From: Gemmatimonadota bacterium
GTDB lineage: Bacteria > Gemmatimonadota > Gemmatimonadetes > Longimicrobiales > Gaopeijiaceae
NCBI GenBank assembly: GCA_027623325.1
Contig: JAQBXY010000005.1
Location: 1-64,000, forward strand
Direction: 5' to 3'
Length of the DNA: 64,000 bases
The notes below the pieces were generated by a model, which was given only the letters and a program-made list of their open reading frames with translations, was not told where the DNA came from and made no database searches. Position numbers and translations under genes: made by a program. Shown piece after piece: positions 1 to 64,000 of this stretch (position 1 is the stretch's first letter; every line of letters begins with the position of its first letter).

Positions 1-387
1 TGGGCGGGATCCTAAGCCACTACTACCGGCAAGCCGCATGAGAGGCTCGTTCTGGTTTTGGAACAGGACGGCGGCAACTTCATCGCCTTCGTCGGGAATC
101 CAGCCTCCGGACGGTTGCTCCGTCAGTCGTTACGGCACTTCCGGGAGACGACGATCTTCCCGTCCGAGGGGATCGTTTCCTCTTCGATGGTGCCCGGTGT
201 CGAACTCTCGGACCACGCCTCGTTCTGGAGGAACGGCTTCCCGGCCGTCCTCATCTCGGACACGGGTCCGTTCCGCAACCTCAACTACCATCTCGGAACG
301 GACTCGGCCGACAACCTCGACTTCGACCGCATGGCGATCGTGATCGCCGGGGTACGGCGGCTGGTCGAGGCGATGGCTGCGGGCTAG
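1..387 (+). pseudogene. M28-family metallopeptidase, C-terminal fragment
   Basis: The last ~105 codons match the C-terminal part of M28 aminopeptidases: FIAFVGN, then PGVELSDHASFWRNGFPAV, DTGPFRNLNYHLGTDSADNLD, with the late zinc-ligand histidine in the YHLGTDS-type motif. The homologous frame runs from about position 55 to the stop at 385-387. Upstream in that frame there is a TAA at 13-15, and codons 16-57 do not resemble the expected family sequence. The catalytic core (first His/Asp and Glu ligands) is not in this frame within the window. Either the gene is a 5'-damaged remnant or the contig edge is disturbed; a TTG at 58 is the only apparent start. It converges tail to tail with fdhA, whose stop overlaps it by 4 nt. 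Family call good, intactness doubtful. Confidence 0.6.
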
Positions 388-3089
388 TCCCGTTCGATTC
401 GCACCGGACACACCTTCAACTCCGCTGTGTCCGTGATGGGATCGTATCCGGACCCGGTGAGCACATTCACCGGCACGTCGTTGAAGGAGAACGAACTGAA
501 CACCGTGCCTCTGGGAGATCGGTTCGTGGCCTCCACGCGGACTCGCACGGACCCCCGCCGGCTCGACATTTTGACCCAACCGCCATCCTCGATCTTCCAC
601 GCTTCCAGGTCGCCCGGATTGACCTCGAGCGACTCCTCGGAAAGTAGGTAGTCGATCCCCTCCGATCGGCCGGTCTGCGTTCTGGAATGATACGAAGCGA
701 GGCGTCGTCCCGTCGTGAGCCAGACGGGAAAGTCGTCGTCGATCGTTTCCGCGGGATCGCGATAGCGGATGAGCTTGAAGATCCCGCGCCCGTTGATGAA
801 CTCCTTCTCGTGCAGCCGCGGTGTGCCCGGGTGTCCTTCCTCGGGGACCGGCCACTGATACTCGCCGAACTCGACGCGATCCCAGTTCAGGCCAGCGTAC
901 GTTCCCGAGACGGAGCACAACTCGTTGAAGACATCCTTCGCGCTGGTGTAGCCAAAGCCCTGAAAGCCCATGCGTTGGGCCAGTTGCGAAACGATCCACC
1001 AATCCGGCTTCGCCTCGCCGGCGGGGGGGACGGCCCGCCGTAGCCTCTGGACCCGACGCTCGGTATTGGTCTGTGTGCCGTCGGTCTCCCCGAAACCACT
1101 CGCCGGGAAAACGACGTCGGCCAGTTCGGCGGTCTCGGTCATGAAGAGGTCACAGACGACCAGGAAGTCGAGTGACTTCAAGGCGCGCTCGCAGTGGTCC
1201 CGATCCGGGTCCGTGACGACGGTGTTCTCGCCGTCGATCAACATGGCGCGGATCTGATCGCCGGCCTGTTCGAGGGCACGCACCTTCGTGATACCCTTCT
1301 CGAGATCGACCTCACGCCCCCAAGCCTTGGCGAACTTCGCCTGGTTGGCTGGGTCAATGACTGACTGGAATCCCGGGTAGTTGTTCGGGATCGCGCCGAC
1401 GTCTCCGGCTCCCTGAATGTTGTTCTGACCACGCATCGGATTGATGCCCGTGCCTTCACGCCCGATGTTGCCGGTCATGAGCGCCAGGTTACAGAGGCCC
1501 TGCACGTTGTCGACGCCGCAGATGTGCTCGGTGATGCCGAGGGTGTAGTAGATGGCGCCGCGCTCGGCTCGGCCGTAGAGCAGTGCTGCTTCTTCGATCA
1601 GGTCCGGGTCCACCCCGGTGATCTCCGTCGCCCACTCCGGTGTGAACTCGGCGAGGTGAGCCAGGAACGCTTCCGCTTCCGTGGTGCGATCCCGCATGAA
1701 GCCCTCGTCGACGAGCCCCTCGCGATGGATGACGTGCGCCATCGCCAGAAGAAGCGCCGAGTCCGATCCCACACGGATCTGGAGCGTCACATCCGCGATC
1801 TCGGTGAGCGCGATCCGCCGCGGGTCGGCCACGATCATCTTGGCGCCGTTGCGGATTGCCTTTTTCAGCCGGGTGGCGGCTACGGGGTGACACTCGGTCA
1901 TGTTGGTGCCGATGCAGAAGATCACATCGGGCTTTTCCATGTCGCGAAGCGGATTCGACATGGCGCCGCGACCGATGGTTGCCGCCAGACCGGCGACTGT
2001 GGGAGCGTGTCAAGCACGGCTGCAGTTGTCGATATAGGAGGTCCCGAGTCCGGCCCGCACGAACTTCTGCATGACGTAGCCCGCTTCGTTCGGAGCCCGG
2101 CCGGAAGCGACGGCATAAAGGCTGTGTCGCCCGTGCTCGTTGACGGCGGCGAGAAGCCCGGCAGCCGCCTTGTCGAGTGCGACTTCCCACGTCGTCGGGA
2201 CGAGCTGACCGTGGTCGTTCCGAACGAAGGGTGTTTTCAGTCGGTCGGGATGGTGCACGAAGTCGAAGGCGAACTGTCCCTTCACACACAGGGCGCCTTC
2301 GTTCGCCGGGCCATCCATCGCGGGCTGGATGCCCACGATCTGGTCCCCCTTCGTCATGATGTCGACCGCGCACCCCACGCCGCAGTAGGGGCAGATCGAG
2401 CGCGTCTTTTCGACGGGCTTCTCGATGGCTTTGTGGCGTAACGCCTTGATGTCTCCCAGCGCTCCAGTCGGGCAGGTCTGGACACACTGTCCGCAAAAGG
2501 TGCATGCGGATTCCTTCAGGTGCCCCTCGAACTCGGTGGTGATCTGAGTATCGAAGCCCCGGTTCATGATCGAGATGGCGTAGTCGCCTTCTTGTTCTGC
2601 ACAGACCCGGACACAGCGGTAGCACGAGATGCAGTTGGCGTAATCGCGCAGGATGAAGGGATTCGGGTCGTCCGGCCGGGAGGTCCCTGAAATGCGGCCT
2701 TCGAAGCGCCCGGTGCGCGCGTCATACCGATCGACCAGCGTCGTGAGCTCTTGGGACGCGTAGCCGGACAGCTCGTCGACGTCGACTTCGCGGTTTTCAC
2801 TGACCACCAGTTCGAGCAGTACGCGCCGGTGCATTTCCAGGGCACCACTCCGCGTGGTGACCCGCATGCCGGGTTCCGCCTTCGTCGTACACGAGGCGAC
2901 CGGTGCACGCGCGCCCTCGACTTCGACGATGCACAGTCGGCATGCGCCGAACGCGTCCAGTCGGTCGTCATAGCAGAGCGTCGGGATCTCCTTCCCGTGA
3001 CGCTCGGCCACCTGGAAGATCGACTCGCCCTTCGTGAACGAGACGGACGCGCCGTCGAGCGTGAGGGTCAAACCGGTTTGGTCGCTCAT
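384..3089 (-). CDS. fdhA: Selenocysteine formate dehydrogenase, alpha subunit (NAD-linked type)
   Basis: Molybdo- or tungsto-bis-PGD enzyme oxidising formate to CO2, with electrons passing through Fe-S clusters to the NuoF-like beta subunit. The reading frame runs through a TGA at 2012-2010 (residue 360 of 901), in NCSRA-U-HAPTVAGLA, the position of catalytic Sec in E. coli FdhF. Order: [2Fe-2S] ferredoxin domain (C39, C50, C53, C67); two 4Fe-4S motifs (C153/156/159/163 and C196/199/202/206); CPYCGVGC with C268 binding the cluster next to the cofactor; then the molybdopterin domains. The NuoG-type His-Cys3 cluster motif expected near residues 87-110 is absent. ATG start 3089 overlaps the fdhB stop by 4 nt. 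An annotator without recoding would split this into two ORFs at 2010. Ends 4 nt inside the M28 fragment. Confidence 0.95.
1981..1997 (-). promoter_or_regulatory. Bacterial SECIS hairpin in fdhA mRNA
   Basis: In the fdhA transcript, a perfect 6-bp stem (GUCGCC paired with GGCGGC, one G-U) closes a GGUCU loop. Exactly 18 nt lie between the UGA and the GGUCU, the same distance and the same loop as recalled for E. coli fdhF, where SelB binds. Stem, loop and spacing are seen directly; SelB binding is inference. No selA, selB, selD or tRNA-Sec gene was recognised in this window. Confidence 0.9.
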
Positions 3090-4774
3090 GTGTCCAGCCC
3101 CGTGCTTCGGGAAGAGTGAGCTATATGATTTTGGACCGCGGCCGGAAAGTACCGCACGAGACTTTCGGCGATGAGCGGGGCAGCATGCCCGAGCCCGCAC
3201 GCCGACGTCTCCTTCATGGTCCGGTTGATATCTGCGACCTCGTCGAGCCACGCTCCCGGCTCGGTGGGACCCGCACTCCCGGCCAGGCGTTCCGTGAGAC
3301 GCTGAGTGCCGATCCGGCAAGGGAAGCACTTTCCGCACGACTCGTGCGCGAAGAACTCCATGGCGGAATGAGCCACGTCGACCATGTCACGGGTTTCGTC
3401 GAAGACCATGATGCCTCCGGCGCCCAGGAAGGAGCGCTTCGATCGGATCGAGGGTTCGTCGAGTGTTACGTCGAGGTCGTCCCCGGCGAGGAAGCCGCCG
3501 GAGAGCCCCGCCATCGTGACGGCTTGAATCTCGTGTCCTTTCCGGCCCCCTCCTGCCCATTCGAAGAGAAGCGTACGCAGCGGCAACCCCATGGGCACTT
3601 CGTAGTTGCCGGGTCGCTCGATGTCGCCCGAGAGGGAGATGACCTTGGTGCCGGCGTGGTCCCCGAGTCCGAGCCCTCGGTACCACTCGGCGCCGTGAAG
3701 GACGATCGGAGCCACGGAGGACAGCGTTTCCACGTTGTTGACCGCGGTCGGCGTCCCTTCGAAGCCGTGAGTCACGGGGTAGGGTGGGCGGTTGCGAGGG
3801 AAGGGGTGTTTGCCTTCCAGAGAATTGAGGAGCGATGTCTCCTCCCCGCAGATGTAGGCTCCCGCGCCGCGCCGGAGGTGGAGGTGGACGGTCTGCCCAC
3901 TTCCGAACACGTCGTCGCCGAGAATACCGGCTGCCTCCGCGTCTTCGATGGCTCGCAGGAGCACGTGCTCTGTTTCCGGATATTCGTATCGGAGGTAGAG
4001 GAAGGCGCGTGAAGCCCCTGTGGCGATGCACGCCAGTGCCATGCCCTCCAAGACGCCGTGCGGATCGTGATCCATGAGCGCTCGGTCCTTGAAGCATCCG
4101 GGTTCACCCTCGTCGGCGTTGCAGACCACCGTTTTGGGTCCTCCCGACGCGTCTCGGACGGCGCGCCACTTTCTTCCGGTGGGGAAGCCGGCGCCGCCTC
4201 GTCCGGTGAGTCCGCTGGCGTCGATGAGGTCCAGAAGCGCTTCTGGAGTCATCGAGGTGACCGCCTGTTCCAGGGCTTGGTACCCTCCCGTACGTCGGTA
4301 CCCGGCCAGTTGCTTCCGGTCGTCGTCCCTAATGTGTGCGAAGACACATTCCTCGATCCCCTGAGGAGGTGCGGGAGGCAGTGGCGTCTCCCGAAGCTCG
4401 AGGGCGTCCGCTCGCAGTCCAACGAGTGTCTGGCCTCCCCGGAGAACGGGGATCGGTTCGTCGCACCGACCGCTGCACGCCATCCCGGTCGAGCCCTCCA
4501 GCGCATCAACCAACTGCTCCGCTCCGTTCAAGCGGCAGATCGGGCCGGTGCACACCCGCAGAGCATCGAGGCCTCCTGCCTCCCGGGAGAAGTGGTGGTA
4601 GAAGGTCACGGTCCCAAACAGATCGGCGAGCGGAGTCCGTAGCCCTTTCGACACCGCGCGCAACGCCTCCTCACTGAGATAGCCGTCGCGCTCATGCAGT
4701 CGGTGCAGCAGCGGGAGGAGCGGTGCGGGCTGTAGGAGCGCATCCGCGATCAGCTCGTCGGTGGTCTGGGTCAT
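3086..4774 (-). CDS. fdhB: NAD-dependent formate dehydrogenase beta subunit, NuoE-NuoF fusion
   Basis: 562-residue fusion that would pass electrons from FdhA to NAD+. Residues 1-~125 are NuoE-like (thioredoxin-fold [2Fe-2S]): C75, C80, C100 and C104 in CTGPIC and CSGRC. Residues ~140-560 are NuoF-like: FMN loop GRGGAGFPTGRKW (191-203), NADH-site ADEGEPGCFKDR and GAGAYICGEETSLL, and the 4Fe-4S ligands ESCGKCFPCRIG plus a later SACGLGH cysteine. ATG start at 4774; the TGA overlaps the fdhA ATG (ATGA), so the two are translationally coupled. Only 4 nt separate it from the upstream membrane-protein gene. No separate FdsG or FdsD gene is present. The architecture points to a soluble NAD-linked enzyme rather than FdhF/hydrogen lyase. 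Confidence 0.93.
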   Translation of the reverse strand: MTQTTDELIADALLQPAPLLPLLHRLHERDGYLSEEALRAVSKGLRTPLADLFGTVTFYHHFSREAGGLDALRVCTGPICRLNGAEQLVDALEGSTGMACSGRCDEPIPVLRGGQTLVGLRADALELRETPLPPAPPQGIEECVFAHIRDDDRKQLAGYRRTGGYQALEQAVTSMTPEALLDLIDASGLTGRGGAGFPTGRKWRAVRDASGGPKTVVCNADEGEPGCFKDRALMDHDPHGVLEGMALACIATGASRAFLYLRYEYPETEHVLLRAIEDAEAAGILGDDVFGSGQTVHLHLRRGAGAYICGEETSLLNSLEGKHPFPRNRPPYPVTHGFEGTPTAVNNVETLSSVAPIVLHGAEWYRGLGLGDHAGTKVISLSGDIERPGNYEVPMGLPLRTLLFEWAGGGRKGHEIQAVTMAGLSGGFLAGDDLDVTLDEPSIRSKRSFLGAGGIMVFDETRDMVDVAHSAMEFFAHESCGKCFPCRIGTQRLTERLAGSAGPTEPGAWLDEVADINRTMKETSACGLGHAAPLIAESLVRYFPAAVQNHIAHSSRSTGLDT

Positions 4775-4778
4775 TCGC

Positions 4779-6101
4779 TCAATCCGCCTTCAGTCCGTTC
4801 GCCGCGTCGATCATAACGCTCGACTCGAAACCGCGCCTCGAAATCGCGAACGCCAGAGCTAGGTGAGCCGGGAGAGCGAGAGCGAAGAACATGGCGTTCT
4901 GGTGTCGAGAAGCCGGGGACAACTGCCACAGCACGCCGAGCGACGCGACGATGGCGATGGCGGCGGCCGTGCGCCAGGCAAGCTGGCGCCACCGGGCTCC
5001 CAGCCGTGCCATCGGTAGTAGCACCGCCGAGGCGAGCATCAGAGGATTGAAGAGAAAGAGGTTCTCGTTCCAGTACGCAAACGTGTGATCCGTGAGCAGG
5101 AGGAGAACGAGCAGGGTGCCGGCGATCCCTCCCAGGGCACTCCACCCGACGGTCAACGTGAGCACGCCGATGCGAAGCGCGGGGGTCGATCGAACCCGTG
5201 TGGTCGTCGACGAAGCAATCGCAGCGGCCAGCAGAAGCCCCAGGAATACGTAGATGCCGAGCCAGCGGGGCGGTTCCGTGGGATCGGCTGCGCGGGTCGA
5301 TTCGACCGCGATTTCTTCCGAAAGCACGAGTGGGTGCACCGAACCGTCGGATCGGGTGACGGTCACCGAGCGGATCGCGTCGCGTAGCGTCATGGGCACG
5401 AACATCTCTTCCCAGACCGACATGGGTGCGTCGGTAGGGCCCCCGAGCAACAAATCCATACCGGTGTAGATGAGTGGGTCGACCTGGGTAAGGCGTCGCG
5501 TCTGGTCGCGATACGTCGATCCGCTGGGCTCGGCCGCGAACTCTCGGTTCAACGCTCCTCCGAGCACTTGGTCCAGGAGGTCGCGCACACGCGTCGAGCA
5601 ATTGTCCAGGAAGTACTGGTAGAAGTATTCACGCCGCTCGGGGCGGGCATTCAGATCGGCGAGGGTGCTGAGTGCGAGTTTTTGGGTCGGGGTCAGGTCC
5701 AACTCCTGCAGCGTGATCTCGCGATTCGCCCGGGCGTAGGCGTCGATCATAGGCAGGCTCTGGAAAGGGACCATCATGTAGAGCATGCGTCCCTGCAGGA
5801 ACCGGGGAATGAAGTCCACCTGCTGGAAGTCGAAAATCCCCCAATTGTACGCCACGTCCCTTCCGGTCTCCGTGTCCAGGATGCGGATGGCGTTGTGGCC
5901 GTACCGCTCCCACACGGCGTCACCGGGCCCTGCCGTCACGAGCCAGACTCGAAGTTCGGAGCCGGGGTCCGGACTCGACCGAGCGACGATTTCGCCGAGG
6001 GCTTCCCGAGGAGGTTGCTGACCTGCGGCGCCGCACGGCAACGCTGCCCCCGCGACCGATGTGTACATCACGACGGGCAACATCACTCTACTCAACCACA
6101 T
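4779..6101 (-). CDS. Lnb-like (DUF4105) periplasmic/membrane protein, possible lipoprotein N-acyltransferase
   Basis: 440 residues. Signal peptide or N-terminal anchor (MWLSRVMLPVVMYTSVAGAA), then a periplasmic domain with DUF4105/Lnb hallmarks: WERYGHNAIRI, NWGIFDF, RFLQGRMLYMM, ANREITLQELDLT, ARPERREYFYQYF and DNCSTRVRDLLD. The Cys and His in these motifs are candidate catalytic residues. The C-terminal third has about five hydrophobic segments. This Pfam family contains the Bacteroides N-acyltransferase Lnb, which triacylates lipoproteins, and the window encodes many lipoproteins. The ATG at 6101 is chosen because it begins a good signal peptide; the open frame extends further but overlaps the divergent regulator. 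Stop is 4 nt upstream of fdhB, so it is likely cotranscribed with fdhBA, an odd pairing. Exact activity uncertain. Confidence 0.75.
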   Translation of the reverse strand: MWLSRVMLPVVMYTSVAGAALPCGAAGQQPPREALGEIVARSSPDPGSELRVWLVTAGPGDAVWERYGHNAIRILDTETGRDVAYNWGIFDFQQVDFIPRFLQGRMLYMMVPFQSLPMIDAYARANREITLQELDLTPTQKLALSTLADLNARPERREYFYQYFLDNCSTRVRDLLDQVLGGALNREFAAEPSGSTYRDQTRRLTQVDPLIYTGMDLLLGGPTDAPMSVWEEMFVPMTLRDAIRSVTVTRSDGSVHPLVLSEEIAVESTRAADPTEPPRWLGIYVFLGLLLAAAIASSTTTRVRSTPALRIGVLTLTVGWSALGGIAGTLLVLLLLTDHTFAYWNENLFLFNPLMLASAVLLPMARLGARWRQLAWRTAAAIAIVASLGVLWQLSPASRHQNAMFFALALPAHLALAFAISRRGFESSVMIDAANGLKAD

Positions 6102-6195
6102 CGAAGCCCTCTGCGCGGGCGGAGCACGATGGTAGATTTCGATCGATCTGAAACTCTCATGCGTCGAATCGTCACGGAGTATCGAGGAATTGCAA

Positions 6196-6597
6196 GTGGC
6201 TGACGTTCTGACACGCCGACCCGTAGTGTTCTTCGTCGATGACGAAGAGGGGGTTCGCCGGGTCGCCAACCGGTTTCTGCGCAAGCGCGGCTTCGACATG
6301 ATCGGTGCTGCGTCCGCCGCGGAAGCGTCGGATGTGCTGGAGCGATACGAGGGCGATATCGATGCGCTCCTCATGGACATCAACCTTCCGGACGGATGGG
6401 GCTCACTCGTCGCCCAACGGCTGAAGGTGGTGCGCCCGGAGATGGCGATCGTCTATACGACGGGGTTCGCAGAGATTGATCCTATTCTCTCCGGTGGCCT
6501 GAACTCCACGGAATTCGTCATTCGGAAGCCGTTCACAGGCGACCAGTTGGCCGACGTCCTGACTCGAGCGATCGCGGCGCGTGATGCTGGAGCGTAG
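6196..6597 (+). CDS. Single-domain response regulator
   Basis: A CheY-like receiver domain of about 133 residues with no output domain. Acidic pair FVDDEEG (14-18), phospho-acceptor D61 in LLMDINLPDGWG, a T in VYTTGF and the conserved K in IRKPF. GTG at 6196 preferred: GAGG at 6184-6187 gives good spacing, whereas a TTG at 6190 is too close. Divergent from the Lnb-like gene with under 100 nt between starts, so a shared promoter region is likely. No cognate kinase is adjacent; the nearest is the hybrid-type kinase at 21693. Its 3' end overlaps a small membrane ORF. Role in phosphorelay or diguanylate/chemotaxis signalling cannot be decided. Confidence 0.85.
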   Translation: MADVLTRRPVVFFVDDEEGVRRVANRFLRKRGFDMIGAASAAEASDVLERYEGDIDALLMDINLPDGWGSLVAQRLKVVRPEMAIVYTTGFAEIDPILSGGLNSTEFVIRKPFTGDQLADVLTRAIAARDAGA

Positions 6598-6784
6598 GTG
6601 GCGGGTGCGGGCGCTGACCCGGCTCACTCTCTGGCTGGTGGGCCTGCTGGTCGCGCTCATGACGGGAACCCTGTCGGCCTACGCGGTGCTGACCGTGCTC
6701 TATGTGGCGTCCACGACCCTTTCGCGTTTGCGGGCTCGCGCGGCGAGCGGCCGCCTCGCCGTAGGAAGAGGCGACCGCGGCTGA
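6584..6784 (+). CDS. Small membrane protein, unknown
   Basis: 66 codons with a basic N-terminus (MLERRWRVRALTR) and one long or two short hydrophobic segments (LTLWLVGLLVALMTGTLSA, then VLTVLYVASTTL), ending in a basic tail. ATG 6584 (or GTG 6581) overlaps the end of the response regulator by ~14 nt, suggesting coupling. It fills the gap up to the true end of the convergent DUF2207 gene at 6802. No family recognised, no clear Shine-Dalgarno, so it could be fortuitous. Confidence 0.45.
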   Translation: MLERRWRVRALTRLTLWLVGLLVALMTGTLSAYAVLTVLYVASTTLSRLRARAASGRLAVGRGDRG

Positions 6785-6801
6785 CCGCTCGGTCACCGCC
6801 T

Positions 6802-8726
6802 CTACCAGCCGCCCCCTCCACCGCCACCGCCGCCACCCCCCGAAGAGCCGCCCCCACCCCCACCGCTGCTGCCCGGCGCGCTCGAAGACGATGAGAGGGA
6901 GTTGGACAGGCCTGAGCCAAGAGAGGTCGCGAAGCTCGACGGGTCGAAACGGGCATGTCGTGATGATACCAGGGTAGGGCGGATCTCGACGCCTCAGGCG
7001 AACTCATCAGAGGTAGCAGAGCGTCGTCGAATGCTTCGGCCCAACGGGCCTCGAGGCCGAGTGCGATCGTGAAGGGCAGATGGCGTTCGAAGAGGGCGAT
7101 TCCCCCCGGCCGGCTCCGATCGGAGGGGCCATCCACATAGGCGCGGAATCCGTCGACCTGATCGAGGACCCCTCGTCCCTTGAGTGTTGGTCGCTCCAGC
7201 AAGTGATAGAAGGCGACGTTTGTCACGCCGATCGCCATCGCCGCGAACACCAGGTGGCTCGGTGCCAGTACGAAGAGAACGCCCGTCCCGATGACCTCGG
7301 CGATCATGAACGGTACGGTGAGGACGGTGAGGGCGAAGACCCCTACCCATGCGAGGCCATCCCCGCCGGACAACGCCCGCCGCAGCTCGTTCACGAGGCG
7401 GTAGAGCAGGGTCACCACCCCGACGGTCCAGCCCGTGAGCCAAATGCCGATGAAAATGGCCGGGGGTGCGATTCCATAGCGCCATCGCCAGGCCAAGGCC
7501 AGAAAGCCCAAGACGCTGACGACGAGACCTCCCAAGAACCAGAGCCGGTTGTTCTCGAAGTACTCCCGTTCCAAGCGGCGGGCGAGCGACTTCTTGAAGC
7601 CTTTGATCCCGGCTCGAAACGTCTCGTGGTAGCTCTGGCTGAGGGCGATCTCGTTCCGCTCGCCGAACAAAGTGGCGAAGAGGACGCGCTCTTCGTTCGC
7701 AAGAGTCACGGAGTCGTCGAGCTTCCTGAGCGTCCACGAACTGCTCTCGGAACTACTCCCGTGCTCAATGCGAAGCGCTCCCTTCAACGCCATGCTGACG
7801 AGTGCAGCCGAGAGCTGTCTCTGGTGGTAGCCCCGCTTCTCGATGTAGCCGAGCGCGGCGGCCGAGTATCCCGCCGGGGGCTCGGACGTGGGGGTCGCTC
7901 GGCCTCGGGCGGGGTCTACCCCCACGCGACGCCACATGAGCAGGTACATCGCGATGACGAGGAGTAGCACGTAACCGCTATCGATGTACCCGCCCCAGTC
8001 GAGCGCGAACCACTCGGATTCCTGGTTCTCGGTGGGCGGCGTGACGACCCCGCTCGGGAAGCTCACCCGGACCGTGAGCCCCTCCCCGGGCCTCAGCGGC
8101 TGGTCGGTATCGAAGTCAGCGATGCCCGAGCCTTCGTTCCATTCGGCCCGAGCGTCCGTAGTGGTCGATCCTTCGTACCCGGTCCACGATTCAAGCCCGG
8201 GCGCCGAGCGGAGGCCCGGAATCCGAATCCGCGCGCTCGCGGTCAGGATGGGGAAGCCCCAACCGTTTCCGGTGACGTTCCAATACAGTTCATCCGTGGA
8301 TTCACCGAAGAGCACCCATCGCTGGGTTTCATACACGATCCGGTACTCGTGAACCGCCGCGGGCAGAATTACGTCCGGATCGCCAATGCGGATTCTGACG
8401 CCACCGCGTCCGATGGACCCACCGAAGCCCTGCAGGGTGTAGGGTTCGACCGCACCGTCCCGCGTGACCGACTGGACCGACAGCGGAGCCTCGATCCTGC
8501 CTAGCCCACTCTCGCGGGGGAAACTGGTCGGGAAGTCACGGTAGATGCCGCGTCGGATCTCCCGTTGACGGGAGCGGACAGTGATCTGCTCCGTCACCGT
8601 CATGACACCGCCTGACCCGATCTCGATCCCGACTTGGTACGAGAGGATCTCTTCGGCATCCTGCGCCGTGACGGCCCCCGGTAGAGCGAGGGCCGTCAGG
8701 CACAAGAAGAGGGACAGACGATTCAC
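6802..8726 (-). pseudogene. DUF2207 membrane protein with a frameshift near its C-terminus
   Basis: Signal peptide (MNRLSLFLCLTALALPGAV), then a DUF2207 extracellular beta domain (ITVRSRQREIRRGIYRDFPT, WNVTGNGWGFPI), a TM at ~residue 250, a cytosolic stretch with AALGYIEKRGYHQRQLSAALVSMAL, several TM helices and the ERHLPFTIALGLEARWAEAF block. In the annotated frame the family pattern ends at LPWYHHDMP and turns into Arg-rich sequence. The -1 frame immediately restores the canonical tail: ARFDPSSFATSLGSGLSNS, a Ser run, then long Gly runs ending GGW and TAG at 6804-6802. The switch is at 6951-6956, where one missing G (ATGCCC versus ATGGCCC) explains it. Sequencing error, a recent mutation or -1 slippage cannot be separated. 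GTG start at 8726. The family's role is unknown. Confidence 0.85.
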
Positions 8727-8734
8727 GCGGCTTC

Positions 8735-11341
8735 CTACCGGGCCTTGGGTCGCTCTACCTGGAGTGGAATGATGTCGGCCGCCGACGCGTCGACACCGAG
8801 CAAGTGCTCCACGAAGTACTCGGCCCGGAGCCAGAACCAGTAGTCACCCATGTCGCCGTAGCCGTGGCGTTGACCCGGGAAGACGAAAAAGTCGAAACGT
8901 TTGTTGGCCCGGATGAGCGCGTTCGCCATGCGATGCGTTCCGGCGTGATGGACGTTGTTGTCGATGTCACCGGTCGTGAGGAGCAAGTGGCCCTTCAGAT
9001 TGGCGGCCAGGTCGGAGTTCTTCTGAATGTCGTATTCGAAGCTGACCTCGCCATCGTCCCCGACGACCTCTTTGACCCCGTCGTGCTTCTCCGACCAGTT
9101 CTGGTTGTACACGTCGTTGTCGTGATTCCCCGACGATGACACCGCGACTTTGAAGAAGTCCGGATATACGAGCATCGCGGCGGTCGACATGAAGCCCCCA
9201 CCGGAGTGACCGTAGATGCCGACGCGATTCCGGTCGATGAAGTCGAAACGGTCGGCGAGTTGTTCGACTCCCGCCTTCTTATCCGCCAAGCCATAGTCAC
9301 GTAGGTTGCCGTAGCCGTAGTTGTGGTACCACTTCGAGCGTGCGGGGTGACCACCTCGGTTCCCGATCGTGACCACGATCAGTCCGAACTGTGCGAGCGC
9401 CTGCTCGGGAGCGTTCTGCGCGAACGACTTGGACACCGATTCCGTCTGTGGACCGGGGTACACGAATTGAACGATCGGGTAGCTCTTTTCCGGATCGAAG
9501 TCATAGGGCTTGTACATGACGCCGTAGATGTCGGTCACGCCATCGGCGGACTTCACGGTGTACGGCTCCGGGAATTCGTAACCGGCGGCCATGAGTTGCG
9601 AGAAGTCCGCGACCTCGAGGTCGACGATGCGGGTCCCCGACGCGTTGAAGAGGCCCGATGCCGGTGTGGTGTCGACTCGAGAGTAATTGTCGACGAAGAA
9701 GCGGTTGGACTCGGACATTTCCACGCGATGGTCGAAGTTTCCGGGGTTGAGCAAGGTCAGCCCGGCCCCGTCTACCCCGACCCGGTAGAGGTGTTGGTAG
9801 TATGGATCCTCTCCCGCCTCCCGAGCGTTCGCCCGGAAGAAGACCTGCCCCCGCGCCTCGTCGACGCCGACCACCCCTTCGACGTGCCAGGGGCCTTCGG
9901 TAAGGCGAGCCACGAGGCCACCCTGTGTGTTGTAGCGATACAGGTGGGCCCAGCCGTCCGCCTCGGACCACCAGATCAGGTCTCCGTTCGCCAGTCGGCG
10001 AGGCGATTGGTGCTCCACGTAGGTGTTCAGGCGCTCCTCGATCACGACGCGCACCGCGCTCGTCGCGGGGTCCACCGCCAGCACGTCGACCCGGTGCTGA
10101 TCTCTGCTCTGACGCCACACCAGGAGCTCGTTGGGAGACAGCCATTTCGTAATGCGCGGCTCGTCGGACCCGGCACCACCCCCGCCACCCCCGCCGCCAC
10201 CGAAGCCGCCGGCGGGCGAGGTCGGGTCGTTGTAGATACCCATGCGTTGATCGGCCCACGGACCGTCGTCGACCTGAGCGATCGTGCGGCCCGCCATCTC
10301 GAAGAGCCAGAGCTCGGACTGCGTCACCGACTCTTCGCCCGGGAGATCGTACTTGTAGGTCTCCAGCTCCGGCCGCTCGTTGCCGATGACGTGGACGACC
10401 CAGTAGTCGCCGACTTCTCGTTGGTCGCGCCGAATGAGAGCGAACCGCTGCGAGTTGTGGGACCAGGAGATCTGAGGGTTCTGGCGCTTCTTGTGTTCCT
10501 TCGCGGTCTCGACGTCGGTGTCACCCCGACCGGCAGACCCGTACGAATAGGCCGCCTCACCGTCGGTCGTCAGTCGAGTCTCCTCCACCTCGACTTCTTC
10601 TTCGGCCTTCTCGGCGTCGTCGCCGGACTTTCCGCGCCGGGCATCGAGCACCTTTTCGTACTCCGGGTAGCTCATCATCCAGAGATCGAACTCGCGACTG
10701 AACACGACCCACGTCGTGTCCGGTGAGACCGCCGCCCAACTGGGGTGGCTGTCGGGCGCCTCGTAGTCGGCCAGCTCCCGCAGCGTGCGTGTGCTCACCG
10801 TATACTCGAAGTGATGCACGAGCTTCTTCGCCCGAGGGCCGCCCCGCCGCTCGTCGTCCTGCTGATCGCCCTCGGTCTCGTCCTCCTCGGTGGCTGTTTC
10901 GTCGTCCTGCGACGATTCGACTTCGAAGTGCAGGATGTTGTCGCTGATGAACCGGATATTTCGAATCGGCAGGTGCTGGCCGTCCCAGGGATCACGAGTA
11001 ATCCGGGTGAGCTCTGCCGCGATGCGATCGTTGTCGAAGATCGTGGTCTTGGCCCCGGCTGCGGGGTCCACCAAATAGAAGGACCGGCCCGCGGAGGTTT
11101 CCCACTCGTACCAGAACTTGTCGCCGTGGTTGATCCAGTTGGGCGTGATCGACGTGCTGTGGATCAGGTCACGGATCTTGTAGGGGGCCCAACGCGCCGC
11201 GAGATCGAAGTTCGCCGCAGCCTCCATCCCCAAGGGGGCCTGTGCGTTGAGGCGCGTCGATGTGGCAGCCCCGGCGACGAGCAGGAGCATCAGGGCAGCG
11301 CCCCGCTTCAACAAAGGCGGCGCAAGACGGGTCCGGACCAT
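8735..11341 (-). CDS. S9B (dipeptidyl peptidase IV-like) serine peptidase, exported
   Basis: 868 residues. Signal peptide ending near LNAQAPLG, an N-terminal beta-propeller (DPPIV_N) with an acidic insert rich in E/D (~140-160) and a Gly run (~390), then the alpha/beta hydrolase domain. Catalytic triad: S713 in GHSGGGF, D794 in GDIDNNVH, H826 in RHGYG. Expected to release N-terminal dipeptides from oligopeptides in the periplasm. ATG 11341 selected because GGAG stands 9 nt upstream and a signal peptide follows; the frame is open to 11926 but that extension lies over the divergent HD-GYP gene. It ends 9 nt before the DUF2207 start and probably shares its transcript. Confidence 0.93.
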   Translation of the reverse strand: MVRTRLAPPLLKRGAALMLLLVAGAATSTRLNAQAPLGMEAAANFDLAARWAPYKIRDLIHSTSITPNWINHGDKFWYEWETSAGRSFYLVDPAAGAKTTIFDNDRIAAELTRITRDPWDGQHLPIRNIRFISDNILHFEVESSQDDETATEEDETEGDQQDDERRGGPRAKKLVHHFEYTVSTRTLRELADYEAPDSHPSWAAVSPDTTWVVFSREFDLWMMSYPEYEKVLDARRGKSGDDAEKAEEEVEVEETRLTTDGEAAYSYGSAGRGDTDVETAKEHKKRQNPQISWSHNSQRFALIRRDQREVGDYWVVHVIGNERPELETYKYDLPGEESVTQSELWLFEMAGRTIAQVDDGPWADQRMGIYNDPTSPAGGFGGGGGGGGGAGSDEPRITKWLSPNELLVWRQSRDQHRVDVLAVDPATSAVRVVIEERLNTYVEHQSPRRLANGDLIWWSEADGWAHLYRYNTQGGLVARLTEGPWHVEGVVGVDEARGQVFFRANAREAGEDPYYQHLYRVGVDGAGLTLLNPGNFDHRVEMSESNRFFVDNYSRVDTTPASGLFNASGTRIVDLEVADFSQLMAAGYEFPEPYTVKSADGVTDIYGVMYKPYDFDPEKSYPIVQFVYPGPQTESVSKSFAQNAPEQALAQFGLIVVTIGNRGGHPARSKWYHNYGYGNLRDYGLADKKAGVEQLADRFDFIDRNRVGIYGHSGGGFMSTAAMLVYPDFFKVAVSSSGNHDNDVYNQNWSEKHDGVKEVVGDDGEVSFEYDIQKNSDLAANLKGHLLLTTGDIDNNVHHAGTHRMANALIRANKRFDFFVFPGQRHGYGDMGDYWFWLRAEYFVEHLLGVDASAADIIPLQVERPKAR

Positions 11342-11536
11342 GGAAACGATCTCCAGATAGTGTTTGCGAAGGGGAGCCAAGAGGCGGCCTTCGCCGTCCC
11401 TCGGCAATAGGGGAGGCTTGGCGGGACGCGATGCGTTCTCGTAGCTTGCACCTCCCCAGGCACCCGTTGGACCAGTGAGCACGAATCCGGGTCGACGCCG
11501 GTCGACCAAAGTCCCTAGTCTCAACCGCGCGGCGGG
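11342..11536. promoter_or_regulatory. Divergent intergenic region between S9 peptidase and HD-GYP regulator
   Basis: 195 nt separating divergent starts; it must contain promoters for both directions. A GGTCGACGCCGGTCGACC-type inverted repeat (GGTCGAC...GTCGACC) lies around 11491-11510. I could not pick convincing -35/-10 pairs. Confidence 0.35.
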
Positions 11537-12622
11537 ATGGCCGACATTACCTACAGAATCCTCGTCGCGGACGACGACGAGATGATCCGGACGCTCCATG
11601 CGGAGTTCGTTCGCGGCTTCGGATATGAGGTCGAGGTCGCGGCGGACGGAATCGAAGCGATCGCGAAGATCGGGCTCGGTGTCGACCTGCTGCTCACCGA
11701 CGCGCACATGCCGAACATGGACGGCTTCGAAGTCGCGCGGCGCATTCGGGAGACCCGAGGATCGGACGAACTGCCGATCGTGATGGTCACGAGTCTTGAT
11801 GCGCGTGAAGACCGCCTGCGCGCCTATGAGTCCGGCATCAACGACTTCATCAATAAGCCCGTCGATCATACCGAGTTGCGCCTTCGTCTCAAGTGGCTTC
11901 TCGATCTGAAGTCCGCACGCGATCAACTCAGGGAGAGCAAGGTGACGCTCGAGAGTACCGTCGAAAGGAGGACTCGCGAGCTTAGATCAGCGCTCGAGGA
12001 AGTCACCAAGGCCCAGAGGGCGGTACAGGCCGGGCATCTCGACACGATCCGCCGGTTGACGCTGGCCGCTGAGTACAAGGACCACGATACGGCTGGGCAC
12101 ATTGAGCGCATCGGCCGCTATTCCCAGGTAGTGGGGATGGCCATGCACCTTCAGCCCGGCATGGTGGATCTCCTGTTGCACGCCGCACCCATGCACGATG
12201 TCGGCAAGCTTGGCATTCCGGATAGCATCCTGTTGAAGCCAGGCCCGCTGGACGAGCAGGAGCGTATTACCATGAATACGCACACGACCATTGGTGCCCA
12301 GATTCTGTCCGGTTCCACATCGCCCGTCATCCAGATGGGGGAGCGCGTCGCGTTGACCCACCACGAGAAGTGGGCTGGGGGGGGGTACCCCAAGGGGTTG
12401 TCCGGAGTCCAGATTCCGATCGAGTCCCGCATCTGCAGTGTGGTGGACTTCTTCGATGCCCTCACCATGGATCGGCCGTACCGGAAAGCCGTACCGAACG
12501 ACGAGGTCGTCGAGATGATCCTCGAGGAGAACGGCACGAGTTTCGATCCATCGGTGGTCGAGGTCTTCGTGAAGGTGCGACCCGAACTCGAGGCGATACA
12601 GGTCGAGTACATCGGCCACTAA
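11537..12622 (+). CDS. Response regulator with HD-GYP domain (c-di-GMP phosphodiesterase)
   Basis: 361 residues. Receiver domain (1-~125) with DDDE at 12-15, phospho-acceptor D55 in LLLTDAHMP and K108 in INKPVD. A helical linker (~128-165, coiled-coil-like) leads to an HD-GYP domain: H188 in AGHIERIG, HD dyad H220-D221 in MHDVGKLGIPD, HHEKWAGGGYPKGL (GYP at 283-285) and DFFDALTMDRPYR. All metal-binding residues expected of an active HD-GYP phosphodiesterase are present, so phosphorylation-controlled hydrolysis of cyclic-di-GMP is likely. ATG 11537. The stop lies inside a 17-bp tandem duplication. No diguanylate cyclase is seen in the window. Confidence 0.93.
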   Translation: MADITYRILVADDDEMIRTLHAEFVRGFGYEVEVAADGIEAIAKIGLGVDLLLTDAHMPNMDGFEVARRIRETRGSDELPIVMVTSLDAREDRLRAYESGINDFINKPVDHTELRLRLKWLLDLKSARDQLRESKVTLESTVERRTRELRSALEEVTKAQRAVQAGHLDTIRRLTLAAEYKDHDTAGHIERIGRYSQVVGMAMHLQPGMVDLLLHAAPMHDVGKLGIPDSILLKPGPLDEQERITMNTHTTIGAQILSGSTSPVIQMGERVALTHHEKWAGGGYPKGLSGVQIPIESRICSVVDFFDALTMDRPYRKAVPNDEVVEMILEENGTSFDPSVVEVFVKVRPELEAIQVEYIGH

Positions 12623-12647
12623 CCGGCAGTGGCCACTAACGGGCAGT
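12614..12647. repeat. 17-bp tandem duplication at the end of the HD-GYP gene
   Basis: Two adjacent 17-bp units (12614-12630 and 12631-12647) starting GGCCACTAAC differ at one base. The first contains the TAA stop at 12620-12622. Probably a recent slippage duplication without function. Confidence 0.8.
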
Positions 12648-12675
12648 CCAGCTTCCCCAGGAGCATCAGTCCGAC

Positions 12676-13890
12676 ATGAGCCTCGAAAAACGGTACGGCG
12701 GGTACACATCGTTTTCGTACCTCGAAGCCGGTAAGGACTACAAGAGCTTCGAGTTGGCCCCTGAGTTGGACCGGGTCGTCCCGTATCGGCTAGCGCTCGG
12801 CGAGGCCGACGAGTCCCGCGTTCGAGAGATCGTGGGGCGCACCCCCTTCGTCTCCATGCACGAACACCTCGGAGTATTCCCCGACCGCATCGAAGAGACG
12901 CCCGAATACGCACGCCAGGGCCGAATGAGCACCGCGTTCGCTGGGCTCGCCGCCTCGTACTGGGACGCGGTCTTCGACAATCTCATGGACGGCATCTGCG
13001 CGATCCACTCCTCCTCGGGGTGGCAGTGGAACGACGTGCTTCACGATCTCGGCATGCGCATGTGTGACCTCGCGCATCAGGATTTCGTTATTCCATGCCT
13101 CCGCGTCGACGACGTGCAGCGGGCGCACGACGAAGGACGCCTCGCCTGGATCGCGACGATGGAGGGAGCGGCGATGATCGAACACGAGCTCGATCGTATC
13201 GACATTCTCCATGGGTTCGGCCTTCGCTCACTCGGCATCACGTATTCGGAATCGAACGCGCTCGGAAACGGTCTGAAGGAAGACCGCGACGGGGGGCTGA
13301 CCAAGTTCGGAAAGAAGGCGGTGGAGCGCATGAACAAGGTCGGACTGCTCATCGACTGCTCACACTGCGGCGACCAAACCACCCTGGACACCGTCGAGTG
13401 GAGCGAGAAGCCGATCGTGCTGTCGCATATCGGGGCCCGGGCTCTGTGGGACTCCAATCGCCTCGCGCCGGACGACGTGCTCGAGGCGGTGGCAGCCAAG
13501 GGAGGTGTGATCGGGATCGAGTGCGCTCCCCACACCACGCTCACGAAAAAGAATCGGACGCATAATCTCGAAGCCTTCATGGAACACTTCGAGTACGTCC
13601 GGGCGCTCGTCGGGATTGAACACGTGGGCTTCGGCCCCGACACGGTCTATGGGGACCACGTCGGGCTCCATCGGACCTACTCCGCGAGCCTTTCCCTGAA
13701 GGAATCACGGGGAGCCGGGAAGCCGGACCAACACTACGACGAGGTCGAATACGTCGAAGGCCTCGAGAACCCCACGGAGGGTTCGCACAACATCGTGCGG
13801 TGGCTGGTGAAGCACGGGTACTCCGACACTGAAATCGAAATGGCGATGGGCGGCAACGCACTCCGTGTGATGCGTCAGGCGTGGGCCTGA
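12676..13890 (+). CDS. M19-family (membrane/renal dipeptidase-like) metallopeptidase
   Basis: 404 residues, no signal peptide. M19 motifs in order: ATMEGAAMIE (Glu ligand, ~155), GFGLRSLGITYSESNALG, GLTKFGKKAVERMNKVGLLIDCSH (His ligand), KPIVLSHIGARAL (second His), GGVIGIE and GIEHVGFGPDTVYG (Asp). The first metal motif reads SMHEHLG where M19 enzymes normally have HxD, so the alpha-site is atypical. It would cleave dipeptides in the cytoplasm. First gene of a plus-strand run through a symporter and an M28 peptidase, consistent with peptide uptake and use. ATG start 12676. Annotation as dipeptidase is by family; substrate unproven. Confidence 0.82.
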   Translation: MSLEKRYGGYTSFSYLEAGKDYKSFELAPELDRVVPYRLALGEADESRVREIVGRTPFVSMHEHLGVFPDRIEETPEYARQGRMSTAFAGLAASYWDAVFDNLMDGICAIHSSSGWQWNDVLHDLGMRMCDLAHQDFVIPCLRVDDVQRAHDEGRLAWIATMEGAAMIEHELDRIDILHGFGLRSLGITYSESNALGNGLKEDRDGGLTKFGKKAVERMNKVGLLIDCSHCGDQTTLDTVEWSEKPIVLSHIGARALWDSNRLAPDDVLEAVAAKGGVIGIECAPHTTLTKKNRTHNLEAFMEHFEYVRALVGIEHVGFGPDTVYGDHVGLHRTYSASLSLKESRGAGKPDQHYDEVEYVEGLENPTEGSHNIVRWLVKHGYSDTEIEMAMGGNALRVMRQAWA

Positions 13891-14642
13891 TCGGAAGCCT
13901 CTTCAGAAGTACGGCGCCGGGCGTCGCTCGCCCATGCGGTGCCTCGCACACCCGGCCGGCCGTCGCCTTCCTCCTGCTTTTGGCCGGGGTATCCCCCCTC
14001 GGAGCGAGCCCCCAGACAAGCCAATGGCGTGTGGCCTCTGCGAGAATGGTCGTCGAACTCATCGACGCCGACGGTGCCGCGACGGTGCGTGTGGACTACC
14101 TGTTGGTGGGTGGCCTCCCGGGAAGTGCGGTGCCCCTCCAGTTGCTGGGCTTCGCCGCCGCCACGACGGAGGAGGTCACGGTCGCAGGGTTGGGGGACGT
14201 GATTCTGTGGCCCGCTTCGGGGAGCCTCCGCGCGGCATCGTTCTCCGCGCCGGATCACGATCCCGGATCACCCCTTCGGCTGTCGGTGGGCTACCGGATC
14301 GCGCATGCGGTGGAGGGTGAGGGTCCGGTGCTGCGGGTCAGGATACCGGTCGCCGTGGTTCCTCTACCGACCGCAGAGGGGGTCGAGGCGCCCTTCGAGG
14401 CGAGGGTTCGCCTTCCGAACGGGTGGACGCTGTCCGAGGCGTTTCCATCGGGCTTTCGGGCCGATTCGGCCGGAGATCAAGTCGTGTCCCTTGCGGTGAT
14501 CCCTTCGGTGGTCGGATTCCGGGCGAACACAGATGGCCAGTGGCGTCTGGGATTTCCACTCGTCGTGCATCTCCTCATGGCCACGATTCTGATCGCCTTC
14601 GGATGGAGAGGCTTACGACATCTCCGGAAGCTCGCCGCATGA
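13881..14642 (+). CDS. Exported or membrane-anchored beta-rich protein, unknown
   Basis: 253 residues starting at GTG 13881, overlapping the dipeptidase end by 10 nt. Basic N-terminus followed by a signal segment (AVAFLLLLAGVSPLGA), a body rich in beta strands and G/P turns (LRVRIPVAVVPLPTAEGVEAP), and one TM helix near the C-terminus (FPLVVHLLMATILIAFGW) with a basic cytoplasmic tail. Topology therefore extracytoplasmic with a C-terminal anchor. The stop overlaps the next start (ATGA). No family recognised; the position in the operon suggests an accessory to peptide or amino-acid transport. Confidence 0.7.
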   Translation: MGLIGSLFRSTAPGVARPCGASHTRPAVAFLLLLAGVSPLGASPQTSQWRVASARMVVELIDADGAATVRVDYLLVGGLPGSAVPLQLLGFAAATTEEVTVAGLGDVILWPASGSLRAASFSAPDHDPGSPLRLSVGYRIAHAVEGEGPVLRVRIPVAVVPLPTAEGVEAPFEARVRLPNGWTLSEAFPSGFRADSAGDQVVSLAVIPSVVGFRANTDGQWRLGFPLVVHLLMATILIAFGWRGLRHLRKLAA

Positions 14643-14737
14643 TCGAAGCGGGCTTCACGTTCTGGGGGCTGTTCGTCGCCTGTGCCCTCATCACGCTCGG
14701 CTACGCAGCCTGGATGATTCGTGAGGAGCGGAAGTGA
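14639..14737 (+). CDS. Symporter small accessory protein (32 aa)
   Basis: A 32-codon ORF: MIEAGFTFWGLFVACALIT, then LGYAAWMIREERK. One TM helix with a charged C-terminus. Its ATG overlaps the previous stop (ATGA) and its TGA overlaps the GTG of the following SSS symporter (GTGA), so all three genes are coupled. NCBI protein families include a very short 'symporter small accessory protein' of this size and context; this assignment is from memory of that family and from position. Below usual gene-caller length limits. Confidence 0.7.
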   Translation: MIEAGFTFWGLFVACALITLGYAAWMIREERK

Positions 14738-16176
14738 CGGCGCAGACCTGGATCTTCGTCGGGTACTTCGCCGTCGTGTTCGCGATCGGCTGGTACAGTC
14801 TACGCGCCACGAAGAGTGAGGAGGATTACTGGATCGCCGGGGGGAATCTGGGATGGTTCGCGGGCGGTGCGACCATGGCGGCTACCCACACGTCGGCCGG
14901 CACATTCGTCGGGACGATCGGTGTGATGTATACGGCCGGGTGGTCGTTCGGATGGGTACTCCTTGCGATCCCTCTGGCGTACTGGTTCATGGTCGCGGTC
15001 CTCGCCCCACGCTTCACGAGGCAGAAGGAACTCACGATCCCGGCCTTCATCGAGACGCGCTACTACGGAAAAGGCATCCGTGGGCTTGCCGCCGCGATCA
15101 TCCTCGTGGCGACAGTCGTGTACGTGCAGGCGCAGATCGTAGCCGGAGGCCTCATCGCGCATACGGTGTTCGGCATACCGACCACGTGGGGGATGATCGG
15201 GTTCACCTCGATCCTGCTGATCTATACGGTGGCCGGAGGGATGGTCGCTGTCGTTTACACCGATGCCTTCCAGCTCGTGATCATGGGGCTCGGAGCCGCG
15301 TTCGCGGTGCCACTGGCGCTCCGTCAGGTGGATGGGCTCGACGGGCTGATGACGCTCGTACAATCTGCGCACCCGCTGGTCTTCTCGTGGGAGGCGATGC
15401 CCGCCACGTTGCTGCTGACCATGGCGCTGTCGTTCTTCCTCGGAGGCATCGCCACGCCCGAAAAGCTCATTCGCCTGTATGCCATGAAGGACATGCACAC
15501 GATCCGACGCGGAGTTCTCTTCGCGATCGTCATGATCCTCGGCATCAACCTGCTCGTGTTCGTGCTGGCTCTCACGGCCATCGTACTGTTCCCAACGCTG
15601 CCGACGGGCGACCTGGCCATGCCCATGGTCGCGACGGCCGTGCTTCCTGCCACGCTCGGCGCCCTCATGCTGGCGGCGATCACATCGGCCATGATGTCGA
15701 CCGTCGACTCGCTCCTCATCGTGGCAGGGTCGGCTCTTTCCGTGGACATCTATCAGAACCTCATCAATCCGGGGGTGACGCCGGGGCGTCGCCGATGGGT
15801 CGACCGGGGCGGCATCGTCGTGGTAGGTACCATTCCCGTCGTGTTGCTCTTGAGCGGCGTCGGCCAGGGTGAACTCATCCAGTTCATCGTCCTGCTGTTC
15901 ACGGCGCTGATGGCGTCGGCCTTCGTCATGCCCGTCGTCGGCGGCGTCTTGTGGAGGCGAGCGACCCGCGAGGGCGCGATCGCGTCGATGGTCGGGGGTG
16001 TGACAGCTACATTCTTATGGGAGGCGCTCGGGCCACCCTCCATCGAACCCGTGGTCGCCGGCTTTCTTACTTCTGCGGTCCTCTTCGTGGGGGTCAGCCT
16101 GATGAGTCCTCCTCCTCCTGCTGCCGCCCTCGAGCCCTACTTCGATTCACCCACTCCAAGGGGAGCCTCATCGTGA
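14734..16176 (+). CDS. Sodium:solute symporter family (SSS) transporter
   Basis: 480 residues with about 13 hydrophobic helices. SSS features: N-terminal GWYSLRATKSEEDYWIAGGNLGW, AATHTSAGTFVGTIGVMY in the first repeat, a VAGGMVAVVYTDAFQ signature and AAITSAMMSTVDSLLIVAGSAL, the helix that supplies the Na2-site serines. Likely imports an amino acid, peptide-derived acid or sugar with Na+; the flanking M19 and M28 peptidases favour amino acids or small peptides. GTG start overlaps the 32-residue accessory gene and the TGA overlaps the M28 GTG, so the operon is translationally coupled. Substrate not predictable from sequence. Confidence 0.92.
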   Translation: MTAQTWIFVGYFAVVFAIGWYSLRATKSEEDYWIAGGNLGWFAGGATMAATHTSAGTFVGTIGVMYTAGWSFGWVLLAIPLAYWFMVAVLAPRFTRQKELTIPAFIETRYYGKGIRGLAAAIILVATVVYVQAQIVAGGLIAHTVFGIPTTWGMIGFTSILLIYTVAGGMVAVVYTDAFQLVIMGLGAAFAVPLALRQVDGLDGLMTLVQSAHPLVFSWEAMPATLLLTMALSFFLGGIATPEKLIRLYAMKDMHTIRRGVLFAIVMILGINLLVFVLALTAIVLFPTLPTGDLAMPMVATAVLPATLGALMLAAITSAMMSTVDSLLIVAGSALSVDIYQNLINPGVTPGRRRWVDRGGIVVVGTIPVVLLLSGVGQGELIQFIVLLFTALMASAFVMPVVGGVLWRRATREGAIASMVGGVTATFLWEALGPPSIEPVVAGFLTSAVLFVGVSLMSPPPPAAALEPYFDSPTPRGASS

Positions 16177-17531
16177 AGTCCCTTCGTCTCCTTCTGCTCG
16201 CGGGCCTGACGCTTATCGCCGTCCCGGCCGCGGGCGAAGCCCAAGTCGCCGATCAGTACCGTGCTGTCGCAAACCGGATCATCGACGCAGCCACCGAGAA
16301 CCACGATGCGTTCGCGCGCCTGACGGAACTCGTCGATCTCTTCGGAGCCCGAGTTTCGGGATCCGTGGCCCTCGAGAGCGCCATCGACTGGATGCTCGAA
16401 GAGATGGAGGCGGACGGATTGGATAACCCACGCGGTGACCCCGTCATGGTCCCCCATTGGGTTCGTGGCGAGGAAAGCCTCGAGATGATTCTGCCGCGCC
16501 CCCGAACCCTTCCGATGCTCGGGCTTGGGGGCAGCATCGCCACCCCGACCGCAGGTATCCGGGCCGAAGTGCTGGTCGTGGGGAGTTACGCGGAGCTTGA
16601 GGATCGGGCCGCCGAGGCGGGCGGGCGCATCGTGCTCTTCGATGTCCCGTTCACGACCTATGGGGAGACGGTTCAATACCGGTCGGGAGGCGCGATCGCC
16701 GCGGCACGGGTCGGCGCTGTCGCGAGCTTGATCCGGTCGGTGACGCCGTACTCGCAGCAGACGCCGCATACCGGCTACAGCCGGTACGAAGACGGCGTAA
16801 CGAAGATTCCACACGCGGCGATCACCGTCGAAGACGCGGAGTTGCTTCATCGAATGCAGGATCGCGGTGAGCGCGTGGAGTTACTGCTGAAGATGGAGGC
16901 GCAGACGCTGCCCGACGCTCCGTCTCGGAACGTCATGGCCGAAATCGTCGGGAGCGAGTTTCCGAACGAGGTCGTGGTGCTGGGCGGTCACATCGACTCG
17001 TGGGACGTAGGCCAGGGTGCGATGGACGACGCGGGTGGCGTCGTGGCCGCCTGGGAAGCGATTCGCCTCATGAAGGCGCTCGGCTTGAGGCCACGCCGCA
17101 CGGTTCGTGCGGTCGGTTGGACCAGCGAGGAAAACGGGGGGCCCGGAGGCCCTACCTACGCCCGCGACCACGCGGATGAGTATCACGTCCTCGCCATGGA
17201 GTCGGACGGCGGAGTCTTCAAGCCCTCCGGCTTCGGCTTCACCGGATCGGATGAAGCGTTCCGAATCATCACCGAGATCGGGACGCTACTCGAACGCATC
17301 GGATCCGGTACGATCTCGCGTGGGGGAGGCGGCGCGGACATCGGACCGCTCATGGCCACGGGCGTGCCCGGTATGGGACTCAACGTGGATGGCACGAAGT
17401 ATTTCTGGTACCACCACACCGACTCCGATACCATCGACAAGCTCGATCCGGACGAGGTCGCCCTTTGTGTTGCGACCATGGCCGTGATCGCGTATGTGGT
17501 TGCGGACATGCCGCAACGGCTTCCCCGGTAG
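16173..17531 (+). CDS. Exported M28 metallopeptidase (carboxypeptidase Q-like)
   Basis: 452 residues beginning at GTG 16173 with a signal peptide (MKSLRLLLLAGLTLIAVPAAGEA). A PA-like insert (~115-190) precedes the catalytic domain. Zinc ligands: H in LGGHIDSWD, D in MDDAGG, E pair in TSEENGG, D in MESDGG and H in YHHTDSDT. All five are present. The order matches PGCP/carboxypeptidase Q-like enzymes, which act on dipeptides. It is last in the M19-symporter operon. The longer open frame from 15951 is only the symporter gene read in another frame. Confidence 0.9.
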   Translation: MKSLRLLLLAGLTLIAVPAAGEAQVADQYRAVANRIIDAATENHDAFARLTELVDLFGARVSGSVALESAIDWMLEEMEADGLDNPRGDPVMVPHWVRGEESLEMILPRPRTLPMLGLGGSIATPTAGIRAEVLVVGSYAELEDRAAEAGGRIVLFDVPFTTYGETVQYRSGGAIAAARVGAVASLIRSVTPYSQQTPHTGYSRYEDGVTKIPHAAITVEDAELLHRMQDRGERVELLLKMEAQTLPDAPSRNVMAEIVGSEFPNEVVVLGGHIDSWDVGQGAMDDAGGVVAAWEAIRLMKALGLRPRRTVRAVGWTSEENGGPGGPTYARDHADEYHVLAMESDGGVFKPSGFGFTGSDEAFRIITEIGTLLERIGSGTISRGGGGADIGPLMATGVPGMGLNVDGTKYFWYHHTDSDTIDKLDPDEVALCVATMAVIAYVVADMPQRLPR

Positions 17532-17547
17532 GCGGGCTTCCGCCCGC
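17532..17547 (+). other. Short GC hairpin after the peptide operon
   Basis: GCGGGC-TTCC-GCCCGC begins right after the M28 stop. No T-tract follows, so it is a weak terminator or an mRNA 3'-end stabiliser. Confidence 0.4.
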
Positions 17548-17567
17548 ACCCCCACAAGGAGCACGAC

Positions 17568-18077
17568 ATGACTCAGGTTGGTGGCGATCTCACGACGCGG
17601 ATGATCGGCGCGGCGTTCCTGAATATCGAAACGTTCGAGGAAGTCGAACACGACGAGACGGCCACCGCGCAGGCCGCCGCGATCGTCGTGGGGGTCGCCG
17701 TCTGCAAGGCTCTGGGCACGTGGGGCGGTGGGCTGGGGTTCGCCCTTTGGTCGGCCACGGTTGCTTTCGGCTCCTGGCTCGTCTGGGCGGGGATCACGTA
17801 CCTCGTGGGCGAGAAGATCTTCCAGGGTAAAGCGACCTGGGGCGAGCTGTTGCGCACGCTCGGGTTCGCACAGGCTCCCGGCGTCTTGTTCATCCTCGGG
17901 GTCGTTCCCGTCATCGGCGGGCTGTCTTCATGGGTCGCGTCCCTCTGGATCATGATCGCGGGCTTTATTGCCATCCGGCAGGCGTTGGATATCGGAAACG
18001 GAAAGACCTTCCTGACCGTGCTGGTTGGCGGAGGGGTGTACTCCTTCCTGCAGATCTTCTCGTTCTTTCCCTTCTGA
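17568..18077 (+). CDS. YIP1-family membrane protein
   Basis: 169 residues with four to five hydrophobic segments after a soluble N-terminus of about 45 residues (LNIETFEEVEHDETATAQA). Pattern of YIP1-domain proteins: AAAIVVGVAVCKALG, LVWAGITYLVGEKIFQGKATWGELLRTLGFAQAPGVLFILG and IAIRQALDIGNGKTFLTVL. AAGGAG is 7 nt upstream of the ATG. Bacterial function unknown. It lies 9 nt upstream of fdhD and may be cotranscribed with it by accident of position. Confidence 0.75.
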   Translation: MTQVGGDLTTRMIGAAFLNIETFEEVEHDETATAQAAAIVVGVAVCKALGTWGGGLGFALWSATVAFGSWLVWAGITYLVGEKIFQGKATWGELLRTLGFAQAPGVLFILGVVPVIGGLSSWVASLWIMIAGFIAIRQALDIGNGKTFLTVLVGGGVYSFLQIFSFFPF

Positions 18078-18086
18078 TCTCCTGAT

Positions 18087-18929
18087 GTGATCGGTCCGCG
18101 CAAGGCGACCCGTCCCGCGCGCGTCACGCGCTACCGTGGCGGTGAAGTCCACCGCCAGCGGGACGCTCTCGCGGTTGAGGAGCCGCTCGAGATCAGAGTG
18201 TCGTGGATCGATGGCGGCGTCCGGCGAGTGGAGCCGCTGGCCGTTACGATGCGCACCCCGGGGCACGACTTCGAGTTGGTCGCGGGATTTCTTCATGGTG
18301 AAGGAATCGTCACGGGTGCCGACGATCTGCTCGAACTCACGTACTGCCGGGGCGCCGAGGAACAGGAATACAACGTCGTGGAGGCGCGGCTGGCTCCAGG
18401 GCGGGGCTTCGACCTGGAAGCAGTCCGCCGGAATTTCTACACCACCTCCAGCTGCGGTGTGTGCGGCAAGACATCACTCGAGGCGGTGGCCGCTCTAGGG
18501 TGCACCCTCCTCGGGGACGGCCCCCGGGTCGAGAGATCACTCCTTGCGGGATTGCCGGATCGACTCATGACCGGGCAGGGCGTCTTTGCCCGCACGGGAG
18601 GCCTCCATGCCGCGGGGCTCTTCGATAAAGACGGGGAGGTGCGCGCCGTCATGGAGGACGTCGGCCGACACAACGCGGTCGACAAGGTGATCGGGCAGGC
18701 GCTCCTTTCTCGAAAGCTGCCGGCGACGAGCGAGACACTCGTCGTGAGTGGTCGGGCCTCGTTCGAGCTGGTGCAAAAGGCTGTCGCTGCTGGTGTGCCG
18801 ATCCTGGTGGCGGTCGGGGCGCCATCGAGCCTCGCGGTCGACCTCGCGAAGCAGTTTCGCCAGACGCTCATTGGCTTCGCACGGGACGGCGGCTTCAATG
18901 TGTACTCAGGTCCGGAGCGCGTGGGGTGA
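18087..18929 (+). CDS. fdhD: Formate dehydrogenase sulfurtransferase FdhD
   Basis: 280 residues. FdhD moves sulfur from a cysteine desulfurase to the Mo/W-bis-PGD cofactor of formate dehydrogenase. Seen: EEPLEIRV, TPGHDFELVAGFLHGEGI, the CXXC pair C123/C126 in TSSCGVCGK, FARTGGLHAAGLF, EDVGRHNAVDKVIG and SGRASFELVQKA. GTG start 18087. Its stop overlaps the mobA GTG (GTGA). Client enzyme: the selenocysteine FdhA at 384-3089, 15 kb away on the other strand. Confidence 0.96.
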   Translation: MIGPRKATRPARVTRYRGGEVHRQRDALAVEEPLEIRVSWIDGGVRRVEPLAVTMRTPGHDFELVAGFLHGEGIVTGADDLLELTYCRGAEEQEYNVVEARLAPGRGFDLEAVRRNFYTTSSCGVCGKTSLEAVAALGCTLLGDGPRVERSLLAGLPDRLMTGQGVFARTGGLHAAGLFDKDGEVRAVMEDVGRHNAVDKVIGQALLSRKLPATSETLVVSGRASFELVQKAVAAGVPILVAVGAPSSLAVDLAKQFRQTLIGFARDGGFNVYSGPERVG

Positions 18930-19522
18930 CGGCGCGGCTGGAACTCCTGGGGGCGGTTCTGGCGGGGGGAGCTAGTCGTCGCCTGGGACGCGATAAGGCG
19001 GCCGAATACGTGGGCAATGTGCGACTCGTCGAGAGAGCCGTGCTCGCGCTGTCGTCGGCGTGCGATCCGGTCGTGGTGGTATCGTCGCGACCGGACACGC
19101 CTACCGGTCCGTGGATGTCTATCCCGGATCTCCGAGCCGGGTGCGGACCACTGGCCGGTATCGAGGCGGCGCTCGAGCACGCCCTGGCCCTTGGCCGAGA
19201 AGGAGTATTCGTGCTCGCGTGCGATCTCCCGTTGGTCGAGGGTGGGGTGGTCGAACGGATCGTGGCGGCCTCCAGAAACGCGCGGGTGTGTGTCCCTTCA
19301 CGACAGGGGGACCCCGACTTTGAGCCCTTGGCGGGTGTGTATTCCGTCGCGTGCCTTGCCGATGTCCGTCGCCTGCTCGACGAGGGAGTTCGGTCGGCCC
19401 GAAGGCTGTTCGAAGAGGCGGGCGGCGTCAGAGTCTCGGTGTCCGATGAGGCGTTCTTGAACGTGAACACCGAGAGCGATCTGGCGCGGGCGGAGGCCCG
19501 ATTGGGTACGAGCGGACCGTGA
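18926..19522 (+). CDS. mobA: Molybdenum cofactor guanylyltransferase MobA
   Basis: 198 residues. Attaches GMP to molybdopterin to make MGD, needed by FdhA. Motifs: AVLAGGASRRLGRDKA (GTP-binding loop, ~10-25), DLRAGCGPLAGIEAAL, VLACDLPLV (metal-binding Asp) and LNVNTESDLARAE. GTG 18926 overlaps fdhD; the stop overlaps the following acyltransferase GTG. The fdhD-mobA pair is a formate dehydrogenase maturation unit. Confidence 0.94.
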   Translation: MTARLELLGAVLAGGASRRLGRDKAAEYVGNVRLVERAVLALSSACDPVVVVSSRPDTPTGPWMSIPDLRAGCGPLAGIEAALEHALALGREGVFVLACDLPLVEGGVVERIVAASRNARVCVPSRQGDPDFEPLAGVYSVACLADVRRLLDEGVRSARRLFEEAGGVRVSVSDEAFLNVNTESDLARAEARLGTSGP

Positions 19523-20649
19523 GCGCGATCGACTCGGTCGTGGGCCACTCGGCTCCGAGACTCGTTTCACTCGACGCGTTTCGTGGCCTGACGATTGCCG
19601 GGATGATCCTCGTGAACAATCCAGGCAGTTGGTCGTTCGTATACCCACCGCTCGCTCACGCGGCGTGGCACGGTTGGACCCCGACCGATCTGATTTTCCC
19701 GTACTTCCTCTTCATCGTGGGTGTGGCGACGCCGTTTTCGTTCCGCCGGCGGCTCGCAGAGGGAGCCGAGCGGAGCGACCTCCTTCGACACATTGTGCGG
19801 CGGTCGCTGATGCTCATTCTGCTGGGCCTTGCGATGCGGGCCATCCCGGACTTTGACTTCTTCGAGATGCGTTGGGCCGGAGTCTTGCAAAGGATCGGCC
19901 TCGTGTACCTGGCGGCCGCCGGGGCGTACGTCTACCTCGGGCGGCGTGCACGCTGGATAGGAGCGGGTACCTTGCTGGTGGGGTATTGGGCGCTCATGAC
20001 GTGGGTGCCTGTCCCGGGATACGGACCCGGTGACCTGAGTCCCGATGGCAACCTGGCTGCTTACCTCGATCGACTCCTCATGGGAGGGCATCTGTGGCAG
20101 GGTAGCTGGGATCCGGAAGGAATACTTTCCACACTGCCCGCGATCGCCACCGCGCTCATCGGAACCTTCACCGGGGAATGGCTACAGTCGGGGCGCGAAC
20201 CCCGCGTGCTGACCCGCGGTTTGCTTCTGACGGGATCGCTCCTGGTTCCCGCCGGGCTCGCCTGGGGCGTCGTCTTTCCCATCAACAAGAACCTCTGGAC
20301 GAGTTCGTACGTCGTGTTCACCGCGGGTACGGCGCTGCTCTTGCTCGGAAGTCTGTATTGGCTCATCGACGTGAAAGCGAAGCGCGGCTGGTGGGAGCAG
20401 TGGATGGTGGTATATGGGATGAACGCGATCGCTGTCTTCGTCGCGTCTGGAATGCTCTCGAAGGCCATGGGCCGTGTCCGGGTGGGTGGGCTCGACGGTA
20501 CTTCTCTGTACAACTGGATTTTCGAGAACGGCTTTCGCTCGTGGGCCGGGGACTACAACGGATCGCTCGCGTTCGCCATGACCTACGTGGTGCTCTGGCT
20601 GGGGGTGGCTTGGGCGATGCACGCACGAAGGCTGTACCTGAGGATCTAG
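19519..20649 (+). CDS. NagX/HGSNAT-like membrane acyltransferase (COG4299)
   Basis: 376 residues with about ten TM helices. N-terminal signature RLVSLDAFRGLTIAGMILVNNPG and the HGWTPTDLIFPYFLFIVGVA segment are typical of heparan-alpha-glucosaminide N-acetyltransferase-like proteins (DUF5009/NagX); later LQRIGLVYLAAA and FPINKNLWTSSYVVFTAGTALLLL. Such proteins may acetylate amino sugars across the inner membrane. GTG 19519 overlaps mobA by 4 nt although the function is unrelated. A terminator-like hairpin follows. Confidence 0.85.
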   Translation: MSAIDSVVGHSAPRLVSLDAFRGLTIAGMILVNNPGSWSFVYPPLAHAAWHGWTPTDLIFPYFLFIVGVATPFSFRRRLAEGAERSDLLRHIVRRSLMLILLGLAMRAIPDFDFFEMRWAGVLQRIGLVYLAAAGAYVYLGRRARWIGAGTLLVGYWALMTWVPVPGYGPGDLSPDGNLAAYLDRLLMGGHLWQGSWDPEGILSTLPAIATALIGTFTGEWLQSGREPRVLTRGLLLTGSLLVPAGLAWGVVFPINKNLWTSSYVVFTAGTALLLLGSLYWLIDVKAKRGWWEQWMVVYGMNAIAVFVASGMLSKAMGRVRVGGLDGTSLYNWIFENGFRSWAGDYNGSLAFAMTYVVLWLGVAWAMHARRLYLRI

Positions 20650-20701
20650 GCGGATGGTTCGGAGCCGGACGGGATGAATGGTCCCGAGGGCTTCCGTGGT
20701 T

Positions 20702-20729
20702 GCCGCGACCCGGCGCCGTGGCTCTTTTT
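20702..20729 (+). terminator. Putative rho-independent terminator
   Basis: GCCGCG pairs with CGTGGC (one G-T) across a 9-nt loop, followed by TCTTTTTG. Lies 52 nt after the acyltransferase stop and before the cytochrome lipoprotein start, separating the two transcription units. Confidence 0.5.
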
Positions 20730-20757
20730 GTTCAACTCACACTCTCCAGCCCTGACC

Positions 20758-21249
20758 ATGATTTCAAACCCAAGAGTCCTACTGATCGCCCTCGCCGCGG
20801 CGGCGTCGGGGTGTGCTTCCAGTACGAGCGCCGAAGGCCCGGCTGCCGCTAGGCCTGAGCCGGCGGTAAGGGCGCCCGCCGCGGCCACCGCGCCTGTCGT
20901 GGCCGCGAGCCCCGCGCCACCACCTCCGTCTTCGGCTGGCTTCTCCGATATGCAGGCGAATCAGGGACGGGACACCTTCCGGGCTTCCTGCACGGAGTGC
21001 CACTACTCGAGCGAGTTCTCCGACGCCCAGTTCAAGTTCAAATGGAGCCGTCGCTCGGCGGGCAACCTGTATCAGCTGATCCAGACCTCGATGCCGGAGA
21101 GCGCGCCCGGAAGTCTGTCGCCCGGTGAGGCCGTGCAGTTGGTGGCATATATCATGCGGATGAACGGCTTTGAGCCGGGCGAGAGCGATCTCGCACCCGA
21201 CCGCGCGGTTCTCGACGGCATCAGTCTGGCCTCCATCCGGGAGAACTAG
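20758..21249 (+). CDS. c-type cytochrome lipoprotein, mono-heme
   Basis: 163 residues. ATG 20758 gives a lipoprotein signal (RVLLIALAAAASGC, lipobox Cys19); an upstream ATG at 20674 would bury it. A Pro/Ala linker (~25-60) precedes a class I cytochrome c domain with heme site CTECH (C78, C81, H82) and a likely axial Met112 in TSMPES. It would sit in the periplasm anchored to a membrane. The next gene, 7 nt downstream, is the remnant of a Tat-exported FAD oxidoreductase, for which this cytochrome was probably the electron acceptor. Confidence 0.87.
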   Translation: MISNPRVLLIALAAAASGCASSTSAEGPAAARPEPAVRAPAAATAPVVAASPAPPPPSSAGFSDMQANQGRDTFRASCTECHYSSEFSDAQFKFKWSRRSAGNLYQLIQTSMPESAPGSLSPGEAVQLVAYIMRMNGFEPGESDLAPDRAVLDGISLASIREN

Positions 21250-21256
21250 GGAAGCC

Positions 21257-21679
21257 GTGAGTATCGATCGTCGAGACTTTCTGAAGGCAGCGACCGCGGG
21301 CGCGGGACTCGCGATCGCCGGTGCACCGATCCCGTCTGCTGCGTCACCGTCTCCGCGACAGGCCCCCTTCGTTCGCAGCGGTCAGTTGCCAGATGTGGTT
21401 GTCATCGGCGCGGGCAACTTCGGGGCGTGGACGGCCCTCAACCTTCAGCGCGGCGGCGCGCGGGTGACGCTCATCGATCCCGACTTCGACAACGTGTGGT
21501 TGGCGGGCGGCGGCTCGGCTGAATCGTTCAAGCAGGGGCCGGTGCTGGGACAGTACATCGCGGGACGGGTATTCGGTACCGAGAACGACGAGGCGCTGAA
21601 CGACACCTTCCGACTCCTTGAAGGGGAATTCGACGAGGGTGGAACTGGCCTCGGGGATGAGTTCGGCCAGGAGTACTGA
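21257..21679 (+). pseudogene. Tat-exported FAD-dependent oxidoreductase, internally deleted
   Basis: 140 residues. Twin-arginine signal (IDRRDFLKAATAGAGLAIAGA), then a Rossmann FAD motif VVVIGAGNFGAWTALNLQ (48-65) up to RVTLIDP (~75). It then jumps directly to the C-terminal FAD-binding block of DadA/glycine-oxidase-like enzymes (VWLAGGGSAESFKQGPVLGQYIAG). The ~300 residues of substrate domain normally between these parts are missing, with the frame kept; the junction is near 21479. GTG 21257 follows the cytochrome gene. Almost certainly inactive: in-frame deletion, assembly collapse or decay. Confidence 0.8.
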
Positions 21680-21692
21680 CCCAGGGAGCCGT

Positions 21693-23492
21693 ATGCAGGA
21701 TGGCGCCGTCGCGCGCCCCGAGACGTCCGGGGCTTCACCTTCGACCCGCGGGCTGTGGGCGCTGGGCTTCGTCGCACTATGTCTCGTGGCGTTGGTCGCG
21801 GTTCCCACCTATTACGGGCAGCGCGTTGCGGTGGTACAGAGTCGCATTTCGGATGTGCTCGAACCGGCCGCTCGGCTCAGCTCGAACCTCGGCCTGCTGA
21901 AAGCTCGGCAGATGGCCCGGGTGGAAGGCTTCCTCCTCACCGGCGACCGGGCCTTCCGCGAGCCGTACATCGCCGCGATTGCGGAAGAGGACTCCGTCGT
22001 CGCAGGCCTGCGTGTGCTCGCTCGCGACCTGAACATCGAGGTCTTCGAGCGAGTAGCCCGCTTCACCTCTTCGTCGACCGACTGGAATTTCTCCAACCAG
22101 CGGATTTTCGACGCTCCCCCGGACGTAGGCGCACGGGCGCAGGTGCAGGCAGGCTACGACGGCCTCCAACGAGCCATTCGCGAGCTGGACCGCGCCATCC
22201 AGTCCGAGGTGCTGGAGGGCCGTCGCGCGATGGCCAACGAACGCCGTCGACAAGCCCGGATCACGACTGCGCTGGCCTTCCTCGCGCTTCTGGCCACGCT
22301 CATGGTCGGGCGAGTGGCGTCGCGGTACCGGGCTCTGCTCATCGAGCGCGAGATGCGCCGACGTGACGCCGTTCGGGCTCGGCGAGAGATCGACTCGCTC
22401 CTCGAGGCGACCGGGGACGGAGTGCTGGGGATCGATCTGGACGGAGCCTGTATTTCGCTCAACCGAGCAGGCTCCCACCTCCTTGGGTACAAGCCTGGGG
22501 AGATCATGGGCCGCGAGGTTCACGACACCCTCTTCCACACGCTCGCGGGTGGTGTTCCTCACGCGCGGGCGGATTCACCGATTCTGGCCGCGATCCCCGA
22601 GGGGCGGCTGGTCGACTCGGAAGGGGGCGCGATCATCTGGCGCAGAAAGCGCACGTCGTTTCCAGCTCGATGGTCGCTCCGGCCGATGATGGACGGCACG
22701 GAACTCCGCGGAGCGGTGCTGACCTTCACCGACATGACGGAGATCCACGAAAAGGAGGCGGCTCTACGTCGCGCCATCCAACAGCGCGAGGACGTCGTCT
22801 CGATCGTCTCGCACGATCTGCGCAACCCGCTGGGGGTGGTGTTGGCGGCGGCGGACCTCCTGCTCGACCTGCCGTTGGATGACAACCAGAGAAGACGGCA
22901 GGCAGAGATCATCGCGCGATCGGGTCGCCGAATGTTGCACCTGATCGAAGACCTTCTCGATCTGGCCCGCATGGAGGCCGGCGCGCTCGTGGTGCGCCCC
23001 TCACAGGAAGATCTGTTGCCGATTCTCGAGGAGGCGAGGAGTGTGTTCGCCGACCAGGCGGAAGCGCGCTCAGTTTTGTTGGAGGTCAGTCCTGCCGGCG
23101 GGCAGCCCCTCGCGCGAGTGGATCGAGACCGGATCATGCAGGCGCTGTCGAACCTTCTGGACAACGCCATCCGGCTCACGCCCTCCGGGGGGACCGTCAC
23201 GCTGGCGGCGCGTGAGGACCGCGATCACGTCTATGTATCCGTCGTCGATACCGGCCCCGGTATCGCACCGGATCGCCTCGAGCGCCTGTTCGACCGTTTT
23301 ACCCAGATCAACGGAGGCGGTGGTGGCGCGGCCGGGCTCGGTCTTGCGATCGTACGAGGAGTCGCGACGGCCCACGACGGAGAGGTGACGGTCCAGTCGG
23401 AGGTGGGTCGGGGAAGTACGTTCTCGCTTCGTTTGCCTAAGCGGGGACCCCTCGTGGGTGAGGACCCCAGAAGCGAGGGCCTCGCCCGGTAG
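21693..23492 (+). CDS. Membrane sensor histidine kinase with PAS domain
   Basis: 599 residues. ATG 21693 preceded by GGGAG. TM1 (~19-40), a helical extracytoplasmic CHASE3-like sensor (~45-190, with LLKARQMARVEGFLLTGDRAFREPY), TM2 (~195-215), PAS domain (IDSLLEATGDGVLGIDLDG onward, ~230-350), HisKA with phospho-His in VSIVSHDLRNPLGVVL (~370), and HATPase_c with NLLDNAIRLTPSGG, VVDTGPGIAP and GLGLAIVRG. No receiver domain. No response regulator is adjacent, so it is an orphan; the single-domain regulator at 6196 is one possible partner in the window. It starts 13 nt after the FAD remnant. Confidence 0.92.
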   Translation: MQDGAVARPETSGASPSTRGLWALGFVALCLVALVAVPTYYGQRVAVVQSRISDVLEPAARLSSNLGLLKARQMARVEGFLLTGDRAFREPYIAAIAEEDSVVAGLRVLARDLNIEVFERVARFTSSSTDWNFSNQRIFDAPPDVGARAQVQAGYDGLQRAIRELDRAIQSEVLEGRRAMANERRRQARITTALAFLALLATLMVGRVASRYRALLIEREMRRRDAVRARREIDSLLEATGDGVLGIDLDGACISLNRAGSHLLGYKPGEIMGREVHDTLFHTLAGGVPHARADSPILAAIPEGRLVDSEGGAIIWRRKRTSFPARWSLRPMMDGTELRGAVLTFTDMTEIHEKEAALRRAIQQREDVVSIVSHDLRNPLGVVLAAADLLLDLPLDDNQRRRQAEIIARSGRRMLHLIEDLLDLARMEAGALVVRPSQEDLLPILEEARSVFADQAEARSVLLEVSPAGGQPLARVDRDRIMQALSNLLDNAIRLTPSGGTVTLAAREDRDHVYVSVVDTGPGIAPDRLERLFDRFTQINGGGGGAAGLGLAIVRGVATAHDGEVTVQSEVGRGSTFSLRLPKRGPLVGEDPRSEGLAR

Positions 23493-23512
23493 CCCATTTC
23501 TGCCACGGGCTG

Positions 23513-25213
23513 CTAGCCCTGGGGGCTCTGCGGAACCGGTAGGGGCAGGGCCTCAGGCACGCGGTGCTCGGTGACGTAGCCCCTGTAGTGTTCGACCTCT
23601 TCTTCGCTTCGCTGGCTGGACCACCCGAGCAGGTCGGCCATGATCGCGGCCGCTTCCGTGGCCCCGGCCAGACCTGAGTCCGGTGCGAAAAGGAGCAGGG
23701 CCGAACGGCGATCCATGAAGTCGACGAGCGTAGAGGCCATTTCGTTCTCCACCGCGAGGCGGACCTCCCCACGAACGGCGGGAACCCCCTCACCAAGGGG
23801 CTCCAACCAAGCAGGGTCTTCTTCCGCCAGCGCAATCAAGTCGTCGAGCTGCACACCGTACAGCCAGCCGAGCCGAGGGAGCGAATCAGCCGGCGCGCCC
23901 GCCTGCTCGAGTCTCGCCAGTCGATCGGCCTTGAACGCCTCGACGTCGCCCTCGGGCGCTCCCGGCAGCAGCACGCGATCCGTCCGGTCCTCGGTTTCCG
24001 GTGGGTCACCCAGTTCTTCGCGTAGCTCTTGGATGACTCGGCCGGCCATTCGACGGTAGGTCGTGAGCTTCCCGCCCGCGATCGTGATCAACCCACGCGG
24101 GCCTCGCCAAACCTCGTCCTCACGGGAGGTGTCGCGAGTCGACTTCCCTTCTTCGGCGATCAGCGGGCGAATCCCTGCCCAGGTGGCGAGTACGTCGTCG
24201 ACCGTGAGTCCTGCATCGGGAAAGCAGTCCTGAAGCATGGCGAGTAGGTCGAGAACCTCCTCCCGGGTCGCCCGCGGTGATTCCAGCGGGCCCGAGTATT
24301 CGTCGTCGCTGGTTCCAACGTATACGTAGTCGAGCCTCCTCATTGCGAGCCCCCGGCGACCCGAGGACGCTTTCAGGAACGAGGCTCCTTCAATGGCAAG
24401 ACGGTCCGCGCTGAGCAAGATGTGAATGCCCTTGCTCGGGCGAAGCTGCTTCTCGACCGTCAGGTCGGAGTCCTCGAGGACCTTTTGGGCCCACGGCCCC
24501 GCTGCGTTGACGACCGCACGCGCCTGAACCTCATAGACCGCACCATCGTGCGCGTCTCGTACCCGGGCGCCGCGCACCTGTCCGTGGCTGTCGAAGAACA
24601 GGCTCTCTGCCGCCGCGTGGTTCGCGACCCATGCGCCATGATCCGACGCGGAAAGCGCGTTCTCGAGCGTGAGCCGAGCGTCGTCCGTGATGTACTCCAC
24701 GTACTGGACCGCCCCGCGCAACGGGTCCCGAAGACCGGGAAGGCGCTGCCGTACCTCATCCGGCTCCAGCATGACGTATCGATCGGGCTCGTCGGTGTCG
24801 GCGAGCCAGTCGAAGACCGACAGCCCCGCGCGGATCTTGATGAGCGAATCAGGAGCGAACACCGGGTAGAGGAAGTCGAGGCGGTGAACGAGATGAGGTG
24901 CGATCGCCTGGAGCACGCGACGCTCGCGGGCCGACTCGCGCACGAGAAGAAAGTGCCCGTACTCCAGATAGCGCACGCCACCGTGCACGATCTTCGACGA
25001 TCGGCTGGAGGTTCCGAATCCGAAGTCGTGCTTCTCCACGAGTGCGACGGACCAGCCGCGCAGTGCGGCATCGCGCGCGATGCCCACCCCGGTGATCCCT
25101 CCTCCGATGATGAGGACGTCGACGGGCTGCGTCGTCATCGCCTCGAGGGCGGCCTTGCGGCCAGCCGGCGAGAACGGATGGGGAGCGCCAGCCGTCACAG
25201 TTCGTTTGCCCAT
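23513..25213 (-). CDS. glpD: Aerobic glycerol-3-phosphate dehydrogenase
   Basis: 566 residues. FAD enzyme oxidising glycerol-3-phosphate to DHAP and feeding quinones at the inner membrane. FAD motif VLIIGGGITGVGIARDAALRG (~33-53), VEKHDFGFGTSSRSSKIVHGGVRYLEYG, LRPSKGIHI, VYVGTSDDEY, ATWAGIRPL and GGKLTTYRRMA, followed by the C-terminal DAO_C helical domain. ATG 25213; its first 19 nt overlap the end of the glycerophosphodiesterase gene, coupling release of G3P to its oxidation. Converges on the histidine kinase with 20 nt between stops. Confidence 0.95.
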   Translation of the reverse strand: MGKRTVTAGAPHPFSPAGRKAALEAMTTQPVDVLIIGGGITGVGIARDAALRGWSVALVEKHDFGFGTSSRSSKIVHGGVRYLEYGHFLLVRESARERRVLQAIAPHLVHRLDFLYPVFAPDSLIKIRAGLSVFDWLADTDEPDRYVMLEPDEVRQRLPGLRDPLRGAVQYVEYITDDARLTLENALSASDHGAWVANHAAAESLFFDSHGQVRGARVRDAHDGAVYEVQARAVVNAAGPWAQKVLEDSDLTVEKQLRPSKGIHILLSADRLAIEGASFLKASSGRRGLAMRRLDYVYVGTSDDEYSGPLESPRATREEVLDLLAMLQDCFPDAGLTVDDVLATWAGIRPLIAEEGKSTRDTSREDEVWRGPRGLITIAGGKLTTYRRMAGRVIQELREELGDPPETEDRTDRVLLPGAPEGDVEAFKADRLARLEQAGAPADSLPRLGWLYGVQLDDLIALAEEDPAWLEPLGEGVPAVRGEVRLAVENEMASTLVDFMDRRSALLLFAPDSGLAGATEAAAIMADLLGWSSQRSEEEVEHYRGYVTEHRVPEALPLPVPQSPQG

Positions 25214-25959
25214 GCTCTCAACGCTCCTACCTCATTCGTGGTGATTCGGGGCACGCCGATCGAGAGCAACTCGGCGGCCTGAGCCGTGGTATTCACCGTC
25301 CAGGTCGCGAGCGCGATGCCTGCCGTCAGGGAAGCGACGGCGAGCCGCCGATCGGCCAAGAGAATCCGGGCGTCGTAATCGAGGAGCGCGCGGGGGTCGC
25401 CCGTCGCTCGCTCGATCCCTTCTTCGGCTCGAGAACTCACCTCGACGATATAGCCGATGAGCGCGTTCGGATCGGAGACGCGTATGCGATCGAGGGCTTC
25501 CCAGTCCATCGAGATGAAGACGGTTGAGGCGGAGAGCCCGGCCTGGGCGACGACCTCCACAATGCGGTCGAGATCTTCAGGATTCCGGTATCCCTTCACC
25601 TCGGCATACACTCGGCTGACTCGATGCCCGATCAGCTCGAGCGTCGCTGCGAGCGCCGGAATCGGCTCCCCGCGGAAGGCGGGGTCGAACCAGCTTCCCG
25701 CGTCGAGACGCCCGAGCTGTGCCGCACTCCACGAGGCGACCGGGCCGGTGCCATTGGACGTGCGATTCAACGTGGCGTCGTGGAAGAGTACGGGAGTGCC
25801 ATCGCGCGCTGCATGAAGATCGAACTCGACGGCGTCGGCACCCGCCTCGATGGCGCGTTCCATGGCTACATTCGTGTTCTCGGGCGTGCGTGCGCTGTAC
25901 CCGCGATGAGCGATGATTTCGACCGACCCAGGCAAGCCGAACGGGTCGAAACGATTCAC
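25195..25959 (-). CDS. Glycerophosphodiester phosphodiesterase
   Basis: 254 residues. Cuts glycerophosphodiesters to G3P and an alcohol. GDPD motifs: EIIAHRGYSARTPENTNVAME (catalytic His), AVEFDLHAARDGTPVLFHDATLNRTSNGTG (metal Glu/Asp and second His), YAEVKG, and TWTVNT. GTG 25959 chosen: it lies 14 nt after the preceding stop and starts just before the conserved HRGYS block. No signal peptide, so cytoplasmic (UgpQ-like). Forms an operon with glpD. Confidence 0.9.
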   Translation of the reverse strand: MNRFDPFGLPGSVEIIAHRGYSARTPENTNVAMERAIEAGADAVEFDLHAARDGTPVLFHDATLNRTSNGTGPVASWSAAQLGRLDAGSWFDPAFRGEPIPALAATLELIGHRVSRVYAEVKGYRNPEDLDRIVEVVAQAGLSASTVFISMDWEALDRIRVSDPNALIGYIVEVSSRAEEGIERATGDPRALLDYDARILLADRRLAVASLTAGIALATWTVNTTAQAAELLSIGVPRITTNEVGALRAWANEL

Positions 25960-25972
25960 GGAGTCCCGGTGG

Positions 25973-26284
25973 TCAGCCGTCGACGGTCGGCGCAACGATC
26001 TTCTTCGCGGGTGGCGAAGCAAGCTGGCGCTCGAATTCGCTCGCGTCGGTGAGGCCGCGGACCGCCGAGTGCAACGCTGCGATCTCCTGTTCCTGTAGTT
26101 CGATACGCGGTTCCAGGATCCGCATCGTTTCGTCGGCCCCTCGCGATTCGAACAGTTTGGCCAGCGCCGTGACCGTCGGGTTGAGCGCGAATCGGGCGGT
26201 GAGTCCGATCACGGGAACGAGGACGATCGAGATCCCCAGGATGGCCGAAACGAGGGCGGTGAGATCAACGGGTTGGATTGGCAT
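25973..26284 (-). CDS. Small membrane protein, unknown
   Basis: 103 residues. One TM segment (LVSAILGISIVLVPVIGLTARFAL, ~11-34) followed by a soluble amphipathic region (RILEPRIELQEQEIAALHSAVRGL). ATG 26284 has GGAG 6 nt upstream. Leads into the glycerophosphodiesterase-glpD run. Family not recognised; resembles short phage-shock/LapA-like one-TM proteins only in layout. Confidence 0.65.
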   Translation of the reverse strand: MPIQPVDLTALVSAILGISIVLVPVIGLTARFALNPTVTALAKLFESRGADETMRILEPRIELQEQEIAALHSAVRGLTDASEFERQLASPPAKKIVAPTVDG

Positions 26285-26445
26285 GCGTTTCTCCGAAGGC
26301 CGAAGCAGATGCGACATGGTGTCCGACAGCTCACGACTGCGCAACATTGTCGGCATGAACCAAGTCGGTCGGTTCCAACCACTCCCCCCTCATGACTGTC
26401 AAAGTGTGTGCAAAGGGACAAGACGGACGAGATCCGCGGGGACCG

Positions 26446-26985
26446 GTGGGCGAACGAGTGCAGGCGTCTGTGGAGAGTGCTGACGTACGACGGGCTGCGG
26501 GTGGAGATCACACCGCTTTCGAGCGGCTCTAGCGCGATCACGTCGGGCGGATCTACGCCCTGTGTGTCCGTATGGTCGACGAGCAGTCGGCCGACGACCT
26601 CACTCAGGAAGTGTTCATTCGGGCGTGGCGCAAGCTGGATACGTTCAAGGGACAGGCACAGTTCGGGACGTGGCTCCACCGCCTGGCGGTCAACCACGTC
26701 CTCAGCAGCCGACAAACCCAACGAAACAGGGAAGCGAGGCATACGGGTGGAGAGGGCATCTTGAGTCAGGTCATCGCGCCCAACAGGAGGTCGTCGGGTC
26801 ATGCTCTCGACATCGAAGGTGCGATCCAACACCTGCCGGCGCGCGCCAAAGAAGTGTTCGTGCTGTACGACGTGGAGGGGTACAGCCATGACGAGATTTC
26901 CGAGGCTCTCAGTGTCTCGGTCGGCACGTCGAAATCACAGTTGCATCGGGCTCGCATGCTGATGCGACAACATCTGGATGGATGA
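26446..26985 (+). pseudogene. ECF sigma factor (RpoE type) interrupted by an amber codon
   Basis: Frame: ESADVRRAAGGDHTAFERL, stop TAG (26530-26532), RDHVGRIYALCVRMVDEQS, then ADDLTQEVFIRAWRKL, FGTWLHRLAVNHVLSSRQ (region 2) and LPARAKEVFVLYDVEGYSHDEISEALSVSVGTSKSQLHRAR (region 4). Family sequences have Tyr at the stop position (ERLYRDHVGR), so one C-to-G change (TAC to TAG) explains it. Translation from ATG 26572 would give a 137-residue protein lacking region 2.1. Start uncertain: GTG 26446 follows CGGGGA; GTG 26404 and 26470 are alternatives. The downstream anti-sigma gene is intact and overlaps by 8 nt. Either a true nonsense mutation, an error, or suppressed. Confidence 0.85.
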
Positions 26986-27730
26986 CATGAGCAGGAAACT
27001 CTTGGAACATCATGAGTGGACCGATCAGCTCTCTGACTACCTTGCGGGCGAGTTGACCGACGGTTCGCTCCAGAAGCTCCAAGCGCATCTCGACGGGTGT
27101 GGCTCGTGCCGCCGCGTTCTGGAAGGGCTTCACGACGTCGTCTCACGGTCGGGTGCGCTTGGAAACATCGAGCCGCCGCGGGACCTGTGGGGTGGAATCG
27201 CTGCGGTGATTCAGGCACCCGTGACCGTCGCGACGGAGGTCGGCGCGAAGGTGATCGCGTTGCCGACGGCCGGTCGGCTCGAGGGGGCTTCGCGGTCCGC
27301 GCTCGGGCCGTCGCGCTTCACGCTGACCGCCCGCCAACTCGTGGCTGCGTCGTTGGTGCTGATCGCCGCGTCCGCCACGGCCACCTGGTTGGTCGGCCCT
27401 GGACTCGGCGTGCCGGTGACCGGCTCGGCAGCCTCGGCCCCCGGGTTCGTGACGATGGTTTCGGAGGTGCCTGGGCCGTCTGCGGGGCTCGCGGCTGATC
27501 TGGCGGCGCTCGAAGCGAGTCTCGCGGCCGCCGAGGGCGTTCTCGATCCCAACACGCTTCGGATTCTCGAACGGAATCTCGGCGTGATCGAACAGGCGAT
27601 TCAGGACTCGAGAAGCGCATTGGCTCAAGATCCAGGGAACGAGTTCCTCACCGATCACCTGGAGCGGGTTTATCAGCGCAAGCTGACCTATCTGCGAGAT
27701 GCGGCGCGTGTCGTGGAGTCGGCCGGGTGA
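26978..27730 (+). CDS. Zinc-binding anti-sigma factor (ZAS), membrane
   Basis: 250 residues. N-terminal zf-HC2 motif HX3CX2C (H37, C41, C44 in AHLDGCGSC) that would bind the adjacent ECF sigma factor. One TM helix (LVAASLVLIAASATATWLVG, ~118-138), then a periplasmic part ending in a long helical region (ALEASLAAAEGVLDPNTLRILERNLGVIE...) with coiled-coil character. ATG 26978 overlaps the sigma stop; a second ATG at 26987 is equally possible. The stop overlaps the next gene by 4 nt. If the sigma gene is dead, this protein has no local partner. Confidence 0.87.
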   Translation: MDDMSRKLLEHHEWTDQLSDYLAGELTDGSLQKLQAHLDGCGSCRRVLEGLHDVVSRSGALGNIEPPRDLWGGIAAVIQAPVTVATEVGAKVIALPTAGRLEGASRSALGPSRFTLTARQLVAASLVLIAASATATWLVGPGLGVPVTGSAASAPGFVTMVSEVPGPSAGLAADLAALEASLAAAEGVLDPNTLRILERNLGVIEQAIQDSRSALAQDPGNEFLTDHLERVYQRKLTYLRDAARVVESAG

Positions 27731-28587
27731 TTTTGTTCGAGACCCTCCTCGTTGCCATCGCCGTGATGCCCGGGCCGGCCGCGCCCGCCGCAGATACGCT
27801 CTTGGATCTCCGGCGCGGTGACCGAATCGTGATCGAGAGTCTCGACGGCGAGGTGTCGATCGTGGCTTGGAATCGAGACCAGTTGGAGGTGCGAGGCGAA
27901 GCCTCGGACCAGGAAGTACTCGTTCGGCGAGTCGGGAGCAGGGTGGCTGTGATGCACGACGACCAGAAGGGTCGGCGCCGCCACGTCGAGATCACGTTGC
28001 GTGTCCCTTCCTGGGTAGACGTCGAAGTCGACGGACGATCGCTCGACGTCCGCATCGATGGTGTGGGAGGACGAATCGAGGTGGGCAACGTTCGAGGCGA
28101 TGTCTGGGTCCAGAACGCGGCGGGAGCCGTGGCGGTGCGTACGATGAGCGGGACGATCGACGTTGTCGGAGCGACCGGCGGTGTGTCGGCGTCATCGCAG
28201 TCAGGGGACGTGACGCTGCGCAACGTCTCAGGTCCGTTGTCGGTCGAGAGCGGGAGTGGTGACATCGGCATTGTGAACGCGCGGTCGGAGTCGGTTCGGG
28301 TAGAGACCCTCAACGGGGACATCGAGTTCTCTGGCCCGATCGGCACGGGCGACTACGGCTTCTTCGTCCATGACGGTGACGCGATGATCGCGATCCCGGC
28401 GGATACCAACGCCCGGATCAGCGTGTCCACGTTCGATGGGGAGTTCCATTCGGATTTTCCCGTCCTCATCGAGCGTTTCAGGGGCGGCCGTGAGTTCGGT
28501 TTCACGGTCGGTACGGGCGGCGCCCGAGTTCAAATTCAGGTTTTCGACGGAGAGATCCGTCTCCTACGACGCAGGGAGGGGGGATGA
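27727..28587 (+). CDS. DUF4097 exported beta-helix protein
   Basis: 286 residues with a signal peptide (LLVAIAVMPGPAAPAA). The body is a DUF4097 domain: ITLRVPSWVDVEVDGRSLDVRIDGVGG, then regular strand-turn repeats (GRIEVGNVRGDVWVQNAAGAV, VESGSGDIGIVNARS). Such domains form right-handed beta-solenoids. The gene overlaps both neighbours (4 nt each) in the sigma/anti-sigma operon, so it is probably a regulated envelope protein. Function unknown. Confidence 0.82.
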   Translation: MILFETLLVAIAVMPGPAAPAADTLLDLRRGDRIVIESLDGEVSIVAWNRDQLEVRGEASDQEVLVRRVGSRVAVMHDDQKGRRRHVEITLRVPSWVDVEVDGRSLDVRIDGVGGRIEVGNVRGDVWVQNAAGAVAVRTMSGTIDVVGATGGVSASSQSGDVTLRNVSGPLSVESGSGDIGIVNARSESVRVETLNGDIEFSGPIGTGDYGFFVHDGDAMIAIPADTNARISVSTFDGEFHSDFPVLIERFRGGREFGFTVGTGGARVQIQVFDGEIRLLRRREGG

Positions 28588-29651
28588 GGACATTGAGGAG
28601 TGTGGTGGTGCCGCCGAAGGTGGCGGCTCTGGCGGCTGCCGTGTTGATCGCGGGTCCGCTGAGTGGGCAGGAAGTCGAGAGGATTTCGGGTCGCAGCGTT
28701 GCGGTATACAACCTGGCGGGGCAGGTGCAGATCGTGCGCGGATCGGGCCCGGATGTCGTGGTGCGAATCACGCGGGGCGGAAGTGACGCGTCGGAGCTAC
28801 GGGTCGAGACCGGAGTCGTGAGGGATCGGTCCTCGCTTCGGATCATCTTTCCGAGTGACGAAATCGTCTACCCGGAGTTGGGGCGTGGATCGAATACGAC
28901 CGTTTCGGTCCGCGGGGATGGGACGTTCTCGGACGGTGACAACGAACGGGGGGATCGGGTTCGGATCCAAGGTCGGGGGAACGGGTTCGAGGCTTGGGCG
29001 GACCTGGTCATCGAAGTACCCGAGGGCAAGGACTTCGCACTCTACGTGGCCGTCGGCGAGGTCGAAGCGACCGGGATCACCGGCGACCTGCGGATCGATA
29101 CGGGGAGCGGGGGTGTGACCGCGACCGGCATCACGGGCTCGCTCGAGATCGACACGGGATCCGGTAGCATCATGGCGCGAGACATCAACGAAGACTTGGG
29201 AGTCGACACGGGATCCGGTCGGGTCGAAGTCTCGGGGGTAACGGGCCGTCGCATCGAGATCGACACCGGATCGGGAGGTGTGTCAGGATCTCGCCTCGAA
29301 GCGGACGCCCTCACTGTCGATACCGGCTCGGGTTCCATCGAGTTGGAATCGGTCACCGCGGCGGATATCTCGCTGGATACGGGCAGCGGCTCGATCGACA
29401 TAGAACTGATGAGCGACGTGGACAGGCTCGAGGCCGATACGGGATCGGGTTCGATCACCGTGCGCGCTCCCGCCGACCTCGGAGCGAGGATCGAGATCGA
29501 TACAGGGAGCGGAGGCATCGACCTCGGATTCCCGATTGAAGTCCGCTCGGTCCGACGGGACCATGTGGTCGGCACGGTCGGTGATGGACGGGGCGACATC
29601 ACCATCGATACCGGGTCAGGGACCGTTCGATTGATCCGTTCCGGGAGCTGA
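28584..29651 (+). CDS. DUF4097 protein with nine DTGSG repeats
   Basis: 355 residues. Signal peptide (KVAALAAAVLIAGPLSG), a DUF4097 start with VIEVPEGKDFALYVAVGEV, then a solenoid in which DTGSG occurs nine times between ~residues 172 and 350 at spacings of about 16-25 residues (IDTGSGGV, IDTGSGSI, VDTGSGRV, LDTGSGSI, ADTGSGSI, IDTGSGTV). Asp/Gly/Ser at each turn would stack in a beta-helix. Ends the ECF-sigma operon. Likely secreted; target unknown. Confidence 0.85.
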   Translation: MRTLRSVVVPPKVAALAAAVLIAGPLSGQEVERISGRSVAVYNLAGQVQIVRGSGPDVVVRITRGGSDASELRVETGVVRDRSSLRIIFPSDEIVYPELGRGSNTTVSVRGDGTFSDGDNERGDRVRIQGRGNGFEAWADLVIEVPEGKDFALYVAVGEVEATGITGDLRIDTGSGGVTATGITGSLEIDTGSGSIMARDINEDLGVDTGSGRVEVSGVTGRRIEIDTGSGGVSGSRLEADALTVDTGSGSIELESVTAADISLDTGSGSIDIELMSDVDRLEADTGSGSITVRAPADLGARIEIDTGSGGIDLGFPIEVRSVRRDHVVGTVGDGRGDITIDTGSGTVRLIRSGS

Positions 29652-29715
29652 GATCGAGGCTTCGGGACAGCGACAGGCGTGTTGAGCGGAGTGATCCACC
29701 CGGGTCACTCCGCTT

Positions 29716-30285
29716 TCAACGTCGGGAGATCGGGATCTCGAACGTCGTCCGCTCCCACTCGAAGACGAGTATGCCGGACGACTCGGCGCTGCTGTCGAAA
29801 CGGAACGTGAGCCGTTCGACTGGCGCATCAGTGGTCGCGACTTGCACGACAAAGCTCCCGATGTCCGACTGACGAACCTCGGGGTTGATTGGAATACCCC
29901 ATCGGTTGGTGCTGCCGTTCACGACGATGGTCCAGCTCCTCGCTTCGGGAATGGCATAGAGCGAATAGGAGCCGGGCGAGAGGGCAACGCCGCCGACCGA
30001 TGCTTCGAAGGGTACGTGGAGGGTCGTTGGCTCGTTCGCCCCGAAACGCCAAGGAACACCGAACGGATCCTGGCCTCCGACGACGGTCCTGCCCGCGGTC
30101 GCTGGCCGGCCGTAACACAGTTTGGCCGCGGCCCCACCGAGTCGGATTTCTACCGAATCCAGCGGGCTCGGACGCTCCGCCAGGGCGTCGGGAGCCCCTC
30201 GAAAGATGCATGTGGCCGACTGTCCCTGGACCGCGGGTGCCGACAACGCGAGAACCGCGAGCAGTCCGAGTGCGCTGCGCTTCAT
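29716..30285 (-). CDS. DUF2911 exported protein
   Basis: 189 residues. Signal peptide (MKRSALGLLAVLALSAPAVQG). DUF2911 core: KLCYGRPATAGRTVVGG, PFGVPWRFGANEPTTLHV, SPGSYSLYAIPEARSWTIVVN, TNRWGIPI and ERLTFRFD. ATG 30285 stands one base after the stop of the lipoprotein gene. Function of the family unknown; about 65 nt separate it from the convergent DUF4097 gene. Confidence 0.85.
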   Translation of the reverse strand: MKRSALGLLAVLALSAPAVQGQSATCIFRGAPDALAERPSPLDSVEIRLGGAAAKLCYGRPATAGRTVVGGQDPFGVPWRFGANEPTTLHVPFEASVGGVALSPGSYSLYAIPEARSWTIVVNGSTNRWGIPINPEVRQSDIGSFVVQVATTDAPVERLTFRFDSSAESSGILVFEWERTTFEIPISRR

Positions 30286-30286
30286 G

Positions 30287-31117
30287 TCAGCTCTCGGCCA
30301 GGGTTCCGCCGAGGCGCAAACGCGCCGTCCGAGCCAACGCCGCGGCAGCCTCCTGGAAGTTCGGGAGAGCCGCGGCCTGATAACCCCGGCGTGCCCCCTC
30401 CCAATCCCACTTCTCCTCGGCGGCCAGCCCTTCCAGGAACTTGGCGATCGCCTCGGGGGGTGTCCCGCGGGACGCGAGAGGTTGCACTGCAACCGGGTCA
30501 TCCCAGACCGGGAGGCGGTCGAGATCCTCCAGAACCTCTAGAAGGCCGCCCACGATGGCTCGGGCGAGCGCGACGGGATCCGCGTCTTGGGCTACGGCCA
30601 CCCGGGTGGCCCCGGCGATGGCGCCTGACTGCATGGTGGCGAGCCTGACTTCCACCGACGCTTGCCCGGATCCGGTCGCGATCCATACCGCGGTCAGACC
30701 GTAGTCGGCGCTTTGCGATACTCCCACTGGCGGTGCACCGGGCCTCGGTCGTACGCCGGCTCGTTGCGCAGCGGCCGCGGCCGCGAACCGGCGACGTTCC
30801 ACGAACGCTACATCCTGCCGCCGCAGCAGCCCCGTACTCACCAGCTCTGCGACACCGACATCGGGAGAGACGGCGGTGCTCGCCCAGGAATAACTGCCGA
30901 GGAACTCCACCCCGGAGACGGACACACGCGCGGCTCCCGCCAGGGGAGTCGGTCGGCCCTCCGCGAGCGAGCGCCACACGACCTCGCTGGTAGCGTCCGT
31001 CGCGGGTGACCCGGATCCGCTGCTTGCACAGGCAGTGACCGACATCAGCAAGGCGGTCGCGAGACATGCGGCGCTGTGTTGGCGCGGGCTGCGCCGATCT
31101 CGGGCTATTTCGCTCAT
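30287..31117 (-). CDS. CsgG/FlgO-like lipoprotein
   Basis: 276 residues. ATG 31117 gives a lipoprotein signal (SAACLATALLMSVTAC). The body has RVSVSGVEFLGSYSWASTAVSPDVGVAELVSTGLLRRQDVAFVERRRFAAA, the arrangement of CsgG/FlgO-type periplasmic domains (GxxxAExLTTxL...FxxVERRxL), then YGLTAVWIATGSGQASVEVRL and a TPR-like C-terminus (EEKWDWEGARRGYQAAALPNF). The open frame extends to 31204 without a signal. Divergent from the thioesterase. Similarity to CsgG is pattern-level only. Confidence 0.6.
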   Translation of the reverse strand: MSEIARDRRSPRQHSAACLATALLMSVTACASSGSGSPATDATSEVVWRSLAEGRPTPLAGAARVSVSGVEFLGSYSWASTAVSPDVGVAELVSTGLLRRQDVAFVERRRFAAAAAAQRAGVRPRPGAPPVGVSQSADYGLTAVWIATGSGQASVEVRLATMQSGAIAGATRVAVAQDADPVALARAIVGGLLEVLEDLDRLPVWDDPVAVQPLASRGTPPEAIAKFLEGLAAEEKWDWEGARRGYQAAALPNFQEAAAALARTARLRLGGTLAES

Positions 31118-31217
31118 GTCGCTGATTGGGGACCGGGGCAGGTGCGTGACGGGGGCGTCTCCATACCCCAAAGTAGTGTGCATGCCTCTGCCTCCTCTAC
31201 CCATTTGAGGGTGACCC

Positions 31218-31643
31218 GTGACTCCAGAGCCGGATCTCTTTCGCTTTCGCCATCCCGTAACAGTTCGATTTCGTGACGTCGATGTTGCCGGGCACGCCCA
31301 TCACGCCGAGGCGCTCATCTACTTCGAGGAAGCGCGGTGGGCCTACTGGACAGAAGTCGCGGGGAAGGGAGCGATCGAGGAGATCGACTACGTCATTGCC
31401 GAATGTAACGTGCGCTGGCATGCCCGGGTCCTCTGGCCCCAAGTCGTTTCGGTCGGGGTGCGAGTGGTCCGCGTCGGGCGAAAACACTTCGAAATGGAGT
31501 ATGAGGTCCGGGGGCAGGCCGGGGAGAAGCTCTCCAGCGGAACGACGGTGCAGGTCATGTACGACTACGAGGCGGGAGCATCGAAGAGGTTGCCCGACGA
31601 GCTCAAGGCTACGCTCGAGGCCTTCGACGGCCCTTTCGCCTAG
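31218..31643 (+). CDS. Acyl-CoA thioesterase, hotdog fold (YbgC/4HBT type)
   Basis: 141 residues, one hotdog domain. VTVRFRDVDVAGHAHHAEALIYFEEARWAYW places Asp20 as the catalytic residue; ECNVRWHARVLWPQVV and LSSGTTVQVMYDYE follow. GTG 31218 is preceded by GAGGG. Hydrolyses acyl-CoA or acyl-ACP; the exact chain length cannot be told. In many bacteria ybgC neighbours envelope genes, and here a large envelope TPR protein follows after 310 nt. Confidence 0.85.
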   Translation: MTPEPDLFRFRHPVTVRFRDVDVAGHAHHAEALIYFEEARWAYWTEVAGKGAIEEIDYVIAECNVRWHARVLWPQVVSVGVRVVRVGRKHFEMEYEVRGQAGEKLSSGTTVQVMYDYEAGASKRLPDELKATLEAFDGPFA

Positions 31644-31953
31644 GTGAGCGACCGGCTTGCACGGGTTTCGCCTCCCACGATCACGGCCGGTTCGGGCTGT
31701 AATCATCCGGTGTGAAGCCCGTAGCTAGGAGCGGACGATGTCTACGGCGGTGCCACCAAGCTCCTGTCGCTTACGTTGACCGCAGCCACTATTTGTGAAT
31801 AAGTTCCCAAGCTTCATTTGCCGGGGAATCCTAGCATCGTGGACCCCCGGCTTTTCGTTGGTTTAGAATTAACAGACGTTCGGGTACCGGTCCGGGCGGT
31901 TCGCGTAGGTAAGCGGGCACAAAATGTTGGGAAACCCAAAGGGAGACGGAGCC
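31644..31953 (+). promoter_or_regulatory. 310-nt leader upstream of the TPR protein
   Basis: AT-richer than its surroundings. Contains TTGACC at 31776-31781 and a TAGAAT -10-like element at 31864-31869 (with TGGACC 18 nt upstream); neither promoter is strong. A 12-mer, AGCCCGTAGCTA (31716-31727), recurs at 33905-33916. A stable hairpin with a T-run lies at 31820-31855. GGGAGACGGAG gives a Shine-Dalgarno before ATG 31954. Confidence 0.4.
31820..31855 (+). terminator. Terminator-like hairpin in the TPR leader
   Basis: GCCGGGG (31820-31826) pairs with CCCCCGGC (ending 31851), with an inner TCC/GGA extension, followed by TTTTC. Either ends the thioesterase transcript or attenuates a transcript started at the TTGACC upstream. 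Confidence 0.55.
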
Positions 31954-33696
31954 ATGGTTGCACGCCTGAAGCTGATGTTCGTACTCGCAGCGGTCGCGAT
32001 GGTCCTCGCGCCCGCGACCCCGATCTCAGCTCAGGACGGCGGTCGATTCCGCGTCCTGATCCCGTATTTTGCACCCCTCGAGGGGGCTCGGAACAACTTC
32101 GGCAAGGATGCGTCGAAGGAGCTGCGGTCCCTCATGGGTTCGATGCCCACGCACGTGGCCATGGACGAGAGCGACATCAAGGACGAGGCGAAGAAATTCG
32201 ACCTCAAGATCGAGGACCTCACCTGCATCACGACCCGGCAGCTGGCGAGCCAGATCAACGTTCCGGTGGCGATCTGCGCGAGTTATACCGCCCAGCCCGA
32301 CAAGAGTTGGGTCGTGAGTGCCGAGGTATGGGACGTTGCAGGCGGCGAGTCCTTCCTGATCGAGGGCTTCAGCGCTGGTGAGAAGGAGCATGAGGCTGCA
32401 GCTCTGCATATCTATGAGCAGTTCGAGCGCTATTCCACGACGGTCCGGTCTGCCGCCATCTGTAACGACTACATGGCGAGTCAGCAGTGGGACAACGCTC
32501 TCCGCAACTGCGATGAATCACTCGCGCTGAACCCGAGCGCGATCGGGACTCGTTATCTCCGAGCCCGGATTCTGTACGAGTTGGACCGCTATCCGGAGTC
32601 GCTGACCGAGCTCGAGGCGGTCATCGAGTCGAATCCCTTCCAAGAGGACGCCCTCCAGCTTGCCGGGTATATCGCGACGGTCACCGATCAGCCCGAGAAG
32701 GGCCGTGACTACTACTCCCGCTACTTGGACATCAATCCAGGCAACGCCACGATCCGCATGAGGATCGCATACGAACTCGCTCAGGCGGGTGATCCGGTCG
32801 GGGCGATGGAGTTCATCCAGGTCGGCCTCGATGTCGACCCGGAGAACGTCGCGCTGCACGAGCAGTATGGTGGCTTCGCCTTCAGCGCCGCACTGGAGAT
32901 CCAGCAGCTGGCAGCCGTGGGCAATCAGGACGCCGGTAATGCCGTAGCCCCTGAAGCGGTCGGCTACTACCGCGAGGCGATTGCTTCCTATGAGAAGGTC
33001 TTCGAAGCCAAGGGAGCCGAAACGCCGGTAGGTCACCTGCGGAATGTCATCTCGGCGTACATCCAGCTCGATGACATTGCAGCGGCGGTATCGCTGGGTG
33101 AGCGCGTGCTTCAGACCCACGCCCAGGAAGATGGGTTGTGGGTGCTGTATGCGGACGCACTTCAGCGGTCGGGTCGCCTCGATGACGCCATCGTGGCGCT
33201 CGACAGGGTCCGTGAGATCAATCCGGAGCATCCGAGCGCAGCGCTGCGCCAGGGCAGTTGGCTGATCCAGGCGGGCCGACTGAACGACGCAGTGACGGTC
33301 CTTTCCACCGCGGCTGCCAACGACCCGGCGCAGGCGGAACAGGCGGCTCGGATGATCTTTGCCGAGGCGTACCAGAACGGAAACCAGAAGGAGAACTACG
33401 ACTATGCGATCATGGGGATGACGGCGGCCAAGCGCCTGCCCAACCTCAGCGTCGCGATGACGTCACAGCTCAACTTCTGGCATGGCTACAGCATCTACCA
33501 GATCGCCGTGAAGGAGCAGGAGCCCCAGACGCTGCAGACGGCTCAGTCCTCGCTGCCGAAGTTCAATCAGTCGGTGGCGCTGCTTCGCCAGGCGGGCGAC
33601 TACCCGGCGTCGGTGAATGTGAATCTGACGCAGTTGCTGGAGAACGCGGCGACCTACATCGAGATCCAGGACGCGATCATCAAGCGCGGACGCTGA
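31954..33696 (+). CDS. Exported TPR-repeat protein
   Basis: 580 residues. Signal peptide (LMFVLAAVAMVLAPATPISA). An N-terminal domain (~30-160) contains FRVLIPYFAPLEG and TCITTRQLASQINVPVAICASY, then TPR units starting about CNDYMASQQWDNALRNCDESLALNPSA through DYYSRYLDINPGNATIRMRIA, EKVFEAKG, ADALQRSGRLDDAIVALDRVREINPEHPSA and RLNDAVTVLSTAA. ATG 31954 has the SD; ATG 31924 lacks a good one. Monocistronic with its own leader and terminator. Probably a periplasmic scaffold; no function assigned. Confidence 0.8.
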   Translation: MVARLKLMFVLAAVAMVLAPATPISAQDGGRFRVLIPYFAPLEGARNNFGKDASKELRSLMGSMPTHVAMDESDIKDEAKKFDLKIEDLTCITTRQLASQINVPVAICASYTAQPDKSWVVSAEVWDVAGGESFLIEGFSAGEKEHEAAALHIYEQFERYSTTVRSAAICNDYMASQQWDNALRNCDESLALNPSAIGTRYLRARILYELDRYPESLTELEAVIESNPFQEDALQLAGYIATVTDQPEKGRDYYSRYLDINPGNATIRMRIAYELAQAGDPVGAMEFIQVGLDVDPENVALHEQYGGFAFSAALEIQQLAAVGNQDAGNAVAPEAVGYYREAIASYEKVFEAKGAETPVGHLRNVISAYIQLDDIAAAVSLGERVLQTHAQEDGLWVLYADALQRSGRLDDAIVALDRVREINPEHPSAALRQGSWLIQAGRLNDAVTVLSTAAANDPAQAEQAARMIFAEAYQNGNQKENYDYAIMGMTAAKRLPNLSVAMTSQLNFWHGYSIYQIAVKEQEPQTLQTAQSSLPKFNQSVALLRQAGDYPASVNVNLTQLLENAATYIEIQDAIIKRGR

Positions 33697-33732
33697 TGAA
33701 CATGTAGGTGTAAGCGCGACATGCGCTGATCC

Positions 33733-33772
33733 GCGCCGCGGGGGACTTCGGTCCTCCGCGGCGCTTTTCTTT
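33733..33772 (+). terminator. Strong rho-independent terminator after the TPR gene
   Basis: A ~14-bp GC stem (GCGCCGCGG.../...CCGCGGCGC) closed by a TTCG tetraloop and followed by TTTTCTTT. Ends the TPR transcript. Confidence 0.93.
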
Positions 33773-33976
33773 GTGCGGCCCTGTCGGCCCCGCACGGCCA
33801 AAATCTCCCCACTGCGTCCCACCGACCTCGCCGGAGGCTCGCGCATCACCTTCGGGTTTCGTTCGGATTCGCGAAAAATTGGATTTTGGGTCGATCTGGA
33901 CTTTAGCCCGTAGCTAAAGGGGATTCGCGGCACTCGGAACGGTCGACCGCGACGCATAATTCCCAATAAAGGACCC
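33773..33976 (+). other. Intergenic stretch upstream of the mraZ promoter
   Basis: No gene seen. Includes an AT-rich patch (33877-33895) and the inverted repeat CTTTAGC-CCGTA-GCTAAAG at 33901-33919, perfect over 7 bp with a 5-nt spacer, which could be an operator or small hairpin. It contains the 12-mer shared with the TPR leader. Confidence 0.6.
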
Positions 33977-34006
33977 TTGACGCGCCGACCCGCCGCGCTC
34001 TATTAT
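33977..34006 (+). promoter_or_regulatory. Sigma-70 promoter of the dcw cluster
   Basis: TTGACG (33977-33982), an 18-nt spacer and TATTAT (34001-34006): five of six matches in each hexamer. Transcription would start near 34013, within the MraZ boxes and ~45 nt upstream of mraZ. Confidence 0.85.
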
Positions 34007-34007
34007 G

Positions 34008-34042
34008 ACCCATCACTCCCCACTTCGTCCCACTCAGACCCA
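34008..34042 (-). promoter_or_regulatory. MraZ operator: four TGGGN boxes with 10-nt period
   Basis: On the minus strand TGGGN occurs at 34042-34038, 34032-34028, 34022-34018 and 34012-34008, each separated by exactly 5 nt. TGGGN repeats spaced by 5 nt are the known MraZ-binding array in several bacteria. Directly between the -10 and mraZ, so bound MraZ would block initiation: autorepression of the division cluster. Confidence 0.85.
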
Positions 34043-34056
34043 CCACGAGCCCGCAC

Positions 34057-34488
34057 GTGAACGGTTTTGTCGGTCAGTACGAGCATCAGATGGACCCGAA
34101 GGGGCGCGTCAGCCTCCCTTCTGCGTTCCGTCGTGAGGCCGAGGGTGATCGATACGTGTTGCTGCAATGGGAGCCCCGGTACCTGACGCTCTTTCCGGAG
34201 CAGAAGTGGAACGATGTGCAGGCCAACCTGCTCGAGTTCCGGCGGACGGATCCGTCCGCATGGAATCAGGTCCGCATGGTCATCGCGCATGCGGTTGAGG
34301 TCTCGCCCGACAAGCAGGGGCGCATTCTCGTGCCGGCCACGCTGCAGGCTGCGGCCGACTTGCGCGGCACCGTGCTGCTGAGCGGGAACCTCGACCGAGT
34401 CGAGTTGTGGGATCCCGCGACCTACCGCGAAGTCGTTCAGGGACACGCGGGTGATATGCAGCAGTTTGCCCACCGGCTCTTCGGGTAG
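34057..34488 (+). CDS. mraZ: Transcriptional regulator MraZ
   Basis: 143 residues with two SpoVT/AbrB-like halves: FVGQYEHQMDPKGRVSLPSAFRR and HAVEVSPDKQGRILVPATLQAAADLRGTVLLSGNLDRVELWDP. The family forms ring oligomers that bind repeated TGGGN boxes in their own promoter; four such boxes lie just upstream. GTG 34057. First gene of the dcw operon. Confidence 0.96.
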   Translation: MNGFVGQYEHQMDPKGRVSLPSAFRREAEGDRYVLLQWEPRYLTLFPEQKWNDVQANLLEFRRTDPSAWNQVRMVIAHAVEVSPDKQGRILVPATLQAAADLRGTVLLSGNLDRVELWDPATYREVVQGHAGDMQQFAHRLFG

Positions 34489-34493
34489 GGCGC

Positions 34494-35417
34494 ATGTCTT
34501 CCTATCACGAGCCCGTCATGGGTCGCGAGGTGCTGGAGCTGCTCGGTCCGACCGGAAGCGGGTTTTATCTGGACGGCACCTTGGGCGGAGGCGGCCACAC
34601 CCGCATGATCCTCGAAGCCTGTCAGGATTGCCGCGTCCTCGCAGTCGACCGCGATCCCGAGGCCATCCACGAGGCCCGCACCGCGCTCGCGCCGCTGAGA
34701 AGTAGGGTGCGCTTCCTTTCCGGCCGCTTCCAGGACGCGCCTGCGGACCCCGAAGTTCGAGACCGGGGTCTGGACGGCGCTCTGCTCGACCTGGGCGTGA
34801 GTTCACACCAACTCGACGATGATGCGCGCGGATTCGCGTTCCGGCGGGGTGTGGCACTGGACATGCGTATGAACGGAGCCGAGGGCCCCGACGCGCGACG
34901 CTTTCTGGCCGAGGCGAGCGAGGAACGGCTCGCTCAGGTGTTCCGTGACTTCGGGGAGGAGCCGCGGGCCCGACGGTTGGCGCGAGAGGTCGTAAAGCGT
35001 CGCGCGACCGAGCCGATGGAGACGAGCGACACCCTGGTGGCGGCACTGTCCGTCTCGTTGGGCCGCTCACCGTCGGCGCAGGACAAGGCACGGATCTTCC
35101 AGGCGGTGCGGATTGCGGTGAACGAGGAAATGGAAGCATTGGACGTCGGGCTACCGGCCATCCGCGACGCGCTCTGCGACGGCGCGGTCATGGTGGTGAT
35201 CGCGTATCACTCACTCGAGGATCGGGCGGTGAAGAACGCGTTCCGCGAGTGGAGCCGGTCGTGTGTCTGTCCGCCGGAGGTCCCCCTGTGCACGTGTCGG
35301 GGTCGCGCTCTTGGCGAGACGTTGACCCGAAAGGTGCTCCGGCCTGCCGATGACGAGGTGGAGCGAAATCCGAGGGCCCGTAGCGCCCGGCTCCGCGCCT
35401 GGCGAAGGGCTGCCTGA
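34494..35417 (+). CDS. rsmH: 16S rRNA (cytosine1402-N4)-methyltransferase RsmH
   Basis: 307 residues. SAM-binding YLDGTLGGGGHTRMIL (~20-37), DRDPEAI, DGALLDLGVSSHQLDDDARGFAF, LDMRM, FQAVRIAVNEEMEAL and VMVVIAYHSLEDRAVKNAF. Methylates C1402 of 16S rRNA. ATG 34494 follows mraZ by 5 nt; the stop shares a base with the ftsL ATG (TGATG). Confidence 0.96.
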   Translation: MSSYHEPVMGREVLELLGPTGSGFYLDGTLGGGGHTRMILEACQDCRVLAVDRDPEAIHEARTALAPLRSRVRFLSGRFQDAPADPEVRDRGLDGALLDLGVSSHQLDDDARGFAFRRGVALDMRMNGAEGPDARRFLAEASEERLAQVFRDFGEEPRARRLAREVVKRRATEPMETSDTLVAALSVSLGRSPSAQDKARIFQAVRIAVNEEMEALDVGLPAIRDALCDGAVMVVIAYHSLEDRAVKNAFREWSRSCVCPPEVPLCTCRGRALGETLTRKVLRPADDEVERNPRARSARLRAWRRAA

Positions 35418-35701
35418 TGGATCCGTCCGCCCTGGGCCGCGCGGCGGTGACCTTCGCCTTCCTCGTCTCGGCGTTGGGTTTCGCATTATGGCGGCAGAGC
35501 CGAGCCTTCGAGGAGTACCAAGCGCTGGATGAGGTCAGGCGTGAGGTTTCGGTCGCTCAGGCCGAGCGCGTGCAGCTCCAGCGTGAGATTCAGGTCCTGC
35601 AAGGTCGTGCGCGGATCGTCCCCGAGGCTCGGCTACGGCTCGGGATGCACACGCCCGACGCGTCCGAACAGGTCATCCTAGCCGGGGATGGCGCCTCGTG
35701 A
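35417..35701 (+). CDS. ftsL: Cell division protein FtsL-like
   Basis: 94 residues: short cytoplasmic start, TM helix (AAVTFAFLVSALGFALW, ~9-25) and a periplasmic coiled coil with Leu-type heptads (VRREVSVAQAERVQLQREIQVLQ). Size, topology and position between rsmH and the PBP gene identify it; sequence alone would not. Overlaps both neighbours. Confidence 0.85.
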   Translation: MDPSALGRAAVTFAFLVSALGFALWRQSRAFEEYQALDEVRREVSVAQAERVQLQREIQVLQGRARIVPEARLRLGMHTPDASEQVILAGDGAS

Positions 35702-37680
35702 CGCGGCGCCCGTCGACCGAAGCCCGCCCGCACCCGTGGCGGCGACGCCTGGTGCTGAGTGGGTGGCTCGTCTGCTCGCTGGCGATCTCGCTTCGGGCCG
35801 GACAGATCCAGGTTCTGCAGGCGGCCCAATGGCGCGGAATCGCTTCGGGTCAGCAGCAGGAGGATCAGGTCGTAGCTGCGCCCAGGGGGACGATCCTCGA
35901 TCGCGAAGGTCTGCCTCTGTCGGTGACGCGCGAGCGGAGTCTGGTGAACGTCGCACCCCGAGAAGTGTCCGATCCGTCCGCTCTACAGGGTCTCTTGGTA
36001 GAGGTGCTCGGTGTATCCAGCTCCCGCGCCGGGCGGCTGGTGGGCTCGGGCCGTGGCTGGAATGCGGCCGGCATGTACCCGCCCACCGTCCGAGAACGAC
36101 TCGATGGGACCCCGGGTGTGCATGTCGACCGTGTCTTCGAGCGCTACTACCCGCATGGGGACCTCGCTCGCGGCGTGCTCGGAGTCGTTCTCGACGAGAC
36201 GGGCAAGGGCGGAGTCGAGCGCATATTCGAGGAGTGGCTGAGCGGTACGCCGGGCCGACAAGTCGTTGCACGCGACAATCTGGGTGCACCGATTCCCGGT
36301 GAGCCTATCACGGTCCAGAGCCCGAGATCCGGCGGAGAGATCGTCCTCACGCTGGATATGGGTCTTCAGGAGATCGCCCAGGAGGCACTCCTGGAAGCGA
36401 TCGAAAAGCACGGTGCAGAGGGCGGTGATGTGATGATCACCGACCCGAAGACCGGTGAGATCCTCGCCTTGTTCTCTACGCAGGACGGGCAGGCGGACGC
36501 GCTCTCGGTGGTGAACACCCCGTTCGAGCCCGGCTCGACACTCAAGCCGTTCACCGTTGCCGGCCTTCTCAAGAACGATCTGGCGTCTCTGAATGACACC
36601 GTCGACGTCGGGAACGGAGTCTGGGAGCAGGCCGGACGAAGCTTGCACGACACCCACACGACCGGACGCATGACGATCCGGGACGCGCTGCGCGAGTCCT
36701 CGAACGTCGGGATCGCCAAGGCGGCCCTCACGATGACCCCCGGCGTGCAGTACGAGAATCTCCGCGACTTCGGATTCGGCACACTCACAGGGATCGAGTT
36801 GCCCGGTGAAGTGTCCGGAACGCTTCGGCGTCCGGACGGATGGACCGCTCAATCGCCTGCGTCCCTCGCGATCGGGTACGAAATCTCGGTGACCCCGCTT
36901 CAGATGACGATGGCGTACGGGGCTCTGGCTAACGGCGGCTTGCTCATGAGGCCTCGTCTGGTCCGAGAGCTCCGAAACCCCGACGGGACCGTTGCCCGCA
37001 GATTCGAGCCGGAGATCGTCCGCCGGGTCGTCGACCAGCGCTCCGCGGAAGCGATCGGTCGCGCGCTCGTCGACGTGGTCGAGAACGGGACGGGAACCTA
37101 CGCGCGCCTCGGGTCATTTCAGGTGGCCGGAAAGAGCGGGACCGCGAGGATCAGCAGCGGTGGCCGCTACAAGGTCGGAGACTATTCGTCGTCGTTCATC
37201 GGATATTTCCCGGCTGACAATCCTCAGCTCGTGGTCTTCGTCAAACTCGATCGACCCCGTGGCGAGTACTACGGTGGCGCGGTGGCTGCCCCCGTGACGC
37301 GGGCTACGATGGAGGCGGCTCTGGCCGCGAGTTCGACCCACCTCGACCGAGGTGCGCTGCTGGCGTCGCTCCGTGACGTGCCCAGCCGTGTTCCGGCGTC
37401 GCTCGTCCCGAGTTTTGCCTCCCATCCGCTCGAGCCGGCGCTTCCGCCGCTGGATGGAGCAGGTGAAGGAGCTCTTCCCGTCGCCCCGGATGGTCGCGTG
37501 GCGCTGCCCGATGTGAAGGGTCTGCCCGCGCGTGTGGCGATCCGTCATCTGCACCGCTTGGGGCTGCGCGTCGCGCAGGTGGGAGTCGGGGACATTGTTC
37601 AGAGCGCACCGCCCGCAGGCGTGCGGGTCATGCCCGGTGACACGATTCGCCTCCGATACGGAGGCGCGTCGCATGACTGA
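35698..37680 (+). CDS. ftsI: Division transpeptidase FtsI (PBP) with a C-terminal PASTA domain
   Basis: 660 residues. TM near 18-35, dimerisation domain beginning APRGTILDREGLPLSVT, then the transpeptidase: SxxK S280-K283 in PGSTLKPF, SxN at 334-336 (SSN) and KSGTA (~477). C-terminal PASTA domain (~600-660: ALPDVKGLPARVAIRHLHRLGLRVAQVG). Crosslinks septal peptidoglycan. PASTA on a division PBP is common in Gram-positives and several diderm phyla. GTG 35698 overlaps ftsL. Confidence 0.94.
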   Translation: MTRRPSTEARPHPWRRRLVLSGWLVCSLAISLRAGQIQVLQAAQWRGIASGQQQEDQVVAAPRGTILDREGLPLSVTRERSLVNVAPREVSDPSALQGLLVEVLGVSSSRAGRLVGSGRGWNAAGMYPPTVRERLDGTPGVHVDRVFERYYPHGDLARGVLGVVLDETGKGGVERIFEEWLSGTPGRQVVARDNLGAPIPGEPITVQSPRSGGEIVLTLDMGLQEIAQEALLEAIEKHGAEGGDVMITDPKTGEILALFSTQDGQADALSVVNTPFEPGSTLKPFTVAGLLKNDLASLNDTVDVGNGVWEQAGRSLHDTHTTGRMTIRDALRESSNVGIAKAALTMTPGVQYENLRDFGFGTLTGIELPGEVSGTLRRPDGWTAQSPASLAIGYEISVTPLQMTMAYGALANGGLLMRPRLVRELRNPDGTVARRFEPEIVRRVVDQRSAEAIGRALVDVVENGTGTYARLGSFQVAGKSGTARISSGGRYKVGDYSSSFIGYFPADNPQLVVFVKLDRPRGEYYGGAVAAPVTRATMEAALAASSTHLDRGALLASLRDVPSRVPASLVPSFASHPLEPALPPLDGAGEGALPVAPDGRVALPDVKGLPARVAIRHLHRLGLRVAQVGVGDIVQSAPPAGVRVMPGDTIRLRYGGASHD

Positions 37681-39148
37681 GGCCGCCCGGACACTCGCCG
37701 CGGTGGAACGAGTCCTCCGGTCCGCAGACCTCCTCGAGGAGCGTCGGGGCTCGGGGGACGTCGCCGTTCTGGGCGTAACGCAGGACTCTCGAGCCGTCGA
37801 GAGCGGCGACCTCTTCCTGGCATGGAAGGGAACCGGCCTGGACGCTCACGATTTCGTCTCCGCCGCAGTTCAATCGGGCGCTGTGGCGACCGTGGTAGAG
37901 CGACCGGTCGAGGTCGATATCCCGCAGCTCGTGGTGAGTAACGGAAGACGGGCGGCGGCGCTCGCGGCGGAAGCCGTGATGGGTTTCCCGAGCCTCGATA
38001 TGGTCACGGTCGGTGTCACCGGTACGAACGGAAAAACGACGACGGCGCTCCTCATTGGGCACCTCCTTTCGCCCGATGTAAAGACGGCTGTTATCGGCAC
38101 ACTCGGGCTCGTCGAGACCGGCGGTATTCGCGCGGGGACCGAGGGACTCACGACGCCCGGGCCCGTTCAGGTAGCCATCTGGCTGCGCGAACTCGCCGAC
38201 GGAGGTACGGGCGCAGTGGTGATGGAAGCGTCCTCGCACGCCCTCGAACAACACCGACTGGATGGCGTTCGATTCGACATCGGCATCTTCACCAACCTCT
38301 CTCAGGACCATCTCGACTATCACGGTGATCTGGCGTCGTATCGAGATGCGAAGGCACGTCTAGTCGAGCTAGTCGTCCCCGACGGTACGGTCGTCGTGAA
38401 TGGTGCAGATCCGGCTTGGGCGTCGCTCGAACTCGGGGCACGCACGCGGCGGACCTTCGCGATCGAGTCGGGGGCGAACGTCTGCGCGCGTGACCTCGCC
38501 TTGGGGCACCGCGGAACGAGCTTCTCGCTCGAGGTCGACGGGTCGCACCACTCGGTGCAAATGCCGCTTGTCGGGCGCTACAACGTCGAGAACGCGCTTG
38601 CGGCCGTCAGCGCCGCGCTCGCAGCCGGGGTGCCGATCGAGCAGATCGTGTCGCGACTCGCCACCGCACCCCAGGTACGGGGTCGCCTCGAGGCGGTCGT
38701 GTCCGATCCGTTTACGGTCCTGATCGACTTCGCCCACACGCCTGCTGCTCTCGACGGCGCGCTGGCTGCCATTCGGCCCCTCACCACGGGCCGGCTCATC
38801 GTTCTGTTCGGAGCGGGTGGAGATCGCGATCGCGCCAAGAGGCGGCCCATGGCCGAGGCCGTCCGGAACGCTGCGGACATCGTTGTGCTCACATCGGACA
38901 ATCCCCGCACCGAGGACCCCGAGGCCATCCTCGACGACCTCGCTGAGGGCTTGGGTGACACCCACTACGAGAGAATCGCAGACCGGCGTCAGGCGATTCG
39001 GGCCGCGCTCGAAATCGCCCGTCCCGGGGACACGGTCGTGCTCGCGGGCAAGGGTCACGAACGCTACCAGGTGGTCGGGCACGAGAGACGCCCCTTCGAC
39101 GAGCGCGCGATCGTGTTGGACGCGCTCCGGGAGTTGGGGATCTCGTGA
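37673..39148 (+). CDS. murE: UDP-MurNAc-tripeptide synthetase MurE (meso-DAP type)
   Basis: 491 residues. ATP loop GVTGTNGKTTTALLIG (~115-130), LTTPGPVQVAIWLREL, MEASSHALEQHRLDGV, FTNLSQDHLDYHGDLASYRDAKARLV and TSDNPRTEDPEAIL. The DNPR motif is that of enzymes adding meso-diaminopimelate. ATG 37673 overlaps ftsI by 8 nt; the TGA overlaps murF (GTGA). Confidence 0.96.
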   Translation: MTEAARTLAAVERVLRSADLLEERRGSGDVAVLGVTQDSRAVESGDLFLAWKGTGLDAHDFVSAAVQSGAVATVVERPVEVDIPQLVVSNGRRAAALAAEAVMGFPSLDMVTVGVTGTNGKTTTALLIGHLLSPDVKTAVIGTLGLVETGGIRAGTEGLTTPGPVQVAIWLRELADGGTGAVVMEASSHALEQHRLDGVRFDIGIFTNLSQDHLDYHGDLASYRDAKARLVELVVPDGTVVVNGADPAWASLELGARTRRTFAIESGANVCARDLALGHRGTSFSLEVDGSHHSVQMPLVGRYNVENALAAVSAALAAGVPIEQIVSRLATAPQVRGRLEAVVSDPFTVLIDFAHTPAALDGALAAIRPLTTGRLIVLFGAGGDRDRAKRRPMAEAVRNAADIVVLTSDNPRTEDPEAILDDLAEGLGDTHYERIADRRQAIRAALEIARPGDTVVLAGKGHERYQVVGHERRPFDERAIVLDALRELGIS

Positions 39149-40545
39149 GCACCTTCTCGTGGAACGACGCTGGCGTTCGCCGCGCGCTCGGCTTGCGCAT
39201 GGAGCTGGCGGAGGTCGGGGTCGAATTCGCGGGCGTGTCCACGGACTCACGGACGGTCCAAGAGGGCGACATCTACGTCGCCCTGATCGGGGACCGCTTC
39301 GACGGGCACGACTTCGTGGCCGACGCGATGGCAGGGGGTGCCGGTGCAGCAATCGTGTCGAGGCCCTCTGCGGGCGACGCGGGCGTTCGTCTCTATCCGG
39401 TTGCAGACACGCTCGTGGCCCTCGGAGAACTCGCCGCACATCGGCGTCGGAGCCTGCGGGCTCCCGTCGTCGCGATCACCGGCTCGTCCGGAAAAACGAC
39501 GACGAAAGAAATGACTGCGGCAGCGCTTGGTGCGACGCTGCGTGTGCACGCGACACGAGGCAACCTCAACAACCGCATCGGCATGCCGCTGACGTTGCTC
39601 GCGGCGCCGGATGAAGCCGAGGCCGTGGTGCTCGAATTGGGGAGCAACCAGCCCGGCGAGATCGCCGCGCTGGCGCAGGTCGCACGCCCCGACATCGCGG
39701 TGATCACCACGGTCGGAGAGAGTCACCTAGAGCAACTCGGGTCACTCCAGGGGGTCATGTCCGAGAAGCTCGATCTTCTTCGGCACCTCGCCGACAGTGG
39801 CCGGTGCGTCGTGGGTGATGAGCCCGCCGAGTTGGCGGAGCGGGCTCGGACGCTATGTCCGAACATCCGGGTGGTAGGGTGGAGCGAGCGAGCCGACGAA
39901 GATGCTCGGCCGACAAGGGCGGAAGTCGACGTGTTCGGCCGATACGAGTTCCAGTGGCGGGGGTGCCGGGCGGCCGCGCCCATGGCCGGTCGTCACGCGG
40001 TCTCGAACGCGCTGATCGCCCTAGCTGTGGCGGACCTGCTCGGTGTTCCTGCGCGTGACGCCGTTCGCGGCCTCGCGTCTGCAGAGGTCGGCTCGATGCG
40101 TGGAGAGGTTCGGCGCATGGGCGACCTCACGGTCATCGTCGACTGCTACAACGCCAATCCGCAGAGCGTGAAGGCGTCGCTCGATGTACTCGAGGGACAG
40201 GGCGCGGCAGCCCAACGGGTCGTCGTCCTCGGATCCATGCTCGAACTCGGTGCCTCCTCCGACGAACTGCACCAGCGCACACTGGCGGACGCGTTGGCTC
40301 GCCCTATCGACCTCCTGGTCGTTACCGGCGCCTTCGCGGCGGCGGCTAGGCACCTCGGTGTTGCGGAATCGGATCGAGTGATCACGGCCGCGGGATGGCT
40401 CGAGGCATATCCCGCGCTTCGCGATCGCCTGAAGGGCAACGAGATCGTGCTCCTCAAGGCGTCCCGGGGCATCGCGCTCGAAGGCATCCTCCCCCTGATC
40501 GCTGGTGACTTCGCCCACTCCGCTGCGGACTCGGTGGAGGCCTGA
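39145..40545 (+). CDS. murF: UDP-MurNAc-tripeptide:D-Ala-D-Ala ligase MurF
   Basis: 466 residues. N-terminal GVEFAGVSTDSRTVQEGDIYVALIGDRFDGHDFV, ATP loop AITGSSGKTTTKEMTAAAL (~109-127), LELGSNQPGEIAALAQVARPDIAVITTVGESHLEQLGS, and DCYNANPQSVKASLDVL. Adds D-Ala-D-Ala, although no ddl gene is in this cluster. GTG 39145. Confidence 0.95.
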   Translation: MSTFSWNDAGVRRALGLRMELAEVGVEFAGVSTDSRTVQEGDIYVALIGDRFDGHDFVADAMAGGAGAAIVSRPSAGDAGVRLYPVADTLVALGELAAHRRRSLRAPVVAITGSSGKTTTKEMTAAALGATLRVHATRGNLNNRIGMPLTLLAAPDEAEAVVLELGSNQPGEIAALAQVARPDIAVITTVGESHLEQLGSLQGVMSEKLDLLRHLADSGRCVVGDEPAELAERARTLCPNIRVVGWSERADEDARPTRAEVDVFGRYEFQWRGCRAAAPMAGRHAVSNALIALAVADLLGVPARDAVRGLASAEVGSMRGEVRRMGDLTVIVDCYNANPQSVKASLDVLEGQGAAAQRVVVLGSMLELGASSDELHQRTLADALARPIDLLVVTGAFAAAARHLGVAESDRVITAAGWLEAYPALRDRLKGNEIVLLKASRGIALEGILPLIAGDFAHSAADSVEA

Positions 40546-41651
40546 TGTTCTACGAACTCCTCCCTCGCCTTGCCGACGTGCACGGGGTGTTCAACGTCTT
40601 CGTATACATCTCCTTTCGGGCGGCGGGTGCCGTGGTCACCTCACTCGTCTTCGCGTTTGCCTTTGGCCCCATGGTGATTCGCAGGCTTCATCTCGCCAAC
40701 GTCGGACAAGTCGTGAGGGACATCGGACCAGAGAGTCATCTGGTGAAGTCCGGAACGCCGACGATGGGCGGCTTGATCATCATCGGCGCTGCGACCGCCT
40801 CGACCCTGCTTTGGGCTCGGCTCGACAACTGGTACACGATTATCGCCGTCGTCTCGTTGCTCTGGATGGGGTCGATCGGATTCCTCGACGACTATCTCAA
40901 GGTCGTGCAGGGCAAGACACGCGGGCTCGTCGCGCGCTACAAGATGATCGGGCAGTGGACCTTCGGCCTCGGCCTCGGAGCGGTTCTCCTCTGGCAGCCG
41001 ATCTCGTCGCACCCCACAACGTGGACGTCCGTCCCCTTCTTCTCGGATCTGGCTGCAGCCTTCGCGGCTCCGGTCTTCATCCTGTTCACGGGTGCGGTGG
41101 TGTCGGGCACGTCCAACGCGGTCAATCTGACCGACGGGCTCGATGGTCTCGCGGCCGGACTCACTGCGATCTGCGCGAGCACCTTGGGTGTCTTCGCCTA
41201 TATCGCCGGTCGCACGGACATGTCTCGCTACCTCGGCTTCTTCTACCTCGAAGGCGCTGGGGAACTGTCCGTGTTCGCCGTAGCCCTCGCAGGTGCGGCG
41301 TTGGGCTTCTTGTGGTTCAACTCGCACCCGGCCGAAGTCTTCATGGGAGACACCGGATCGCTCGCTCTTGGGGGCGCGCTCGGTGTCATGGCGATTCTCC
41401 TCAAGGCCGAATTCCTGCTCGTCATCGTCGGCGGCGTGTTCGTTCTCGAAACGCTGTCTGTGATCGTGCAGAGGGGTTGGTTCAAGTACACGAAACATCG
41501 GTTCGGAGAGGGTCGACGCGTCTTCAGAATGGCGCCGATCCATCACCACTTCGAGAAGCTCGGGTGGTCAGAATCGAAGGTCGTGGTCCGCTTCTGGATC
41601 GTTGGAGTTCTGTTCGCGATGATCGCGGTCAGCACCCTCAAGATTCGGTGA
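40545..41651 (+). CDS. mraY: Phospho-MurNAc-pentapeptide translocase MraY
   Basis: 368 residues, about ten TM helices. GPESHLVKSGTPTMGGL, WMGSIGFLDDYLKVV (Asp pair), NAVNLTDGLDGLAAGL, FNSHPAEVFMGDTGSLALGGALG and PIHHHFEKLGWSESKVVVRFW. Makes lipid I. ATG 40545 overlaps murF by one base. Confidence 0.97.
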   Translation: MFYELLPRLADVHGVFNVFVYISFRAAGAVVTSLVFAFAFGPMVIRRLHLANVGQVVRDIGPESHLVKSGTPTMGGLIIIGAATASTLLWARLDNWYTIIAVVSLLWMGSIGFLDDYLKVVQGKTRGLVARYKMIGQWTFGLGLGAVLLWQPISSHPTTWTSVPFFSDLAAAFAAPVFILFTGAVVSGTSNAVNLTDGLDGLAAGLTAICASTLGVFAYIAGRTDMSRYLGFFYLEGAGELSVFAVALAGAALGFLWFNSHPAEVFMGDTGSLALGGALGVMAILLKAEFLLVIVGGVFVLETLSVIVQRGWFKYTKHRFGEGRRVFRMAPIHHHFEKLGWSESKVVVRFWIVGVLFAMIAVSTLKIR

Positions 41652-41657
41652 GCGAAT

Positions 41658-43070
41658 ATGCAGCGGGTGAACGTGTCGAAGTCGGTACCGCTGGGTTTGT
41701 CCGGTGTGAATGTCGCTGTCATTGGCCTCGGTGCGAGCGGCGTCGCCGCCGCCCGACTGGCCATCGCTAAAGGGGGAGAAGTCTATGTCTCGGATTCGCG
41801 CACAGATGATGCAATTGCAGCTCGTGGAGCCGACCTCAGAATGGTCGGGATCGACGTCGAGGTGGGAGGACACACCATCGAGAGATTGGCGCGCGCCGGC
41901 ATCGTCGTCGCGAGCCCAGGAATCCCTCCCGACGCTCCGGTGCTCCGAGCACTCGCGGAGCGAGGCGTACGCTGGATCTCCGAGCCTGAATTCGCCTCAC
42001 GGTTCCTCCCGGGTTCACTGATCGCGATCACCGGGACAAATGGCAAGACAACCACCACGTTGCTGGTCGATCACCTGCTCCGCGCATCCGGTATTCGTTC
42101 GGTCGCGGGCGGGAACGTCGGGGGAGGCCTCGCGCCGCCCGCGTCGGATCTCGCGCGTGGGGTGGAGCCGGCCGACTGGGTGGTGCTGGAAATGAGCTCC
42201 TTCCAGCTCGCGGGTGTGGAGACGTTCCGTCCGGACATCGGTGTCGTGACGAACCTTTCTCCCGATCACCTCGATCGGTATTCGGGAGTCGACGAATACT
42301 ACGCGGACAAGGCGCGACTCTTCGAGAATGCGACAGCGGACTCGGTGTGGGTCCTGCCCGCTGGCGACCAAACGATTCAGGCACTAGCCGGACCTGCTCC
42401 GGGCGAACGCTTCTACTTCGGACCTGGCCCGAACAGCAACGCCTTCGTGGACCGTGGTATCCTGACGCTGCGCGTCGGCGGGGACGTCGAGCCGCTCCTT
42501 CCGGTCGCAGAATTCCCTCTGTTCGGTGCGCACAACCTCGAGAATGCCCTCGCTGCCTCGCTCGTCGCGTACCTCGCGGGGGCCGAGGCCGGAGGCATCA
42601 CCGCGGGTCTCGGCTCGGTGCGAGCGCTCCCGCACCGTCTGGAGCCCGTGTCCGATCGGGGCGACGTGTTCTGGGTGAACGACTCGAAGGCCACGAATCT
42701 GGCAGCGACTCGAAGCGCGATCACGAGCTTCAATCGACCTCTGGTGCTGTTGTTGGGGGGAAAAGACAAGGGCGAGGACTTCGCTGACCTCGTGCCCCTT
42801 CTTCTGGGTCGTGTTCGGATCGTGCTCGCCTACGGGGCAGCCGGGCCGCGAATCGCACGGGAGTTGGTGGCGGCGCTGCCTGGCGAGGGGAGTGTCCCTG
42901 ACATCGAGTTGGTCGAGGGAGGGCTGGATCGTGTCGTCGCGCGCGCTGCGTCGATGGCTATCCAGGGGGACATCGTCTTGTTGTCACCCGCGTGCTCCAG
43001 TTTCGACATGTACGAGAGCTACGAGCACCGCGGCCGACACTTCGCGCTCCTCGCTCGGGAGGCTGCGTGA
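41658..43070 (+). CDS. murD: UDP-MurNAc-L-Ala:D-Glu ligase MurD
   Basis: 470 residues. VAVIGLGASGVAAARLA, SPGIPPDAPVL, ATP loop AITGTNGKTTTTLLVDHLL (~120), ELSSFQ-type LEMSSFQLAGVE, TNLSPDHLDRYSGVDEYYADKARLF, VNDSKATNLAAT and LSPACSSFDMYESYEHRGRHF. Catalyses D-Glu addition in the cytoplasm. Starts 6 nt after mraY; the stop overlaps ftsW. Confidence 0.96.
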   Translation: MQRVNVSKSVPLGLSGVNVAVIGLGASGVAAARLAIAKGGEVYVSDSRTDDAIAARGADLRMVGIDVEVGGHTIERLARAGIVVASPGIPPDAPVLRALAERGVRWISEPEFASRFLPGSLIAITGTNGKTTTTLLVDHLLRASGIRSVAGGNVGGGLAPPASDLARGVEPADWVVLEMSSFQLAGVETFRPDIGVVTNLSPDHLDRYSGVDEYYADKARLFENATADSVWVLPAGDQTIQALAGPAPGERFYFGPGPNSNAFVDRGILTLRVGGDVEPLLPVAEFPLFGAHNLENALAASLVAYLAGAEAGGITAGLGSVRALPHRLEPVSDRGDVFWVNDSKATNLAATRSAITSFNRPLVLLLGGKDKGEDFADLVPLLLGRVRIVLAYGAAGPRIARELVAALPGEGSVPDIELVEGGLDRVVARAASMAIQGDIVLLSPACSSFDMYESYEHRGRHFALLAREAA

Positions 43071-44242
43071 GCGCCCGGCCGATGGATATCGCGCCGGCGC
43101 GGCCGGTACGTCTGCCGGACTCGGGCCTGGGACGGGGCTGGGAAGCCGCGACCATGATGGGGCTCACCGTGCTGATCTTGTCGGTTGGCCTGGTGAGCCT
43201 GTACAGCGCGTCCTCCGTCTATGCGCTCCGGCAGGATCTCCCCGACACCTACTACGTTTTGCGCCAAGCGGGCGGAGCAGGGTTCGGTATGTGCCTTCTG
43301 CTCTTCTGTGCGTGGATGCCCTATCGCATGTGGGAGCACTTCGCGTGGCCCCTCATCGGGGTCAGTTCGTTCATGCTCCTGCTCTGTGTGTTGCCCTGGA
43401 CCTACGGGATCGCTCCCGAGATCAAGGGTGCGCGCAGGTGGCTGCAGTTGGGTGTCACCATTCAGCCGTCCGAGATCGCGAAGATCGCGATCGTCGTGTG
43501 GACCGCGACGATGGCCATCCGCAAGGCCTCGCACTTCCAGTCGTTGTGGCGTGGGCTTGCCCCGTTCTTCGCCGTGTGGACCGTGGTGATCGGTCTCGTC
43601 CTTTTGGGACCGGACCTGTCGACGGCCATGGTCATCGCCCTGCTCGGAGTTCTGGTGGTCTTCGCGGCCGGGGCCCGCGTCGCACACTTCGTCTTCCTCG
43701 GTGCTCTGGTGTCACCGCTCCTCTATTTTCAGCTCCAGGTGGGCTTCCGCATGGAGCGGTTGAGGATCTTCCTCGATCCGCTCGCCGATCCTTCGGGTGC
43801 GGGCTATCAGGTGAAACAGTCACTCGTCGCCTTCGGTTCGGGCGGACTGTCCGGCGTGGGGATCGGGGAAGGGCGGCAGAAGTACGGCTTCCTTCCCGAG
43901 GCCCACAACGACTTCATCTTCGCCATGATCGGGGAGGAGTGGGGGTTTCTCGGGGTTCTCGCTCTCGTGGCCGCGTACGCGTGTTTCGTGCTCGTGGGCT
44001 TCCGCATCGCGAGTCGGGCACCGGATCTCTTCGGGGAATTGTTGGCGATCGGATTCACAAGCCTCATCGCCATCCAGGCGATCCTCCACATGGCCGTGGG
44101 ACTGGCGCTCGCGCCCGCCACCGGCTTGGCGCTTCCCCTGGTCTCGTACGGACGGTCGAACCTCGTCATCACACTCATTGCGATCGGGATTCTGATTTCG
44201 ATTGCCCGGGCGGCTCCGGGCGGGAAGGCTTCCCGTGCGTGA
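43067..44242 (+). CDS. ftsW: Peptidoglycan glycosyltransferase FtsW
   Basis: 391 residues, SEDS family, about ten TM helices. KGARRWLQLGVTIQPSEIAKIAIV, GPDLSTAMVI (family usually has QPDLGT; the Asp is kept), GYQVKQSLVAFGSGGLSGVGIGEGRQKYGFLPEAHNDFIFAMIGEEWGF and LPLVSYGRSNLVI. GTG 43067 (GTGA overlap with murD). FtsW rather than RodA by position. Confidence 0.94.
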   Translation: MSARPMDIAPARPVRLPDSGLGRGWEAATMMGLTVLILSVGLVSLYSASSVYALRQDLPDTYYVLRQAGGAGFGMCLLLFCAWMPYRMWEHFAWPLIGVSSFMLLLCVLPWTYGIAPEIKGARRWLQLGVTIQPSEIAKIAIVVWTATMAIRKASHFQSLWRGLAPFFAVWTVVIGLVLLGPDLSTAMVIALLGVLVVFAAGARVAHFVFLGALVSPLLYFQLQVGFRMERLRIFLDPLADPSGAGYQVKQSLVAFGSGGLSGVGIGEGRQKYGFLPEAHNDFIFAMIGEEWGFLGVLALVAAYACFVLVGFRIASRAPDLFGELLAIGFTSLIAIQAILHMAVGLALAPATGLALPLVSYGRSNLVITLIAIGILISIARAAPGGKASRA

Positions 44243-45374
44243 GACGCTCGTCGTGTTCTCCGGTGGTGGTACGGGCGGCCATCTGTATCCCGCCCTCGCG
44301 ATCGCCGATGCGCTCCGCGCGACGCGGCCCGACATCCGCGTCGTCTTCATCGGTGCGGAACGAGGCCTCGAAGCTCTCGTGCTCCCTCAGCGGGGCGAGG
44401 AACACCTGCTCTTGCCCGTTCAGGGAATCGACCGCAGTCGTCTCCTGGGCAGTTGGCGGGCGCTCACCGGCCTATCAGTCGCGTTGGTGCGGGTATGGGG
44501 GTTTTTCGCCGGGTCGCGTCCGGAAGTGGTCGTGGTGACGGGCGGGTACGCGGGGGCCGCAGCGGGGATCGTGGCCGGCCTCATGGGTGTGCCCTTGGTG
44601 CTGCAGGAGCAGAACTCGATGCCGGGTGCGGTGACCCGCTTACTCACCCGCTTTGCTACGCAGGTACACGTTGCGTTCCCGGAGGCGATCGACCGAATGC
44701 CCGTGGGAGCGGATCGCTGTGTCGTAAGCGGAAACCCCGTGCGCGCACCGTCTCCCCTTTCGCGATCCGAGGCGCGTGCATCGTTCGGAGTTTCGCCCGA
44801 CGCGATTTTGGCGCTCGTTACCGGTGGGAGTCAGGGTTCTCTCGGGTTGAATCGGGGTGTCACCTCCTACGTGGAGGGTGTGTCCCGTGGAGAGTTTGAG
44901 CGTCCGCAGGCGCTCAATCTGCTGTGGGCGACGGGCCGGAGTCACTTCGGAGGTGTCCAGACGACCCTTCGGGCGATCGGCGAACCGGAATGGGTGCGCG
45001 CGCTGCCCTACATCGAAGACGTGCCGGGTGCGCTTGTCGCGGCCGACATGGCGGTGAGTCGGGCGGGCGCCATGACGACCGCCGAGCAGCTCAGCCAGGG
45101 TTTGCCGGCGATTCTCGTGCCCCTTCCGACCTCGGCTGAGGGCCATCAGATGTACAACGCGCGTGCGCTGGAAGCGGCAGGGGCGGCCACGGTGCTACCA
45201 GAAGGCGAGCTGACCGGCGAGCGCCTGGCCCAAGAACTCATCGAGCTCACGGCGAGCCCTGAGCGACTCGCCACCATGCGGGAGAAGGCGCTCGGTCGAG
45301 CCAGGCCTCATGCGTCGGTAGAGATCGCACGTGACGTGGCGACGCTGCTCGGCCCCGTCCGGAGGGCCGCATGA
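44235..45374 (+). CDS. murG: UDP-GlcNAc:lipid I transferase MurG
   Basis: 379 residues. GGGTGGHLYPALAIADALR at the N-terminus, TGGYAGAAAGIVAGLMGVPLVLQEQNSMPG, VTGGSQGSLGLN, VSRAGAMTTAEQLSQGLPAILVPLP and EGHQMYNARALEAAGAA. Makes lipid II at the inner face. GTG 44235 lies 8 nt inside ftsW; the frame continues upstream but only within ftsW. Confidence 0.96.
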   Translation: MRETLVVFSGGGTGGHLYPALAIADALRATRPDIRVVFIGAERGLEALVLPQRGEEHLLLPVQGIDRSRLLGSWRALTGLSVALVRVWGFFAGSRPEVVVVTGGYAGAAAGIVAGLMGVPLVLQEQNSMPGAVTRLLTRFATQVHVAFPEAIDRMPVGADRCVVSGNPVRAPSPLSRSEARASFGVSPDAILALVTGGSQGSLGLNRGVTSYVEGVSRGEFERPQALNLLWATGRSHFGGVQTTLRAIGEPEWVRALPYIEDVPGALVAADMAVSRAGAMTTAEQLSQGLPAILVPLPTSAEGHQMYNARALEAAGAATVLPEGELTGERLAQELIELTASPERLATMREKALGRARPHASVEIARDVATLLGPVRRAA

Positions 45375-46783
45375 CCGCCGATCGGATCGACCTGCGGGCA
45401 CTCGCGTCGGACCGTCCCGTGCACTTCATGGGTGTCGGAGGTGCGGGCATGTATCCGCTCGCGGAACTCCTTCTCCGGAGCGGGGGGAAGGTGAGCGGGT
45501 GTGACATGAAGGACAGTCGCGCGCTGCGCGACCTGGCCGCGTTGGGCGGGGTCGTATGTGTCGGTCACGACGCGGTTCATGCGGCAGAGGCGTCCGCGTT
45601 GGTTACGACGGCCGCAGTTCCCGCCGACCATCCCGAGTTGGTCGCCGCGCGGGCCGCTGGTATTCCGGTACTGAAGCGGGCCGAGGCGCTCGGCGCATGG
45701 GTGTCGCGCGGAACGGTCGTCGGGATCGCGGGCACACACGGAAAGACGACCACTACGGCCATGACCACGGAAATTCTGGCAGCGGCCGGAATGGATCCGA
45801 CGGGCCTCGTGGGGGGGCACGTCACCGGATGGAGTGGAAATCTTCGCTTCGGCGGCGGGGACCTGTTCGTGGTGGAAGCCGACGAATACGACCGGTCGTT
45901 CCTCACGCTCTCGCCCGACGTCGCCGTAGTAACGAATCTCGAAGCCGACCACCTCGACATCTACGGGGATCTCGACGGGGTGCGACAGGGCTTCCTGGAT
46001 TTCCTGGCCGGCGTGCGCGGAGGCGGAAGGGTCATCGTCTGCTCCGACGACCACGGTGCTTCGGCCATGCTGCCCTCGATCGGCTCGGCAGGCTACACCT
46101 ACGGGACGTCGGCCGGCTCGATGCTCCGAGCCACGGACGTCACCGTGACTGCGGCCCGGACGCGCTGCACAGTCTTTGAGGAAGGCCGAGCGGTAGGGGC
46201 TCTCGAATTGCGGATGGGCGGGCGGCACAACCTGCTGAACGCTCTCGGGGCCGCAGCCGCGTCCCGGGCTGTCGGGGCGGAGTGGGTCGACATCTTCCGG
46301 TCACTCGCTGCTTTCGCGGGAGTCGGTCGGCGCCTCGAGCGTCTCGGAGAAGTCGGGGGAGTCACGGTGATGGACGACTACGCACATCACCCGACTGAAA
46401 TCGCTGCGGCGTTGCGGGCCGCGCGTGCAATGTTTGGACAGGCCAGGCTCGTCGGAGTGTTCCAGCCCCACCTCTTCTCGCGCACCCGCGACTTCGCCCG
46501 GGAGTTCGGCGAAGCACTCGCACTCGCGGACGCGGTCTGGGTCACAGACGTCTTCCCGGCCCGCGAGGCGCCGATTCCCGGAGTGACCGGTCAGGTGATC
46601 GTGGACGCCACACGCGCGGCGGGCGCGCGAGAGGTCCACTACGTCCAGGCGCTCGATTCGCTCGCGAACGCAGTCTGCGAAGGCGTCCGGTACGGCGACG
46701 TGGTCGTGACCATGGGCGCGGGCTCGATCGAGGTGGTCGGTCCCGCGCTGATCGCGGCGCTGAAGGAGCCGGTCCATGCGTAG
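45371..46783 (+). CDS. murC: UDP-MurNAc:L-Ala ligase MurC
   Basis: 470 residues. VHFMGVGGAGMYPLAELLL, GCDMKDSRALRDL, ATP loop GIAGTHGKTTTTAMTTEIL, EADEYDRSFL, TNLEADHLDIYGDLDGV, MDDYAHHPTEIAAALRAAR and QPHLFSRTRDFAREFGEAL. Adds the first L-Ala. ATGA overlap with murG. MurB, which usually follows, is absent. Confidence 0.96.
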   Translation: MTADRIDLRALASDRPVHFMGVGGAGMYPLAELLLRSGGKVSGCDMKDSRALRDLAALGGVVCVGHDAVHAAEASALVTTAAVPADHPELVAARAAGIPVLKRAEALGAWVSRGTVVGIAGTHGKTTTTAMTTEILAAAGMDPTGLVGGHVTGWSGNLRFGGGDLFVVEADEYDRSFLTLSPDVAVVTNLEADHLDIYGDLDGVRQGFLDFLAGVRGGGRVIVCSDDHGASAMLPSIGSAGYTYGTSAGSMLRATDVTVTAARTRCTVFEEGRAVGALELRMGGRHNLLNALGAAAASRAVGAEWVDIFRSLAAFAGVGRRLERLGEVGGVTVMDDYAHHPTEIAAALRAARAMFGQARLVGVFQPHLFSRTRDFAREFGEALALADAVWVTDVFPAREAPIPGVTGQVIVDATRAAGAREVHYVQALDSLANAVCEGVRYGDVVVTMGAGSIEVVGPALIAALKEPVHA

Positions 46784-47513
46784 AGACATGCGAATCCTAC
46801 TCGGGACCGTGGCACTCGGAGGCGTCGCGACCTGGGGGCCTCTCGTCCCCCAGGCGATCTCGAGCATGCAGACGTTCCAAGTCTCCGACGTGGAAGTGCG
46901 GGGCCTCCGGTTTCTGACCGAGGATTCCATCATCGCTCAGCTCGAACTGGTCCCGGCTTCGTCGGTGTGGGGTGACAAGGGCGTTTGGACGGAGCGACTG
47001 CTCGCGCACCGGCTTGTTCGGCGAGCCGAGGTGCGGCGCAGGATTCCGAACGGCCTCCTCGTCACGATCGAGGAACGTCGACCGATCGCGCTGGCCGCGA
47101 CCCCGACCCTCGAACCGCTCGATGTGGAGGGCTTTCGCCTTCCGATCGACCCCGCGCGTTATCGGCTGGATCTGCCCATCATTACCGGTTCTCGGATGCC
47201 ACCCACCGGATCGGCGCTCTTCGGTGAGGACGTTCGGCTCCTCGCCGGGCAGGTGGAGCATCTCATGACGTCCGACCTGGACTTCGTGCAAAGAGTTTCG
47301 ACGCTGCGCCGGGACCCGCGTGGCTCCCTCGTGGCCCGACTCACCGGTCCCGACGTCGACTTTCTGCTTCCCCTCGGCGTGTCCCCGGCTCTGCTTCGTG
47401 AGGGCCAGGCTGCGTTGAACGATGCCCTGTCCCGGAATCCAGCCGAAGCGCCTCAGGCAATCGACCTCAGATTTGCGGACCAGGTTGTGGTCCGCCGCGG
47501 ACGGGACAGATAG
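46776..47513 (+). CDS. ftsQ: Cell division protein FtsQ
   Basis: 245 residues. N-terminal hydrophobic segment (ILLGTVALGGVATWGPLV, ~7-24), a POTRA domain beginning FQVSDVEVRGLRFLTEDSIIAQL and the FtsQ core with RRRIPNGLLVTIEERRPIALA. Links FtsL to early divisome proteins. ATG 46776 overlaps murC by 8 nt; ATG 46788 is a possible alternative. Weakly conserved family, so position matters. Confidence 0.9.
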   Translation: MRRDMRILLGTVALGGVATWGPLVPQAISSMQTFQVSDVEVRGLRFLTEDSIIAQLELVPASSVWGDKGVWTERLLAHRLVRRAEVRRRIPNGLLVTIEERRPIALAATPTLEPLDVEGFRLPIDPARYRLDLPIITGSRMPPTGSALFGEDVRLLAGQVEHLMTSDLDFVQRVSTLRRDPRGSLVARLTGPDVDFLLPLGVSPALLREGQAALNDALSRNPAEAPQAIDLRFADQVVVRRGRDR

Positions 47514-47515
47514 GT

Positions 47516-48745
47516 ATGCGTGCAAACCTGATTGCCGGACTCGACATCGGAACGACCAACACGTGCGCGGTGATCGGTGAGATCGTCGGCGACCCGCGCC
47601 GTCCCGGCCTGACGATTCTGGGGGTAGGTCAGGCCCGTACGGGTGGTTTGCGAGGTGACATGGTCACCAACATCGACGAGATGACCGAGTCGGTCAGGTC
47701 GGCCATGAAGGAGGCCGAGCTGATGGCCGGCGTGTCCGTCGATCGCGTGTACACCGGCATCGGTGGAGACCACGTCCGGGCCACCAACTCGATGGGTGTC
47801 GTCGCGATTTCCGAAGAAGAGGTGACACGGGACGATGTCGAGCGCGTCCACATCGTCGCCCGGGCAGTTGCTCTTCCTCCGGATCGCGAGATGGTCCATG
47901 CGATTCCCCAGGAATACCGTGTCGACAATCAGCGGGGCATCAAGGATCCGCTCGGCATGGCCGGCGTTCGCCTCGAGTCCGAGGTCTTCCTCGTCACCTG
48001 CCAGGTCACTGCGGCGGCGAACATCAAGAAGGCCGTGAATCGCGCTGGGTACCGGGTCCAGGAACTCGTGCTCGCACCGCTGGCCGGCGCTCGAGCCGTG
48101 CTCACGGAAGACGAGAAGGAAGTCGGGGTGGCCATGGTCGAGATCGGCGCTGCGACCACGAACGTCGCCGTCTACTACGAAGGGAAGATCCAGCACGTGT
48201 CCATCCTGCCGTTCGGCGGAGCCACGCTGACCGCCGATCTCGTGCGGGGTTTGGCCGTGCCGCATGCCGAGGCTCGACGCGCGCTCGAAATGCACGCTGT
48301 GGCGTTTGCACAGCTCGTCGATCCCCGGGAGACCGTCGACTTGCCGGGCCCGTCGCCGGGCCAGATGCGCTCCGTCGCTCGCGAATTGATCGCGCATATC
48401 GTGGAGCAACGGCTCGACGAGATGTTCGGAATCGTGCAGGGCGAACTGCAGGACCACGCGGTCTTGGACAAGCTCGGTGCGGGAGTGGTGCTCACCGGCG
48501 GAACGGTTGCGATTCCCGGGATCGTCGAGTTGGCCCAGCAGATTTTTGCCTCCCCCGTTCGGCTCGGCGTGCCGAACGAGGGATTGGGAGGACTGGCCGA
48601 CGCCGTTCGCCGGCCGCGGTTTGCGGTCGGGACGGGCCTCGCCCTGTGGGGCGCAGATCGCTTCGCCGAGACCGGGCGCGGCGCGTCGACCATCACGTCG
48701 GGTGTTATGACCAAACTCGGAACGTGGCTCAAAGAGTTTTTCTAA
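47516..48745 (+). CDS. ftsA: Cell division protein FtsA
   Basis: 409 residues, actin fold. NLIAGLDIGTTNTCAVIGEI, the SHS2 domain (GDMVTNIDEMTESVRSAM), DREMVHAIPQEYRVDNQRGIKDPLGM, VEIGAATTNVAVYYEGKIQHV, and GAGVVLTGGTVAIPGI. The C-terminus (MTKLGTWLKEFF) is the amphipathic membrane-targeting helix. Two bases after the ftsQ stop. Confidence 0.96.
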   Translation: MRANLIAGLDIGTTNTCAVIGEIVGDPRRPGLTILGVGQARTGGLRGDMVTNIDEMTESVRSAMKEAELMAGVSVDRVYTGIGGDHVRATNSMGVVAISEEEVTRDDVERVHIVARAVALPPDREMVHAIPQEYRVDNQRGIKDPLGMAGVRLESEVFLVTCQVTAAANIKKAVNRAGYRVQELVLAPLAGARAVLTEDEKEVGVAMVEIGAATTNVAVYYEGKIQHVSILPFGGATLTADLVRGLAVPHAEARRALEMHAVAFAQLVDPRETVDLPGPSPGQMRSVARELIAHIVEQRLDEMFGIVQGELQDHAVLDKLGAGVVLTGGTVAIPGIVELAQQIFASPVRLGVPNEGLGGLADAVRRPRFAVGTGLALWGADRFAETGRGASTITSGVMTKLGTWLKEFF

Positions 48746-48774
48746 TAGTTGCCTAACCTCGCTAGGGAGGAGAC

Positions 48775-50028
48775 ATGATGATCTTCGAGTTCGAAGAGGC
48801 CCCGATCCGGAATGCCCGGATGAAGGTCGTAGGCATCGGGGGAGCCGGCGGAAACGCCGTCAACCGGATGATCGACGAGGAGTTGGAGGGCGTGGAGTTC
48901 ATCTCGATGAACACCGATGGGCAAGCTTTGAAGAGCTCCAAAGCCCAAATCACGATACAGATCGGAAAGAAGCTCACCCGCGGCCTGGGTGCGGGCGCGC
49001 GCCCGGAAGTCGGGCGTCAGGCCCTCGCCGAGAGTGAGGACGACGTGCGCCGGGCCCTGGAGGGAGCTGATCTCGTGTTCGTGACGGCGGGCATGGGTGG
49101 TGGTACGGGAACCGGAGCCGCACCTCTGGTAGCGGAAATAGCTCGCGAAATGGGAGCGCTTACGATCGGTGTGGTCACCAAGCCGTTCTCGTTCGAAGGC
49201 AAGAAGAGAGAGCGTCAGGCCATGCAGGGGCTCGCTGAGCTCCGCCGATGCGTCGACACGATGATCCTGGTTCCGAACGACCGGCTCCTCGCGGTCGTGC
49301 CGAAAGGGACGTCGTTCCGAGACGCGTTGAAGAAGGCCGACGAAGTGCTCCTCAACGCGACGCAGGGAATCTCTGACCTCATACGCGTAACGGGTGAGGT
49401 CAATGTCGACTTTGCTGATGTGCGCACCGTCATGTCTGCCCGGGGGCCAGCCCTCATGGGATCCGGCTTCGGCGAAGGGGACAACCGGGCCCAGGAGGCC
49501 GCGCAGGAGGCGATCTCGTCTCCGCTGCTCGACAACGTATCCATCGCGGGTGCCAAGGGCGTCTTGATCAACATCACGGGCGGAATGGATCTCGCCATTG
49601 ACGAGGTTACGACGATAGCGTCCATTATCTCGGACGAGGCGGGAGACGAAGCCGAGATCATCTTCGGTGCCGTTCACGATCCCGAATTGGAAGGCAAGAT
49701 CCGCGTGACAGTCATCGCGACGGGCTTCGATTCGGAGGAGGACGAGAAGGTGATCCCGGGTAACTTCCGTCGACCCCGCGTGCAGCCTCAGGTCCAGGTC
49801 CAGGTTCAACCGGTGCAGCCGGTGCAGTCGATCCAGCAGATGTTGCAGCCCGTGCTGCAGCCCCCCCCGCACCCGATGCCCTTGGAGCAGATCCCGGTCC
49901 GGATGGTTGCGGGTGGCGGAATGGTGGAACCGGTGCTCCCGCTGAGTAGATTTCCTGAGCGAATTGTCTCCAGGGAACAGATAGAGGGGTTGGATATTCC
50001 GACGTTCATTCGTCGTCAAATGGACTGA
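48775..50028 (+). CDS. ftsZ: Cell division GTPase FtsZ
   Basis: 417 residues. [25 protein letters not shown], the tubulin signature [36 protein letters not shown] and [17 protein letters not shown] linker rich in Q, V and P (~325-375, near-repeats of VQPVQ) leads to the conserved end [12 protein letters not shown] that binds FtsA. ATG 48775 follows GGGAGGAGAC. The 29-nt gap to ftsA is the largest in the cluster after mraZ. Confidence 0.98.
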
Positions 50029-50072
50029 GCCGGTTCTCCCTAGCGCCGGACCATTCATTTGGCGAGCGGCTG

Positions 50073-50110
50073 CCCGGCGGAGACGTCCGCCGGGTAGTCA
50101 CGGCTTTTTT
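50073..50110 (+). terminator. Putative terminator after ftsZ
   Basis: CCCGGCGGA-GACG-TCCGCCGGG (50073-50094), then nine bases and TTTTTTT. The gap is long for a classic terminator; a 4-bp GCCG/CGGC stem directly before the T-run is an alternative. Fits the end of the dcw operon. Confidence 0.55.
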
Positions 50111-50125
50111 TGGTGGAGAGGGACG

Positions 50126-51436
50126 ATGAAGGTGCAGGATGCACGCCGAACGTGCTTGTTCTGGGTGAGCGCTTGTCTAACGCTCGCCCTACCGGCGTGT
50201 GGCATGGACGTGCCCGACGTGGGAGCACTTCCGGTGGTCTATGTGCCGCCCGCCGAGAAGGTCGAGATTCTTTCCCTCGGGCGTGGCCAGACCTTCGGCC
50301 AACTCCTCGACGGGACGATCAACGCAAACGAACAGGCGTCGCTCCTGCTCGCGTTCCAGGATCATGCGAGTCCTCGCCGCATGCGGCAGGGCACGGAGAT
50401 CACGCTACGGTACTTGCCCGACGAGGGCTGGTTACGCGGCGTCGATGTCGCGATCAGCCCCGACCAGACGATCCGGCTGGATCGCGATGTCGTGGGCTGG
50501 CACTCGGACCTGATCGAAACCCCCATCTACGTCGACACGCTTTTCGCGAGCGGCGAGATCGAGACGGTGCTGTGGAGCGCCGTCGTGAACAACCCGATTT
50601 TGGCGGGGCTGACGTTCGAAGATCGCAATCGCCTCATTGACCATCTCGATCGGGTCTTTCAGTGGCAGGTGGACTTTTCTCGTCAGATCCGGGTGGGTGA
50701 CACGTATCGCTTCGCGTTCGAGCGGGAGGTTCGTCCCGATGGTTCGATGCGTGCCGGGAAGTTGTTGGCGGCCGAGTTCGTGAATAGCGGTACGCCCTAT
50801 CACGCGGTCTACTTCGACCCGAACGGCGACGGCCAGGGATCGTACTTCGATCTCGACGGGCTATCGGTACGGCGCGCGTTTCTCCTCAAGCCGCTGGCCT
50901 ACCGCAGGATTTCGGGACGCTTCACTAACTCCCGGTACCACCCGGTCCTAAATACGTGGCGGGCACACCGTGGCGTCGATTACGCGGCGGATGCTGGAAC
51001 GGAGATCATGGCGACATCGGACGGTGTCGTGATCCACAGAGGGTGGAAGGGCAGCTTTGGAAACATGGTCGAGATCCGCCACCCGAACGGCTTCGTTACG
51101 AGGTATGCCCACCTTCGGGCGTTCAAGGGTGACATCGTCTTGGGCACGCGCGTCCGGCAGAGCGACATCATCGGGTACGTGGGCCAGACGGGGCTGGCGA
51201 GTGGCCCGCACCTCCATTATGAAATGCTCAATGGCGGTCGCCAGATGGACCCGCTTTCCGTCGATCTCCCGGCCGGAGACCCCGTGCCCGCCGATGACCG
51301 TGTGCGCTGGCAGGCCGACAAGGTGGCTCGCCTGGACCTCCTCGAATCAATCCCTCGGTCGGGTCCGGTGCGGAGCTTCGTCGTCGACGCAGTACCCGCG
51401 CAGTCCACGGAGCTTCGCGGGGGGGCGCACAAGTAA
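50126..51436 (+). CDS. M23 (LytM) metallopeptidase lipoprotein
   Basis: 436 residues. Lipoprotein signal (SACLTLALPAC), LysM/OapA-like middle with GQTFGQLLDGTINANEQ and SRQIRVGDTYRFAFE, then a peptidase M23 domain: RAHRGVDYAADAGTEIMATSDGVV (His/Asp zinc ligands), NPNG-type loop RHPNGFVTRYAHLRAF and GLASGPHLHYEML (HxH). An active peptidoglycan endopeptidase by residues. Immediately behind ftsZ, so cell separation is plausible. Confidence 0.9.
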   Translation: MKVQDARRTCLFWVSACLTLALPACGMDVPDVGALPVVYVPPAEKVEILSLGRGQTFGQLLDGTINANEQASLLLAFQDHASPRRMRQGTEITLRYLPDEGWLRGVDVAISPDQTIRLDRDVVGWHSDLIETPIYVDTLFASGEIETVLWSAVVNNPILAGLTFEDRNRLIDHLDRVFQWQVDFSRQIRVGDTYRFAFEREVRPDGSMRAGKLLAAEFVNSGTPYHAVYFDPNGDGQGSYFDLDGLSVRRAFLLKPLAYRRISGRFTNSRYHPVLNTWRAHRGVDYAADAGTEIMATSDGVVIHRGWKGSFGNMVEIRHPNGFVTRYAHLRAFKGDIVLGTRVRQSDIIGYVGQTGLASGPHLHYEMLNGGRQMDPLSVDLPAGDPVPADDRVRWQADKVARLDLLESIPRSGPVRSFVVDAVPAQSTELRGGAHK

Positions 51437-51491
51437 TCTTGGCTTGTGAGCGTTCCGGCCTTCGTGTGGCCGGCATCAACCATCGTTTCGT

Positions 51492-53432
51492 GTGGCGGCT
51501 CCGTTGATCCGCTGGCTATTGTTCTTCGGATTGGCCGGAGGGCTCACCGCCTATTCGTTCTGGGTCTACCTGCGAGTCGATCTCCCCGTCCCGGCCGCAA
51601 GGGCTCTCGCCGCGGTCCGGGCCACAGCCCTCGTTCTACTCCTCCTGCTCCTGTTCGACGTTCGCGTTCCAGCGGGTGGCGTCGGCGGGGCTCCTACGCG
51701 TTGGGTCCTCCTCGATGTTTCCCTCAGCATGGCCGCTCCAGGGCCCGACGGAGTCGCGGCTTGGACCGGGGCGTCGACGCGGGCCGATGAGCTGCGGCGA
51801 GAGGGATGGAATGTGGTGCGCTTCGGAGGGACGACCCTAACGGCCGGGCTCGAATTTGATGCACTTCCCGATGCGCTCACGACGCGCCTCGCTCCGGCGC
51901 TGGCCGCAGCCGCGGAGGGTGGCGCGCGCGAGGTGCGCGTTCTTTCCGATCTCCGTTTCGACGATGGAGTGGCGATCCGAGCCGCCTTGACGGCGCTCCC
52001 TCTGGACGTAGCCTTCGAAGGGTTCGGAAGCGCGGTCACCAACGCGGGTATCGCACGCTTCGAAGTGTCCGATCTGCTACAGCCCGATCGACCGATGACT
52101 GCGGAGCTGGAGGTCCACGGGGGCGCGACCGGAGATTCTCTCTTGGTCGAGATCTTCGAGGAGGCCGAGTCGGTCTCACGGATATGGGTTCGAGCGCCAA
52201 GCAGTGGGCTGCGGTCGGGTGTGGATCTCGAGCTACCCCCGCCTTCTTCGACGGGGCGGATCCGGTACACGGCGCGGGTGTCGCTCGGTTCGGATGCGTT
52301 CGAGTCGGATGACGCATCGGTTGCCTATGCCACGGTCGGGTACGAGGAGGGTGCGGTAGTTCTCGTGTCGCTGGCCCCAGATTGGGAGCCCCGGCACCTG
52401 CTCCCCGTTCTCGAGGATGTGACGGGGCTGCCGACCGTGGGTTACCTCCGGGCGGGCCCGGATCGGTACGTTCGGCTTGGCCGGGCGATCGACCGAGGTG
52501 CTCCTGTCGACTCGGCGGCCGTTCGCCGGGCCGCGGTCGACGCCACCATCTTTGTCGTTCATGGTCTGGGCGCCGATTCCGACGAGTGGGTCAGCGCGCT
52601 CGTCGCACGCCCCGGTCGTCGACTGCTCCTCCCCATCGATCCGGCCGGGGCGGCGACGGCGGGCATCGAAGTCGCTCCACCGAGATCGGGCGAGTGGTAT
52701 GCCTCGCCTGACATCCCGACCTCCCCGATCGCGGGTGCCCTGTCCGGAGTGCCCCTGCAGGGACTCCCGCCCCTGACCGCCGTGATGACGATGGATCAGG
52801 ACGCGGGTGCGGCGACGCTGCACCTTCAACTCCGTGGTGCCGGAGCGCCCGAGAACGGGTTCCGACTGGTCGACCGGTCGACGGGCCGAATGGCGGTCTC
52901 GCTGGCTTCCGGCTTCTGGCGGTGGGCCATGCGCGATGCGGGGCGCGAACCCTATCGAAGAATCTGGTCAGGGGTCGTGGGGTGGATCCTCTCGGACCAG
53001 GAAATCCTCGCTTCGGAGCCCCGTCCGACTCGATGGGTCGTCGATCGGGGCGCGCCCGTGGACTGGAGCCTGCCTTCGGATGGAGCCCCCGCTCGGATCG
53101 TGGTTCGCTCCGGCGAGGATGTGGTGGTCGATACGGTGATCGGGGGGGTGGGTTCCGCCTCGACCGGGACGCTACCGCCCGGTGCGTACTCGTACTCGGT
53201 GCTCGACATCGCTCAGGACACGTTGGCCGCGGGACGGTTCGACGTCGCGACAGCGACGACCGAAATGCTGCCGGCGAGCATGCTACCCGACCTCGTCGGG
53301 GCTGGCTCTGCGCGGGGCCGGGCCGGCGACGGGGCGGGGCGTCCCCTGCGGACATTCCCGTGGCCCTTCATTCTCGTCATCGTGCTCCTGTGCGGCGAGT
53401 GGATCGTTCGCCGCCGAAGCGGACTGCGCTGA
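51492..53432 (+). CDS. VWA-like membrane protein, unknown
   Basis: 646 residues. Two N-terminal TM helices (LLFFGLAGGLTAYSFWVYL; ALVLLLLLLFDV), a VWA-like start (TRWVLLDVSLSM, partial MIDAS DxSxS) and long extracytoplasmic beta-rich regions. A C-terminal TM (FPWPFILVIVLLCGEWIV) is followed by a basic tail. Layout of BatA/aerotolerance-type or LD-carboxypeptidase-linked proteins, but I do not recognise a family. GTG 51492. Seven bases before ftsY. Confidence 0.7.
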   Translation: MAAPLIRWLLFFGLAGGLTAYSFWVYLRVDLPVPAARALAAVRATALVLLLLLLFDVRVPAGGVGGAPTRWVLLDVSLSMAAPGPDGVAAWTGASTRADELRREGWNVVRFGGTTLTAGLEFDALPDALTTRLAPALAAAAEGGAREVRVLSDLRFDDGVAIRAALTALPLDVAFEGFGSAVTNAGIARFEVSDLLQPDRPMTAELEVHGGATGDSLLVEIFEEAESVSRIWVRAPSSGLRSGVDLELPPPSSTGRIRYTARVSLGSDAFESDDASVAYATVGYEEGAVVLVSLAPDWEPRHLLPVLEDVTGLPTVGYLRAGPDRYVRLGRAIDRGAPVDSAAVRRAAVDATIFVVHGLGADSDEWVSALVARPGRRLLLPIDPAGAATAGIEVAPPRSGEWYASPDIPTSPIAGALSGVPLQGLPPLTAVMTMDQDAGAATLHLQLRGAGAPENGFRLVDRSTGRMAVSLASGFWRWAMRDAGREPYRRIWSGVVGWILSDQEILASEPRPTRWVVDRGAPVDWSLPSDGAPARIVVRSGEDVVVDTVIGGVGSASTGTLPPGAYSYSVLDIAQDTLAAGRFDVATATTEMLPASMLPDLVGAGSARGRAGDGAGRPLRTFPWPFILVIVLLCGEWIVRRRSGLR

Positions 53433-53439
53433 GAGCGGG

Positions 53440-54363
53440 ATGCCGCGCCTTTTCAAGAAGAAGCTCGAACGTAAGAAGGGATTGTGGCGTCGTGTCGTCG
53501 ACCTGGCGCTGACCGACGTCCGCGTCGCGGCAGGCGGCTTCGACACCAAGGCCCTGGAAATGCTCGAGGAGCGCCTCTTGGCCGCAGATTTCGGCGTTCC
53601 TGCCACGCTGCGCCTCACCGACCGAGCCGAGCAGGCGGTGCGGCGGGGGACCGTGAGGGGTTCGGCAGGTCTCGTGCAGTCGCTGAAAGAGGAAATCGCG
53701 GAAATCCTCGCGCCGACCGCGGAGAGTGGACTCAACTCCGCCGAATCCGGCCCGACCGTGTACCTGATGGTGGGTGTGAACGGGGTGGGAAAGACAACCT
53801 CGGTCGCGAAGGTCGCGCACCATCTCATCCAGGATGGGCACACCGTGATGGTGGCGGCCGCGGACACGTACCGAGCCGGGGCGGTCGCCCAACTCGAGAT
53901 GTGGGCGGATCGGATTGGGGCCGACTTCCTTAGGGGCCAGCAGGGCGGAGATCCGGCGGCCGTCGCCTTCGACGCCCTCGAGGCGGCCGAGGCGCGCGGC
54001 ATCGACGTGGTCTTGATCGATACGGCCGGTCGCCTCCACACTCACCGGGGCCTGATGGCGGAGTTGACGAAGATCGACCGCGTTGTACGACGCCGTATCG
54101 AGGGCGCTCCGCACGAGACGCTGATCGTGCTCGACGCCACGGTAGGGCAGAACGCCGTGCGCCAGGTCGAGGCGTTCTCGAAGTCCGTGCAGCTGAGTGG
54201 CATCGTCCTAGCGAAGATGGATTCGTCGGCGCGGGGCGGCATCGTCGTTGCGCTGCAACAGGAGTACGGAATACCGGTGAAGCTGGTCGGGACGGGCGAG
54301 GGACTCGAGGATCTCGAGTCGTTCGACGCGACGAGCTTCATCGAAGCCGTTTTCGGGCCGTGA
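53440..54363 (+). CDS. ftsY: Signal recognition particle receptor FtsY
   Basis: 307 residues without the long acidic N-terminus of E. coli. NG domain: MVGVNGVGKTTSVAKVAHHL (G1), AADTYRAGAVAQLEMWADRIG, VLIDTAGRLHTHRGLMAEL, VLDATVGQNAVRQVEAF, VLAKMDSSARGG (usual TKLDGTAKGG altered) and GTGEGLEDLESFD. Targets ribosomes to SecYEG with Ffh. ATG 53440; TGA overlaps recG (GTGA). Confidence 0.95.
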   Translation: MPRLFKKKLERKKGLWRRVVDLALTDVRVAAGGFDTKALEMLEERLLAADFGVPATLRLTDRAEQAVRRGTVRGSAGLVQSLKEEIAEILAPTAESGLNSAESGPTVYLMVGVNGVGKTTSVAKVAHHLIQDGHTVMVAAADTYRAGAVAQLEMWADRIGADFLRGQQGGDPAAVAFDALEAAEARGIDVVLIDTAGRLHTHRGLMAELTKIDRVVRRRIEGAPHETLIVLDATVGQNAVRQVEAFSKSVQLSGIVLAKMDSSARGGIVVALQQEYGIPVKLVGTGEGLEDLESFDATSFIEAVFGP

Positions 54364-56444
54364 GTTACTCACAGCTCGACCGTCCGGTTCAATTCCTGAA
54401 GGGTGTCGGGCCCAAGCGCGCCGATGCGTTTCGCAGCCTCGGAATCACCACCGCGCGCGACCTCCTCTATCACGTGCCGCGACGGTACGACGATGCGTCG
54501 ACGGTCGAGCCGATCGGTAACCTCGACGTCGGCATGGACGTGAGCGCGATGGGTCGCGTCCGAAGCAAGGGCGTGATTCCCACTCGACGCGGCCTCCGGA
54601 TCTTCCAGGCGGTCATCGAAGACGACTCGGGGATGATCACGGTCGCGTGGCCAGGTCAGCCTTGGCTCGATCGAAAGCTCCGCGAGGGCGACACGCTACT
54701 GGTGACGGGGAAGGTCCGGTTCTTCCACGGCCGCCAGCTGCAGCCGCGGGAGTTCACGATCGTCGCGAGAGGAGGCGAGTCTGTCGGGGGAGGAGGGAAG
54801 ATCTTCGTGACCTATCCCGCCAGCGAAGACCTCGCCCAATGGGTCCTGCGTGAGGTCTTCGACAAGAACCTCGACGAGATGCTCAAGTGGGCGAGCGACG
54901 ACGAGTACATGTCGCAGGAGGTGCTCACGAAGCAATCATTGCCACCGCTGGCGCAGGCGTTCGCCTGGATGCATCGGCCTGACTCGATCTACGATGCGGA
55001 AAGGGGGCGCCGTCGACTCGCGTTCGATGAACTCTTCTTCCTCCAACTCGTTCAGGCCCAGGCGCGACGTCGGGCGACGGAGCTTGAACCCGGGATCGTG
55101 CACGAACGGACGAACGAGTTGGTGCGCCCTCTCCACGAGGCGCTGCCCTTCGCTCTCACGGACGCCCAGGCGACCGCGTTGCGTGAGATCTACGCGGATA
55201 TGCAATCGGATCGTCGCATGAACCGCCTTCTGCAGGGGGATGTCGGCTCCGGCAAGACGGCTGTGGCCATCTTCGCCATGGTTCTCGCGGCTGAAGGGGG
55301 GCGTCAGGCAGCGCTGATGGCGCCTACGGAGATTCTCGCGGAGCAGCATGCCCGCACCCTCGGCTCTCTCCTCGGTCCGCTCGGCCTCGAAGTCGTGCTC
55401 CTGACCGGCAGCCTCTCTGCCGCCGACCGCCGCGCCGTTCTTGGTGCGATCGAAAGTGGACAGTCGCTCATCGTGGTCGGTACGCACGCGCTCATCCAGG
55501 AGGGGGTGACGTTCGCGAAACTGGGGCTCGTGGTCGTAGACGAGCAGCATCGCTTCGGGGTGAAGCAGCGGATGGCGCTCCTGGAACGAGCCGACATCCG
55601 ACCCGACGTCCTGGTCATGTCGGCCACACCGATTCCACGCTCGCTCGCGATGGCCCTCTACGGCGACCTCGACCTCAGCATCCTCGACGAGATGCCGCCG
55701 GGACGTACCCCGGTGAAGACGGTGCTCCGATCACCCGATCGACGAGATGCCGTCTACACCTTCGTACGTGCGCAGATCGAAGAGGGTCGTCAGGTATACG
55801 TGGTGTACCCGCTCGTCGCCGAATCCGAGAAGGTCGACCTGCTGTCCGCGACGGAGGAACACGCGCGGCTGGCTGCCGAAGTGTTCCCTGAAGCGAGAGT
55901 GGGTCTGCTCCACGGCCAGCTGCCCTCGGAGGAAAAGGACACGATGATGCGCGCGTTTCTCGCGGGCGACGTAGACGTCCTGGTCGCCACCACGGTCATC
56001 GAGGTCGGAATCGATGTGGCGAATGCGAGCGTCATGATCGTCGAGCACGCGGAGCGTTTCGGGCTCTCCCAACTCCATCAGCTGCGTGGCAGGGTCGGCC
56101 GAGGGGCGGCGGAGAGCCATTGCATTCTGATCGCGGAGCCGGGAGAGGACGCGCTTGAACGCTTGAAGGTGTTCACAGAATCGACCGACGGCTTCGAGAT
56201 CGCCCGGGCCGACCTGCGCATCCGAGGCCAAGGAGACCTGTTCGGAAGCCAACAACATGGCAAGGACCCAGTACTCCGCTTTGCAGATCTGATGGCCGAC
56301 GAAGATCTCCTGGTGGACGCTCAACGTGAGGCCCGGCTTATGATCTCAGCCGACCCCGATCTCGAGCGTCCCGAACATCAGCAGGTTCGTGATCATCTCG
56401 TGGCCCGTTACCACCACAGGTTGGCGATGTACGGCGTGGGATAG
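54360..56444 (+). CDS. recG: ATP-dependent DNA helicase RecG
   Basis: 694 residues. N-terminal wedge domain (PVQFLKGVGPKRADAFRSLGI, LLYHVPRRYDD), Walker A QGDVGSGKTAVAIFAM, APTEILAEQH, DEQHRFGVKQR (DEQH box), MSATPIPRSLAMALYGDLDLS, VYPLVAESE and ATTVIEVGIDVANASVMIVEHAERFGLSQLHQLRGRVGRG. Rescues stalled forks. GTG 54360. Confidence 0.97.
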   Translation: MSYSQLDRPVQFLKGVGPKRADAFRSLGITTARDLLYHVPRRYDDASTVEPIGNLDVGMDVSAMGRVRSKGVIPTRRGLRIFQAVIEDDSGMITVAWPGQPWLDRKLREGDTLLVTGKVRFFHGRQLQPREFTIVARGGESVGGGGKIFVTYPASEDLAQWVLREVFDKNLDEMLKWASDDEYMSQEVLTKQSLPPLAQAFAWMHRPDSIYDAERGRRRLAFDELFFLQLVQAQARRRATELEPGIVHERTNELVRPLHEALPFALTDAQATALREIYADMQSDRRMNRLLQGDVGSGKTAVAIFAMVLAAEGGRQAALMAPTEILAEQHARTLGSLLGPLGLEVVLLTGSLSAADRRAVLGAIESGQSLIVVGTHALIQEGVTFAKLGLVVVDEQHRFGVKQRMALLERADIRPDVLVMSATPIPRSLAMALYGDLDLSILDEMPPGRTPVKTVLRSPDRRDAVYTFVRAQIEEGRQVYVVYPLVAESEKVDLLSATEEHARLAAEVFPEARVGLLHGQLPSEEKDTMMRAFLAGDVDVLVATTVIEVGIDVANASVMIVEHAERFGLSQLHQLRGRVGRGAAESHCILIAEPGEDALERLKVFTESTDGFEIARADLRIRGQGDLFGSQQHGKDPVLRFADLMADEDLLVDAQREARLMISADPDLERPEHQQVRDHLVARYHHRLAMYGVG

Positions 56445-56528
56445 CTTCCCCTGGGCAGGCGTTCTTGGCATTCTCTTGCCGGATTCATGACTCCATACGG
56501 CCACTCTTCGATGGCCGATACGAGAGCG

Positions 56529-57818
56529 ATGATGGTCGAAATCAAGGAACTCGGCGAACACGTCGGCGAGAGCGTAACGGTGCGTGGCTGGGTCGAGGCG
56601 ACGCGCGGTCACGGGAAGGTCTCCTTCACTGTCGTTCGCGACGGGACGGGCATTCTGCAGGGTGTGCTCGTAAAGAGTGAGACCGACGACGCGACGTGGG
56701 ACGCTCAGCAGAGCCTTACGCAGGAGTCGCTCGTAGCGGTGACGGGCGAAGTCCGGGAGGATGCGCGGGCCCCGGGGGGGTACGAACTCGGTATCTCCGC
56801 GATCGAGGTGCTGTCGATGGCCGACGAATACCCGATCCAGCCGAAGGACCATGGGGTCGACTTCCTTCTCGACCACCGGCATCTGTGGCTGCGTTCATCG
56901 CTCCAGCGGGCGGGGCTCCGGATTCGGTCCGAAGTCCAGCAGGCGATCCACGATTTCTTCTATACGCGTGACTTCGTGAGGATCGATACGCCGATCCTGA
57001 CCGGGGCCATCGGAGAACACGCCGGCACCCTCTTTCAGACGGACTATTTCGGGGAGCCTGCGTACTTGGCGCAGACCGGCCAGCTCTACGTGGAAGCGGC
57101 GTGCCCCGCGTTTCGGCGCGTGTATTGCTTCGGCCCGACCTTCCGGGCCGAGAAGTCGAAGACCCGGCGGCACCTGACCGAGTTCTGGATGTGCGAACCG
57201 GAGGTGGCCTTCGCCGACTCCAACGACAACATGCGACTCCAAGAGGAGTTCGTTTCGTATCTCGTCGAGCGAGCCCTGGAGCGCTGTCAGGAAGATCTGA
57301 AGGTGCTCGAGCGCGACACGAGTAAGCTCGAAATGGTGCGGCCACCCTTTCCGCGCATGAGCTACACCGCGGCCGTCGACTTCCTGAAGGGGAAGGGCGC
57401 CGATGTAGAGTGGGGTCGTGATCTGGGTGCGGCCGACGAGAACATGCTCATGGAGGAGCACGATATCCCCCTCTTCGTGCACGACTATCCCAAGCAGGCG
57501 AAGGCCTTCTACATGAAAGAGAACCCCGCCGATCCGCGCACGGTGTTGTGCGACGATCTGCTGGCCCCTGAGGGGTATGGCGAGATCATCGGCGGGAGTC
57601 AGCGCGAGGACGATCTCGTGCGTCTCGGCGAACGAATCCGCGAGCAAGAGCTCCCGGAGGCGGCGTATGCGTGGTACATGGATCTGAGGCGCTACGGGAC
57701 CTTCCCTCACTCGGGCTTTGGGCTCGGTCTAGAGCGGACGGTCGCGTGGATCACAGGACGCCATCACATCCGAGAAATGATCCCGTTCCCGCGCCTCATG
57801 AATCGACTCTACCCGTAG
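56529..57818 (+). CDS. asnS: Asparaginyl-tRNA synthetase, archaeal-like type
   Basis: 429 residues from ATG 56529 (ATG 56532 follows directly; 56487 and 56511 lack SDs). OB-fold (VTVRGWVEATRGHGKVSFTVVRDGTG), class II motif 2 FGPTFRAEKSKTRRHLTEFWMCEPE and motif 3 GFGLGLERTVAWITGRHHIREMIPFPRLMNRLYP. Motif 3 and the short length are closer to archaeal-type AsnRS than to E. coli AsnS. Aminoacylates tRNA-Asn, so Gln/Asn amidotransferase may not be needed for Asn. Confidence 0.9.
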   Translation: MMVEIKELGEHVGESVTVRGWVEATRGHGKVSFTVVRDGTGILQGVLVKSETDDATWDAQQSLTQESLVAVTGEVREDARAPGGYELGISAIEVLSMADEYPIQPKDHGVDFLLDHRHLWLRSSLQRAGLRIRSEVQQAIHDFFYTRDFVRIDTPILTGAIGEHAGTLFQTDYFGEPAYLAQTGQLYVEAACPAFRRVYCFGPTFRAEKSKTRRHLTEFWMCEPEVAFADSNDNMRLQEEFVSYLVERALERCQEDLKVLERDTSKLEMVRPPFPRMSYTAAVDFLKGKGADVEWGRDLGAADENMLMEEHDIPLFVHDYPKQAKAFYMKENPADPRTVLCDDLLAPEGYGEIIGGSQREDDLVRLGERIREQELPEAAYAWYMDLRRYGTFPHSGFGLGLERTVAWITGRHHIREMIPFPRLMNRLYP

Positions 57819-57831
57819 GGAAGCTCCCGTC

Positions 57832-58908
57832 ATGCCCCGCGCCGTACTGGACATGATGGACAGGCGCCCCATCTGGGCTATGCCCGAGTGGGTGCCTTTT
57901 GCCATCCGGGACGCGTTGCCGTCCGGTTGGGAGCTGATCGTCATCGACGAGCATACGGACGGATCGGGGGATGGTGCCGCCCGAGTGTCCCCGAGGGTGC
58001 TTGACGCGGTGTCCGAGGCCGAGGTGTACTTCGGCTACGGCGTTCCTGCCGAGTTGCTTGATTCGGGCCCGCGGTTGCGCTGGGTGCACTCCGGGGCCGC
58101 GGGCGTCGGTGGCTCACTCACGCCGACGATGCTCGAGAGTCCGGTCATTTTCACGAATTCGGCCGGGATCCACGCACCTCCCATGGCCGAGACCGTTCTG
58201 GGCATGCTGCTCCATTTCTGCCGCGGCCTCGATCTGGCGGTGCAGGGGCAGAGCAGGGGTGAATGGTCGTCAGCGGAGTACTACGTGGCCGGTGCTCCGC
58301 TCAGTGAACTGTCGGAGTCGACTGTTGGAATCGTGGGGTTCGGTGGCATCGGGCGCGAGATCGCTCGGCGGGTGGCGAGTCTCGGGGCTCGCGTCATCGC
58401 GGTGAGGCGCGGTGCGCCGGCCGAGGCGGATGCGGAACTGACCTCCGTCCTCGGAGGCGAGAAGTTGGGCGCACGCATCGAAATCCTGACGGGGGATGCC
58501 GGGCTGGATCGCGTCTATCGGGAGTCAGACGCCTTGATCGTGGCCGCTCCCGACACGCCCGAAACACGTGGGATGATCGATGGGAAGGCGCTTGGGCGAA
58601 TGAAGCCGGGTGCCGTCCTCATCAACGTGGCTCGCGGTCGACTGGTCGATGAGGCCGCCTTGATCGAAGCGCTCTCCGAGGGTCGACTCCGAGGCGCGGG
58701 CCTCGACGTCTTCAGCCACGAACCGCTTCCGGCGGGACATCCGCTGTGGACGCTGCCGAATGTCATGCTCACGCCCCACGTTTCCGCCGTGACTCGGAGG
58801 TTTTGGGGGCGCGAGACTTCGCTGATCCTCCGGAACCTCACGCGTCACCTCTCCGCTGCCCCGCTGGTCGAGTGGGAGAACGTCGTCGACAAGCGGGCCG
58901 GATACTGA
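57832..58908 (+). CDS. D-2-hydroxyacid dehydrogenase family protein
   Basis: 358 residues. Rossmann GIVGFGGIGREIARRVASLG, catalytic Arg in NVARGRLVDEAALIEAL, then Glu (FSHEPLPAGHPLW) and His (LTPHVSAVT). N-terminal half has the substrate-side domain (YFGYGVPAELLDSGPRLRWVHSGAAGV). NAD(P)H-dependent reduction of a 2-oxoacid; substrate unknown. ATG 57832, 13 nt after asnS. Confidence 0.9.
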   Translation: MPRAVLDMMDRRPIWAMPEWVPFAIRDALPSGWELIVIDEHTDGSGDGAARVSPRVLDAVSEAEVYFGYGVPAELLDSGPRLRWVHSGAAGVGGSLTPTMLESPVIFTNSAGIHAPPMAETVLGMLLHFCRGLDLAVQGQSRGEWSSAEYYVAGAPLSELSESTVGIVGFGGIGREIARRVASLGARVIAVRRGAPAEADAELTSVLGGEKLGARIEILTGDAGLDRVYRESDALIVAAPDTPETRGMIDGKALGRMKPGAVLINVARGRLVDEAALIEALSEGRLRGAGLDVFSHEPLPAGHPLWTLPNVMLTPHVSAVTRRFWGRETSLILRNLTRHLSAAPLVEWENVVDKRAGY

Positions 58909-58923
58909 GCTTCACGGGGCCCG

Positions 58924-59715
58924 TCAGCCCTCCCTCTTCACCTCGTTCCACAGCTCGTCCAACACGGTGAGGCCCGCGGTCGCGACGTCGATGTCCCGTT
59001 CGCCCGCGAGTCGCTCCACGCCCGCGAAACGAAGCTGGAACTTCCGATTCGCCCGTGCGAGAGCGGTGGTGGGGTGGGTTCCCGCGAGTCGGGCGAGATT
59101 CACCGCCGCGAACAACAAATCGCCTATCTCCTCGGCGATCTCGTCTTCTGCGGATGACTCGATCGCCTGAACCACTTCGTCGACCTCTTCCGAGACCTTG
59201 GCGAGGGCCCCGCGGTAGTCTTCCCAGTCGAAGCCGACCGCGGCTACCCGCTGCTGAATACGGTAGGCCTTGGTGAGCGGGTCGAGCCCGGAGGCGAGGC
59301 CGCTAAGGACCGGTTGACCCGACTGGCGCTCACTGCTCTTCATGACCTCCCAGTCCTGTCGTTCGCCGCCACCGAACAGATGGGGATGCCGCGCGATCAT
59401 CTTCGCCTCGAGTCGCCCGTACACGGAGTCGGCGTCGAGCGTCTTTGCTTCCTCCGCTACGACGATCTGAAAAGCCAGATTGAGCAGAAGGTCTCCCAAC
59501 TCCCCTTCGAGTTCGACCGGACTTCCCTCGCGAATCGCATCCACGACTTCGTGGGTCTCTTCCAATAGGTGTGGAATCAGCGACTCAGCGGTTTGGCCGC
59601 GATCCCACGGGCACTCTGCCCTCAGAAAGCGAACCAGGCTCAGGGCGCGGTCGAGTGAACCCGGGCCGGGAAAGCGGTGTCGCTCGGCCGCGTGCGTTGC
59701 CGTCGAATCGCTCAT
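58924..59715 (-). CDS. mazG: Nucleoside triphosphate pyrophosphohydrolase MazG
   Basis: 263 residues with two MazG domains. First: RFLRAECPWDRGQTAESLIPHLLEETHEVVDAI, ELGDLLLNLAFQ. Second: FDWEDYRGALAKVSEEVDEVV, EEIGDLLFAAVNLARL. Removes damaged NTPs. ATG 59715, divergent from alr; converges on the dehydrogenase with 15 nt between. Confidence 0.95.
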   Translation of the reverse strand: MSDSTATHAAERHRFPGPGSLDRALSLVRFLRAECPWDRGQTAESLIPHLLEETHEVVDAIREGSPVELEGELGDLLLNLAFQIVVAEEAKTLDADSVYGRLEAKMIARHPHLFGGGERQDWEVMKSSERQSGQPVLSGLASGLDPLTKAYRIQQRVAAVGFDWEDYRGALAKVSEEVDEVVQAIESSAEDEIAEEIGDLLFAAVNLARLAGTHPTTALARANRKFQLRFAGVERLAGERDIDVATAGLTVLDELWNEVKREG

Positions 59716-59783
59716 GAGTCCGCTGCGTTCCTTGAGGTTCGGGGGTCGTGTCGGGGCACACTTCTTGGCATCTTTGTCGGCCT

Positions 59784-60893
59784 ATGTCAACGAATCTGGA
59801 GGCTCGCGCCTGGGTTAAGGTGCGTGCCGACGAACTCCGCCGAAACTACACACGAGTCACGGAAGCCGTCGGCGCCGGGGTTCGTGTTTTGCCGATGGTG
59901 AAGGCTAACGCCTATGGCCTCGGCGTCGTCGAAGTCGTGAAGTGTCTGGAGGCTCTCGATCCCTGGGGATTTGGCGTGGCCACCGTCCAGGAAGGGGTCG
60001 AAATCCGACGAATGGGCGTCCAACGCCCGATCGTGGTGTGCAGTCCGGTTCCGCCCGGCGAAATCGGGCCAGCCGTTGAGAGCGGGCTCGAGCTGTTCGT
60101 CTCCAGCCTTGGCACGCTGAAACGTATCGAAGACGAGGCGCGGGCTCATTCCTGTGTTGCGGCCGTTCACCTCGACGTGGACACCGGCATCGGGCGCAGC
60201 GGCTTCGACTGGCGGACGGCCGGTGAGTGGGTGCCGAGGATCTCGGAGCCCCGCGAGCACGTCCGCTGGGTCGGGTACTCCACGCACCTTCACTCGGCCG
60301 ACGAGGACGAGGCGTCGATCAGCGAGCAGTGGGGGCGCCTGGGTACGGCTCTGGCTGACCTGCAGGGGCGCGGAGAACTGCTGGTTCATGTATTGAACAG
60401 CGCCGGCATTTTCAGAGCGCCACCGTTCACTACGGCACTTGTTCGGCCTGGCATCTTCCTGTACGGGGGTGAGGTTGGCGCCTCGAATCCGAGCCCTGAC
60501 CCGGTGGTGTCCGTGCACGCTCGGGTCGTCCATCTTCGTGAAGTTGAGGCCGGGACGACGGCTGGCTACGGTGCGACGTACCGGGCCGCCCGCTCGGAGC
60601 GGTGGGCCACGCTTTCCATCGGATACGGGGACGGGCTGCCCCGATCGCTTGGAAACCGTGGCAGCGTACTCCTGCATGGGGCCTTCGCTCCGATCATCGG
60701 ACGGATCTCCATGGACGTCACGGTGGTAAACATCACCGACCTTCCCGAGGTCTCACTCGGCGACGTGGCGACCGTACTCGGGTCGGATGGGGACGGGGCG
60801 ATCACGATTGACGCATTGGCGGGGCTCGCGGGAACGATCAGCTACGAGGTTTTGACCGGCTTGGCGGCTCGACTCCCGCGGGTTTGGGTGTGA
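59784..60893 (+). CDS. alr: Alanine racemase
   Basis: 369 residues, PLP fold III. K40 in PMVKANAYGLG binds PLP; HLDVDTGIGRSGFDW, HLHSADEDEASISEQ, VRPGIFLYGG and the catalytic Tyr region TTAGYGATYRA, RISMDVTVVNIT. Gives D-Ala for the wall; with no ddl in the window the next step is elsewhere. ATG 59784 chosen over earlier in-frame starts by homology. Confidence 0.94.
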   Translation: MSTNLEARAWVKVRADELRRNYTRVTEAVGAGVRVLPMVKANAYGLGVVEVVKCLEALDPWGFGVATVQEGVEIRRMGVQRPIVVCSPVPPGEIGPAVESGLELFVSSLGTLKRIEDEARAHSCVAAVHLDVDTGIGRSGFDWRTAGEWVPRISEPREHVRWVGYSTHLHSADEDEASISEQWGRLGTALADLQGRGELLVHVLNSAGIFRAPPFTTALVRPGIFLYGGEVGASNPSPDPVVSVHARVVHLREVEAGTTAGYGATYRAARSERWATLSIGYGDGLPRSLGNRGSVLLHGAFAPIIGRISMDVTVVNITDLPEVSLGDVATVLGSDGDGAITIDALAGLAGTISYEVLTGLAARLPRVWV

Positions 60894-60897
60894 GTCG

Positions 60898-61335
60898 ATG
60901 AGTCGTTCCGACATGGCCCAGATGGATGAGGACCTCGTGGCAGCGGCCCGCGAGGTCATGGTGCGGTCCTATTCTCCGTATTCGGGGTATCGGGTCGGCG
61001 CAGCACTTCTCACGGCGGATGGTACGGTTGTGAGCGGGTGCAACGTCGAGAGCGTCTCGTACGGTCTCAGCATGTGTGCAGAGAGGGTGGCGGTCGGACG
61101 CGCGATCGCTGGAGGGTATAGAGAATTCCGCGCCATCGCCGTTGTGACCGATGGATCGGAGGACGTAACGCCGTGCGGTGCGTGCCGGCAGGTCTTGGCT
61201 GAGTTCGCACCGAATCTGAGAGTGGTCTTGGAGGGAGCGGGTGAACGCCGGGTGCGCTCGCTCGAGTCCCTCCTGCCGGAGCCGTTCGAGGCCCCGCCGA
61301 ACTGGCGGGCACAAAGGGATGAAACGGGTACTTGA
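60898..61335 (+). CDS. cdd: Cytidine deaminase
   Basis: 145 residues, tetrameric-type size. Zinc site C60/E62 (MCAERVAVGRA) and C93/C96 (TPCGACRQVLAEF); YSPYSGYRVGAALLTADG and CNVESVSYGLS precede. Converts cytidine to uridine. ATG 60898 lies 4 nt after alr; the TGA overlaps the next TTG. Confidence 0.94.
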   Translation: MSRSDMAQMDEDLVAAAREVMVRSYSPYSGYRVGAALLTADGTVVSGCNVESVSYGLSMCAERVAVGRAIAGGYREFRAIAVVTDGSEDVTPCGACRQVLAEFAPNLRVVLEGAGERRVRSLESLLPEPFEAPPNWRAQRDETGT

Positions 61336-62663
61336 GACTTTTTCCAGCATTGAGTCGGCGGCATGCGTCGATCATCGCCGTGGGGCTTACGTCCGCGCTC
61401 GTCGTAGCGTGTGAGGAGCGTCTACCTACGGCGATCGAAGAGGGCGGTCTTCCAGGCGAGCCGGTCACTGTCGAGGTGAGGGTGCCGTGGAGTGACTTTG
61501 CTTCCGCGCTCCAGGTCTTCGGTGGTTACGGTTCACCCGAGGATCTCCGGCGGGGTGTTGTAGCCAACGCGTTCGCGGGCACACTCGACGCTCGGACCCT
61601 CGTTCGATTCGCCGCCTACCCGGAACAGGTGACGGCGCGTGACTCGACCGGTACCGCACGGCCCGACTCGAACATCTCGTTCGTCGGGGGGCGTCTGGTC
61701 GCGTATTTTGACACGATCGCCAGCACGAACACGGCGCCCGTGACCCTCGCGCTCGGGGCGACGCAGTCTGAGTGGAACTCGACGACGGTGTCGTGGGACT
61801 TTTCGGTCGACACGATCAACGATCGACGTCCCTGGCCTGAAGCGGGTGCGGGGCCGGTGACGGACCTGGGCACCGCCGTTTGGGATCCCGCAGCCGGAGA
61901 CTCGTTGATCTTCCCGCTCGATTCCACAGCGATCGCTGCCTGGGCGGACTCCACCGACCTCAGTGTCGGAGCCCGCCTCGCGTTGATGGACCCAGGGGCG
62001 CGCCTGGAGTTGCGAAATCTGGCGCTCCGTCTCGATGTCCGGCCGAGTATCGACCCGGACACTCTGATCGAATGGACGGTCGGGACGCGTAATGTGACGT
62101 TCGTGTACAGTCCGAATCCGTTGCCGCCACCCGATGGCATCCGGATCGGCGGTGCACCCGCTTGGCGAACCATCCTCGACCTTGTGATCCCCGCCCAGCT
62201 GACCGGACCGGCCGAGTTTTGTGCGGTTGTGTCGTGTCCCCACGCGCTCCAGCCGGGACAGATCAGCTACGCGGCGCTCGTCCTCACAAGTCGAGCGGCG
62301 GATCCCGCGTTTCAGCCCAGTGACTCTGTTCGTCTCGATGTGCGCCCGGTCTTCGATCGCAGTGCCATGCCGAAGTCACCTATGGGGGGCTCGCTCGTTT
62401 CCGAGATCCTCGGTCGAAGCGTGCCCGCCGAGGCGTTCGGCAGCAGCCCTGGGGCCCTGATCGAAGTCCCTTTCACGCAGTTCGCTCGCGATCTGTTGAG
62501 AGGAGAAGACGGAGCCGGGAATAGGGCCACCAATACGCTCGCATTGCTCTCGGTCTTCGAGCCGTTCTCCATCTCTTTTGCTTCGTTCGATGGACCTGGC
62601 ACGGCAGGCGAGCCCTTCCTGCGACTCGTGCTGACCATCGGACCGGCGGTGCAGCTGCCATGA
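61332..62663 (+). CDS. Lipoprotein, unknown
   Basis: 443 residues from TTG 61332, which overlaps the cdd stop (TTGA). Lipobox AC in ALVVAC (Cys27). Beta-rich domain with T/D/S turns and LRNLALRLDVRPSIDPDTL, ENKVP-free; a motif resembling DNRF-type carbohydrate-binding pieces is not clear. ATGA overlap with the barrel gene suggests one surface module. Family not recognised. Confidence 0.7.
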   Translation: MRLFPALSRRHASIIAVGLTSALVVACEERLPTAIEEGGLPGEPVTVEVRVPWSDFASALQVFGGYGSPEDLRRGVVANAFAGTLDARTLVRFAAYPEQVTARDSTGTARPDSNISFVGGRLVAYFDTIASTNTAPVTLALGATQSEWNSTTVSWDFSVDTINDRRPWPEAGAGPVTDLGTAVWDPAAGDSLIFPLDSTAIAAWADSTDLSVGARLALMDPGARLELRNLALRLDVRPSIDPDTLIEWTVGTRNVTFVYSPNPLPPPDGIRIGGAPAWRTILDLVIPAQLTGPAEFCAVVSCPHALQPGQISYAALVLTSRAADPAFQPSDSVRLDVRPVFDRSAMPKSPMGGSLVSEILGRSVPAEAFGSSPGALIEVPFTQFARDLLRGEDGAGNRATNTLALLSVFEPFSISFASFDGPGTAGEPFLRLVLTIGPAVQLP

Positions 62664-63823
62664 CGAACCGCACTCTCCTGCTCGCGCTCGTCCTGGCCTG
62701 TTCCGCCCGACCCGTCGCGTCTCAGTCGTTGTTCAACGCCGCAGGACTCGGTGTACCGATCGAGGCGCTGGACGGGAAGGCCCGCGCCCTCGGCAGCTTC
62801 GGCATCGGTCTCCGGGGCGCTGCGTTCATGCCCGCCGACCCGGCTGCCATCGGGCGGCTCTCGATCGCAACCGGCGTGATCGCAGGTCAACCGAGTTGGG
62901 TGGATTACTCTTCTCCCGCAGGGACCGGTGAATCCCAAGGGAACCGGTTTCCTCTGCTCGGGATCGCGTATCCCCTTCTTTCGGGAATGATGTCGTTCCA
63001 GCTGGGTTCGTTCCTCGATCAGCACTTTCAGGCTGAGAGTGAAGGCTCGGTCGATCTCGGGAACGGACCGCTCGATACGACGGACCTGTTCGATCAGGAC
63101 GGGTCGGTGTCGAACCTGAACATCGGCTACGCGCGTATGGTGCGCCCAGATCTTGCCGTTGGTCTGACCGTGGGTAGGTATGCTGGATCCGTCGTGCGGG
63201 AACTCACGCGCAGTTTCGGGACGGACACCTCCAGCGGCGTCGAGGACTACGTCGAGAGGGGAACGTGGGCCTATAAGGGATATTCGGTCACCGCAGGGGT
63301 CTCTGCCGACCTCACTCCGGCTGTGCGGGTCGCGGGCAGCGTGCAGTTGCCGACCGGGCTCGATGCGATCGCGTCGGAGGAGACCGGCGGTACCGATGGC
63401 AACTTCGACCTCCCGATACAGTTTCGAGTCGGCGCCAGCGCCGTGTTGGCACCGGGCCTGCTGGTTACGGGGAGCGCCTACCTCGCGGATTGGTCTTCGA
63501 CCGAGGCCGACCTCAACGGCGGCGGGGATGCCGGCTCTACGAACGGCGTTGGCGTAGGCGTCGAACTTTCCCGGGCGCGACTCCTCGGCAAGGACGCGCC
63601 CCTGCGATTCGGGTTTCGCCGGACCGGTCTCCCGTTTGCGTTCGACGGTACCGGGGCAACGGAGCGGACATTCTCCGGAGGATTCGGCCTCGTGCTGAAC
63701 ACTACCGGAGGCGTCGTTCTGGCAGGCTCGGACTTCGCCATCGAGCGCGGGCGTCGCTCGGGCGGCGGGATCACGGAAAACTTCTGGCGCGCGACGGTCT
63801 CGCTCATCGTTTCGGGCTTCTAG
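62660..63823 (+). CDS. Outer-membrane beta-barrel protein, PorV/UPF0164-like
   Basis: 387 residues. Signal peptide (LLLALVLACSARPVASQ), then ARALGSFGIGLRGAAFMPADPAAIGRL (a PorV/FadL-like start) and amphipathic strand pairs; the chain ends VSLIVSGF with terminal Phe, as barrel proteins do for BAM. Couples to the lipoprotein upstream. Cargo unknown. Confidence 0.75.
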   Translation: MTNRTLLLALVLACSARPVASQSLFNAAGLGVPIEALDGKARALGSFGIGLRGAAFMPADPAAIGRLSIATGVIAGQPSWVDYSSPAGTGESQGNRFPLLGIAYPLLSGMMSFQLGSFLDQHFQAESEGSVDLGNGPLDTTDLFDQDGSVSNLNIGYARMVRPDLAVGLTVGRYAGSVVRELTRSFGTDTSSGVEDYVERGTWAYKGYSVTAGVSADLTPAVRVAGSVQLPTGLDAIASEETGGTDGNFDLPIQFRVGASAVLAPGLLVTGSAYLADWSSTEADLNGGGDAGSTNGVGVGVELSRARLLGKDAPLRFGFRRTGLPFAFDGTGATERTFSGGFGLVLNTTGGVVLAGSDFAIERGRRSGGGITENFWRATVSLIVSGF

Positions 63824-63862
63824 TCCGGGCAGGCCGGGGTCGGACCCGGGAGGTGGAGTCGG

Positions 63863-64000
63863 ATGCGTGTTTACTACCAGACCTTCGGTTGTAAGGCGAA
63901 TCAGTACGACACCGAGCGAATGCGCCAGGAGAGCGAGGCCCGTGGGGCCCAGACGACGGAAGTTCGGTCCGAGGCTGACCTCGTCGTCGTGAACACCTGC
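63863..64000 (+). CDS. mtaB: MtaB-type tRNA methylthiotransferase, 5' part
   Basis: 46 codons: MRVYYQTFGCKANQYDTERM and DLVVVNTC, the UPF0004 domain of MiaB-family radical-SAM enzymes. FGCKANQ fits the MtaB branch (ms2t6A37) rather than MiaB. ATG 63863 follows GGAGGTGGAG. Truncated by the window edge. Confidence 0.85.
   Translation, partial: MRVYYQTFGCKANQYDTERMRQESEARGAQTTEVRSEADLVVVNTC

Follow-up and report, generated by a model that had tools for sequence, protein, structure and literature searches.

What does an in-frame amber codon mean when the gene around it shows no other sign of damage? We addressed this question for a predicted extracytoplasmic function (ECF) sigma factor gene in the window, a 64,000-nucleotide stretch from a Gemmatimonadota bacterium. 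The source genome, apparently metagenome-assembled, comprises 3.35 Mb in 60 contigs, with completeness given as 100% and contamination as 3.84%. Reading through the amber codon yields a product of 179 residues, in which Pfam recognises Sigma70_r2 at residues 28-93 (55 bits) and Sigma70_r4_2 at residues 122-171 (64 bits). It thus has the ECF domain plan of sigma-70 regions 2 and 4 only, joined by a short linker. Under the standard code the frame is interrupted at 26530, within a conserved domain and by a stop that the orthologues lack, as in a nonsense allele. The features of the locus are listed below.

Coordinates of the sigma factor gene, its predicted promoter and the genes that follow (positions in the window).
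Feature	Position	Strand	Details
ECF-type promoter, predicted	26373..26403	+	TTCCAACC (-35), 17 bases, GTCAAA (-10)
ECF sigma factor frame, interrupted at codon 29	26446..26985	+	GTG start at 26446, TGA stop at 26983-26985
In-frame TAG (codon 29)	26530..26532	+	Tyr (TAC/TAT) in all 21 aligned relatives
First in-frame ATG after TAG, possible restart	26572..26574	+	would give a 137-aa protein
Anti-sigma factor, zf-HC2, intact	26978..27730	+	zf-HC2 40.6 bits; HLDGCGSC fits Hx3Cx2C
DUF4097 (Toastrack / LiaG-like) protein, intact	27727..28587	+	
Second DUF4097 protein, intact	28584..29651	+	

The sigma factor was aligned with 21 relatives, among them four same-genus orthologues at 71-77% identity. 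A relative at 77% identity, L063, comes from a record of a Longimicrobiales metagenome-assembled genome. All 21 carry tyrosine in the column of the TAG, encoded by TAC in 18 and TAT in three, and none of them has TAG at codon 29; TAG is one base away from TAC. Together with the Pfam matches to regions 2 and 4, this alignment confirms the identification, made in the earlier note from the letters of the window, of an ECF sigma gene with an amber codon at a conserved tyrosine. The closest sigma paralogue in the same genome is only 43% identical, so the gene has no near paralogue there.

That note had also described the frame around the TAG as conserved, and codon-level comparison bears this out. 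Relative to the nearest orthologue (L004), the gene differs at 34, 20 and 94 sites at codon positions 1, 2 and 3, respectively; this codon-position structure, seen against the same-genus orthologues, means that the sigma frame is no chance match. NG86 dN/dS ratios between the window gene and the same-genus orthologues are 0.06-0.16, within the range of 0.075-0.19 found among the intact orthologues; all these ratios are rough, with dS near or beyond saturation, and they point to purifying constraint. Changes unique to the window gene number eight nonsynonymous (the stop excluded) to seven synonymous, compared with four to four in L004 (Fisher p = 1), a low-power test in which no excess of amino-acid change was found. 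A constrained frame free of such an excess indicates that the stop is either recent or not real.

The genes behind the sigma factor are equally well preserved. The anti-sigma factor and both DUF4097 proteins have open frames throughout, as the first reading of the sequence had stated. The first ATG of the anti-sigma gene still lies inside the sigma frame, giving an overlap of eight bases, and orthologues of the anti-sigma gene lie 3' of the sigma gene in the relatives as well, the arrangement of an ECF sigma factor with an adjacent cognate zf-HC2 anti-sigma factor. In L063 the operon seems to carry an additional DUF4097-like gene (3612-5644; open frames judged by eye). Our literature search for a link between ECF sigma factors and either DUF4097 or Gemmatimonadota found nothing.

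Upstream, TTCCAACC-N17-GTC occurs at identical spacing before all five same-genus sigma genes (the window and the four orthologues), its AAC lying 68 to 86 bases 5' of the start codon, while the flanking DNA aligns poorly among the five. AAC-containing -35 boxes are the classical target of ECF factors, and positive autoregulation is frequent among them (PMC8103513). Its sequence and conserved spacing make the element a probable autoregulatory site of the gene's own sigma factor. A wider regulon was also considered and set aside; matches to the promoter in 2.4 Mb did not stand clear of control spacings.

To place the TAG in its genomic context, a coding-potential scan for in-frame stops was run over 2.44 of the 3.35 Mb. 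It returned 52 candidates (27 TAG, 18 TGA and seven TAA), many of which probably reflect gene boundaries or shadows of genes on the opposite strand. Three other in-frame stops were looked at more closely. At C26:146356 (L233), a TAG occupies a position where seven of seven relatives have tyrosine TAC. At C15:131992 on the minus strand (L218), a TAG lies in an ABC-transporter ATPase where two relatives of the same genus, at 97% and 92% identity, have the glutamate codon GAG. An earlier scan had located a TAA within a GGDEF domain at C22:16671, also on the minus strand (L134). Thus, the assembly contains in-frame stops of several kinds that replace more than one amino acid.

The genome offers little room for recoding or suppression of TAG. 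Release factor 1 is present (472.6 bits, exceeding the curated cut-off), and among the terminators of 990 long frames TAG accounts for 341 (34%), beside 550 TGA and 99 TAA; a change of the genetic code at TAG was rejected on these grounds. The excess of TAG among the stop candidates over its share of terminators might be taken as a sign of recoding. It was dismissed, for on the codon usage of this genome TAG is expected in 55% of one-step nonsense changes (81,391 of 148,815), and 52% was observed. In such a GC-rich genome TAG is the stop most often created by a single substitution, and a lone in-frame TAG is no sign of recoding.

The earlier note had proposed suppression as one explanation and a search for an amber suppressor tRNA as a check. 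That search has now been run. An Rfam search gave 44 tRNA matches in the genome, and with Rfam and ARAGORN no CUA anticodon was found among the 42 that could be resolved. The other two, class-II tRNAs at C43:78147 and C46:24846, were covered by anticodon-loop patterns only; across the whole genome, CTA loop patterns matched at no tRNA, these two included. A suppressor tRNA was therefore rejected. The residues replaced by the checked in-frame TAGs are Tyr, Tyr and Glu, inconsistent with decoding as a single amino acid. Together with release factor 1 and the ordinary use of TAG as a terminator, this leaves the proposed suppression unsupported.

Recoding in this genome likely concerns TGA instead, and a case falls inside the window. 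On the minus strand, the frame at 387-3386 encodes a formate-dehydrogenase-like molybdopterin oxidoreductase with an in-frame TGA at 2010-2012 (SRA-TGA-HAPTVAGL), which is spanned by a Pfam Molybdopterin match of 248 bits and is probably read as selenocysteine. A tRNA-Sec gene in the same genome (RF01852, 70.8 bits; C31:82167-82259, L241:2167-2259) supports the use of selenocysteine. An AhpC/TSA-family peroxiredoxin-like protein with RGHW-TGA-PYC is encoded on the minus strand at C8:261299 (L199:934-1605); its sequence makes it a likely second selenoprotein.

Besides suppression, the first reading had named a recent event or an error, and this fits the frame without decay, the intact downstream genes and the similar isolated stops elsewhere in the assembly. 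We consider a recent single-base nonsense mutation of the tyrosine codon the best explanation, with a probability of roughly 0.6; the gene would then be an ordinary loss-of-function allele that is either fixed or polymorphic in the population sampled. An intact gene misread in the consensus or the assembly gives the same picture at the TAG and is a possible though less probable account. The single-base distance from TAC, the lack of further decay and the intact downstream genes are all as an error would leave them. By the codon usage computation, about 3% of random single-base changes create a stop. On this estimate, the further isolated stops (at least three in some 2.4 Mb) would correspond to a consensus error rate of about 1e-4, a rate possible where assembly coverage is thin. 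However, the checked stops fall in genes that appear dispensable, which favours real mutations, and a few nonsense alleles among some two thousand genes are the normal load of a real bacterial genome. A real recent mutation is accordingly favoured over an error.

Accounts in which the amber codon still yields a sigma factor fare much worse. Were it read through by a suppressor tRNA, by reassignment or by leaky near-cognate decoding, a full-length protein could be produced, perhaps in small and regulated amounts. The conserved frame downstream of the TAG agrees with this, and in-frame stops in bacteria have been argued to be often read through over short evolutionary times (PMC7918605). Besides the release factor, terminator and tRNA results and the Tyr and Glu replacements, the lack of the TAG in every aligned relative speaks against read-through, which we regard as very unlikely. 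Slightly less credible again is the notion that inefficient amber decoding throttles the sigma factor, so that the stop would reversibly regulate the sigma/anti-sigma/DUF4097 operon. Restart at the ATG some 40 bases past the stop could give a shortened yet working factor that retains regions 2.2-2.4 and 4. No Shine-Dalgarno sequence is visible before this ATG, however, and the product would lack the first helix of sigma region 2, which every relative keeps; of all the explanations, this is the most improbable.

If the stop is a recent nonsense mutation, translation would halt after 28 residues, ahead of nearly all of sigma region 2, and no working sigma factor would be produced. Positive feedback through the predicted promoter would then cease, and the rest of the operon, with its anti-sigma and DUF4097 genes, would be silenced together with the sigma gene. 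Given the conserved ECF-type promoter and the frequency of ECF autoregulation, loss of the sigma factor would probably silence its own operon. If the case is as ordinary as it appears, it is one more nonsense allele, or a warning that single-base calls in genome assemblies need care; it also provides a useful negative control for recoding claims.

Among known systems, the locus resembles ECF (group IV) sigma factors paired with class I zinc-motif anti-sigma factors. It shares with them sigma regions 2 and 4, an adjoining zf-HC2 protein with the Hx3Cx2C motif and, by prediction, an AAC/GTC-type promoter, but differs in that the sigma frame is broken at codon 29 and the operon runs on into two DUF4097 genes. 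As a stop allele, with one stop in a conserved gene and otherwise no decay, it differs in nothing notable from the bacterial nonsense pseudogenes and in-frame stop alleles treated by Belinky et al. 2021 (PMC7918605), the window case being known from one consensus sequence. In-frame stops were argued there to be common in bacterial genes and frequently short-lived, and the vast majority were assumed to involve no functional recoding (PMC7918605), a description that the TAG in this sigma gene fits.
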